Part shown: one piece after another, positions 1-41,796 of the stretch
Layout: each line of letters starts with the position of its first letter
How positions within the stretch are numbered: the first letter of the stretch is position 1
From: Candidatus Altimarinota bacterium
GTDB lineage: Bacteria; Patescibacteriota; Gracilibacteria; BD1-5; UBA2023
Length of the DNA: 41,796 nt
Direction: 5' to 3'
NCBI GenBank assembly: GCA_024709505.1
Contig: JANJWP010000001.1
Coordinates: forward strand, 1 to 41,796
The notes under the pieces: model-generated
The model's database searches: none
What the model was told of the DNA's origin: nothing
The model's input: only the letters and a program-made list of their open reading frames with translations
Program-made: the position numbers and the translations under genes

Positions 1-114
<114 letters not shown>

Positions 115-152
115 ACTCCGGACGGGAAGTGACGAGAAAACGCGATATTTAA

Positions 153-181
153 AAAAAATCCGCCTTCGGGCGGATTTTTTC
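153..181 (+). terminator. Terminator of the rRNA operon, probably bidirectional
   Basis: The stem AAAAAATCCGCC / GGCGGATTTTTT closes a TTCG tetraloop. T-runs appear on both strands, so it can end the 5S transcript and also the converging minus-strand pilin gene that stops at 190. Confidence 0.9.
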
Positions 182-189
182 GTGGGGGA

Positions 190-897
190 TTAGGGGCTTT
201 GCGGTTCTTTCGTTTCGACGTTTCCCGTTCGCAGATCAAGCCATATGTCCCGGCTCGCATCCTTATTCCGGCTTCAAAATGCCTGCTGATATGCCGCGTT
301 GATTTTCAGTCTCACGGCGGTATTCCGCCCATAATCGACGCATCCGGTCAGCGTTTCGCACGAAAGCGGATGGGCTCGGAGATTCGGTCCATCAACCATG
401 AGAACGATGCTTTTTCCTCCGGTCAGAGCATCGTTTCCTCAGAAGTCGGCCGGATTCCCCACGCGAAATACCGAGTTCCCCGATTTGTCGTATCCGGTAA
501 TGGCCGGAAGATAATACGACGAACGTTCTCAAAAGAAGGGGTTTCCCAAACTTCCGTCGGTATCGGTTCCGCAAACGCTTCCTATGGCTCCGGTTTCCGT
601 GAATGACACGATGCTTCCGGTAATGGCGTTTTCGCCGAATTCGACTGCGTATCCCGAACAATTTCCATTCGGATGAGCCCTGCCGCTTATTGCGGCGGTC
701 TTGGCGTGGCGGATGATGGAAGCAACCTTCGTCGCCATTCGGTCACGCTTTTCTTTGTCGGCCGCGGTTTCATAATCGAAGCTGTTGATTCCGACGGCCA
801 AAACGGCGATGAGGGCGATGACGACGATGATTTCGCTCAAAGTAAATCATCGGACGTTCGAAAAGGGCGGGAGGGCGCTCTGGCGAATGATTTGCAA
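190..897 (-). CDS. Type IV pilin-like protein (prepilin)
   Basis: The 235-residue product has a textbook prepilin signal. A short charged leader ends in Arg16-Gly17, followed by FTLSEIIVVIALIAVLAV with Glu at mature position +5. The cleavage-site glycine (complement of 847-849) is a TGA codon, so the gene only makes sense under table 25. Further TGA codons follow within the globular part, and the frame ends at TAA (190-192). The globular domain has several cysteines and no hallmark I recognise, so it could be a major or minor pilin. The start is taken as TTG at 897; no ATG is available in frame. It is transcribed towards the 5S terminator and faces away from the LPXTG protein gene. Confidence 0.85.
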
Positions 898-920
898 ATT
901 TTTTGATGCTATGATATATT
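892..920 (+). promoter_or_regulatory. Promoter of the LPXTG protein gene
   Basis: TTGCAA (892-897) and TATATT (915-920) are spaced by 17 bp, about 70 bp upstream of the ATG at 993. It overlaps the start region of the divergent pilin gene. On the opposite strand a TATACT box (complement of 937-942) may serve the pilin. Confidence 0.5.
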
Positions 921-992
921 CGAGGAGTCCTTCCGAAGTATAGCGCTTCGAGGCCCGCCCGCAATATTTACTTTCTTTCTTTCCTTACGCTC

Positions 993-1946
993 ATGAAGGC
1001 ACTGAAAATGCTCGCCGTAAGCCTCGCGTTTGCCGTCGCTTCGGCCCATGCCGCCGACGTCGTTACTTCCGACGCTGCCGTCACCGCCGATTCCGTCTCG
1101 GTAGGAGGCACTTCCGTTTCGCTCAACGTCGAAGGAGCGCCGACCTTGGTGGCGACCACTCCGACCTCGGTAACCCTCGAATGGAACAAGGTTGACGCTG
1201 CCGTCTCCTACATCGTGAAGTACTCGACCAAATCGGTTGCCACCTCCCCGGACGTCAACGCCGTGTACGATAACGAAACCGCTCCGGTTACCGAAACCGG
1301 CGCCACCGTCGATAACCTTACCGCCGGTGCCACCTACTACTTCGCCGTCGTGGCTCTCGACAAGGACGGAAACGAATCCGACTCCCTTTCGGAAGAATTG
1401 GAGGTCAATCTCTCCAAGGTTTCGACCACCGCTTCCGAAACGGGCGCCACCGCTTCTTTCGCTCTCGTATCGGTCGCTCCTCAGAACGCCCGCACCCTCG
1501 TTCTTGAATTTTCCGCCGCTCTCGGATCGGAACCGCTTCAGGTAAAGCTTCAGAAAACGAGCAATTCCGCCGCCGTTGACGTTCAATCGGCGACCGTTGA
1601 TTCGGCCAATCCGACTACCGCGACCGTCGCTCTCGCTTCTGATCTCGAAGGGGATTCGAGTTATTCCCTTACCGTTATCTCGGCTAAGGACGTAGCGGGA
1701 AACAATATTCCGGAAGGCATCAACGCCATCAAGGAATTCACGACCGCCGCCTCCCTCGCTCCGGCGACCGAAGTTCCGCTCAATGCCGGAGCTCCCGAAA
1801 CCGCTTCTGGAGCCACCGCCTCCGGAACTGCCGTTGCGGCTGCCGAAGCCCTTCCGAGCACCGGAACCAAGGAAAACGTTATCATGATTCTCGCCCTCCT
1901 TTCGGGTCTTGGAATCGTCTTCGCTTTCCGCAAGAAGTCCGCGTAA
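993..1946 (+). CDS. Secreted, LPXTG-anchored protein with fibronectin III-like and Ig-like domains
   Basis: The 317-residue product begins with a signal peptide (MKALKMLAVSLAFAVASAHA, cleavage after Ala20). A fibronectin type III-like domain follows at about 49-134 (SVTLEW ... SYIVKY ... ATYYFAVVALD), then a bacterial Ig-like domain at about 150-252 (LVLEFSAAL ... SYSLTVISAKDVAGN). After an Ala/Pro-rich stretch comes LPSTG at 287, a hydrophobic segment and a basic RKKSA tail. That is the three-part sorting signal of class A sortase substrates, so the protein is probably linked covalently to the wall. No sortase is visible in the window. The frame contains no TGA codon and ends in TAA. It stands alone between a promoter and a strong terminator. 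Confidence 0.88.
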   Translation: MKALKMLAVSLAFAVASAHAADVVTSDAAVTADSVSVGGTSVSLNVEGAPTLVATTPTSVTLEWNKVDAAVSYIVKYSTKSVATSPDVNAVYDNETAPVTETGATVDNLTAGATYYFAVVALDKDGNESDSLSEELEVNLSKVSTTASETGATASFALVSVAPQNARTLVLEFSAALGSEPLQVKLQKTSNSAAVDVQSATVDSANPTTATVALASDLEGDSSYSLTVISAKDVAGNNIPEGINAIKEFTTAASLAPATEVPLNAGAPETASGATASGTAVAAAEALPSTGTKENVIMILALLSGLGIVFAFRKKSA

Positions 1947-1960
1947 TTCGAACGCAGAAA

Positions 1961-1997
1961 AGAATCCCCGGGAGAAAATCCCGGGGATTCTTTCGTT
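1961..1997 (+). terminator. Terminator of the LPXTG protein gene
   Basis: An 11-bp GC-rich stem (GAATCCCCGGG / CCCGGGGATTC, arms 1962-1972 and 1980-1990) is followed by TTTCGTTT. Confidence 0.85.
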
Positions 1998-2005
1998 TGC
2001 GGGGT

Positions 2006-2033
2006 TTGATTACGCGACGATTCCGGCTATATT
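2006..2033 (+). promoter_or_regulatory. Promoter of yggT-ftsW
   Basis: TTGATT (2006-2011) and TATATT (2028-2033) with a 16-bp spacer, 22 bp before the yggT start. Confidence 0.55.
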
Positions 2034-2055
2034 CGAACGGACTTCATTTTTTCCC

Positions 2056-2334
2056 ATGCTCGATCAATTCGCCCTTGCCCTCGTTGTTTTTCTGACGCTC
2101 TTCCGTTGGATCGTCTTTTTTGACGTCATTCTTTCCTGGACGGCCGTTTTCGGTTTCCGGATACGGATTCCATTTGTCAGAGCTTTGCTTGATCCTTGCT
2201 ACGCTTTCATGGAGCGCACGTTGCCGGTCTCGTTTTCGGGATTGAATTTCGCCCCCATTTTCCTGATTTTGGGAGCTATTTTGGCCGAAAGCGTCCTCCG
2301 TTCGTTCTTTCCCTCGGTAACCGCTTATCTCTAA
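2056..2334 (+). CDS. yggT: YggT family membrane protein
   Basis: The product has 92 residues with two hydrophobic helices, one at each end, separated by the family loop. The loop reads FVRALLDPCYAFMERTLP followed by FSGLNFAPIF, matching the YggT/Ycf19 pattern of a Pro-containing first segment and a DFSP-like second segment. YggT proteins are small inner-membrane proteins often found near division or wall genes; the exact role is unsettled. The ATG at 2056 follows TTTTTTCCC with no Shine-Dalgarno sequence. Four bases separate its TAA from ftsW, so the two are probably cotranscribed. Confidence 0.8.
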   Translation: MLDQFALALVVFLTLFRWIVFFDVILSWTAVFGFRIRIPFVRALLDPCYAFMERTLPVSFSGLNFAPIFLILGAILAESVLRSFFPSVTAYL

Positions 2335-2338
2335 GAGC

Positions 2339-3568
2339 ATGTCCACGTTGAAGACGAAGAGCATTGATTACGGCATATTTTTCGTCATTTTCGCCCTCAT
2401 CGTTTTTGGAATGGTGATGATCAGTTCGGTAAGCGTCTATCCCTCATTCAAGGTTACTTCTTTGATGGTGGCCGCCGAGAAACTCTCCGAACCAAACAAC
2501 CATTTCTACCTCGTGCGCAATATTTCGCACGTTCTTATCGGCCTCTTCCTTTTCGTTTTCGTCGTCAAGACGCCGTATGCGGTGTTCGAAAAATACGCCA
2601 AGCATTTTTTTCTCGGAGGACTCGCGTCCCTCCTAGTCGTACTTTTCGTTTGAGTCGAATACAATGGGGCGAAGGGGTGGATCAATTTGCCGTTCCTTCC
2701 GTTTTCGCTTCAGCCGGTCGAATTCATGAAACTTGCGGCGATACTGTACTTCGCCTATTTCCTCAAGCGTCGCCGCAGCGAAATTCCCACCCTTGAGGGG
2801 GGATACTTGCCCTACATGGCGCTTTTGGGCTCGATCATGTTCCTTTTGGCGCTCCAGCCGGATTTTTGATCCATCCTGCTCATCGCCCCTGTCGCGGTCA
2901 TTATGTTTTTCGTGGGAGGCGGGAGCGTCAAACACATTCTCGTTTCCATCGGGATATTCGCGGTTTTCGCGCTCTCGGTATACGGTCTCGGAAAAGCCGC
3001 CGAGGGCGAGCGGAACACTTTGACCTACATTACCGAACGTATCGACAATTTTCTCTCCGACAACCAGTCGGCCATTTCCAACCGAACCATCAACTTCCAG
3101 ACCGAACAGGGACTCATAGCGATAGGGAGCGGCGGATTCTTCGGTCTCGGATTTTGAAAATCGGTTCAAAAATTCGGCTATCTGCCGGAAGTGCAGGGCG
3201 ACTTTATTTTTTCGGTCATTGCCGAAGAATTGGGTTTCGTTGGAATTTCGCTCCTGCTCTCGAGCTATTGCTACGTCGCGTACCGGGGGTTTAAGATCGC
3301 CCGCCGGGTGGACGACCTTTTCGCTAAGTACGCGGCCGTAGGAATCGTCTCGTGGATATTGGTCCAGGCGTTCGTCAACATGGGAGTTAACCTGAACGTC
3401 GTTCCCCTTACGGGCGTGACGCTGCCGTTCGTCAGCTACGGAGGATCCTCGCTTCTATCGCTTCTGGTTGCGACCGGAATCCTCTTGAACATTTCCCGGA
3501 ACGCCCGCTACGAATCGCCCCACGCAAGCCGTCGGAGCCGGGGATTCTCCCACTTCCGAATCGGATAG
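2339..3568 (+). CDS. ftsW: FtsW, SEDS-family peptidoglycan glycosyltransferase
   Basis: The 409-residue polytopic protein carries SEDS hallmarks: YNGAKGWINL and LQPVEFMKLA near residues 105-130, QPDFGS near 175, YLPEVQGDFIFSVIAEELG near 280-300, and the C-terminal PFVSYGGSSLLSLLVATGILLNISR. The last two fit FtsW better than RodA. It polymerises lipid II glycan strands at the septum, normally with a class B penicillin-binding protein that is not in this window. Three in-frame TGA codons (2651, 2867, 3155) each fall where the family has glycine (for instance QPDF-G-S and GLGF-G-K), which makes this one of the clearest proofs of UGA as glycine. It ends in TAG. Confidence 0.93.
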
Positions 3569-3594
3569 CGCATTCTTCGGAAGTCTTGTGGATC

Positions 3595-3627
3595 AAAAAC
3601 CCCTCCCACAACGGGAGGGGTTTGTTT
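3595..3627. terminator. Shared terminator between ftsW and the ferredoxin gene
   Basis: An 11-bp stem AAACCCCTCCC / GGGAGGGGTTT (3597-3607, 3613-3623) has an A-run on one side and T-rich DNA on the other, so it can serve both converging genes. Confidence 0.8.
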
Positions 3628-3649
3628 CGTCCTGCTGAAAAATCGCCCC

Positions 3650-3889
3650 TTAGGCGATGTCTTCGTGTTCCTTCACGCCGTTTAGGTATTGCCCGTTTTC
3701 GTCGGCCGTCTGCCAACTGATGGCTGACACGGGGCAGGCGGAAATGGCGTCCTCGGTTTCGGATTCCGGGTATTCGGAAAGGGAAGTGACACGGGAAAGT
3801 CCCATGTCGTCGAGCTCGAATACCTCGCCGGCAATCGCCGCACACGCCCCGCATCCGATGCAGGTCGAGTTTACGTGGGGCTTTTTCAT
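3650..3889 (-). CDS. Small [4Fe-4S] ferredoxin
   Basis: From the ATG at 3889 the protein has 79 residues starting MKKPHVNSTCIGCGACAA. The three cysteines of CIGCGAC plus the distant Cys of ACPVSAI form one [4Fe-4S] site; the region between (GEVFELDDMG) is typical of the small monocluster ferredoxins. It is a soluble electron carrier; its partner is not evident here. An in-frame ATG at 3925 would add 12 residues (MNADSIERLKKT), but ferredoxins of this type usually start at the MKK position. TAA stop; no TGA codon. Confidence 0.88.
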   Translation of the reverse strand: MKKPHVNSTCIGCGACAAIAGEVFELDDMGLSRVTSLSEYPESETEDAISACPVSAISWQTADENGQYLNGVKEHEDIA

Positions 3890-3983
3890 CGTCTTTTTCA
3901 GTCGTTCTATCGAATCGGCGTTCATGCGGAGGAAAATAACGTACGCGTGTTCGCGCGGGAAGGCCGAAACCTTTCCAAACGCG

Positions 3984-4017
3984 TTGCGGATTCTAGCGTT
4001 TTTAGTAGTATGCGCAA
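3984..4017. promoter_or_regulatory. Overlapping divergent promoters, ferredoxin and wzy operon
   Basis: Plus strand: TTGCGG (3984-3989), 16 bp, TAGTAT (4006-4011), leading to wzy. Minus strand: TTGCGC (complement of 4012-4017), 16 bp, TAGAAT (complement of 3990-3995), leading to the ferredoxin. Each -10 box lies next to the opposite -35 box, so polymerase should not be able to occupy both at once. Confidence 0.55.
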
Positions 4018-4041
4018 GCTTTTCGAACCAATGCCACCCCC

Positions 4042-5364
4042 ATGCCGAAAATTCTCGACCTTCTCGTAAAGGCGTTCCTCGTCCTTTTGCCCTTCAGCGT
4101 CTTCCTTTCGGTATTTTTTTCCCATAAGCTCGGCGTTCCGGGCGCCAACTCCGCGAAGGAGCTTCTCCTGCTCCTCATTGCGGGAACGGTTGCCTTCGGA
4201 TATTGGAAAAACCGACGGTTTCCCGAATTTTGAGCCGTCGAAATCCTCATTTCCGCCTACGTCCTTTGGATGCTCCTTTCGACCTTCGTAAACGGAGGAT
4301 CGTTCGGGCACTACGTTTACGGGGGCCGCTACGATTTCGAATTCCTTTTCGCGTTCCTCGTTTTCAAGCACGCTTTGGGGTTCCTCCCCGGAAGGATTTC
4401 CGAATACGTTCGGATTTTCCTGTATTCGGCAACTGCCGCCATTGCTTTGGGGGCGTTCGTCCGATTCGTTTTGCACGAGGAAATCCTTCTCCATTTCGGT
4501 TTTTCGCCCAACCTTTCCAATTGGAAATTCGGAGGTTCCGTTCCCATTTACCATGGTATCGACGGAGCGAATGTCCGACGCTTCCAGGGGATTTTCGACG
4601 GACCGAATCCCGCCGCGTTCTTCATGATTACGTACTTGGGCCTGCTTTTCCATTATTTCAAATCCAAAAAGGAAGAACTTTTCGGAGTTTCCGTGTGGGG
4701 GCTCGTCGTTTTCGGCCTCATTTTGTATACGTATTCGCGCTCGGCGTTAGTCGGCATGGCGCTCGGCGTCGGAGCTCTTTTGGCGGTGACGGCCCGGTTC
4801 GTTTGGAAAAAACACCGCAAAGCCGCTTTCGTCGCGATTCCGTTCGTGGCGATATTCGCCCTCGCGTTTTACGTGAAGTTCGAACACAGCATGGACCGCA
4901 TCATCTTGCGCGAAGGATCTTCCAAGGGGCACTTCGAACGGATGGTTACGGGACTGGAACGCTTTCGGGAGAATCCGGTTTTCGGTGAGGGGCTCGCCTC
5001 GGCCGGTCCGGCTTACCGCTACGTGGTTCCGATGAACGAAGGGGAGAGTTTGTACCGTGGGGAAACGAAAATAAAAGAAGACTACTACATTCCCGAAAGT
5101 TGGTACGTGCAACAGCTCGTCGAGTGAGGGGCTCCGGCATTTGCGGCGTTCGTATCGATTCTCGGTCTCATTGCCTGGGGATTGTTCCGGGTTTCGCTCC
5201 CGCTCTTTGCGGCGTTCGTGGCGTGCGGTGCCATGAATCTTTTCCTTCATAGCTACGAATCCGCCTACGCTTCGCTCTCTTTGTTCGCTTTTTCCGGACT
5301 GTTTTATGCCGTATACCAAAAAACCGAAGCTCCTTCGGAAGCGGGAAGGCGCTCCCATGCGTAG
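4042..5364 (+). CDS. Wzy/O-antigen ligase-like membrane protein
   Basis: The 440-residue protein consists of many hydrophobic helices with a large periplasm-side loop. The loop holds RFQGIFDGPNPAAFFMITY (near residue 180), which matches the RxxGxFxxPNxxA pattern of the Wzy_C (PF04932) ligase/polymerase family, and continues with GRFREN-like 'LERFRENPVFGEGL'. Such enzymes polymerise or transfer lipid-linked polysaccharide units outside the membrane. Two TGA codons (4231, 5125) are read as Gly. It starts an operon with the glycosyltransferase, whose ATG lies 8 bp inside its end, and with the WecG/TagA gene. Whether it acts as polymerase or ligase cannot be told from sequence. Confidence 0.82.
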
Positions 5365-6538
5365 CTTCGTTTTCTTCGGAAGGCTCGTTCCCGAGAAAGG
5401 ATTCGAACTGCTCTTTCCTTTTTTCGAGGAAATTCTTGAGACGAAGGTTTCCCGGGTTGCCGTTTTTGGCGACGGGCCGCTTCGAAAAGAGTTCTTTCTG
5501 AGATTTTCGCGCCGAAAGGGTTTTTATGATTTGCAGTGCCTTTCGGATGCGGACTGCGCCGAGCGCTTCGCGTCACTTCCTCCCGGATCGGTCGCGTATT
5601 TTGGTCGGCGCCCCTTTTCTTCGATATCCGGCGTTCTTTCTTTCGCCGATATTTCGCTCATGCCGTCGGTCTTTTTGGAAACCTTCGGTCTCTCCGCGCT
5701 GGAATCGCTTTCGCTTTGAGTGCCCGTCGCGGGATTTTCCAAAGGAGGAATCGTTCCGTTTCTCGTTGCCGACGAACTGCGGCTCGCTCCCCGTTCTCCG
5801 ACCGGAAGCCTCATCTCGCTGCTTTCCGTTTCCGACGACCGCATCTCCGAGTGGAAGGTTCGGGCGCTTTCGGCTTCGAAGGAATATTCTCCCGAACGCT
5901 TTCGCGAAAGGTTTTTTTCGATTCTTCCGAAAGATGCTCGAAAAATCCTCTTGGTGACGGACTTCCTTTCGAATCTTGGCGGAATCGAAACCTACGTCCG
6001 AAACCTTGAGGCCACCCTTCGCGAGTATGGCTTCGAAGTTCAAATCACGGGCTTTGAGGCCGGTTTTTCCACTCCCGCTCAAAAGGTAGCCTCAACCCTC
6101 TCGTCCTTTTTCAACTTTTCCGGAAGAAACCGCCTCTCCAAAGCGGTCGCGGACTTTTCCCCCGACGTTATCTGGTGTCATTCGGTGTTGAGAAGATACG
6201 GCCCCATAGGCATTGAAGGCGTATTCGTCCGGAACGCTTTCCGAATGATGACCTACCATGACCTTGGATATTTCGCTCCTTTCGCGGCGAAATGTTTCGA
6301 GGAATCCGACGTTCCGAATCCGGAATTTTTCGCTTTCGTTCGGAGTGCTCCGGGATTTTTGCCAAAGGCTTTCGCGGCGGCGAAATACGTGAAACTCCGA
6401 ATGCTTTTTTCCCGGCTTTCCCGGTTCGACCTCCATCTTGTTCCTTCGGATTTCGTCGCCCGATACGTTTCAAATGTTCTTCCCCAAGGAAAAACCGTCG
6501 TTTTGCCCCATTACGTTGTCCTTCCATGAACGCGCTAA
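5357..6538 (+). CDS. GT4-type glycosyltransferase with swapped domain order
   Basis: The 393-residue protein begins directly with the sugar-nucleotide-binding half of a GT-B enzyme (PF00534-like): FVFFGRLVPEKGFELL at 4-19, VFGDGP at 36-41, and the EX7E motif E108-E116 followed by GVPV. After residue 190 comes the acceptor-binding half (Glyco_transf_4-like): KILLVTDFLSNLGGIETYV at 196-214, PDVIWCHSV, MMTYHDLGYF, ending in LVPSDFVARY ... VVLPHY. Normal GT4 enzymes have the reverse order. Start and end both fall at the usual hinge, as in a circular permutation. TGA at 5717 and 6527 are Gly; the true stop is TAA at 6536, giving overlaps with both neighbours. It probably adds a sugar to the repeat unit of the surface glycan. 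Confidence 0.85.
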
Positions 6539-7341
6539 CCATTTCGGAAATTTTCCCCAAACTGGAACGCCGGAACGCCCAAGACTCCATCCGCGCAATC
6601 TTGAGCCTCTGTCAATCCCGCTTCGCGCAAGGGTTTCCGGTGCTGGTAAATTTCCTGTATTACGCCAACGCCGAGATGCGCCACGTTTTCGACGTTTCAA
6701 AGCGGACTTCCGCCGATGAATCCTACGTTCAATCCCTTATGGAAGGGGATTTTCTCCTTCCTGACGGAATCGCCCTTGCCCTTTCGTGCTTCCGTTACGA
6801 AAATCCCGAAGCGCCTCCGATCAAAACGCTCCTTTCCTACCGTTCCATGGGGGATTCGACTTTGCCCAATCTCAACGGGACGGATCTTCTGCCCGAATTG
6901 CTCTCAGCTTTCAGGGAAGGGTTCGGTCCTCGCGCGACCGGGTATTTTTATGGCAGCTTCCCGTTCGTGGTGGAGGCGGCGGCAAAATCGATGTCGGAAA
7001 GCTCTGGAATGCCCATCGGTTTCCAAGACGGATATTCCCCCTTCGATTTCGAAGCGTTCGAACGCCTCTGAAGCGGTCCGAAAATCCTCTTCGTCGGACT
7101 TGGAACTCCGAGACAGGAAATCTTTTGCAACGAGAATGCCGCCAGATTTCCGGCGACCTTGGCCGTAACGGTGGGGGGATTTTTCGATTTTATCGGAGGA
7201 GGGGAGACGCGGGCCCCCGAAGTGGTTCGGAGACTCCGACTGGAATGGCTTTGGAGGGTAGCGCTAAATCCTCGGAAAAACGGCAGGAAGGTCGCCGCGA
7301 GCTTCAAGTTTTTCCCCCGGTATTTCCGGGGATTCGAATAA
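6526..7341 (+). CDS. WecG/TagA/CpsF family (GT26) glycosyltransferase
   Basis: The 271-residue protein shows the family core: LPDGIALAL near residue 80, FVGLGTPRQEIF near 190, VTVGGFFDFIGGG followed by RAP, and LRLEWLWRVALNPRK near the end. GT26 enzymes transfer N-acetylmannosamine(uronate) or similar sugars to an undecaprenyl-linked acceptor early in teichoic acid or enterobacterial common antigen synthesis. The exact sugar is not predictable. A TGA at 7069 is Gly, just before the LGTPRQE block. Its ATG lies inside the end of the preceding glycosyltransferase gene (13-bp overlap), indicating coupled translation. TAA stop, followed by a terminator. Confidence 0.88.
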
Positions 7342-7371
7342 AAAGAGGAGGGATTCCCCCCTCTTTTTTTC
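7340..7371. terminator. Terminator at the meeting point of the two glycan operons
   Basis: An imperfect stem, AAAAAGAGG(AGG) / (CC)CCCTCTTTTT, is followed by T-rich DNA. It separates the plus-strand wzy operon from the minus-strand GT-C gene, which stops at 7390. Confidence 0.75.
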
Positions 7372-7389
7372 GGTGGTTTCGCACAAATC

Positions 7390-10300
7390 CTATTTCACCT
7401 CGAAGAGCGCGAGCCAACCGTGATTGGCCACTGAGGCGATGAGATTGATGAGCTCTTCATCGGTCTTGGGTTTCCGGCGTTCGACGTATTTCGAAAGCGG
7501 AAGCAGATAGGGGTGCTGGTCTTTGCTTACGTGCCCACCCTTTATGAGTTCGGCAAAATATTTGTGGCAAGCGGCTTGTTTTTGGGTTCGGTAGGTCACC
7601 GCTCCGGTGGAAGAATACGATTCGTAGTTCACTCCGGCGAGCGTGAGGAATTCTTCGTCGGAAGTTTCTTTGGCGCTGTACATGGCCGATTGGAGGCAGA
7701 GGCTGTCGGTTTTTACGAGCCGGAGCTTGTCCGAACGGAAGGTTTTCAAAAGATTCTCGAACCTTCGGGTCAAATCCCGTCTCGGATCCCGGTCAATCGT
7801 TGCGGCGTTGAGATCGATGAGGAAATACTTTACCCCGAGTCGCTTCAGGCGTTCGACCGTGACGTCGGGATTTTCGTCATAGAGGTATTGTCAAAACGAT
7901 TGGACGAGACTGTCCTCCAGGTAGCGCTTCCGGTTTTCCGAAATGAAATAGGTGAGAAACGTTCCGATTCGGTATATGGTTTCCCCGTTTCGGTCCTCGG
8001 GCTTCGGATAAAGAACGCTTTCAAAAAGAAGGGTTCGCGCCTTTTTCGCCTCGGAATTCATGGTTCGGATTCTTTCGGGTGGAATTCCGGAAACCGATTC
8101 CGGAGAAGTTTCCGCCATTTGATCGAGAATCTGCTGAAGCTTGTCAACACCCCGGTCGTTTCCAAGGTTTTCCAAGACGATGGCCTTCGTTGCCGGATCC
8201 GAAATGCTGCCCACTATCCGGTCAACCAACCCGGTGCCGCCTTTGAGATTGAGCGTGGCAAGGGCGGGGAGATAGTCCGGATGGCTCGCGAAAATCGCTT
8301 CTTCTTGCGAAAGTTTCGAAGCTTTGTAATCCGAAAATCCGGCGCCTCGGAAATTCTTCCATCCGTGGGGAATCGCCGATTGGAAGAAATAGGTCATGAC
8401 GATGGCGAAAACCGTCAATGCCGTCAAAAATCCTCCTTGGCTCGAACCGCCGTCTTCGGAGACTGCCCGTTCGAGCGAAAGCGCGATGGCCGCGAACATG
8501 AGGACGTACACGGCGATTCCATACCAAACGATTCCGTAAGCGGCAATGACGAATACGAAGCCGTAAAAGCAGAGAAACGCCAAATTCGCGAGGAACCGTT
8601 CGTTATGCGCGTGGTTCTTTTCGAGCGCGAAATGGAACCCCAAAAGCGGAAGGAGAGTAATCGCCGCGATGACGAGGTATCCTCCGGGAAGCAGGATGTC
8701 CGAAAAGAATTTCGTCAGCGCGACCGACCCGTAGGGATTGAAGAAATAGAAATACTCGAAGGCGATGACCGCAACGGGGGCCAGTGCGAAGGCCGGATGC
8801 CGGTAAGCAAGAAAGACGAAGGCCGCCGGTAAAAATACGAGGAAGACGAACGTGATTTCAGTATATTCTCCCGGCTGATTGCGTTGATAGGTGAGGTTGA
8901 AGGGGAGTTTGAGGTAGTTGTTGATGCCGTTCTCATATCCGAAATACCGTCCCAAATCTTCGTTGGTGGTTTTTCCGCTCGCGCTCATCGCCGCGTCGGC
9001 GTTAATCCGATCTATGGCATCGAGTTCGCTTTCGGTCCGTACCGTTCGAACGTCTGCCGGAACGGGAAAGAGCGTTCCATTCAAAAGCGTTCCGACATGG
9101 ATCGGGCTTCCGTACCGAACGGCCTCCGAAGCGTTTTTAACGAGCCACGGCGAAAAGGCGGCGCCGGCCGACGCTGCAAAAATCAAAAGGGGTACGGCCA
9201 CCCCTTGAACGGCCGCCTTCCCCCGCTTCCAAAAGGCGTAGCCGAAAAGCGCCGCGGCTCCGCCCAATGAAATGACCGTTACCGCCGAAAGCAGGGCCGG
9301 ATCGTCTTTCGGGTAGTTGACGTTGAGCATTCCCCAAAGGTCCAATGCGGTGAACGATCCGACGAACAATCCGAAGAATCCGTAAAATCCGGGAAGTCAG
9401 AGCCCCACATAAGCAATGGTGGCCGCCGCCCCCAAAAAAAGCATGAGGGTGGTGAATTTCACGGCAAAAGCGATGCCCGCGAGAAATCCGGCCAAAGCCG
9501 CGAGTTTCCAAAATTCCGAACGGTCCTCCTTTTTTGTCCGCACGAGTTCGTAGATGACGAAAATCGCGCCGGTAGTAATGGCGAGGAGCCCGGGGTCAAG
9601 CTTCATGTCCTTAGCCTGCTGGAAGACGATCATGGGCATCGCGTAGGCCAGGGTGGCGAAAAGGAGCGGAAGGTTCAAGTGGCTCCGTTTCGAATCCGAA
9701 AACGAAATGACGCGCTTCAAGAAGAGTCCGATTACGACCACCGCCACGATGCCCCCGATCTGATTGAGGAAAAACGCTTGCGTCGCCGAACGGAACAGAA
9801 AGCCGATACCCGTAAGCGTTTGCCATGCCACGGTTCAAAGACGTCCGATTTCGCCGGTTTCGGCCATGATTCTCGGATAGTTCATGTACACTCCGAGATC
9901 GTCCCAACCAATCGGCATGGGGCGAACGACGTTCACGAAATTTACGCCGATGAGAAAGGTGAGGACGAGGAAGAGAAGCTCCGTCGAAATGAGCGGAAGC
10001 GCCACGAGCTTCGTCACCCCTCCATCCGTTCGGTGGTTTTCGTACCGGAAGACCGGCCCCGAAAGTTTTCGCATCGCCCGAAGGGAGTCCTTCCATCAAA
10101 ACGCGAGCATTCCCGCGAGGGGGAGGAACGTCGTCACGAGGGAATATCCAAACGCCGAAGTCGAGACGGAAAGGAAGAACAAGTACGCTGAAAGACCGAG
10201 CGTTAGTCCCGTGACGATTCGGAATTCCGACGACCGGGTTTCGAAGTCCGCAAACGCCTTTCCCATGGCCCAAAACCCGAAACCGGAAACGACGAGCACG

Positions 10301-10734
10301 ATGAGGATGGGGAGGAGCGAGAATCCGACGATCTTGAAGAAGAGTGAAAACGAAGCTCCGGCGTATCCCTGCGGAAAAGGAAAAAATCCCGAAAGGACGG
10401 CCACGTGGGCGACAGTCGCCCCGATGATCCAAGCGGGGGAGTAGGAAACCTCCTTTTTTCCCGAAAGCGAGGTCCAAGCCTTCCATCCGCCGTATAACAC
10501 CAGCATGGTGAAAACGTAGGCGGAAAATCCGGCCCCCGCCACTTCCGAGTGACTTTCCCCCGCGTAATAGGCCGCAATGACCCCGGTCGCGACAAGCACG
10601 AGGAGAATGGTTTTCCAATAGGGGGAAATGCCGTCTTGGACGGCGGCTTCGACGGCCGAGCCGTCTTTTTTAAGGGGTTGCTTCGCCACTTTCTTTGATG
10701 GTAAGGGGATAGTCGGCTTTTTTGCGTTTTCCAA
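7390..10734 (-). CDS. Very large polytopic membrane protein, GT-C glycosyltransferase-like
   Basis: Reading through four TGA codons (complement of 10093, 9832, 9394 and 7891) gives 1,114 residues with well over a dozen hydrophobic helices. An early extracytoplasmic loop contains PIGWDDLGVYMNYPRIMAETGEI, an Asp-Asp pair before an aromatic/Pro stretch as seen in the first loop of lipid-phosphate-sugar-dependent GT-C enzymes. The C-terminal ~250 residues are soluble (VERLKRLGVKYFLIDLN, then charged helices), as in Stt3- or Pmt-like proteins. A role in adding sugars to the surface glycan or to proteins outside the membrane is inferred. The start is uncertain: TTG at 10734 (overlapping the flippase end) or GTG at 10689. 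TAG stop. Confidence 0.72.
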
Positions 10735-12244
10735 ACATCGTCCGAATTTCCAAAACGATTTCGCGAACTTCGCTCTTATTCGCCGCGACGAAGGCGATTA
10801 TATGCGTGAGGCACACGAGCGAAAGCCAAAAAATCGATTCGAGCCGTCCGTCCAATCCTTCGGGATTCCATGAATGGCGCGCCCAAAAGAGCGAAGCGGC
10901 CGTCAGTCCGACGACCAGGAAGTTTCGGATGAAATATTTCCACTCGAACCCCAAGCCGTATTCGCCGCACTCCCGATGCGAAAGATACCAGATGGGAATC
11001 CATGAGAGCCCCACCGCGAGAGCCGATCCGGGAGCGCCGTATGTGGGAATGAGAAGGAGATTCAACGGGACGTTGAAGGCCAACCCGATCAAAAGGATCT
11101 TCAGTCTTTCGCGAATCTTTCCGAGCCCCGCGAGAATCTGGAAATTGATCTGTAAAACGAAATTGAACGCGATGAACGGTGCGGACCATGCGAGGATGTT
11201 TCCCGATTCCCGGAATTTTTCGCCGAAAAAGGCGATGGCGAAATCGGTTCCGAAAAGGGCGAGCGCAAACGCTACCGGAATCGCGGCGGCGGAAAAATAC
11301 TTCGTGAAAAACTTCCGGATCGAAGCGATTTTTTCCCCGTTGCCATCCCCCGAAGCGAATCACGATATTACGGGAAATAAAAATCCGATGAGCGGGGTAA
11401 TGAGCAGGAAGGGGATTCCTATGAGGCTCAAGTAATTGGTGTAATATCCAGCTTCTTTCGGTCCGAGAATGTAGAGGATGAGCTGCATGTCAATCTGTCA
11501 GAGAAGCACTCCGACGTTCGCGGTCAACAGGATCCAGAGGGCGTATTTGAAGATCTCGGAAAACTGTTCCCACGAAAAATCGCTCCGGACTCAAACGAGG
11601 TATTTCCGGTAGATCGTGACGTAAGCGACCGAAAGATTCCACGCGATGGCGATGACCAAAGGAAATATCCAGGCCCATGCATAATTCACGATGTTTCCCC
11701 ATCCGGCCAACCATAATCCGGCAACGAACGCGAGCGAGAAAATCGAACGGATGAATGATACCGCGTATTGGTATTTGGTTTCCTGAAGGCTCGCGAAAAC
11801 CGTCGAGCCGATTTGGAGGAGGTTGCTCAAAAAGAAAAAGAGGCAGAAAATCCGAAGGAGTTCGCCGGCCTCGGCGCTTTTAAAGTAGTGTTCGGCGAGA
11901 AAATCGGCCCCGAAAAAGAACCCCGCGCCCAAAAGCACGCTCGTGGAAGCTTGGGCCACGAAGGCGTACGTTATCGCGGCGCGGAATTTCGCGTATTCTT
12001 TGCGAACCGCGTATTTCGGAAGGAAGAATTGCAACGCCTCGGTCAGTCAGAGGTCGTTGTAGGTTCCCACGAGAGCGATCAGGCTGATGATTCCGTAAAA
12101 AACGCCGATTTGTTCGACCGACAGCTCCGATGAAAGAATCATTTTCGTCACGTAGCCTATCGGTCCGATGACGAAAGAGAAGAGGTAGATCCAAAACCCC
12201 TTGCGAACGAATTTTTCCTTTAGGCTTTCATCGTTTTTGATCAT
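10670..12244 (-). CDS. Wzx-type polysaccharide flippase (MOP superfamily)
   Basis: The 524-residue protein has about 12-14 hydrophobic helices. The N-terminus, with GFWIYLFSFVIGPIGYVTKMILSSELSVEQIGVFYGI, and the repeated pattern of short basic loops are typical of polysaccharide transporters of the MOP family, such as Wzx. It would flip undecaprenyl-linked repeat units to the outside for the Wzy protein at 4042. Four in-frame TGA codons are read as Gly (for example YNDL-G-LTEAL at 12047 and LLVIS-G-type positions near 11360). It lies directly after ftsE (6-bp gap) and overlaps the start of the GT-C gene. Confidence 0.85.
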
Positions 12245-12250
12245 GTGGCG

Positions 12251-12928
12251 CTAGAGCGAGTATCCCGAGTTTTTGGAGTCGGAAACGACCCGTCCGTCTT
12301 TCAGGGCGACGACCCGTTTTTTCATTCGGTTTACGATTTTGTCGTCGTGGGTGGCGATGATGACGGTTTTTCCGGCATGGGCGAGACGTTCGAATATCCG
12401 CATGATTTCCATGGCGTTTTCAGGGTCGAGGTTTCCGGTCGGCTCGTCGCCGATGATGACTTCCGGATCGTGGATGAGCGCCCGGGCTACGGCTACGCGC
12501 TGGGCTTCCCCGCCGGAGAGGGCGTCGATGAAAGATTCCTTTTTCGAAAGGATGCCTACTTGGGAAAGGACTTCCGGAACCCTCGTGAGGATTTTGGAAT
12601 CCGGATATCCGGAGACCTCCATCGCGAAGGCCACGTTTTCTCGGACGGTTTTCGACGGGAGGAGCTTATAGTCTTGAAAAACGACCCCGATGCTCCGGCG
12701 AAATTTGGCCAGTTCCTTTCCGGAAAGTCCGGATACCACCCGTCATGAATGGTCGGTAACGGTTCCGGATTTCGGAACCATCTCGGCGATGAGCGATTTT
12801 ATGAGCGTGGTTTTTCCGCTTCCCGATCCGCCGATGAGGAACGCGAAATCGCCCTTCGGAAAATCGAGGGTCACGTCCCGGAGGACGGTTTTGTTTCCGT
12901 AGGCGACGGTGACGTTTTGGAGTTTCAT
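12251..12928 (-). CDS. ftsE: FtsE-like ABC transporter ATPase
   Basis: The 225-residue ATPase has Walker A GGSGSGKTT (near 34-42), the Q-loop in GVVFQDYKLLPSKTV, signature LSGGEAQRVAVARAL, Walker B VIIGDEPTGNLDP and the switch ATHD. The FRRSIGVVFQDYKLL and EPTGNLDP stretches are those of FtsE and its close LolD/MacB relatives. FtsE normally pairs with the membrane protein FtsX to control septal wall hydrolysis. No ftsX is next to it; instead a Wzx flippase follows. One TGA (near 12740) is Gly. A promoter lies so close upstream that the leader would be only a few bases. Confidence 0.82.
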
Positions 12929-12937
12929 ACGGCCCGA

Positions 12938-12965
12938 ATTCTATCGAAAAAGCCCCCGCTTCCAA
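12938..12965 (-). promoter_or_regulatory. Promoter of ftsE-wzx-GT-C operon
   Basis: TTGGAA (complement of 12960-12965) and TAGAAT (complement of 12938-12943), 16-bp spacer. Only 9 bp separate the -10 box from the ATG at 12928, so the transcript would be leaderless or nearly so. Confidence 0.55.
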
Positions 12966-12983
12966 AAGAAACCGCCCCCGTGC

Positions 12984-13012
12984 TTGCCTTTTTGGAGGTT
13001 TTGGAATATTAT
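12984..13012 (+). promoter_or_regulatory. Promoter of the cNMP-binding protein gene
   Basis: TTGCCT (12984-12989) and TATTAT (13007-13012), 17-bp spacer, 30 bp before the ATG at 13043. Confidence 0.55.
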
Positions 13013-13042
13013 CGCCCCGCATTTTCTAATCTTCGCCGTTCG

Positions 13043-13453
13043 ATGTTCGAAGCGATGCAGAACCTCTATATCTTCGACGGTCTTTCCCGCGAAGAAATCG
13101 TTTACTTCCTGATGATGAGCGAAACCATCTATCTCAAGCCCGGTGAAATCATCATCACCGAAGGCGAACCTTCCGATGACAAGGCCTACATCGTTCAGTC
13201 CGGTTCCGTGGAGGTCATCCGCGGCGGCGAAGTCGTGGCGGTTTTGGGTTCCGGACAACTTTGCGGCGAAATCGCCCTCATCACGAACGAACCCCGCACC
13301 GCGACCATTCGGGTCAAAGAGCCTGCCGAACTCCTCGTTCTTAATCGGGACGAATTTCTGCTTCTCGTAAAAAATTCCGACAAGCAAAACGAAATCCGCG
13401 CCGAAATCATGCGGAGAATCAAAGAGAACTTCAAAAACGATCTCGAGGCATAG
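13043..13453 (+). CDS. Single-domain cyclic nucleotide-binding protein
   Basis: The 136-residue protein is essentially one cNMP-binding (CAP_ED) domain. It reads LKPGEIIITEGEPSDDKAYIVQSG near 35-58, then VLGSGQLCGEIALITNEPRTATI near 69-91, which contains the phosphate-binding cassette GEIAL...RTAT with the key Glu and Arg. There is no DNA-binding helix-turn-helix and no effector domain. It may sense a cyclic nucleotide and act on an unknown partner, or be a structural relative that binds none. No cyclase is visible in the window. It could also start at ATG 13055. TAG stop. Confidence 0.85.
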   Translation: MFEAMQNLYIFDGLSREEIVYFLMMSETIYLKPGEIIITEGEPSDDKAYIVQSGSVEVIRGGEVVAVLGSGQLCGEIALITNEPRTATIRVKEPAELLVLNRDEFLLLVKNSDKQNEIRAEIMRRIKENFKNDLEA

Positions 13454-13494
13454 TCGCTTTTCGGACAAGACTTCCCGTTGGCCGCCCGTTTTAT

Positions 13495-13522
13495 TTGCTT
13501 TCTTTCCGGCGCTCCATATACT
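13495..13522 (+). promoter_or_regulatory. Promoter of rpsO
   Basis: TTGCTT (13495-13500) and TATACT (13517-13522), 16-bp spacer. This leaves a leader of roughly 57 bases before the ATG; S15 mRNAs often have a regulatory leader, but I see no proven S15-binding fold here. A second AT-rich stretch (TTTATTAAAATA) follows at about 13567. Confidence 0.5.
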
Positions 13523-13585
13523 CCCTACCACTTTCGCCTGGCGTATTTTCCGGACGAAAGCGTACTTTTATTAAAATACCCTCTC

Positions 13586-13849
13586 ATGGAAAGAAAAGAA
13601 AAGAAGGTTCTCATGGCCGATTTTGCCCAGCATAAGGGCGATACCGGATCTCCGGAAGTTCAGGTGGCGATCCTTACCGACCGCATCGAAAACCTCAAGC
13701 TCCACCTCGAAGAGCACAAGAATGACAACCATTCGCGCCGCGGCATCATGCTCATGGTCGCCAAGCGCCGCAAACTCCTCAACTATCTGAAAAAGAAGGA
13801 CCAGGATCGTTACGAATCGCTTATCGCCCGTCTCGAGCTCCGCAAATAA
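13586..13849 (+). CDS. rpsO: 30S ribosomal protein S15
   Basis: The 87-residue protein includes the S15 hallmarks [46 protein letters not shown] and the C-terminal [12 protein letters not shown]. Length equals the usual 88-89 residues. The ATG at 13586 ([10 protein letters not shown]) is chosen because it gives the normal N-terminus; the open frame extends further upstream with no family similarity. No TGA codon. S15 binds the central domain of 16S rRNA. Confidence 0.97.
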
Positions 13850-13858
13850 TCAAATTTT

Positions 13859-13892
13859 CAAAATCCCCTCCGCAAAGGAAGGGGATTTTTTA
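13859..13892. terminator. Terminator between rpsO and the PH-domain gene
   Basis: An A-flanked, slightly bulged stem (AAATCCCC... / ...GGGGATTTTTT) is followed by a T-run on the plus strand, with an A-run on the other side for the converging minus gene ending at 13910. Confidence 0.75.
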
Positions 13893-13909
13893 TCGATTGA
13901 CCGCCTCCG

Positions 13910-14953
13910 TTATTTGACCGCCCGGTATTCGCGGTAAATTTCCTCGATTTCCCGTTTGGTTTCGGGATCTTGTGCCGAAAGGTAGTCGTTCCGGATTTGG
14001 TTTTCGTAGTTCGCGAGGTATTCGCGGATTTTTTTTCGGAAATCCTCGCCGTCGCGATCAATTCCGTAGGCCGAAATGATTTTGGAGAGATACACGTTAT
14101 GGATTTTTTCCAAAGGCTCCAACCTTCCCGAAACGAGCGAATTCATGTTCGAGACGGCATCTTCGGGATTATCGACGTAGTGCATGGTCATTACGCCGAT
14201 AAGTCCGATGTCCCCTTCGGTAAGGACGTCCACCGTTCCGTAGCGGAAATACGATCAAAAGAATCCTGGATATGTCGAGCGAATCGTTTTGATCTTGTCT
14301 CCCGAAAGGGTTTGGGTATCCGAATACATTCCGTTCTGGTTGATGAAGAAGATTCTCCCTGGAACGACCACGTTGAAGTCCATTTCGAGGTTGATCATCG
14401 ACCGGATGAACTTGCTCATGAGCGCGAGTTGCGCCAGAATGCAAACGATGTCGAGAGCGGCCCATATGCCGGTCGAAAATTTGGCGACGACGGCAACGTG
14501 GACGACGTAAAAGGCCACCATCGCCACGAAAAAGAAGAAATTCGTTTGGATTTGATTGAAAAACCGGGTGAACGCCTCGTCCCCTTCGGAGAGCCGGTCC
14601 TTCAAGAGGTGGAGATCACGGATGACGTGGCCTTCGGCGTAGGTCTTGCGGAAGTGCAGGACGTAAGAAATTCCCGAAAATGCGGTGTAGGCCAAATTCG
14701 CCGCGAGAATCGCGATCAAAGCGTAACCGAGTCCGCTCCACTCGAAGTGTTTTCAGAGGAGGAACACGTTTACTCAACCGATGGCGAGTATCGGTCCGAG
14801 CCACAAAAGCGAAAACGCCCCGTAAATCCACGACCGCTTGATGATGAGTCCGTAACGCTCGCCTTCTTCGATGAGTTTGGCAAGAAGTTCGGTGTCGCGG
14901 GATATCCGGAAAGAAGAGAAAACGAATTCGTAAATGCTTCGGAAGTTCAGCAT
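13910..14953 (-). CDS. Membrane protein with C-terminal PH-like domain
   Basis: The 347-residue protein has four or so hydrophobic helices in its first 215 residues (SWIYGAFSLLWLGPILAIG, YALIAILAANLAYTAF, NFFFFVAMVAFYVVHV, AALDIVCILAQLAL). A bacterial PH-like region follows: IFFINQNGMYSDTQTLSGDKIKTIRS, then RYGTVDVLTEGDIG and MTMHYVDNPEDAV, resembling PF03703 (YdbS/YdbT type). The last ~80 residues are charged helix. Three TGA codons are Gly. Function unknown. It diverges from a second PH-domain gene at 15062, so the two may work together. Start ATG at 14953, directly after CTTCCC; TAA stop. Confidence 0.75.
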
Positions 14954-14980
14954 GGGAAGTCCGTGGGAGGATACGCCGTT

Positions 14981-15048
14981 ACGTTACGTCGCCATCCGCA
15001 ATTGTCAAACCGGAGAATCCTTGACATGCGCCCCGCCCCACAGATAAT
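14981..15048. promoter_or_regulatory. Divergent promoters of the two PH-domain genes
   Basis: Minus strand: TTGACA (complement of 15003-15008), 16 bp, TAACGT (complement of 14981-14986). Plus strand: TTGACA (15021-15026), 16 bp, GATAAT (15043-15048). Both -35 boxes match the sigma-70 consensus exactly and lie back to back. Confidence 0.6.
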
Positions 15049-15061
15049 CGTCAAAACGCGT

Positions 15062-15784
15062 ATGAACAAATTTGACGAGATATTCTTTTCGAAATACGTT
15101 TCCGAAGGCGCGGAAATGCTTTTCGTCTGTCACCGTCACGTCACCCTTATTATCGACCGGATATTCCTCGTTCTATTTTTCGCGGTGTTCCTTCCGGCGT
15201 TTTTTTATTTCAACGATTCGTTTTCCCTTCGGTCTTCCGTCCCGTTCCTGTACTTTGAGGGATATCTTGCCGCGGTCTACCTCTATTTGCTTTATGCCGT
15301 TTTCGATTGGTACAACGACGTGTGGATCATTACCGACCGGTGAATCGTCGATCTTGATTGGAACGTGTTCGCCGGCAACGTCACCTACGTCGATTACCAT
15401 GCCATGCACGGAGTGGAAATAACGCGGGACTCCGTCTTCGACAGCCTCTTGGGGCGGGGCGACGTATCCATCCATTTGGAGGATGAGGCGACCGATTTCC
15501 GTCTCGCCGACGCCGCGAATCCCGACGAATTGGCCGAGTACGTCCAAAATGCCGTCGCGGAGGTGCGTCACTGACGCGGCGAAGAAGATCTTCCGGACGA
15601 TCGGAAACCCTTCGAGGTCCTCTTGGAAACACTTACTGAAATGGTTCGCGACCATTTGGCGAAAAAGGGGGTCGAAGAAAGTCCCGAGGAGCGGAAAATG
15701 GCCGAAGAAATATTGCGGCAGGCAAAGCGTCGGTCGAGTACGATCGACCTTTCGGACGTTTCGTCGAAGGGGGGAGGGGACTAA
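15062..15784 (+). CDS. PH-domain membrane protein (YdbS-like)
   Basis: The 240-residue product has two adjacent hydrophobic helices (IIDRIFLVLFFAVFLPAFFYF and FEGYLAAVYLYLLYAVF), then the short motif YNDVWIITDRGIVDLDWNVFAGNVTYVDYHAMHGVEI, which is the bPH_2-type PH domain (xxYxLTxxRIxxxxG... pattern). The domain ends near residue 170 and a charged tail of about 70 residues follows (EEDLPDDRKPFEVLLE ... EERKMAEEILRQAKRR). Two TGA codons (15341, 15572) are Gly; the first sits right after ITDR, the second opens the tail. TAA stop. Function unknown. Confidence 0.78.
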
Positions 15785-15798
15785 TCCTCCCTTTCTCC

Positions 15799-15826
15799 TT
15801 GCCCGCCGCTGCGGAAGGGATATAAT
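15799..15826 (+). promoter_or_regulatory. Promoter of hpf-rseP-tgt
   Basis: TTGCCC (15799-15804) and a perfect TATAAT (15821-15826) with a 16-bp spacer, 45 bp before the ATG at 15872. The leader carries a small CCCGGG-based palindrome. Confidence 0.65.
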
Positions 15827-15871
15827 GCCTTCTCGGGAACCCCCGGGTCTTAATCCCTATCCCCCATTCCC

Positions 15872-16180
15872 ATGGAACTCAAAATCCAGAAGAACCTCCA
15901 GAAAATCAAGCCCCAAGACCATGAGGCCATCGACCGTCTCATTGAAGCCAACGTGAGTGGAAAGCTCGATTCCTACCTCAAACGCTACGGCAAGGAAGAT
16001 CAGGAAATCCGACTTTCGCTCACGCTCGAAGAAAATAAGAAGGGCGAATTCGACGGAAGCCTCCGAATTCAGGCTGACAGTCGTGATTTCGCTTCCAAGC
16101 GCGAAGACTTCAAGCTTCTTGCCGATTTGGTCAACCACCTCTTCGACCACGTCAAGCTCCAAATGGCGGACGTCCGCTAA
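15872..16180 (+). CDS. hpf: HPF/RaiA-like ribosome-associated protein (short form)
   Basis: The 102-residue protein resembles the N-terminal domain of hibernation-promoting factor: an early helix (AIDRLIEANVSGKLDSYLKRYG), a strand LSLTLEENKKGEFDGSLRI with the acidic/lysine pattern, then RDFASKREDFKLLADLVNHLFDHVKLQ. Such proteins bind the 30S decoding region in stationary phase. The match is by overall pattern rather than strong motifs. No C-terminal dimerisation domain, so it is the short form. TAA stop, no TGA. First gene of a probable operon with rseP and tgt. Confidence 0.62.
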   Translation: MELKIQKNLQKIKPQDHEAIDRLIEANVSGKLDSYLKRYGKEDQEIRLSLTLEENKKGEFDGSLRIQADSRDFASKREDFKLLADLVNHLFDHVKLQMADVR

Positions 16181-16200
16181 ATCCGTTTCGCACGGTTTTC

Positions 16201-16233
16201 CGGAGCGGGATTCCCCTTGGGAGTCCCGCTCCG
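16201..16233 (+). other. Strong hairpin between hpf and rseP
   Basis: Arms 16201-16215 and 16219-16233 form a 15-bp stem (one T-G pair) with a 3-base loop. It lies 17 bp before the rseP ATG and lacks a T-run, so it is not a standard terminator. It may limit transcription into rseP or act as an mRNA processing or stability element. Confidence 0.6.
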
Positions 16234-16250
16234 ATTCGTAACTTTCTCCC

Positions 16251-18633
<2,383 letters not shown>

Positions 18634-18675
18634 GAGCCGAGTTTGAACGCCAAGTTCTTCATGGCCGTTCCTTTT

Positions 18676-18718
18676 GAAAACGCCCCCGCTCTTTTCGGGA
18701 GGGGGCGTTTTCGTTTTT
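18676..18718. terminator. Terminator between tgt and the secreted-protein gene
   Basis: An 11-bp stem AAAACGCCCCC / GGGGGCGTTTT (18677-18687, 18701-18711) is followed by CGTTTTTC; the A-run on the other side lets it serve the converging minus gene too. Confidence 0.88.
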
Positions 18719-18728
18719 CAAATCAAGC

Positions 18729-20417
18729 CTACTTTAACAGCGATTCCAAATCGACCACGTCGGTCGGAACTTTGATTTCGAAGGTTCCTTTTTCGAAAAG
18801 TCCTTTTTCATAGCTCCGAAACGATACCTTTCCGGAGCGGTCGGTAGCTCCTTCGGGAATTTCGAAATCCACTCGGATGTCCGAAAAATACGAATCTCCC
18901 GATACTTCGTATTTTATCGAAGCGACTTCTTTTCCGGATACGGAGAGGGAGAGGTCGGCCTTTTCCAAGAGGAGGGTTCCCGAGAGCCGCGCGGCCTCGG
19001 TTCCCATCGCGAACACTCGGACTTCGGTTGCGCCGGAATCTTTCCATGATGCCGAGACCGAAGCGGATTTCGACTTCGAGTCGAACGTGACCGCCGAATC
19101 GGAAGCCGAGAACTTGGAACGGCTCGTCGCTCCAACCGAATCGAGCAGGAACGAGTATCCGTCGGCGCTCCTCGTCATCGAAGCTTCTCCCGATCCCTTC
19201 GGATCGCGTGCGGAAACGCTTGACTTGCCATTCGCCCGCGAGAACGAAAGGTTCGATTTCGCGAGTTCGACGTTGGCGCTTTTAAGTTCGCCCAAAGTGA
19301 TTTTTTCTTCCATGACGTTCGCGAGCCTGGCTACCGTTTGGGCCTTGAGTTCAAGCGAATATTTTTCGGTTCCCGTCTTTCTCGTCGGAGAAAAGAGGCT
19401 TTCCGTAGCGAGAACGTCGAGCGCCGCGGAGAGTTTTTTCAACACGACGTCGGGTCGCGGGGAACTTCCGTCTTCGGGCATCTTGATTTTGACGGTCTTG
19501 CCCTTTACGAGTTCGAGCATCGTCTTCGCCTGTGCGATTTGCGATTCGAATTCTTCCGCCGTTTCGCCCCCCGTCGAAACGGTCGCCTCAATGGCGTAGT
19601 CCCGAAGAAGGACGTAGGCGTAGTCGTCAACGATTTTAACGTTCGCGTCGAACCGGACGTCCCCTTTGATTTTCGTCGAATCCGAAGCGAGGCGTTCGAA
19701 CGTCTCGGGATCGTAGCGGGTCGGACCCGGAAGGTCCAAATCGAAGTCCGATTTGAGAACGAAGTCGATTTCCTGGGAGAATCCGAGAATCGAAAGGATT
19801 CCGACGTAGCGATCCATCGAAGCGTTCACTTGGCCGTACGGCGAGTCGAACGACATTTTCCATTCTCCGGTTTCCTTCATGTCGCTTCGCGCGTAGGCAT
19901 CGAGAATTTTGGTTACCGGGCCGACGACGAGGTCTTTTTGGAATTCGACCGTCTCCGCTTCTACTGCCCGGCGTTCCGCATCGGTTACGCCCCCTTCGTT
20001 TTGGGACGCGTACCGAACGTCGGAAAGGAATTCGAGATACCCTTTCACCGCCATGCGGAGCATGTCGCGGGCGTTTTCGGTTTCCGGGGTTGAAAATTGG
20101 TACTTCATTCCCGAACGGAGTTCCGAGAAAAGCGCTTTCATTTCGGCCTTCTTGGCGGCGTGGACGTCTGCGTAGGCCTTCTTCGTTTTCGCGTCCCGAA
20201 TTTTCGCGATTTCTTTTTTTGCCGCCCGGTCGAGAATCGAGACGACCTTCAGTTCGAGTCCGACGAGCTTTTTAAGTTCGGACGGAGCTTCGTAAGAATA
20301 GGAATATCCGTCCGAGTAGGGCGATGCTTCCGAGACGTCGGCGAAGGCCGTTCCGAAGCTTTGCGCGACTACGGCGACCGCTGCGGTTCCGGCGAAGATT
20401 TTTTTGAGAATCGCCAT
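18729..20417 (-). CDS. Large secreted protein of unknown function
   Basis: The 562-residue protein starts with a clear signal peptide (MAILKKIFAGTAAVAVVAQSFGTAFA) and has no other membrane segment and no cysteine. The first ~200 residues are helical and charged, the middle holds repeated TVKIKMP-like strands, and the rest is rich in Ser/Ala/Asp strands (e.g. SASVSASWKDSGATEVRVFAMG). I recognise no family. It is likely released or held at the cell surface. The start at 20417 is chosen over an upstream in-frame ATG because it gives the signal peptide at the N-terminus. It has its own near-consensus promoter and no TGA codon despite many glycines, suggesting strong expression. TAG stop. Confidence 0.8.
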   Translation of the reverse strand: MAILKKIFAGTAAVAVVAQSFGTAFADVSEASPYSDGYSYSYEAPSELKKLVGLELKVVSILDRAAKKEIAKIRDAKTKKAYADVHAAKKAEMKALFSELRSGMKYQFSTPETENARDMLRMAVKGYLEFLSDVRYASQNEGGVTDAERRAVEAETVEFQKDLVVGPVTKILDAYARSDMKETGEWKMSFDSPYGQVNASMDRYVGILSILGFSQEIDFVLKSDFDLDLPGPTRYDPETFERLASDSTKIKGDVRFDANVKIVDDYAYVLLRDYAIEATVSTGGETAEEFESQIAQAKTMLELVKGKTVKIKMPEDGSSPRPDVVLKKLSAALDVLATESLFSPTRKTGTEKYSLELKAQTVARLANVMEEKITLGELKSANVELAKSNLSFSRANGKSSVSARDPKGSGEASMTRSADGYSFLLDSVGATSRSKFSASDSAVTFDSKSKSASVSASWKDSGATEVRVFAMGTEAARLSGTLLLEKADLSLSVSGKEVASIKYEVSGDSYFSDIRVDFEIPEGATDRSGKVSFRSYEKGLFEKGTFEIKVPTDVVDLESLLK

Positions 20418-20445
20418 GTTTGTAAGAAAAGGAATAAACGGGTGG

Positions 20446-20474
20446 AGTATAGGCTTTTCGTTCGCGAACGTCAA
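20446..20474 (-). promoter_or_regulatory. Promoter of the secreted-protein gene
   Basis: TTGACG (complement of 20469-20474) and TATACT (complement of 20446-20451) with a 17-bp spacer, about 28 bp before the ATG at 20417. Confidence 0.7.
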
Positions 20475-20632
20475 CGTCTTCGAATTTCGATAAGAAATCC
20501 CCCGGGGAATATTTCGGACGGAAAACCCTTAAGCGTAAAAAGGTTTTCCGTCGAAGCATTTTCCAGGGGATTGATCGGAAGTTCGACGGGCGAATTTTCG
20601 TTTCGAAAAGCCCATGTCCCACCGCGAAGGGG
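20475..20632. other. Intergenic stretch with one inverted repeat
   Basis: Between the promoter and the end of the hydrolase gene. It holds a 10-bp perfect inverted repeat (20518-20527 and 20542-20551, ACGGAAAACC / GGTTTTCCGT) that may stop minus-strand transcription from the hydrolase gene, though no T-run follows. I see nothing else in it. Confidence 0.4.
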
Positions 20633-22600
20633 CTACGCGACGAAGATGGGGGTTCCGGCCGAAACGGTCGGCCCGACGGTTTGGTAACGCCTCGCTACCT
20701 TTCCAGTTCAAGAAGACGCGTCGATAATGGGAATCCGTCCGTTTTCCACCGGTCCGAGCGCGATTTCCACGTGGGAAATCCGTCCGCCGCGACGAAGGAA
20801 TACGAGGTCGCCCCGCCGGATTTCGGAAAGGGGCTTTCCGACTGAGAGGTCGAGGAGCCCCGCGGCCGTCGTGTCATAGTCGGAGCGTACTACCCCCGCC
20901 GCCTTCATCGCTTCGACGACCAATTGCGAACAGTCGATTTCGGTATTGCCATCCGCACCGAACCGGTAGGTTTTTCCGAGGTGGGTTTCCGCGTGGGCGA
21001 TGAGCGTTTCGCGGTCCATGCGTTCGGCGAAGGCTTCCGTCCGGTTTCTTCGCGGAGTCTCAGTCATGGCGGTTCCAAGATTGCGTTCGTAGGCGTTCGA
21101 TACGCCCATCGCGTAGGCGTGCACGTTCGTGCCGAGCCAGTCCTCACCTCCGGCATTCTTCAATTTTCCGGGTCCGCCGATATGAGTGAGCGCCAGGAAG
21201 TACGTGATCGAATTGGTTCCGTCTTCGACGTCTTTCATGACCTTTTCGTTTGGAAGGACGTATCTTTCAATCGTTCCAAGGACGTAACGGTCCATGATTT
21301 CTTCCTGGAGGAGGGGGTCGTTCAAAAACCTTTGGATTTTTTCTTCCTCCGGAGGACGCCCCAGTTCGAGTCCGTATCCGCGGAGGGTTTCTACCGTGAA
21401 TTGGTATTTTCCAAACGCCCATTTGTCCGAATCGACGCCGTTCCGACGTCCGGCGTCGTCGTTGCGGGCGAAATACGACATTCCTCCCGATTCGTGTTTG
21501 GCGATGGCCGCCTTGTAGCGGTCGAGATCGAGTCCGAAGTCTTTATTCCCGAGGATTTCGAGGGTTTTTTCCAGTCGGGCGACGGCCGATTTCAGGGCTT
21601 CTTCGTCGTATTCCGAATTTTGGCCTTCGAGGTGTTTCTTTGCGAGCGCGAGAGTTTTTTCGAGGCGTTCGCGATAGTTCGACGCTCCGCCCTGGTCCTC
21701 GACTTCGCGGCGGAGTTTTGCGACGGTGTCGGTCGCGCGGTCGGAGGCATCGCTCGCTTCGAGAACCTTGCGGAACTTTTCCATGGCCTCGGCTTCTTCC
21801 TTTTCGCGCTTTTCGAGAGCCTTAACATCAGTGTTGATGGCTGACGTGACGCTGAGCTTGGCGTATTCCGGAGCGGAAAGTTCAGCGGCGGTAGGGACGC
21901 GGATCTGGAAGCCGGAGTAGATCGGAAGGTATTTTCCGTTCTGGTCGTAATACCCGACGCGTCTGCCAACGGTCATGCGCCGTCCGATGCGGACGTTTAA
22001 GTCGCGGTCGATGATTTTTACGACTTCGATGCGGGCGGGAAGGAGGTGTCCGGCGCCGAGTTTCGCATCGGCGTTGGCGTTACGGCCGAAATCGATACGG
22101 ATGGTATCGCCTTCCTGGATGTCGTTCACGTCGAGCGGGGTTTCTCCGATTTCACCCTTTTCATTGCGGGTTTCCTTGAACGCGTACATCTTCGAAAGCG
22201 TTCCGCGGGAAGCGAGTTCGAGGGCGAGGAGTTCCCTGGCGGGAACGTTCTCCACGGTCTTATATTTCGCGATGAGCGATTCGGCCATCTTGCGCTGTTC
22301 TTCGTTCTTGTTGAGTCGGGGATTCGCGAGAAGTTCGAAACGGGCGATGCGGTTGCGTTCGCGGTCGATCTTCTTGAGTTGGTCGCCGATGTTGAATTTC
22401 TCCATGGCGCTTGAGATGCTCGAAAGACGTCCGAGAAGCCGTTCCTTAAGAATGGAAAGGGTGGACGAACGGTTCCCCACTTCGCTCACGCGCTCCATCT
22501 GTTCAGTGCTCGCGCCTTCGAAAATGCCGCGCTGAAGAGGGGAAAGCTCTACCGAAACGCCCGGGCGTTCGAGGATTTCCGATTCGAGATTTTCGTTCAT
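20633..22600 (-). CDS. Two-domain peptidoglycan hydrolase: SLT-like transglycosylase plus NlpC/P60
   Basis: The 655-residue protein has a charged N-terminal half with coiled-coil segments (about 255-350) and no signal peptide or membrane helix. A lytic-transglycosylase-like region follows at about 358-505, with KHESGG (Glu370 as likely catalytic acid) and WAFGKYQF. The C-terminal NlpC/P60 domain (about 529-655) shows IDCSQLVVEAMKAAG (Cys near 557), RRGDLVFLRRGGRISHVEIALG and IIDASSG. Together these could cut both glycan and peptide bonds of peptidoglycan. The only TGA (complement of 20708) is Gly in DASSG; the frame then ends in TAG. How it reaches the wall without a signal peptide is unclear. 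Confidence 0.87.
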
Positions 22601-22627
22601 GATCAGTTCGTGCGAAGTATCGCCTTC

Positions 22628-22656
22628 AGATTACCATATCTCGGAAATCCGCGCAA
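22628..22656 (-). promoter_or_regulatory. Promoter of the SLT/NlpC hydrolase gene
   Basis: TTGCGC (complement of 22651-22656) and TAATCT (complement of 22628-22633), 17-bp spacer, 27 bp before the ATG at 22600. Confidence 0.55.
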
Positions 22657-22696
22657 AAAACCGAGAATTCTTTGATCATCCGGAAGGGGTTCGTCT

Positions 22697-22727
22697 CAAA
22701 ACCCCCCTCCTTGTGGGAGGGGGGTTG
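22697..22727 (-). terminator. Terminator of the STAS gene
   Basis: Stem AACCCCCCTCC / GGAGGGGGGTT with loop TTGTG or its complement, followed on the minus strand by TTTTGAG. Confidence 0.8.
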
Positions 22728-22738
22728 AAAGCGGGTTG

Positions 22739-23092
22739 TTACGCTCCGAGCGCCGCGAGGGCCTCCGCTTCAGTTTCGGCGACCGAAACGATGGTCGTGA
22801 TTCCCACGAGTTCAAGAGTGTCTTTTACCTCTTCTGACATGTTGGTAAGATACATCGCGCCGTTTCCGTCCTCGATGTTCGAGAAAATGTCAGCGATATA
22901 TCCGATGGACTTCGAGTTGAGGTACTTGAGGCCTACCAAATTGAAAACGATCTTCTTTCCAGTAAAGTCTCCGATCGCGTTGTAGATCGAGGTGAACGTT
23001 TTATCGGCATTGGTTTCGTCGAGTTCGCCGTGGAATTCGAAAACCGTTACCGGACCCGAACTTTTGGTTTTGACTTCGATGGGGGTATTCAT
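22739..23092 (-). CDS. STAS-domain protein (anti-sigma factor antagonist-like)
   Basis: The 117-residue protein is a single STAS domain. VFEFHGELDETNADKTF near 18-34 and KKIVFNLVGLKYLNSKSIGYIADIF near 46-70 match the SpoIIAA/RsbV pattern, including the serine-containing DSSG-like loop (here NSKS). In the family this serine is phosphorylated by an anti-sigma kinase. No kinase or phosphatase partner is in the window, so the role (sigma regulation, a polarity or stress module) is open. It has a near-perfect promoter and terminator of its own, and no TGA codon. TAA stop. Confidence 0.82.
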   Translation of the reverse strand: MNTPIEVKTKSSGPVTVFEFHGELDETNADKTFTSIYNAIGDFTGKKIVFNLVGLKYLNSKSIGYIADIFSNIEDGNGAMYLTNMSEEVKDTLELVGITTIVSVAETEAEALAALGA

Positions 23093-23130
23093 AGTGGTTC
23101 GCTATGGGCGGCGTAAGGAAATACCGCTAA

Positions 23131-23159
23131 ATTATAGTTCACTCGGATACCCAATGCAA
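23131..23159 (-). promoter_or_regulatory. Promoter of the STAS gene
   Basis: TTGCAT (complement of 23154-23159) and a perfect TATAAT (complement of 23131-23136), 17-bp spacer. A divergent plus-strand site (TTGCGA at 23168, TAGTCT at 23190) may drive the FemX-like gene. Confidence 0.7.
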
Positions 23160-23215
23160 ATTTTCCTTGCGAAAATGGGGCGGAAGGGTAGTCTGTCGCG
23201 GTATTTTTCCACCGC

Positions 23216-24268
23216 ATGCACGAAGGAATCCTCGAACTTTCCCCGAATTCCCCCGCAGGTCTTTTGGAACTCCCCTTCGAAGAAGGGTCTTTCCCTATTT
23301 GGCAGACGGAGTTTTGGAACCGCTTTCTCCTACGTTCCGGCTGGACGGACCGAGGGTTCTTCGTCTATGTCGGAGCGATTGACGACCCCGACGTGGCAGG
23401 GTATTTCGAGCTCCGATCGATAGGGCTCGGACAAACGGGGCTGTTTTGCGTGGGGGGTCCGTTTTTTCAAATCGAACGCCGCCTTTCTCGTGAATCCGAT
23501 GCTTTCGAAAAGAACGCCCTGTTTGAATTTTCGCGGAAACTTCGAAATCTCGCATCCTCCTTCGGAGCCCTTTTCGTTCAATACGAACCCCTTGTCGAAG
23601 TCGATTTGCCCGGCTTTCGAAAGGGCGAATACCGGCACTTTTTGGAAAAAAGCACCCTTTTGCTCGATCTCCGTCCTTCCGAGGACGAGATTCTTGCCCA
23701 AATGAAGGAAAAGGGAAGATATAACGTTCGGCTTGCCCAGAAACGCGGCGTTTCCGTGCGGTTTTCGGACGGAAACGATTCCGATGTCGAAACGTTTTTC
23801 CGTTTGCTTTCGGAAACGCTCTCGCGCGACGGATTCTCGGGAAATTCGCTGGAATATTACCGCGAGTTGGTGCGTGCGCTGACTTCCGAGGGGATCGGCG
23901 GACTCTTCGTCGCCGAGAAAGACGGCGAAAGCGTCGCCGCCGCCATCGCCACTTTTATCTGAGGAACTGCCACCTACTATTACGGGGCGTCGACTTCGGA
24001 TAATGAAAAACGCCGGGACATGCCGGCGTACGCCCTCCAATGGGAAATGATAACGGAAGGGAAGCGTCGCGGATGCGTGACCTACGATTTTCTCGGCATC
24101 GCGCCGGAGGGGTCGATCGACCATCCGCTTGAAGGCGTGACCGATTTCAAGCTCAAATTCGGCGGAGAATCCCGGCAATGGCCGGACGCGCGGATTTGTA
24201 TAACGAGGCCTTGAGCGTATGGATTGCTCCGAACGGCCAGGCTTGCAAAGCGGATTATGGGGAAATAA
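23216..24268 (+). CDS. FemABX-like peptidoglycan bridge aminoacyltransferase
   Basis: The 350-residue protein has the double-GNAT layout of FemX. Near 160 it reads EILAQMKEKGRYNVRLAQKRGV (the MHxKTRYNxRxAxKxGV-like motif). The C-terminal half holds TYYYGASTSDNEKRRDMPAYALQWEMI, then VTYDFLGI and HPLEGVTDFKLKFGG, all characteristic of the family. FemX-type enzymes use aminoacyl-tRNA to add residues to the stem peptide of lipid II. TGA at 23960 and 24212 are Gly; the true end is TAA at 24266. Stands between the STAS gene (divergent) and an unknown gene (convergent). Confidence 0.9.
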
Positions 24269-24288
24269 AAAACGCCCCTTAGGGCGCT
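24269..24288 (-). terminator. Terminator of the 24296-24940 gene
   Basis: On the minus strand GCGCCC, loop TAAG, GGGCG, then TTTTTT. It abuts the stop codon of the converging FemX-like gene. Confidence 0.65.
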
Positions 24289-24295
24289 CGATCCA

Positions 24296-24940
24296 TTATT
24301 GAGTTTTTCGCATCTGCTCAAGCCGGTCGTTCAGAAGTCCTGTCAGTTGCTGCGGATTGATGCCATAGGCGAATTCTATGACCGAAACCTTCCCTGGGCC
24401 AATCCCGTTTCAGTCCAATGACCAGGTTTTCGGATTTGCCAAAGTCGACATTGCCGATTTCGCATCGGAAACGAAACCGTTCCCCGTTACGTAGTCTATG
24501 GACTGGATGCGCACTTCGTTGGATGCGGTGATCGTGGATACGATGAAACGTCATCGTTTATCGTTTCTCGCCGCCGCATTTTTTATGATAGGGGATATGA
24601 TGGATTCGAGCGTTCCGATGCGTTCTCTCGAACGCAGAACGTATTCCGAATTCAAACGTCCGACGAAATCGGTGGCAAACAATGCCTTGTTAACGGATTC
24701 CTTGGGAACCGCGCGAAAGCCTGCCGTGCCATTTGTTCGAAACCAGATGCCGTCGTCGGCGTATTCGAATTTTCCAACGAGCACTGCCTTTGCCTTTTCG
24801 GCCTCAGTACTGAATACGTCCTTTGCGATGGTGCGCTCGATAGAAGCGAAAGCATCATTACGAAACTGATCGTAGATTTTTTCGATTTCCGGAACCGCGT
24901 TCGTTTCCGATGATGGAAGGGAGTCGCTGCGTTCAGTCAT
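24296..24940 (-). CDS. Unknown soluble protein
   Basis: The 214-residue product has no signal peptide, membrane helix or motif I recognise. It begins MTERSDSLPSSETNAVPEIEK; the middle includes KAVLVGKFEYADDGIWFRTNG and FRAVPKESVNKALFATDF, and the C-terminus is a charged helix ending EQMRKTQ. Two TGA codons (complement of 24410 and 24551) are read as Gly. The region seems less G+C-rich than its neighbours and the codon use looks less biased, so a recently acquired or weakly expressed gene is possible. Lies downstream of the dCMP deaminase gene on the same strand. Confidence 0.65.
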
Positions 24941-25002
24941 AAGACGGTAGGGTTAGCATTGCCACGGCTCAATCCTACCATATTTTAAACGTCCTTGCCA
25001 AT

Positions 25003-25527
25003 TTATGGATACATCCGGCCTTTCATATGGAGAAGTTCTTCGATAATTTCCGCATCGGGAACGTCCAATTGCGAAAACGGTTCGAGCGAAACCCCCGCGC
25101 CGTCGAACATCCGTTTTACGGCACGGTTTTCGGCATCGTGATGGGGTTTGATATTGAGGTATACGACCCTCTTGATTCCCGATTGCACGATCGTTTGGGC
25201 GCAGTTCGGGCACGGATAGAGCGTCACGTAGATGGTCGAGCCTTTCAGGTTGCGACCGAACGAATTGTATATGGCGTTCCGTTCGGCGTGCACCACGTAG
25301 GTATGCTTGGAATTTTCGGCGTCCATATCGTCTTGGTCGGTCCAAAATTGCGGATTGGAATCGTCGAGTCCGATGGGAAGGCCGTTGTATCCGATGCCGA
25401 CGATCTTTTTGTCAGCGTCCACGACGCAGGCGCCGTTCTGGGTTTTCGGATCCTTCGAACGGAACGAAGAAAGGAGCGCGACCGAGAGGAAGTACGCGTC
25501 CCAACTCATGAATTTCTCTTTGCGCAT
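25003..25527 (-). CDS. Deoxycytidylate deaminase family protein
   Basis: The 174-residue protein carries both zinc motifs of the CDA fold: VVHAERNAIYNS (His and catalytic Glu) near 78-89 and TLYPCPNCAQTIV near 101-113. The DAYFLSVALLSSFRSKDPKTQNGACVVD start and the GYNGLP segment fit dCMP deaminase (ComEB-like) rather than tRNA adenosine deaminase. It would make dUMP from dCMP for thymidylate synthesis. MSWDAYF, seven residues later, is an alternative start. TAA stop; no TGA. Confidence 0.87.
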   Translation of the reverse strand: MRKEKFMSWDAYFLSVALLSSFRSKDPKTQNGACVVDADKKIVGIGYNGLPIGLDDSNPQFWTDQDDMDAENSKHTYVVHAERNAIYNSFGRNLKGSTIYVTLYPCPNCAQTIVQSGIKRVVYLNIKPHHDAENRAVKRMFDGAGVSLEPFSQLDVPDAEIIEELLHMKGRMYP

Positions 25528-25545
25528 ACGGGGATTTGGTAATGT

Positions 25546-25617
25546 GGCGGCTCTCGGAATCTCTTTCCGAGAACATCTCCCATAAAAAGCTCCCGGAAAG
25601 AGGTTCCGAGAGCCGCC
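25546..25617. repeat. Long inverted repeat between yceD and the deaminase gene
   Basis: Two 24-base arms (25546-25569 and 25594-25617) match at 23 positions when one is inverted, with a 24-base spacer. It forms a large stem-loop in RNA from either strand. No T-run follows, so it is not a typical intrinsic terminator; it could limit read-through from rpoD-yceD or be a small repeat element. Confidence 0.75.
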
Positions 25618-25618
25618 C

Positions 25619-25978
25619 TTAACAACAAGCCATGATGATTTCCTCGCGAAGTACCGGAGTCAGGTCAATCGAAGAGTTCTTTTTATTGACGAATCTCACG
25701 TCGTCGGTCGCGAGAGGGTCGAATTCGGTTTTGAAAGTGCGGGCCACCTCCTCTACGGTTACGTCGTGCTTTACCGTTTCGTAACGGACTTTGGTTTGGA
25801 GATTCCGAATGACGGCCTCGATTCCGTCGTCGAGGGTGATGAGGGTCAATTCGAACGATAACGGGGAGAGGAGTTCGAGGTCTTCGAATGTCCCGGGGAT
25901 TACTTCGCCCGAAAATTCGAGGACTTGGGAGTCCCCCGAATAGCTTTCCAAGAGCGCGCCGACGTTGATTTCGAACAT
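25619..25978 (-). CDS. yceD: YceD/DUF177-like protein
   Basis: The 119-residue protein resembles DUF177: two strands with LEFSGEVIPG and FELTLITLDDGIEAVIRNLQTKVRYET, then SSIDLTPVLREEIIMACC, corresponding to the family's IDLxPLIxExLLLxLP...C ending. The family is usually next to rpmF and is linked to 23S rRNA or L32 in some bacteria. Here the C-terminus is shortened and rpmF is absent; instead it follows rpoD by a single base pair. Function inferred weakly. TAA stop, no TGA. Confidence 0.6.
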   Translation of the reverse strand: MFEINVGALLESYSGDSQVLEFSGEVIPGTFEDLELLSPLSFELTLITLDDGIEAVIRNLQTKVRYETVKHDVTVEEVARTFKTEFDPLATDDVRFVNKKNSSIDLTPVLREEIIMACC

Positions 25979-25979
25979 G

Positions 25980-27464
25980 TTAGTTGAAGAACCGGATCTT
26001 GTCCGCGCTCGGGTGGGTGCGGAGCTTTTCGAGGGTCTTGGCTTCGATCTGGCGCACGCGTTCGCGGGTGACGCCGAATTCCTTGCCGACTTCTTCGAGC
26101 GTATGGATTTCGCCTCCGTCGAGACCGAAGCGCATGATGATGATCTTGCGCTCGCGCGGAGTGAGGAAATCGAGCATCTCGTAGAGGTTTTCCTTGAGGA
26201 GCGTGAGATTGGCGGCCTTATCGGGCGTAAGGTATTTGTCGTCTTCGACGAAGTCTCCGAGGGTCGTGTCTTCTTCGCCTCCGACGGGGGAGTCGAGGGA
26301 GAGGATGTCCTGCGAAATGCGCATGATCTGGCGGACCTTGCGGATGTCCATGTCGAGTTCGAGCGCGAGTTCTTCCATGAGCGGTTCGCGCGCGAGTTCC
26401 TGCGTGAGGCGGCGGAAGGTATGGGTGAATCGGTTGATGGTTTCGACCATGTGGACCGGAACGCGGATGGTGCGAGCTTGGTCGGCGATGGCGCGGGTTA
26501 CGCCCTGGCGGATCCACCAAGTGGCATAGGTGGAGAACTTGAAGCCCTTTTCCGGGTCGAATTTATCGACGGCACGGAAAAGTCCGACGTTGCCTTCCTG
26601 GATGAGGTCGAGGAGTCCGAGTCCGCGCCCCATGTATTTCTTCGCAATGGAAACGACGAGGCGGAGATTGGCTTCCGCGAGTTTCCGGCGGGCCGATTGG
26701 TCTCCGCGTTTGATGAGACGCCCAAGGCGGACTTCTTCTTCGGCGTCGATGAGCGCGAAACGTCCGATCTCGTTCAAATACATGCGGATCGAGTCGTCCG
26801 AAATTTCGGAGAGGTCGATTTCGTGGGATTTTTCTTTCTCGTCGTGCTTGAAGAGTTCTTCCTTGTCGAGGGAATCAACGATTTCGACCCCGAGCTTCAT
26901 GAGACGGGTGTAGATGTCGTCGAGCCTGTCGAGGTCGTCTTCGGCATTGGGAAGGGCGGCCATGAGTTCGTCATGGGTGATGCGCCCCTCGACCTTCCCC
27001 TTTTTAAAGAGAAGCTGCATGTTTTCGTCAAGTCCTTCGAGCATCTCCGGTGGAACCGTGACGTCGATGAATTTTTGCAATCCCTTACCGATGCGGCGCT
27101 TGTCTTGGGATCGGTCAACCGGAAGACGGGCAAGTCCTCGTTCCCGCTTCTTTTTTCCACTGCCTTCGCCGTCTTCTCATTCCTCACCCTCTTCTTCGAA
27201 ATCTTCCTCAAAGTCTTCTTCGAAATCTTCCTCAATGTCCGAATCTCCGATGCCGAAGGCTGTCGTGAGTCCGGCTTCGGAGAGGATTTCATCCGGATCT
27301 TCGGTGACGAAATCCTCGTTGAACCCCGCTTTTTTCTTGAGCGGTTTTTCCGATTTCTCCGGAGAAAGCGCTTCGAAAAACGCTTCTTCCGGGGTTTCGA
27401 TGCTGGAAAGATCGACTTCTTCTATCGAAGTGGCGTCCTGCTTTTGATCTTGCTTCTTCGGCAT
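25980..27464 (-). CDS. rpoD: RNA polymerase primary sigma factor
   Basis: The 494-residue protein has all sigma-70 core regions: region 2 ([53 protein letters not shown]), the -10-recognising helix, region 3, and region 4 ([15 protein letters not shown] ... [28 protein letters not shown]). The N-terminal ~130 residues are atypical: a very acidic tract with a repeated EEDF unit at about 78-95, then a Lys/Arg-rich patch. One TGA (complement of 27177) in this tract is Gly; without it the gene would look split. It is the second gene of dnaG-rpoD-yceD, the macromolecular synthesis operon order. Confidence 0.97.
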
Positions 27465-27476
27465 TCTCGGGGAGAG

Positions 27477-29186
27477 TTAGGGGGTTTTGAGCAAGTGTTT
27501 GGGAATCGGCTGGTGCGGAATGCCCAACTTTCGCGCTTTTTCTTGGAGCCGCATCGTGGCTTGGAACGAGGCGAGGGAGTCGTTTTGATCGACGTTTTCC
27601 ATCGTGTCGTAGTATTCGGTCGAGTAGGCCCTCCGTTTGGCTTCTTTAATGAGTTCTAAGAATTTGATTTTGATTGACTCGGGAGTGGATTCGGAATTCT
27701 GGGTTTCAACGGCGATTTCGGCCGCCTTGTGCCGATTGGGGTCGATGCCCGCCTCTTCGGGGTTTTTGGTCGCTACGACGCGCTCCAATACCGAAAAAGA
27801 CGGGATATCCCGGCAATGGGCCGAAGTATACGGAAAATTTTGCGAATACAAATCGTAAAAACCATAGAGCGCGCAGTATGCGGCAAGGATTTCGCCAAGT
27901 TCGAACCCCTCTTTTTTTTCGATCCGCGTCTCGACGGGGCGTTTTTCGCGGATTCCCCGGAGTTCGGCGTACAGGGTTTCAAGCGAAACGTCCATGGCTC
28001 TCGATACTTCCCGAAGCCGCATGTCAACCTCAATTCGATCGGACAATCCTCGGATGAAACGGAGCAAATCGCGAATCATCGAAGTTTTTCCAGGGGCGCC
28101 GGTAAGGTCATATCGCCGTCCGCCCTCGGCGATAAAAAACTCGACGACTGAAAGCGAATGCCTTTGCAGTTCGTTGAAATCGCCGCCGTTCTTCACGAAT
28201 TCATCGGGATCTTTTCCGTTCGGGATCCGAATGATCCGGACTTCGAAGTCTTCGTTGGCGAGCGCTTCGACGCTCGCGAAGGTCGCTTTGGTTCCGGCAT
28301 CGTCGGAATCGAGGCAGAGAAATATCCTGTTCGTAAGGCGCTTGAGATATCCGGCGTGCTCTTTGGTAAGGGCCGTTCCGCTGATTCCTACGGCGTTCGT
28401 CACCCCGGCCTGATGAAGCGAAACGGTATCCATTTGCCCTTCCACGACGATGGCTGAACCGCGTTTTCCGATTTCGCCTTTGGCGAGATGGAGCCCATAG
28501 AGAATCGAACTCTTGTCGAAGATTTTGGACGCGGGGGAGTTGAGGTATTTGGGTTCCCCGGCTCATACGATGCGTCCGGTGAACGCCACGACGTTTCCGG
28601 AATAGTTGGCGATGGGAAAAATGATCCGCCCGTAAAACTTATCCCTCCCCGGACCGACGAATATGCCGGAATCGAGGACGTCCTGTTCGGGGATTCCCCG
28701 GGATTTCAGTTTGGCAAAGAGTTCGCGCGGATTTCCGGAATAGCCGATCTTGAATTTGGCAACCGTCTCGTCGGTCAATCCCCGTGACCGGACGTATTCG
28801 AGTTTTTCCCGGTTTTCGGGAAGGAAAAGTTCGGCGTGGTAGGTTTCGGCCGCGATCTTATAGATTTCGTAGACGTCGCTGCGGCGTTCGGAATCCCGAG
28901 TGAAATCGGTTTTCAATTCGACCCCGGCTTCTTTGGCAAGAATCTGGAGGGCTTCGCGGAATTCGATTTTCTCGATTTCCATGAGGAAATTGAGGGGGCC
29001 GCCACCTTTGTGGCACGAAAAGCAATACGCGAGATTTTTTGCCGGCGACACGATGAACGACGGCGTTTTTTCATTATGGAAAGGGCAGCACGCCTTGAAA
29101 TTCGCTCCGGCTTTTTTCAGCGGAACGTACTTGGAAACGAGCTCAACGATGTTGATTCGGTTCTCTATGTCTTTTGAAATCGACAT
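27477..29186 (-). CDS. dnaG: DNA primase
   Basis: The 569-residue protein has the N-terminal CHC2 zinc-binding motif (CPFHNEKTPSF ... YCFSCHKGGG, near 39-66), the RNA-polymerase core with GRIIFPIANYSGNVVAFTGR, and the TOPRIM motifs (VVEGQMDTVSLHQAG and FLCLDSDDAGTKA). The C-terminal ~120 residues correspond to the helicase-interacting region. One TGA (complement of 28563) is Gly in GRIV-G-EPKYLNSP, exactly where primases have GRxL....PKYLNSP. Start at ATG 29186 (MSISKDIE); TAA stop. Its promoter is TTGCCT (complement of 29234-29239), 16 bp, TATACT (complement of 29212-29217). First gene of the dnaG-rpoD operon. Confidence 0.96.
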
Positions 29187-29211
29187 TCGGCGTTGATCGG
29201 GTTCACGACGA

Positions 29212-29239
29212 AGTATAGCATGCTCGCGATGAAAGGCAA
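29212..29239 (-). promoter_or_regulatory. Promoter of dnaG-rpoD-yceD
   Basis: TTGCCT and TATACT, 16-bp spacer, 25 bp before the dnaG ATG. Confidence 0.6.
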
Positions 29240-29286
29240 GGCGGCAATCCCTGAAAACCAGCCCCGGAAACCCCGTCGTCCGTCCG

Positions 29287-29748
29287 CTATTCCGGCTGGA
29301 TGAATTTTTCCGGTTCCCGGTTCCAGATTTCCAAAAGTTCCGGGAGGCGAATCGGCTTATATTGTCCCGCAATGCTCGCAAGGTCATAAAACCCCACTTC
29401 TTCGTGTTCGAATCCGTGGGTGGCCTTGGAGATGTCAATGTTTTCGAAATCCCCGACGTTTTCTATGGCATACCAAAAATCGTAGGTCGTAAGTCCGTTG
29501 GATCGGACGAATTCGTGCGAATAGACCAAAGGACCGATTTTCGGTTCGACGCCAAGTTCTTCGATTATTTCACGCCGAAGACCTTCCAGCCGCGTTTCTC
29601 CGGGCTCGAGGGTTCCTCCTGGAAGGCAGTAAAATCCGCCGTGCGCAAGTTTGCAAAGGAAGATTTTCGAATCCTTTATGAGCACGCCGCGGACCTTGGC
29701 GGTAATGAAAAGTTCTGAACTCTGAAAAACGGAGAAATCGCTCGACAT
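29287..29748 (-). CDS. Nudix hydrolase
   Basis: The 153-residue protein contains the Nudix box G-x5-E-x7-REUxEExGU as GGTLEPGETRLEGLRREIIEELGV (about 45-68), with a VRGVLIKDSKIFLCKL strand before it. These Mg2+-dependent enzymes hydrolyse nucleoside diphosphate derivatives; the substrate is not predictable from sequence. It has no TGA codon, ends in TAG, and reads away from the giant pilin gene across an AT-rich intergenic region. Confidence 0.88.
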   Translation of the reverse strand: MSSDFSVFQSSELFITAKVRGVLIKDSKIFLCKLAHGGFYCLPGGTLEPGETRLEGLRREIIEELGVEPKIGPLVYSHEFVRSNGLTTYDFWYAIENVGDFENIDISKATHGFEHEEVGFYDLASIAGQYKPIRLPELLEIWNREPEKFIQPE

Positions 29749-29769
29749 TTTGGATTTTTATGAAAGTAT

Positions 29770-29887
29770 TTTCCCCAAACGAGCGAAGCATATTTGTTTT
29801 TTCTAAAATCCCATCCAATTTATTTGATGCTTCGTTTAATAATCGTAAAATCTGAAGAGATTTCCCCAAGCCCGCGAAGCGATATCC
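29770..29887. repeat. AT-rich intergenic region with repeated motif and promoter of the giant pilin gene
   Basis: TTTCCCCAA-N4-GCGAAGC followed by ATAT occurs at about 29770 and again about 29861 (one extra base before ATAT), and part of it appears inverted as ATGCTTCGTTT at about 29827. Between lie TTGATG (29824-29829) and TAAAAT (29846-29851), 16-bp spacer, a likely promoter for the gene at 29902. The repeated motif could be an operator. Confidence 0.45.
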
Positions 29888-29901
29888 AACACCTTTTTCC
29901 C

Positions 29902-32900
29902 ATGAATCCGAAGAATTCCCCCCTCGCGCTCTCCGATTCCGTCTCGCGGCGCGTTTCCCGCGCGCTCCGGAAGGCGGCTTCCGCCAAGCTTTCGGGTTTC
30001 ACGTTGGCCGAACTCATCGTTGTCATCGCGGTGCTGGCGATCCTTTCCGCGGTAGCGCTCGTGGCGCTCTCTGGGTACCGGCAGGACGCCCGCGACGCCG
30101 CGGTCAAGGCCAATGTCCGTTCGGTGTACTCCGCCATCGCGGCCGAGTCCGCGGCGAGGCAGGAATCGGCGCGCTGCTTCGTTGTCCACGATTCGGAATA
30201 CGCCCTCTCTGGAGGGGTCGTCGTATTCGATGGGAACCTCGCCGACTCCCTCTCCGGAGGACCCTGCGGCACCCCCGGGACGAACTACTCCGCCGGGAAT
30301 CCCGACTACGGAGCCCTCCGCCTCGACCCAGAGAAGTTCCGCCTCTCGCTCCTTTCCCCGGGGGCGGACGCGCGCTCCGCCGGTCGGACGACCTTCCGTT
30401 CCTCCGCCCGCCCCGCCGCAGGTTCCTTCCCATCCTTCCGTCTCCCGTTCCTGCCGGCCTCCGCCGCCGGAACCGGAACCGCCGACCCCTCGCTCCTGCT
30501 CGTGGGGGCCGCCGACCTCTCCGATCTCTCCTGACCGAAGCCCCGCCTCCGGACCTTCGCCCAGGTGGCGGCGGTCCTCTCTTCCGATACCGCCTACGTC
30601 GCGGGCGATTTCCCGACCGGCGGAGCGGAGGACGGTTCGGTCGCCGGCCTTATCAGGGACGCGGCCTTTGCTTCTTCCTCGACCGGCGCCCTCGTGGACG
30701 GCGCCCCGGTGGGGGAGCCTGCCCCGTGCCCGGAATCCGAAGTTTCGGGGTATTCCGTCCCGTACCTCGCGAACGGGGAGTCCGCCGCGGTTTCCCAGGA
30801 CCTCGCGGACGGGGGCGGACAGAAGAATGGCCGCGCCTTCGCGACGGCCTCCTGCTCGTACGGGACCGTCCGGATCAAGGACGAAACCGCTTCCTGCGAC
30901 CCGGATTACGTCCCCGCTCTCCCGGCGCCTTCCTGCGTCCGCGACTCCTGTTCCGGGGCGCTTCCCGAGAACGCTCTCGCGACCGGGACCCCGGGTACGG
31001 CCGCCTGGTCGTACTCGGAAACCCCCGGCACCTGTTCGTTCGCCTGCGATTCCGCGAACGGCTACCTCTGGAATTCCGGGACGCTCTCCTGCGAGAAGTC
31101 CTGTTCCACTGGAAATCTCGCCTCCTTCTCCGGACTGGATTATGTCCTCCCCGTCGCGCTGACCGTTCCGAACGGCGGTTCCGCCTCATCGTCCGGGACG
31201 CACGCTTTCGGTTCCCATCCCGCCTCCGGGACGCTCGTCGCGGACTTCGCCTTCTCGTGCTCGCACGGAACCCTCGGGACCGTTTCGTCCGCCGGTTCCG
31301 GATCCTGCGCGTCCGCCCCGTCGCACGCATTCAATTCCGATTTCTCCGCTCCCGCGTGCCTCCCCGTCGCGTACCAAGTCTCCGGTTCGTTCGGGGCCGG
31401 GGCTTCCGGGGCGCAAATCTCGGGCTGCGGGGGAAAAACCGCGACCGCCGGTTCCTCCGGGAACTTCTCGTTCTCCGGAGTCCTCCATGGAACCGACTGT
31501 TCCGACGTCTCCGTCTCGAAGCCCGAGCATTCGTGCTCGGTCTCGAAGAACGGCCCGTCCTCCCTCGTCTCCAATATCTCCGACATCGCCGGATCGTGCT
31601 CGTTCAACGTCGCGGGAATCGCGGGAAGCCTGCGGTTCAACGGGGCGAACGGGTATTTGAACAGGACGCCTTCGGCAGCGGGAAATCAGAAAAAATGGAC
31701 GTGGAGTGGATGGGTGAAGTCTTCTCGAAACGGCTCCACCCAGCACGTCCTTACTTCGGGAACTTCGGGTACCAACTATGCTTTGGTTTCTTTCTCGGCG
31801 AATGGTTTCCTTGATGCGACTGATACTCTGAAAATTTACTCGACCATATCGAATTCGACCCAATCAGCCCTGATTTCCTCGGCTTTTTATCGGGATCCGT
31901 CGGCATGGTATCATCTCCTCGTTTCCGTAGATACGGCCGATTCCACGCCGTCCAATAGGGTCAAGGCGTTCATAAATGGACGGCAAGTTCCGTTTTCGTG
32001 AACTTTTCCTCCGCAAAATTCCGATTTCGCATTCATTAATTCCACCACTCCACAGAACATCGGTACAATTCTCAACGGGACGTACGGATATTTCTCGGGC
32101 TATTTTGCCAACGTTCATTTCGTTGACGGACAAGCCCTTCCCGCGACCGAATTTGGAGAGACCGACGGCACCACTGGTTCGTGGAAACCGAAAAACTATT
32201 CCGGAACCTACGGTACCAACGGCTTCAGGCTCGATTTTTCGGACGTTTCCGGCCTCACTTCGGGTTCCAATGCCGGAATCGGGAAGGATTCCTCCGGGAA
32301 TTCCAATTACTGGAACACGAACAACGTCGTCCTCGCCGATCGGGTCATCGACCATCCGACCAACAACTTCGCGACGTTGAATCCGCTCGATAACGTGGCC
32401 GTCAACGCCGGAGCGGGAGTCGGAAGCTTCGTTTTAACCGCGGGAAATTTGCGCTCGAGCGAATCGAATTCGACCAATACGGTCGGAACGGTCAGATCGT
32501 CCATCTCTCCGAATTCGGGAAAATGGTATTGGGAGGTTTCGGTCGTAAGCAAATGAGGGAATTACGGTACGATTGGAATTAAACGAGACGGAACCGCCCC
32601 CTCTTTATTTGGGGGAGATAATGGCGACTACGCTTACCGAACGGATGGAAATAAGCGCAACGGATCTACCAGCGTCGCTTACGGTTCTTCTTTGGCGACG
32701 AACGACGTCGTTGGCGTCGCTCTCGATGCCAACGCTGGAACTTTGGAGTTTTATCGTCAGGCTTGAGGAACGGGACCTTTCGTTTCCCAGTGAGTGGCTT
32801 TTTCGGGATTGGGCGGAGCCTCGTATTCTCCGGCTCTTGGGGACGAACAGAATGCCAGCGCAAACGTTTTTGAATTCAACTTCGGCCAATGAGGCCAATC

Positions 32901-34035
32901 GGGACTCCAATACTGCGAGAACGCCGGGGGATACTTTAAGTCTTGTCCTCCGTCCGGTTTCAAAGCCCTTTCCACGAAAAACCTGACTCCGTCGATAACG
33001 AATCCGAAACAGCACTTCGACGTGCTGACGTACTTTGGAACGAGCGCGAACAATACCGTTTCCTGACTCGCGTTTCAACCGGACTTGCTTTGGTTTAAAA
33101 ATCGCGATGCCGCAGCCGGAAATGCGTGGATGGACTCGGTTCGATGATGGAACAAGGCACTCTATTCTTATTCCGCAACTTCGGAAAGTTCAGAAGCTTC
33201 ACCCGTAACGTTCCCCTCCGTCGGAAGCTTCACCATTCCTTCTTCTTACGGATGATCATGGAACGACAGCGGAAACAAATACGTCACTTGGGCGTGGAAG
33301 GGCGGCGGAGCGGCCTTATCCAATACGGCCGGAACGATTGCGAGCCAAGTGAGCGCCAATCCTGCCGCGGGATTCTCCATCATTTCCGCCACCACGCCCG
33401 CCTCGGCAGGAGCCGTTACCATTGGCCACGGACTGGGAACCGCCCCCTCGATGATCGTGTTTAAAAACCGTTCCCAATCGGCTGACTGGCTCGTATGGCA
33501 CAAGAATTTGAACGGCGGAATTCCCGGTTCGAACTCCTACTTGAAATTGAATTCCATTGCCGCCCAAGCCCAATTGTCGGGCATGTGGGGAACCGCGGCG
33601 CCCAATCCCACGACCTTTTGAGTGACCGTGGGCACGACCGTAGCGGGCAGTAACAACCTCATTTCGTACGCGTTCGCCGAAGTTCCCGGATTTTCCAAAT
33701 TCGGAAGTTACGTCGGAAACGGCAGTACGGACGGACCGTTCGTGCATACCGGATTCCGACCAAGGTGGATCATGGCAAAACGGATAGATTCCGGTACGGA
33801 CGGATGGGTGGTGATCGATACGGTCCGAAATCCGAACAACGTTGCCGACAAAGTGATATCGGCCGACTTATCCAATGCCGAATGAACCGATACGTATTTC
33901 GACATCCTCTCCAACGGATTCAAGGGAAGGCGGACCGGGGCTTCGACCAACGCTTCCGGTGGAACCTACGTCTACGCCGCCTTCGCCGAAGCGCCGTTCG
34001 GATGAGCGGGAATCGCTCCGGCCACGGCCAGATAG
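29902..34035 (+). CDS. Giant type IV pilin-like protein fused to phage tail-fibre-type domains
   Basis: Read through 12 TGA codons, this is one 1,377-residue protein ending in TAG. It starts with a prepilin signal: Gly32 then FTLAELIVVIAVLAILSAV with Glu at +5. Up to about 575 it is Ser/Gly/Cys-rich, with CSF/C...NGYLWNSGTLSC-type repeats. A laminin-G/concanavalin-like domain follows (about 576-785: SLRFNGANGYLNRTP, WTWSGWVK, FYRDPSAWYHLLVSVD, NRVKAFINGRQV). Then a SPRY-like domain (about 845-1000: GKWYWEVSVVSK ... VFEFNFGQ, SGFKALSTKNL). Last is a repeat-containing module (about 1055-1370: IGHGLGTAPSMIVFKNR, FSKFGSYVGNGSTDGPFVHTGFRPRWIMAKR, GGTYVYAAFAEAPFG). This order is that of marine phage tail fibres. 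It is probably a pilus-borne adhesin for a surface receptor. Confidence 0.85.
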
Positions 34036-34046
34036 TCTGTCTTGCG

Positions 34047-34081
34047 AAAGAAAACCCGGGGACATCCCGGGTTTTCTTTAT
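34047..34081. terminator. Shared terminator of the giant pilin gene and uvrC
   Basis: A perfect 14-bp stem AAAGAAAACCCGGG / CCCGGGTTTTCTTT with loop GACAT (34061-34065) and T-rich ends on both strands. Confidence 0.9.
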
Positions 34082-36063
34082 AAAAGCGCATGGCTTTCCA
34101 AGATTTCGATTTGGGTTTTATTCAAGATCTTTTGAAGCTCACTTCGGTCGAGTTCGCGGATGCCTTCGATCGAACCGGCGGCCGAGAGGAGCTTTTTGCG
34201 CGTTACCGGTCAGAATCAGGGAAGTTCTTCGAGCACGTTTTTCCGCATTTCCTTGGACCGGGTTTTTCGGTTGAAGGTAATGGCGAATCGGTGCGCCTCG
34301 TCGCGAAGGCTTACGATTGCCGCGAGTTCGGCGCTTCCTTTGGGAAATTTTACGCTTCCTTCGCGCGATTCGGTGAAGATTTCTTCTTCGCGCTTGGCAA
34401 GCGAGGCGAGAAAGGGAAGTCGGACGGACGGGCGAGCCGACGCTTCTTTCTCGGTTGGTCCTCGGGCGGATTCGGCGGATTCGATTCCGGATGTTCAATC
34501 CCGCCCTGCGGAGACCTTCGAACGAAGGTCGGCTCGCCCGTCCGTCCACTCCGCTACGGCCCGTTCGATGCCTTCGCGTGCCGAAGACAATTGTCCTTTC
34601 CCTCCGTCGATAAGGAACATCGTCGGAAAATTTCCGCTTTCCAATCCTTCGAGTGTCCGACGGTACAAAACCTCCCGCATACTTGCGAAATCGTCGATTT
34701 TTCCTTCCGTAAGCGAGCGGATTTTATATTTTCGGTATTTTGCCGGATTAGCCTTCCCGTTCGTCGTCACGACCCGTGAGGCTACCGTGAAATGTCCATC
34801 GGTGTGCGAAATGTCGTAGCATTCGAATTCGATTTCGCCCTTTTGTGGCGCTTCGAATCCGAGATTTCCCAAAATTGAGGCCATAACCGGACGCCCGAAT
34901 GCCTTTTTCGCGATCTTTTCCATTCCGTCGCGGAGGGCGTATCCCGCCACGTTGGCACGAAGGAATCCGAGCAGCTCGGCTTTCGGTCCTATCTTGGGAA
35001 ATTCTAATCGAACGCCCTTTTGCCGGAGGAATTCCAAAAACGCCGGGTCGTCGATTTCGCGTTCCAAGAAAAGAACGTCGGGCAAATCCGCGTCTTCGCG
35101 GGCGTAAATGTCGGCAAGAAATTCCGCCGAAATTTCGTCCGTTCCTTCTTCGAGGGGATTTTCCGCCGAATGGCGGGAAAGCGAACGGAGTTCGGTGTCC
35201 CGTATTCGGCAAAATCCCGCGAACGTCCTTCCGTTTTTTTCGAGCGCCACGAACGCATCCGCTTTTTCTTGGATGGAATTCCGTGCGATTTGCCGTTCCG
35301 AAAGCATTCTCACCGAAACGAGCCGCTCCTTGATTTTCTGCGCTTCTTCGAATTCGAGGTTTCGAGCCCGTTCCTTCATTTCCGATTCGAGGGATTCGAT
35401 GACTTCGGAACGTTCTCACGAAAGGAACCGTTCGAGTTTCGCCACGTTTTCGGCGTGTGCGTCGAGGCATTCTTCCTTCAAGAGGCAAGGTGCCGGGCAG
35501 ATGCCGATGTAGTAGTCCATGCACGGAGGAGTGCGTCCGGCTTTCGAAACGATTCTCACCCCGGCACCCCGGACGTTTTCGAATTCCATCCGACAAGAGC
35601 GAACCCGGAAAAGCCGACGGACGTGCTCGAGGCAGGCGGAAATGCCGGAACCCGACGGATACGGTCAAAAATACCGACCCTCCTTGCCTCGGACCCTCGT
35701 TTTTTCCACGGCCGAAACCGGACCCGGAGATATCCGAACGTAGGCCAAATCCTTGTCGTCCTTCATCAGCACGTTGTACTTCGGCCGGATTTCCTTGATG
35801 AGGTTCGTTTCGAGCACGAGGGCTTCGGTTTCGGTCCGGGTTTCGACGATTTCTATGTCGGCGATGCGCTCGACCATTTGCCGTTTGGCAGGTCCGAGCG
35901 ATGATTTTCCACTGAAATACGAACCGACCCGGCTCTTGAGGTTCACCGATTTCCCAACGTAAATGACCTTCCCCGAAGCGTCTTTCATTTGGTATATCCC
36001 AGGGGATTGCGGAAGGTTCGCGAGGAGGTCTTTGGGTCGGGAGCGTTTTGGAGCGTTCGGCAT
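34078..36063 (-). CDS. uvrC: UvrC, excinuclease ABC subunit C
   Basis: The 661-residue protein has the GIY-YIG nuclease domain at the N-terminus (SPGIYQMKDASGKVIYVGKSVNLKSRVGSYF), the UvrB-binding motif (ARNLEFEEAQKIKERL), the second nuclease domain with FLIDGGKGQLSSA, and a C-terminal helix-hairpin-helix ELPGFGPVTRKKLLSAAGSIEGIREL. UvrC makes both incisions in nucleotide excision repair. TGA codons (complement of 35665, about 35416, 34495 and two near 34215) are Gly, including both Gly of the LPGFG turn. It is longer than usual (~600): about 45 extra residues (about 510-560) after GGKGQLSSA are flanked by an inverted repeat. The -10 box lies 8 bp before the ATG. Confidence 0.95.
34422..34547. 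repeat. 20-bp perfect inverted repeat inside uvrC
   Basis: Arms 34422-34441 and 34528-34547 are exact inverse copies (GGACGGACGGGCGAGCCGAC and its complement) with an 86-bp spacer. They bracket the extra, family-atypical segment of UvrC. Confidence 0.85.
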
Positions 36064-36091
36064 ATGGAGACAGTATATCCGAACGCCCCGA

Positions 36092-36119
36092 TTGAAAAAG
36101 TCGGAAAAACCGCTAATAT
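36092..36119 (+). promoter_or_regulatory. Promoter of the 36127-37881 operon, probably leaderless
   Basis: TTGAAA (36092-36097) and TAATAT (36114-36119), 16-bp spacer. Transcription would start about 36126-36127, i.e. at the GTG start codon. Confidence 0.6.
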
Positions 36120-36126
36120 CATCGTC

Positions 36127-36726
36127 GTGAAAGCCCGCCGTTGATCCATTCTCCTTTATGCCGTTTTTCTTTCGGCATTCATGATCGCGTTTTTCGCGTC
36201 TTTTCGATTGACGCTTTCCGATGGGCTTTCCGACGCGAATTCGCGAACCGTTTCGGTGCGTTCGATTTCGGAGCTTTCCGACGCGGTGCGTCGTGGATGA
36301 ATCGAGCAGAACGCGTTTTCGGCCCTTTCGCAAAATTTTCTCTTCCGCCCCGTCAATTACGACGGGAGAATCCGGAAGGTTTCAGTGCTCGCCGGAGTCC
36401 CGTACCGGTTCGAAATCGTCTCCAAGTCGGGCGTTTCAACCTTTTGAGCCTACGTTGAGTCCGGATGAACCGCGTTCTTCGAAGTGTTCGGGTCCGACGG
36501 AAAACCCATCGCGCACGCTACGGTGGCTGCCGGCAGCGAAGTGGAAATCCCTCTTCCGGCGTCGCTCTCCGGATCGGTGTCCATCGTTTCGCTTTCGGCG
36601 AAATCCGTCGTCGAAATCGATCGTTTCGGCGCCGAATTCCGCTATCCGGACCTGGCATTCGAAGCGTACCGGTCCGTCTCGAATGCTGAAGAGCGTCTCG
36701 GAACCTACCGACCGTCCCAGAAATAG
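36127..36726 (+). CDS. Pilin-like membrane-anchored protein (PilX-type start)
   Basis: From the GTG at 36127 the product has 199 residues: MKARRG, then SILLYAVFLSAFMIAFFASFRLTL, then an exported domain rich in Ser and Val. The N-terminus resembles minor pilins of the PilX type (basic residues, Gly, a hydrophobic helix starting with S-x-L), with the candidate cleavage-site glycine (residue 6) encoded by TGA. There is no Glu at +5, so it could also be a simple signal-anchored protein. Three more TGA codons are Gly in the exported part. TAG stop. First gene of a likely operon with the DnaJ-like and methylase genes. Confidence 0.68.
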
Positions 36727-36758
36727 CGCCCCGCTTTCCTTTCCGCCACCGTTTCCCC

Positions 36759-37391
36759 ATGAATAAAAATCCCTACGATGTCCTTTGAGTTTCGCGCTCG
36801 GCTTCCGAAGACGAGATCAAGAAGGCCTATCGGAAACTCGCCATGAAATACCATCCCGACAAAAATGCGGGAGACAAGGCGAGCGAAGCCAAGTTCAAAG
36901 AAATATCGTCCGCCTACGAAATCCTTTCGGATTCTCAAAAACGCAAGAATTACGATGCGTTTTGAACCGCGGGCGACCAGGGATTTTGAAGTGCTTCGGG
37001 TTTTTCGGCATCGGGGTTCGAAGATTTGTTCCGGAATTTTTCGCGAGCTTCCGGACGTTCCGGGAGCGCGGATTTCCAAACGTTCGATTTCTCCGATGTC
37101 TTCGGTTCGACAACGGGCGGATCCGCGGACGTAACGGTCCGCGCGTCGATTCCGTTTTTGGATTTCCTGCTTGGCGGCGAAGTTCCGGTCGAAGTTCCGG
37201 ATACGAAAAAGAAGCTTTCGCTGAAAATTCCGCCCAACACCAAGCCGGGAACCAAATTCCGAATCAAAGGAAAGGGGAGGGTTCTCCACGGACGGGCATG
37301 AGACCTCTTCGTCGTCGTCGAAGCCTCGATGCCCAAGGAGGTTCCCGAAGACGTCCGAAAAGTTCTTGAAGCCCTGCGGCTCCGTTTTTAA
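36759..37391 (+). CDS. Compact DnaJ/CbpA-like J-domain protein
   Basis: The 210-residue protein begins with a complete J domain ([35 protein letters not shown] near 35-37). A Gly/Phe/Ser-rich stretch follows to about 105, then one C-terminal substrate-binding subdomain ([24 protein letters not shown] ... [22 protein letters not shown] ... [14 protein letters not shown]). The zinc finger of DnaJ and a separate second C-terminal subdomain are missing, so it is shorter than DnaJ (~375) or CbpA (~300). It would stimulate a DnaK partner not seen here. TGA codons in DVLG, DAFG, GFG and RAG are Gly. TAA stop. Confidence 0.9.
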
Positions 37392-37410
37392 TCCTTCCTC
37401 GTCGTTCCCT

Positions 37411-37881
37411 TTGAAAACCTCGCTTCTTCTCTGCGACCTTCGTTCGCTCCATAACGTCTGAGCGCTGTTTCGAACCGCCGATTGCGCCGGATTCGACCGG
37501 GTATATCTTGCCGGAATCACCGGAACCCCGCCAAAGCCCGAAATTTCCAAGACCGCCCTCGGCGCCGAAGGTTTCGTGCCTTGGGAATACCATGAAGACC
37601 CGCTCCGGCTCATAGATGAACTCCGTTCCCGAGGGGTTCGGGTGCTCGCGCTCGAGCAGTCCGACCGGAGCGTCGATTACCGGAAATTCATTCCAGAAAA
37701 CGACGGCGAATACTGCCTCGTTTTAGGAAACGAAATCGGAGGGGTTTCTCAAGAAGTGCTCGACGCGTGCGATTTGACGCTCGAGATTCCCATGTATGGA
37801 AAAAAGAAATCCCTCAACGTCTCGACGACGGGAGGGATTCTCATGTTCCGGTTCGCGGAGTTTCGGTTTCCGCCGGCATAA
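37411..37881 (+). CDS. SpoU/TrmL-family RNA 2'-O-methyltransferase
   Basis: The 156-residue protein has the SPOUT motifs: LHNVGALFRTADCAGFDRVYLAG (motif 1), CLVLGNEIGGVSQEVLDACDLTLEIPMYG (motif 2) and KKKSLNVSTTGGILMFRF (motif 3). It has the size of TrmL-type tRNA methylases; rRNA methylation is also possible. The Gly of NVGAL is TGA. The start is taken as TTG at 37411, giving the standard N-terminus (MKTSLLLCDLRS). TAA stop. Confidence 0.87.
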
Positions 37882-37948
37882 TTTTCCCCGCGCTCCAGCG
37901 CCGGGTGTTCGATCGTGCTTCGAAACTTTCCGGAGCCAATCAAACGAA

Positions 37949-37977
37949 TTGCGCTTCCGTCCGAAATGCATTAGTAT
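37949..37977 (+). promoter_or_regulatory. Promoter of the MFS-like gene
   Basis: TTGCGC (37949-37954) and TAGTAT (37972-37977), 17-bp spacer, 28 bp before the ATG at 38006. Confidence 0.5.
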
Positions 37978-38005
37978 GGGGAAAGATTCGTAACGGGAAG
38001 TTCTC

Positions 38006-39709
38006 ATGTCAGAAACGCCGAAATCAGAAACGCCAACCTCCCAAAACCGTCCGGATGCGAACTCGCTTTCCGCTCGGGTCGAACGTTTGGCCACCCAGGC
38101 CTCCGGGATAAAAAACGCCGTGGCGGGACAGGGGGGTGCCCTTGGTTCCGGTGCGGGACAAATCGTGGAAAAAATCGCTTCCTCGGTGGAAATGGCGAAA
38201 AACTTCGTCAACAAAATCCCGCCAAAAGAAGCCGAAACCAACTATGTCACCGTCGAATCCGAAACGGATCGGATGCGCCGAAAAAACCTCTACTACGTCA
38301 GTTCGTTCATCGGGTTCGTATGGATGCTTTTCCACTTTACCGTGGTGTATTTTTTTGGCATTCAGCTCGGTTCGGCGATTTTGGTTTGACTGTTCCTTGG
38401 TTTTGGAAACCTCGTTTCCCTCGTGCTCGACATTCCGGTTGGAATTCTCCAGCGCTATTTTTATGCGAAAAGGCTTTATCTTTTTTCGGGGATGGCGATG
38501 CTTGCCGCATCCCTCGTGTTTTTAAAGTTCATTCACGCATCTTCGTTGTTCAGCCAATGATCGCCAGATGGGCTGGCCGGATATCTGACGGTCTTTCTCG
38601 ATTCCGGAATGAACATCCTGCTTCTCATTCTGGCCGCGACGCTTTACGGCTTCGCCAAGGAAGTCAACGACATTACGACCCTTTCTTACATTCTCAATAA
38701 CGCCGATCCGTCGGAATATTCGAGCATCATTTCCAAAAATAACATTTTCGCCGGAGCTGGCATGATGGGCTGACTCATTGCCTCCGGTTTCGTTTTGGCC
38801 CTCAATCCCACCGTCGCGGTCTTCGTGCTCATTTCGTTCGTCGTCTTGCTCGTCGCGTTCATGCTGACGTATTTTGACAATTCCGAACGAACCGTCGATT
38901 TTTCGGCCATCACTAAGCTGAAGGTCATCGGAAAGATCCGAACCGTCGATCAGATAAAAGAGTATGCCGTCGGATATCTCAACAAGGCCGATTTCGCGGC
39001 CGCGGCGAAAACTGCGAAATTCCTCTTTTTGAGGCCGATGCCGCCCAAGGCGAAATTCAATTTTTCCGAAGTGGTCGAGGGAACGAAGAAAGAAGCCCTC
39101 CTGATCCGGAGGGTCATTGCGGAAGTGCCGCTCCATCTCGGCATGCTTTGGGCCGCGGCGGTCGTGCTCGGATTCGGGTTTTGGGATACGTTCGCGACCT
39201 CGTTTTTGATTGAACACTTAGTAAGCCTTTCGTCCCCGCAATTGGCCTACCTCATTCTCGCGGCCATCGCGATTCCCGCGTTCGTCACGCAGGGGTTTTT
39301 CATCGGAATGTCGAAAAAAATCGGAATTCTTCCGGTCGTTTCGTTCGGATTGGCGCTTTCTTCGGCATCCTTGATAGCGATATCGTTTTTTCCCCACGTC
39401 GTTCCATTTCTCGCGCTCGGCGTGGCCAACAGTCTTGGGTACGCTGCGGGAATGGGCGTTTCACAGGGGGCGTTTCTCGATACGTATAACAATTTCTACG
39501 CGAAGAAATTCAACCTTACCGAAATCGATTCCAACGCTTCGGCATCACCGATGAAGATCATTCAAAACCTTGCCAACGTCGTAGGGCTTTTGCTTGGGGG
39601 AGTGCTTCTTGCCATGTTCGGTTTTTCGGGCTTCTTCTTCGTGTTCGGATGCCTGCTGCTCGCTTGAGCGGTTGTTGGAATCAAATACCGCAAAGAAATC
39701 GCGATTTAG
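38006..39709 (+). CDS. MFS-like polytopic membrane protein
   Basis: The 567-residue protein has a cytoplasmic, Ser/Ala-rich N-terminus of about 95 residues followed by about 11-12 hydrophobic helices in two halves, joined by a charged loop (about 295-360: KVIGKIRTVDQIKEYAVGYLNKADF ... RPMPPKAKFNF). Overall layout and a GFGFWDTFATSFLIEHLV helix resemble the major facilitator superfamily, but no substrate motif is clear. Four TGA codons are Gly. TAG stop, only 6 bp from the converging priA-like gene, with no terminator between. Confidence 0.68.
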
Positions 39710-39715
39710 CCGGAA

Positions 39716-40684
39716 TTACTTCCATTCCAAGCGGACGTTTCGATTTCGGACGATTTCGATTCGGAGCGTTTCGAGAAGGTCGGCGGTTCCCGGACCCTTC
39801 ACGACGATTTTTCCAAACCATTCGTCCGCCCGCTTCGAAAGCAGGGACGGATCCGAGAAAACGGCCACTTCGAAGCGGTTTTCGTTTTGGGCGATTTGAA
39901 GCTTGTTCAAAAGTCTTGCCACCGATTCTTCGGCTTTTTCGCGGTGACGTTCGGCAACCGTGACGTAGGCGATTTGCGAATACGGCGGATATCCGAAAGC
40001 CTTGCGTTCCGCAAGCGTCCGAGACAGGAATTCCCGAAAATTCTCCTCCATGAGCGAGATGGCAAGGGGGGATTTTGGGGAATAGGTCTGAACGATGGCT
40101 TCCTCCGACGATTTTGCCGCGTAGCGCACGTGGGCATACACCTTCTCCTCGATATCGTATTCGCTTGCCACCAATTCGGATTCCAAGCACGGAAAGACGA
40201 CTAAATCGAACTGCCCCGGATCGTTTTTGTGGTAGAGGTTGGTCGAGAGCACGACGTCGGCGTTCTTGGTCGAATCGCGTTCGGCCTTGGTTTTTGCCGC
40301 ATCCGAATCGAGCCGGGCGATGTTCACGCTCGGAAAGGCCTTTTTCAGTTCGTCTTCGAATGCCTGAATGCCGATCCCGGAACCCTTCAGATTTTGTCCG
40401 CGACATTTGGGACAGGTTTCCGGAACCTCCGAAGAATGTCCGCAATGATGGCAGACGAGGCGTTTTTCGGGCGAAATATGGAGCGCGAGGGAAAGGTCGC
40501 AGCGGGGGCATTCAAAAGCATGGGAACAGTCTTGGCATACGAATGCCCGATAGGCTCCGCGACGGTTGAAATACACGAGGATTCGCCCCTTGTGATCAAG
40601 AATTCGTTCGGCCCGCTCGAAAAACTCCCGACTGACGTAGGCCGAGAGCTTCGGGGATCGCGAGAGATCGATGAGGGTGATCAT
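39716..40684 (-). CDS. PriA C-terminal half without helicase motifs
   Basis: The 322-residue protein matches only the second half of PriA: GRILVYFNRRGAYRAFVCQDC, then eight cysteines of the two zinc sites (CQDC, CPRC, CHHC, CPKC, 50-94), and FGYPPYSQIAYV near 245. The N-terminal half with Walker A and DEAH is absent, and the ATPase motifs that remain in this half are degraded: GTQM reads STNL, KGxDF reads KNDPG, and the QVAGRAGR stretch is missing (EEAIVQTYSP follows directly). It therefore cannot be an active helicase on its own. ATG 1 bp after nrdR. TAA stop, no TGA. Confidence 0.8.
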   Translation of the reverse strand: MITLIDLSRSPKLSAYVSREFFERAERILDHKGRILVYFNRRGAYRAFVCQDCSHAFECPRCDLSLALHISPEKRLVCHHCGHSSEVPETCPKCRGQNLKGSGIGIQAFEDELKKAFPSVNIARLDSDAAKTKAERDSTKNADVVLSTNLYHKNDPGQFDLVVFPCLESELVASEYDIEEKVYAHVRYAAKSSEEAIVQTYSPKSPLAISLMEENFREFLSRTLAERKAFGYPPYSQIAYVTVAERHREKAEESVARLLNKLQIAQNENRFEVAVFSDPSLLSKRADEWFGKIVVKGPGTADLLETLRIEIVRNRNVRLEWK

Positions 40685-40685
40685 G

Positions 40686-41132
40686 TTATTCGAATTCGCT
40701 CTTGATGAAATCGGCGAATTGGCGGACGTCTTCGAAATTATGGTAGATGGAGGCGAAGCGAACGTAGGCGACCTGGTCGATGTCTTTGAGCTTCCGGAGA
40801 ATGTCTTTCCCGATACGTTTGGACGTTATGCCCTTTTTATTGGCGGCCCATTCGTTTTCGAGGTCGTTGATCATGGTTTCGATTGCCGTGTGATCGACGT
40901 TGCGTTTATAGACGGCTTTCTCGATGCTGCGTTCGACCTTGGACCGGTCGTAGAGTTCTTCTTCGCCCGTACTCTTCGTCACGACGAAGTTCACGAATTC
41001 CATCCGTTCGAACGTCGTGAAGCGGGATTCGCATTTTTCGCATTCGCGGCGCCGGCGGATGGATTTTCCGTCTTCGGCGATTCGGGAGTCGATGACTTTG
41101 GTATCGAGATTCTTACACTTTGGGCAGCGCAT
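40686..41132 (-). CDS. nrdR: Transcriptional repressor NrdR
   Basis: The 148-residue protein has the N-terminal zinc ribbon (MRCPKCKNLDTKVIDSR ... RRRRECEKCESRFTTFERME) and the ATP-cone domain (VVTKSTGEEELYDRSKVERSIEKAVYKR). NrdR senses ATP/dATP and represses ribonucleotide reductase genes by binding NrdR boxes; no reductase gene is in the window. The start at 41132 (after AAACCC) gives the standard N-terminus. TAA stop, no TGA. Confidence 0.95.
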   Translation of the reverse strand: MRCPKCKNLDTKVIDSRIAEDGKSIRRRRECEKCESRFTTFERMEFVNFVVTKSTGEEELYDRSKVERSIEKAVYKRNVDHTAIETMINDLENEWAANKKGITSKRIGKDILRKLKDIDQVAYVRFASIYHNFEDVRQFADFIKSEFE

Positions 41133-41142
41133 GGGTTTTGGA

Positions 41143-41796
41143 TTAATAGACCTTTTGAATTTCCGTTCCGTCCAAGTAGTACCGGATGATTTGGGGATAC
41201 TTCCATTCGAGGTTGGTGGCGAAATAGGTCGCCCCGATTCCCGATATTCCGACGCCGTGGCCTTTGAGGGTCTTTCCGACTCCTCCGGGGTCCACGGCCC
41301 CCATGAGGTAGGGGACGTCCTCACACTTGGTCGTTTTCGAAAGCGTACCGTTGTCAACGCGGGCCTGACAGTATTCCCTGTAGGACCGAACCCGGCCATC
41401 GGACTCCGAAAAATACCAGGGCTTAATGATTTTCCCATCATGCGAAACCATTTCGCCATTCGTTTCTTCGACGTATCTGACGGCATTTGGCGAGCGGAGT
41501 TCGTACCCGTATCCGAGGTATTTTTGAAACACGTCTGGATCATCGGAGCCGTCGTAAGGTTTTCCAGGAAACTTCCGATTTTCCTTTTGGACGTAGAAAT
41601 AGGCATAGCTGCGTGCCGCGACGATGATGGTTTTCATCTTTTCGACGTGGTCTCCGTTGCTCGTTTCGGCCAATCCTTTGAGATAGTCTTCGAGCGGAAG
41701 CTCGTTGATGAGGACGATTGTTCCATTTTCGTTCCGGATTTCGATCTTTCCTCGGAAGAGGTTGTCGTTCATGGTTCCGGATTTGTCCCAAGAAGG
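41143..41796 (-). CDS. SpoIID/LytB-domain protein (5' end outside window)
   Basis: The frame is open to the window edge, so the N-terminus is missing; at least 217 residues are present, ending in TAA. It has the SpoIID pattern: FRGKIEIRNENGTIVLINELPLEDYLKGLAE, IIVAARSYAYFYV, and the terminal GHGVGISGIGATYFA. SpoIID-type domains are lytic enzymes for denuded glycan or amidase enhancers. It lies 10 bp upstream of nrdR on the same strand. Confidence 0.88.
   Translation of the reverse strand, partial: PSWDKSGTMNDNLFRGKIEIRNENGTIVLINELPLEDYLKGLAETSNGDHVEKMKTIIVAARSYAYFYVQKENRKFPGKPYDGSDDPDVFQKYLGYGYELRSPNAVRYVEETNGEMVSHDGKIIKPWYFSESDGRVRSYREYCQARVDNGTLSKTTKCEDVPYLMGAVDPGGVGKTLKGHGVGISGIGATYFATNLEWKYPQIIRYYLDGTEIQKVY

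Follow-up and report, generated by a model that had tools for sequence, protein, structure and literature searches.

The window, a stretch of 41,796 nucleotides from a Candidatus Altimarinota bacterium, carries a gene for a 393-residue protein in which the two halves of a GT4 glycosyltransferase stand in reverse order. The gene lies between, and overlaps, two further genes of putative glycan synthesis, and its features are as follows.

4042-5364, forward strand: upstream Wzy_C (O-antigen ligase/polymerase-like) gene (Pfam, 9.9e-13), overlapping the permuted gene by 8 nt
5357-6538, forward strand: permuted GT4 gene, 393 aa in code 25, donor half followed by acceptor half (translation and Pfam)
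5357-5935, forward strand: donor-binding half, residues 1-193, C-terminal in a normal GT4 (Pfam and structure alignment)
5378-5401, forward strand: GRLVPEKG motif; R9 and K14 are invariant in permuted and ordinary members
5678-5704, forward strand: E-x7-E motif (E108, E116), complete in the window protein
5717-5719, forward strand: in-frame TGA read as Gly121, at a conserved column with Gly in 27 of 29 relatives
5924-5941, forward strand: new junction, residues 190-195 (DSSP on the model)
5936-6535, forward strand: acceptor-binding half, residues 194-393, N-terminal in a normal GT4 (Pfam and structure alignment)
5978-5989, forward strand: GGIE, residues 208-211; G208, G209 and E211 are invariant in the family
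6257-6262, forward strand: acceptor-half pair H301-D302 (YHDLG), invariant
6509-6511, forward strand: cut hinge end, with His385; all 36 permuted members with a letter there have His
6527-6529, forward strand: second in-frame TGA, read as Gly391, within a non-conserved tail
6526-7341, forward strand: downstream WecG/TagA-type glycosyltransferase gene (Pfam, 1.7e-29), overlapping the permuted gene by 13 nt

Only with TGA as glycine (table 25) do positions 5357-6538 form one uninterrupted frame. A table 11 reading was rejected because TGA breaks the frame, at 5717-5719 (codon 121) and again at 6527-6529 (codon 391). Across the family, 142 of the 144 TGA codons in well-conserved columns stand where other members have glycine, which makes the TGA=Gly reading sound. 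In the genome of the window, the prfB model has a single match, below the model's cut-off. The start at 5357 finds support in a same-genus orthologue (L003), where the matching ATG has a stop six codons before it.

Domain order and junction

The initial annotation, made from the letters alone, had placed the donor-binding half first and the acceptor-binding half second on the strength of four motifs. These are found at residues 7-15 (FGRLVPEKG), E108/E116 (E-x7-E), 207-214 (LGGIETYV) and 362-367 (VPSDFV), and Pfam independently gives the same order: Glyco_trans_1_4 covers residues 3-138 and Glyco_transf_4 residues 208-385 (profile positions 2-164 of 170; 1.2e-07, above its gathering score). 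The donor-domain matches, of the Glycos_transf_1 type, reach 3.3e-10 and 1.6e-09 and also exceed their gathering scores. Among 30 permuted members (alignment A2), donor families are matched in all 30 and Glyco_transf_4 in 27. MurG/Glyco_tran_28 families are absent from the window protein's Pfam matches up to an E value of 1. No NCBIfam family scores above its cut-off for the window protein, and NCBIfam scores are little altered by rotating the sequence, because those matches involve the donor half only. The window protein thus reverses the usual GT4 architecture of acceptor before donor. This order is typical of GT4 rather than defining, since CAZy families rest on sequence similarity, and the protein is a permuted, GT4-derived variant rather than an ordinary GT4.

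In the structure model, DSSP places about six residues between the last helix of the donor half (179-189) and the first strand of the acceptor half (196-203). The termini had been proposed to lie at the normal interdomain hinge, and this is confirmed by comparison with a normal-order homologue, L074: permuted members are without the hinge segment DSKHLVERQDIFQDK, which in L074 stands between ...VLPNFI and INFVFFGRL. At the cut hinge end, His is also found in all four split members with separately encoded halves, and Asn in L074 and many ordinary GT4s.

Further evidence for a permutation comes from rotation. We scanned 30 permuted members with a profile of 15 ordinary, normal-order GT4s (a model of 407 positions). 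With the native sequences, the best single match spans at most about half of the model. When the sequences are rotated at the junction, 29 of the 30 gain more than 5 bits against the ordinary-GT4 profile, or nearly double their score, and in 22 of the 30 the best rotation yields a single alignment that begins where the 407-position model begins and extends beyond position 340. The window protein itself rises from 35.8 to 58.4 bits, matching model positions 4-274. Rotation restores a colinear match to the unpermuted family, as expected for a circular permutation.

Predicted structure and active site

A comparison of a structure prediction with a standard GT4 had been suggested as a check, and it speaks for the permuted order. 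The AlphaFold2 model, from 30 family sequences, is confident (mean pLDDT 95.3, pTM 0.90), and in superpositions on solved GT4s (all by VIA-align) each half falls on the opposite terminus. Residues 2-182 of the donor half superpose on residues 199-361 of the GT4 BshA (2jjm) with a Z score of 19.4 and an rmsd of 2.1 over 157 residues, and SdgB, TarM and MshA give a similar picture. The acceptor half, modelled alone from an alignment (A3) that included three halves from fetched genome loci, reaches a pLDDT of 92.4. It superposes on PglA residues 2-183 with a Z score of 12.5 and an rmsd of 3.3 over 159 residues, on MshA residues 1-203 (Z 11.6) and on PimB' residues 4-178. Two Rossmann-like domains with GT4 topology are thus seen domain by domain, while their mutual placement is judged by pTM only. 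A search of PDB sequences with the acceptor-half profile gave no credible match; the assignment of this half rests on Pfam, on the ordinary GT4s of the phylum and on the fold.

R9, K14, E108, the GGxE loop and H301-D302 are predicted to play the roles generally known for GT4 enzymes, and their invariance is as expected if the GT4 active site were intact. The E-x7-E motif is less uniform over the permuted members: its first Glu is present in 38 of 38, its second in 18 of 38, being replaced by N, T or D in the other 20. The loss, seen in about half of the permuted members (alignment A2), is found chiefly in SR1-like ones. Catalysis may therefore vary between branches.

Distribution of the permuted gene

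Orthologues with the same order, which the initial annotation had wanted sought, proved abundant. A protein search covered 99 relatives, and a profile search 353 genomes of the class; genomes were counted by hand from the match tables, and fetched loci were checked with half-profiles. We count 65 genomes with the donor-acceptor order: 23 of the 27 from the window's family (f1), 41 of the 49 from an SR1/Absconditabacteria-like family (f13) and one from a third (f21). In the f1 count, one gene is frameshifted between its halves and another has an in-frame TAG close to the junction. Named matches are mostly from Candidatus Gracilibacteria and SR1/Absconditabacteria genomes, and three of the assemblies with the permuted order (G099, G100 and G140) consist of a single contig. 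In two of the families the permuted gene is near-universal and single-copy. The same swap of halves has been kept across dozens of related tiny bacteria, and because the order is conserved in 65 genomes, the permutation is more than chance.

Outside the class, 380 genomes of the phylum yielded only weaker acceptor-half matches, and those fetched are normal-order GT4s. The window's own genome holds no second permuted copy; the six other Glycos_transf_1 genes found in it all carry the donor half at the C terminus. Phage records and viral contigs gave no match to the permuted protein.

Normal-order and split relatives

An unpermuted homologue of the same family does exist. L074 (431-1666, reverse strand), from an f13 genome (G129), encodes 412 residues in acceptor-donor order and is strongly matched by both half-profiles (acceptor 6e-62, donor 2e-35). 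Compared half by half, its mean identity to the family is 34% and 30%; for ordinary GT4s the figures are 21% and 23%. The donor half of L074 stops before the last conserved helix and is without the GGL motif, as is the partial donor half of L059.

In other relatives (L071/L072, L073 and L075) the family is split. Genome G110 has two complete genes on different contigs, one for an acceptor half (L071) and one for a donor half (L072), and no other family-level copy of either half; L071:503-1105 and L072:2835-3386 are a candidate two-subunit GT4. G124 (L073) has a gene for the donor half and, after it, a separate one for the acceptor half, and in G125 an acceptor half stands alone. In G068 a contig start truncates the donor half. 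The two halves have evolved together: their identity matrices correlate with a Mantel r of 0.82 (permuted maximum 0.21; none of 2000 permutations as high).

In the phylogenetic tree, the family is separated from ordinary GT4s at 100/100, while its base is poorly resolved. L074 and L059 join the window's branch, inside the permuted clade, at a weak support of 85/84, and a clade of permuted and split members that leaves out L074 is not rejected (AU p=0.084). This placement and this p value fit a single permutation, with L074 keeping the original order, as well as a more complex course of fission and refusion. The Asn of L074 at the hinge end, where permuted members have His, is one character that may lean towards the ancestral order for L074.

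Gene neighbourhood

In f1, the conserved stretch that holds the permuted gene comprises YGGT, FtsW/RodA, Wzy_C, a WecG-type transferase (in some genomes), a large gene with no Pfam match and a Wzx-like flippase. The Wzy_C gene is adjacent or close to the permuted gene in same-family relatives, and the WecG-type gene is syntenic in L032, L037 and L040. These conserved neighbours point to surface-glycan assembly, a role to which we would give roughly even odds. In f13, a gene that by eye resembles trmD is often found near the permuted gene, rather than a glycan cluster (L038, L042, L043, L045, L048, L050, L055 and L061). Since the f13 neighbourhood differs from that of f1, what is conserved is the gene itself and not the cluster.

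Two further genes of the window deserve mention. At 7393-10734 on the reverse strand lies the gene for a hydrophobic protein of 1114 residues with no Pfam match at an E value of 0.001, which adjoins the permuted gene and the flippase in f1 relatives at 35-65% identity. At 993-1943 on the forward strand, a 317-residue protein with an fn3 domain has at its end LPSTG, a hydrophobic run and basic residues, resembling a sortase-type cell-wall sorting signal.

Discussion

Taken as a whole, the gene is very probably a naturally circularly permuted GT4 glycosyltransferase. That the GT4 halves are permuted we regard as close to certain; that the permuted protein forms one folded enzyme is highly likely, if a little less so than the explanation overall. 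Computation shows the domain order and how widely it is conserved, the fold of each domain, the motifs that are kept and the genetic code. In the mechanism we propose, an ordinary two-domain GT4 would have been cut at the interdomain hinge and its old ends joined, which would therefore put the donor half ahead of the acceptor half. The domains would now be covalently linked only where the former C-terminal helix passes into the acceptor half's first strand, and on closing they are predicted to form the usual GT-B cleft. The predicted reaction would take a sugar from a nucleotide donor and pass it to an acceptor during the synthesis of cell-envelope glycans; we infer the activity itself, retention of configuration, the donor and the acceptor.

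Could the order be an artefact of assembly or binning, arising from a contig rearrangement or a wrongly joined circular fragment? Most of the genomes are metagenome-assembled, which would allow for this, but the same breakpoints recur in 65 genomes of several families, single-contig assemblies among them, and are shared by members down to 20-40% identity. The initial annotation had argued against an artefact from the overlap of the gene with both neighbours; the overlaps are real, Wzy_C synteny is conserved in f1, and together with the recurrence they leave an artefact a negligible probability. The initial annotation had also raised the objection that the halves might belong to two different glycosyltransferase families. 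A fusion of halves from two unrelated GT4s, or a protein whose domains each act with other partners, would fit the greater distance of the acceptor half from known structures and the stand-alone halves of some genomes. However, L074 joins both halves of this very family in normal order, the ordinary GT4s L096, L089 and L097 rank near the top with either half, the distances of the halves co-vary, and the pTM is high, so that we consider such a fusion very improbable. Loss of glycosyltransferase activity, in the permuted protein or in part of the family, is unlikely, if less remote: the replaced second Glu in 20 of 38 permuted members speaks for it, while the invariant residues listed above, the complete E-x7-E of the window protein and the near-universal, single-copy occurrence of the gene in two families speak against it.

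How a permuted GT4 arose is a different matter. Fission at the hinge, followed by fusion in reverse order, has in our view about an even chance of being the route. A more specific history is tentative, at roughly one chance in three: in it, the hinge split would date back to an ancestor of the code-25 Patescibacteria, some lineages would still use the halves as separate subunits, and re-fusion would have been mostly in reverse order and, in one lineage, in normal order. A real permutation could also have come about by tandem duplication and truncation, with an acceptor-donor-acceptor-donor intermediate losing its outer halves, for which the odds are somewhat below even. This is the textbook route to circular permutation; its breakpoints would look alike, and the split forms might be later fissions of the permuted gene. 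Against it, no tandem intermediate was found among the fetched family members, whereas split forms, adjacent (L073) or unlinked (L071/L072), and a normal-order form (L074) do exist.

Finally, we would like to place the permuted GT4 into the context of known systems. The ordinary GT4s BshA, MshA, PimA/PimB', PglA, TarM and SdgB share both domains, the donor-site motifs and the per-domain fold with the permuted family, which differs from them in its reversed domain order, its new termini at the hinge, the absence of a hinge linker, the His at the hinge end (Asn in many ordinary GT4s) and the frequent loss of the second E-x7-E Glu. The hinge permutation had been called unusual, which is true in part: for GT4 we found no precedent, and the open-licence literature gave no report of a permuted GT4 or GT-B enzyme, but a reverse fusion of GT-B halves is known from Alg13-Alg14 (PMC8993221). 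This MurG-like GT-B enzyme is split at the hinge and has repeatedly been re-fused, in reverse order in Entamoeba histolytica and Dictyostelium (PMC8993221). The likeness extends to a hinge split in part of the family and to refusions, some of them donor-acceptor (PMC8993221). However, Alg13-Alg14 belongs to a MurG-related family, is eukaryotic and mostly split, whereas the present family is bacterial, of GT4 type and consists nearly entirely of reverse fusions, spread over two bacterial families. It may be seen as working like a bacterial GT4 parallel of Alg13-Alg14, not as a member. The GT99/GT107 beta-Kdo transferases (WbbB, KpsC) also have an altered GT-B architecture, in which a helical insertion displaces an acceptor domain that is still N-terminal, without reversal of the order (PMC9587256). 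The GH70 glucansucrases are a naturally permuted carbohydrate-active family, with a (beta/alpha)8 barrel related to GH13 and not a GT-B fold (PMC11046441).

The family bears on a wider question of glycosyltransferase architecture. Rules based on domain order, and gene calling in table 11, will miss or break such genes. GT4 enzymes make up one of the oldest and largest families of glycosyltransferases, and the interdomain hinge is the point about which they open and close. The present family, conserved yet lacking the hinge link, tests the need for the hinge against the sufficiency of the C-terminal crossover helix, and the presence of normal, split and permuted forms in one family makes a direct comparison possible. 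If the hinge-split ancestor proposed above were true, these bacteria would offer a natural series of one GT-B enzyme, from a normal chain through a two-gene heterodimer to a permuted chain.

Follow-up and report, generated by a model that had tools for sequence, protein, structure and literature searches.

The window, by which we mean the entire stretch of 41,796 nucleotides that was analysed, belongs to a Gracilibacterium-type genome of 1.17 Mb (98% complete) and contains a large gene in which a prepilin and a stalk are joined to a phage-type module (Table 1). Read with genetic code 25, this gene forms a single frame of 1377 codons without TAA or TAG but with 12 TGA codons, in line with the continuous TGA-as-glycine frame claimed in the first-pass annotation. 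By chance, ~26 TAA or TAG codons would be expected in a frame of this length (P(none) = 5e-12). The reading of TGA as glycine is supported by the alignment with relatives, because the TGA codons at residues 964 and 1082 fall in columns that are occupied by glycine in 56/59 and 58/59 sequences, respectively. The two halves of the gene differ in composition, with ~68% GC and TGA at 1/65 glycine codons in the N-terminal half (29902-31610) and ~53% GC and TGA at 11/102 in the C-terminal half (31611-34035; p = 0.03), the window average being about 5%. Another short prepilin gene lies at the window edge (190-897, minus strand; N_methyl, 27.2 bits).

The chromosomal setting is that of a cellular gene. 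Its neighbours dnaG, rpoD and uvrC are all encoded on the opposite strand, and its location between them places the gene outside any prophage; an origin as a prophage or moron gene was rejected on account of these flanks and the absence of the pilin and stalk parts from phages and IMG/VR. Unlike members of the phage family proper, the gene is not encoded among the virion genes of a phage genome, and its flanks thus identify it as a cellular derivative rather than a phage tail gene.

Table 1. Features of the prepilin-phage module gene and its surroundings (window coordinates)
Feature	Position	Strand	Basis or remark
rpoD, beyond dnaG	25980-27464	-	
dnaG, upstream neighbour	27477..29438	-	
Whole gene: prepilin-stalk-phage module protein, 1377 aa, TGA=Gly	29902..34035	+	
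Prepilin leader, long (aa 1-32)	29902..29997	+	Paralogue translations; cleavage at G32/F33 expected (inferred)
Mature N-terminal pilin helix FTLAELIVVI..., Glu5 present (aa 33-85)	29998..30156	+	N_methyl, pilin PHROG and geopilin matches
Pilin/carrier region shared with paralogues (aa 86-275)	30157..30726	+	43-58% identity to most of about 12 paralogues in the same genome
Cys-rich stalk modules (aa 276-569), 16/18 Cys of the N-terminal half	30727..31608	+	No phage match
Phage-type module, collinear with complete phage gene (aa 571-1377)	31612..34032	+	PHROG, alignment, model
LamG-like jelly-roll domain (aa 576-780; limits approximate)	31627..32241	+	PHROG 27411; Laminin_G_3 in homologues; beta-sandwich in model
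SPRY domain (aa 874-995)	32521..32886	+	Domain profile, 2.6e-11; Foldseek
DUF7483 domain (aa 1035-1365)	33004..33996	+	Domain profile, 3e-103
Probable terminator (GC-rich hairpin, then T) separating convergent genes	34048..34078	+	By eye; not listed by terminator scan
uvrC, downstream neighbour	34078..35988	-	

Domain architecture of the fusion protein

The N-terminal part of the protein has the class III signal that defines type IV pilins, with G or A in front of FTLxE, a glutamate at position 5 and a hydrophobic helix. The N_methyl domain was detected at residues 31-53 with 21.5 bits (cut-off 21.2), and the helix matched pilin PHROG 3433 (5.6e-6), geopilin (1.2e-6) and PilE1. The leader contains a stretch, SDSVSRRVSRALRKAASxKLSG, that is common to four paralogues of the same genome (L007, L008, L009, L010), and residues 86-569 are likewise common to paralogues of this genome. 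Eighteen cysteines are found in the first 570 residues and two in the remainder. A structure model of the N-terminal half contained a helix of ~51 residues, while its confidence beyond the helix (pLDDT 36) was too low to assign a globular pilin fold. The pilin half had no match among the phages searched, and IMG/VR yielded two weak matches to the pilin helix and nothing more.

Phage homology sets in at residue ~571-577. PHROG 27411 matched residues 582-1029 (1.5e-67), PHROG 19943, a virion structural protein, residues 758-1367 (6.7e-169), and PHROG 24898, a tail fiber family, residues 1032-1374 (2.2e-64). Pfam did not detect the LamG-like part in the protein itself, but Laminin_G_3 was found in 15/60 collinear homologues of the module. 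AlphaFold predicted a confident fold for residues 571-1377 (pLDDT 88.8, pTM 0.90), whose SPRY part matched the SPRY domains of RanBP10 and Ash2L in a Foldseek search of the PDB (8e-10). In BFVD, the best matches span the whole module, the named ones including DUF7483 and lectin phage proteins. With a well-defined non-pilin functional domain after its pilin module, the protein also has the domain layout of a modular pilin.

The first-pass annotation had proposed that a prepilin signal is joined to phage LamG, SPRY and terminal fibre-like modules in phage order. This proposal is supported by the profile matches, end-to-end alignment with phage genes, the confident fold of the head and independent copies of the fusion (see below). 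The range it had given for the phage-like part, residues 576-1377, agrees with the observed onset of homology, and the domain searches that could have refuted it by revealing no phage similarity instead returned matches as strong as 6.7e-169. The structure prediction suggested as a check likewise gave a confidently folded head.

Proposed pilus assembly and function of the head

The genome encodes T2SSE ATPases, PilC and the N-domain of PilD (1.6e-25), in addition to 28 prepilin signals, so that the assembly machinery required of a type IV pilin (PilB/T ATPase, PilC and PilD in the same genome) is present; the catalytic domain of PilD (Peptidase_A24, PF01478) was not detected in this genome by the model search. 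Taking these observations together, we consider it probable, although far from settled, that the product of the gene is a modular type IV pilin with a captured, complete phage tail-fibre-type head, that the protein is assembled into a pilus, probably at its tip, and that the head binds a partner cell. In the mechanism envisaged, the prepilin signal, pilin helix and Cys-rich stalk of the bacterium would carry the captured LamG-SPRY-DUF7483 head, PilD would cleave the leader and the subunit would then be built into a type IV pilus, with a tip position being proposed because the head is bulky. There, the head would bind a surface ligand, either glycan or protein, on another cell, and the pilus could thereby recognise and tether a host or prey. 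Pilus assembly, tip location, receptor binding, the ligand and the partner cell are all inferred, as no binding, localisation or expression data are available. By analogy with PilB and PilC of S. sanguinis and PilX2 of Saccharibacteria, tip display and binding of a partner cell by the head are likely, but they have not been demonstrated here.

The main rival explanation holds that the prepilin segment merely serves as a membrane anchor, making the protein a single surface adhesin that is not polymerised into a pilus. Such an arrangement would be consistent with the size of the mature protein, which, at ~1340 aa, is unusually large among pilins, with the existence of ~12 paralogues sharing its stalk or leader, many for pilus tips, and with the fact that the gene does not adjoin pilus assembly genes. 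However, the protein retains a full N_methyl motif with Glu5 and the PilD cleavage site, the assembly ATPases, PilC and PilD are present, and modular pilins elsewhere are assembled and tip-located (PMC8179133, PMC9934059). We therefore regard a mere anchoring role as rather unlikely, without being able to set it aside.

Phage relatives and the origin of the head

A tblastn search returned 74 phage records matching the module, headed by gp16 of Methylophilales phage MEP301, a protein of 788 aa whose alignment covers 98% of the module at 38% identity, and followed by phages of Roseobacter, Pelagibacter, Synechococcus and Prochlorococcus. The alignment of residues 571-1377 with phage genes is collinear almost to the last residues, and the protein thus has what characterises the phage family, all three domains in order and collinearity from end to end. 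The phage LamG-SPRY-DUF7483 proteins (PHROG 19943/27411/24898; MEP301 gp16, CRP-811, SS120-1 and pelagiphages) have the same domains, order and length as the head, with an end-to-end identity of 31-38% (tblastn) or 35-41% (alignment). They differ in that only ~30 residues without a signal precede their LamG-like domain, whereas in the window gene, which is chromosomal and uses a different genetic code, this domain is preceded by a pilin and a stalk. The corresponding viral ORFs, referred to as type I, are typically ~800 aa long, again with ~30 aa upstream of the module, and in some pelagiphages the gene is split in two, a LamG-SPRY gene and a DUF7483 gene. The phage gene follows tail and fibre genes and precedes holin/peptidase; its role in receptor binding rests on annotation and gene position only. 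A prepilin motif was absent from all 80 viral loci kept and from all GTDB loci outside the Gracilibacteria. The nearest viral copies are ~43% identical, and no close donor was identified. A phage donor using code 25 was considered and rejected, the viral type I ORFs not needing TGA=Gly.

Similar fusions, sought as the first-pass annotation had recommended, exist in other Gracilibacteria. A second phage-headed copy in the same genome (contig C4; 48% identical over residues 385-1377) is truncated within the stalk where the contig ends, a genome of the same genus carries stalk and module with the same stalk-head junction, and in three other genera (G018, on a 535-kb contig, G008 and G049) a single frame runs without interruption through pilin and DUF7483. 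Wherever the start of a DUF7483 gene is intact in families f1 and f2, the product is a prepilin (5/5). Not counted among the pilin fusions were Sec-type DUF7483 proteins (G522, G076 and others) and a protein whose N terminus is cut by a contig end (G393).

The fusions do not all have the same head. Residues 645-1264 of the G018 pilin correspond to residues 27-653 of a 654-aa viral protein with two tandem DUF7483 domains (44% identity), and residues 411-1030 of the G008 pilin to residues 16-641 of a 642-aa protein of the same kind (49% identity). Judged from these alignments, their head is a different complete phage gene. The viral tandem family has ~30 residues in front of its domains, and the prepilin motif occurred in 0/69 complete ORFs. 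This common family (L271-L350; typically 630-690 aa), which appears to be of virion fibre type, is without a description. In the careful tree, whose bootstrap is not fully settled, the window-type copies group into a single clade (100/98) that is nested within the viral type I set (97/93), and domain 2 of the G018 and G008 heads falls inside viral domain 2 via three starred forks. A single origin of both kinds of pilin was rejected (p = 5e-6), and pilins thus gained phage genes at least twice, independently and in related genera. The single, divergent DUF7483 head of G049 may represent a third capture. This genome, with ~25% GC and very heavy TGA use, contains three pilin/DUF7483 paralogues (L033, L034, L035; one cut by a contig end), whose heads form long branches.

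The direction of transfer is inferred, with phage to bacterium favoured but not proven. AU tests did not reject monophyly of the viral copies with the pilin copies outside (p = 0.15 for type I and 0.26 for type II), so the direction rests on bootstrap support and numbers. This result leaves some room for the opposite scenario, in which phages acquired LamG-SPRY-DUF7483 from bacteria, where it had long been a cellular adhesive module, and Gracilibacteria retain it as an heirloom. The same holds for distant repeats resembling DUF7483 that occur in several other CPR families, in proteins that look Sec-exported (L201-L205 in G076, G229, G269, G153 and G337; L260-L263 in G522). However, the module is far commoner in viruses, with at least 592 loci in IMG/VR vs 42 in ~85,000 GTDB genomes, DUF7483 is sporadic in the host group (7/353 genomes of the class, 8/380 of the phylum), and the pilin copies are nested in two distinct viral subfamilies and align with viral genes over their full length, rendering a cellular ancestry improbable.

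The module also occurs behind other N termini. In Kaiserbacteria, Paceibacterota, a proteobacterium and others (L160, L163, L170, L189, L194), it follows apparent Sec-type signals or N-terminal transmembrane segments, in some cases with additional C-terminal parts. In the Oligoflexia genome BroJett040, the N termini of three DUF7483-module proteins (L162, L168, L177) read as Tat signals (SRRDF), which would represent bacterial export of the phage module in another, possibly predatory, group.

Head repertoire, known modular pilins and implications

About 12 further pilins of the same genome share the stalk or leader but have other heads (the count is not genome-wide). This family of large pilins with varied heads (L003-L007, L010, L011, L014 and L015 of genome G000) includes three paralogues with RCC1 propellers (L005, L011, L014), one whose head starts with a fibrinogen-C-like part scoring below cut-off (L004) and one with List_Bact (Listeria-Bacteroides) repeats and an N terminus cut by a contig end (L015); some heads remain unidentified. 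By eye, the heads of L007 and L010 resemble FGE/C-type lectins. Given that paralogues with the same stalk bear non-phage heads, and that no defence context was found beside dnaG, rpoD and uvrC, we see very little reason to assume that the head acts on phages rather than cells, as a decoy or through receptor competition or exclusion, even though it copies a phage module that probably, by inference, binds the same surfaces.

Some contigs of this genome end in shared carrier DNA. The ends of C3 and C4 have 276 nt of carrier in common (99.6%) and those of C13 and C24 218 nt (99.5%), after which they diverge, so that near-identical carrier DNA lies beside different neighbours. Breaks inside shared pilin/stalk DNA are the pattern expected of carrier modules common to several genes. 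Although contigs do end within pilin repeats, an assembly or binning chimera, raised by the first-pass annotation as a refutation to be sought in reads, is in practice already ruled out by the independent copies that stood in for reads: the N-terminal half has no other locus above 80% DNA identity in this genome, the stalk-head junction recurs in the second and same-genus copies, and the fusions of G018, G008 and G049 are intact.

Between the window gene and L002, islands of high synonymous identity lie near domain borders (residues 545-604, 1002-1061 and 1102-1166). At the SPRY/DUF7483 hinge (1002-1041), the two phage-headed copies of this genome have 30/39 identical codons, vs 9/30 in the well-conserved segment 740-779 (Fisher p = 2e-4, the segments having been picked after seeing the scan). 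From the codon comparison alone, these islands suggest recombination or gene conversion at domain borders. It is tempting to speculate, although we hold this only tentatively, that Gracilibacteria possess a cassette system in which one shared pilin-stalk carrier receives new heads time and again, among them whole phage tail genes acquired on at least two occasions, and in which recombination at domain borders swaps the heads. Diversification of the heads by a diversity-generating retroelement was considered and rejected, as the sole reverse transcriptase found (G000:C32) is retron-like and not shown to be of DGR type. This gene (L264:1286-2371, minus strand), in a CPR genome, has NAxxH, YADD and VTG motifs by eye.

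Modular type IV pilins have been described in S. sanguinis, whose PilB and PilC carry a vWA and a ConA-like lectin module, respectively (PMC8179133, PMC9934059). Like the window protein, they carry an adhesive domain grafted onto an N-terminal pilin module as a bulky, tip-suited head, and this kind of pilin includes LamG/ConA-type folds and occurs in many architectures, Patescibacteria among them. The window protein differs in that its three-domain head corresponds to a whole phage tail gene and that a Cys-rich stalk lies in between; SPRY or DUF7483 heads are not mentioned in the available parts of either paper. Patescibacterial pilins with extra C-terminal domains are also known from Saccharibacteria, where the minor pilin PilX2 has a beta-propeller head and is required for normal host binding, while PilX1 has a jelly roll (PMC12206443); no phage origin is reported in the portion of that work at hand, and the RCC1-headed paralogues described above are a nearer parallel to PilX2 than the window protein. 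For the code-25 Gracilibacterium BD02T64, 15 large GspG-like proteins with an average of 528 aa have been reported, without heads or phage relationships being identified in the accessible text (PMC6851277).

The initial impression that no system of this layout had been described therefore holds only in part, since pilins onto which adhesive or lectin domains have been grafted are an established kind (PMC8179133, PMC9934059), whereas a complete phage tail gene as a head, acquired at least twice, appears to be new. In the literature searched, which covered few subscription journals, we found no pilin with such a head, nor anything on DUF7483 or on a pilin with a tail fibre in CPR bacteria.

Little is known of the means by which Patescibacteria/CPR bacteria locate and attach to their hosts, and the window protein is a candidate recognition protein. 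Phages whose hosts have been identified (Pelagibacter, Roseobacter, Methylophilales and Synechococcus) carry relatives of its head, and these relatives provide testable ideas on the class of ligand. If the proposed cassette system exists, host or prey range would change as phage host range does. More generally, our findings point to phages as a source from which receptor-type modules pass to the attachment organelles of cells, on two or more occasions in a single bacterial group, and suggest that this tiny, parasite-like bacterium and its relatives have turned phage parts to use in seizing other cells.
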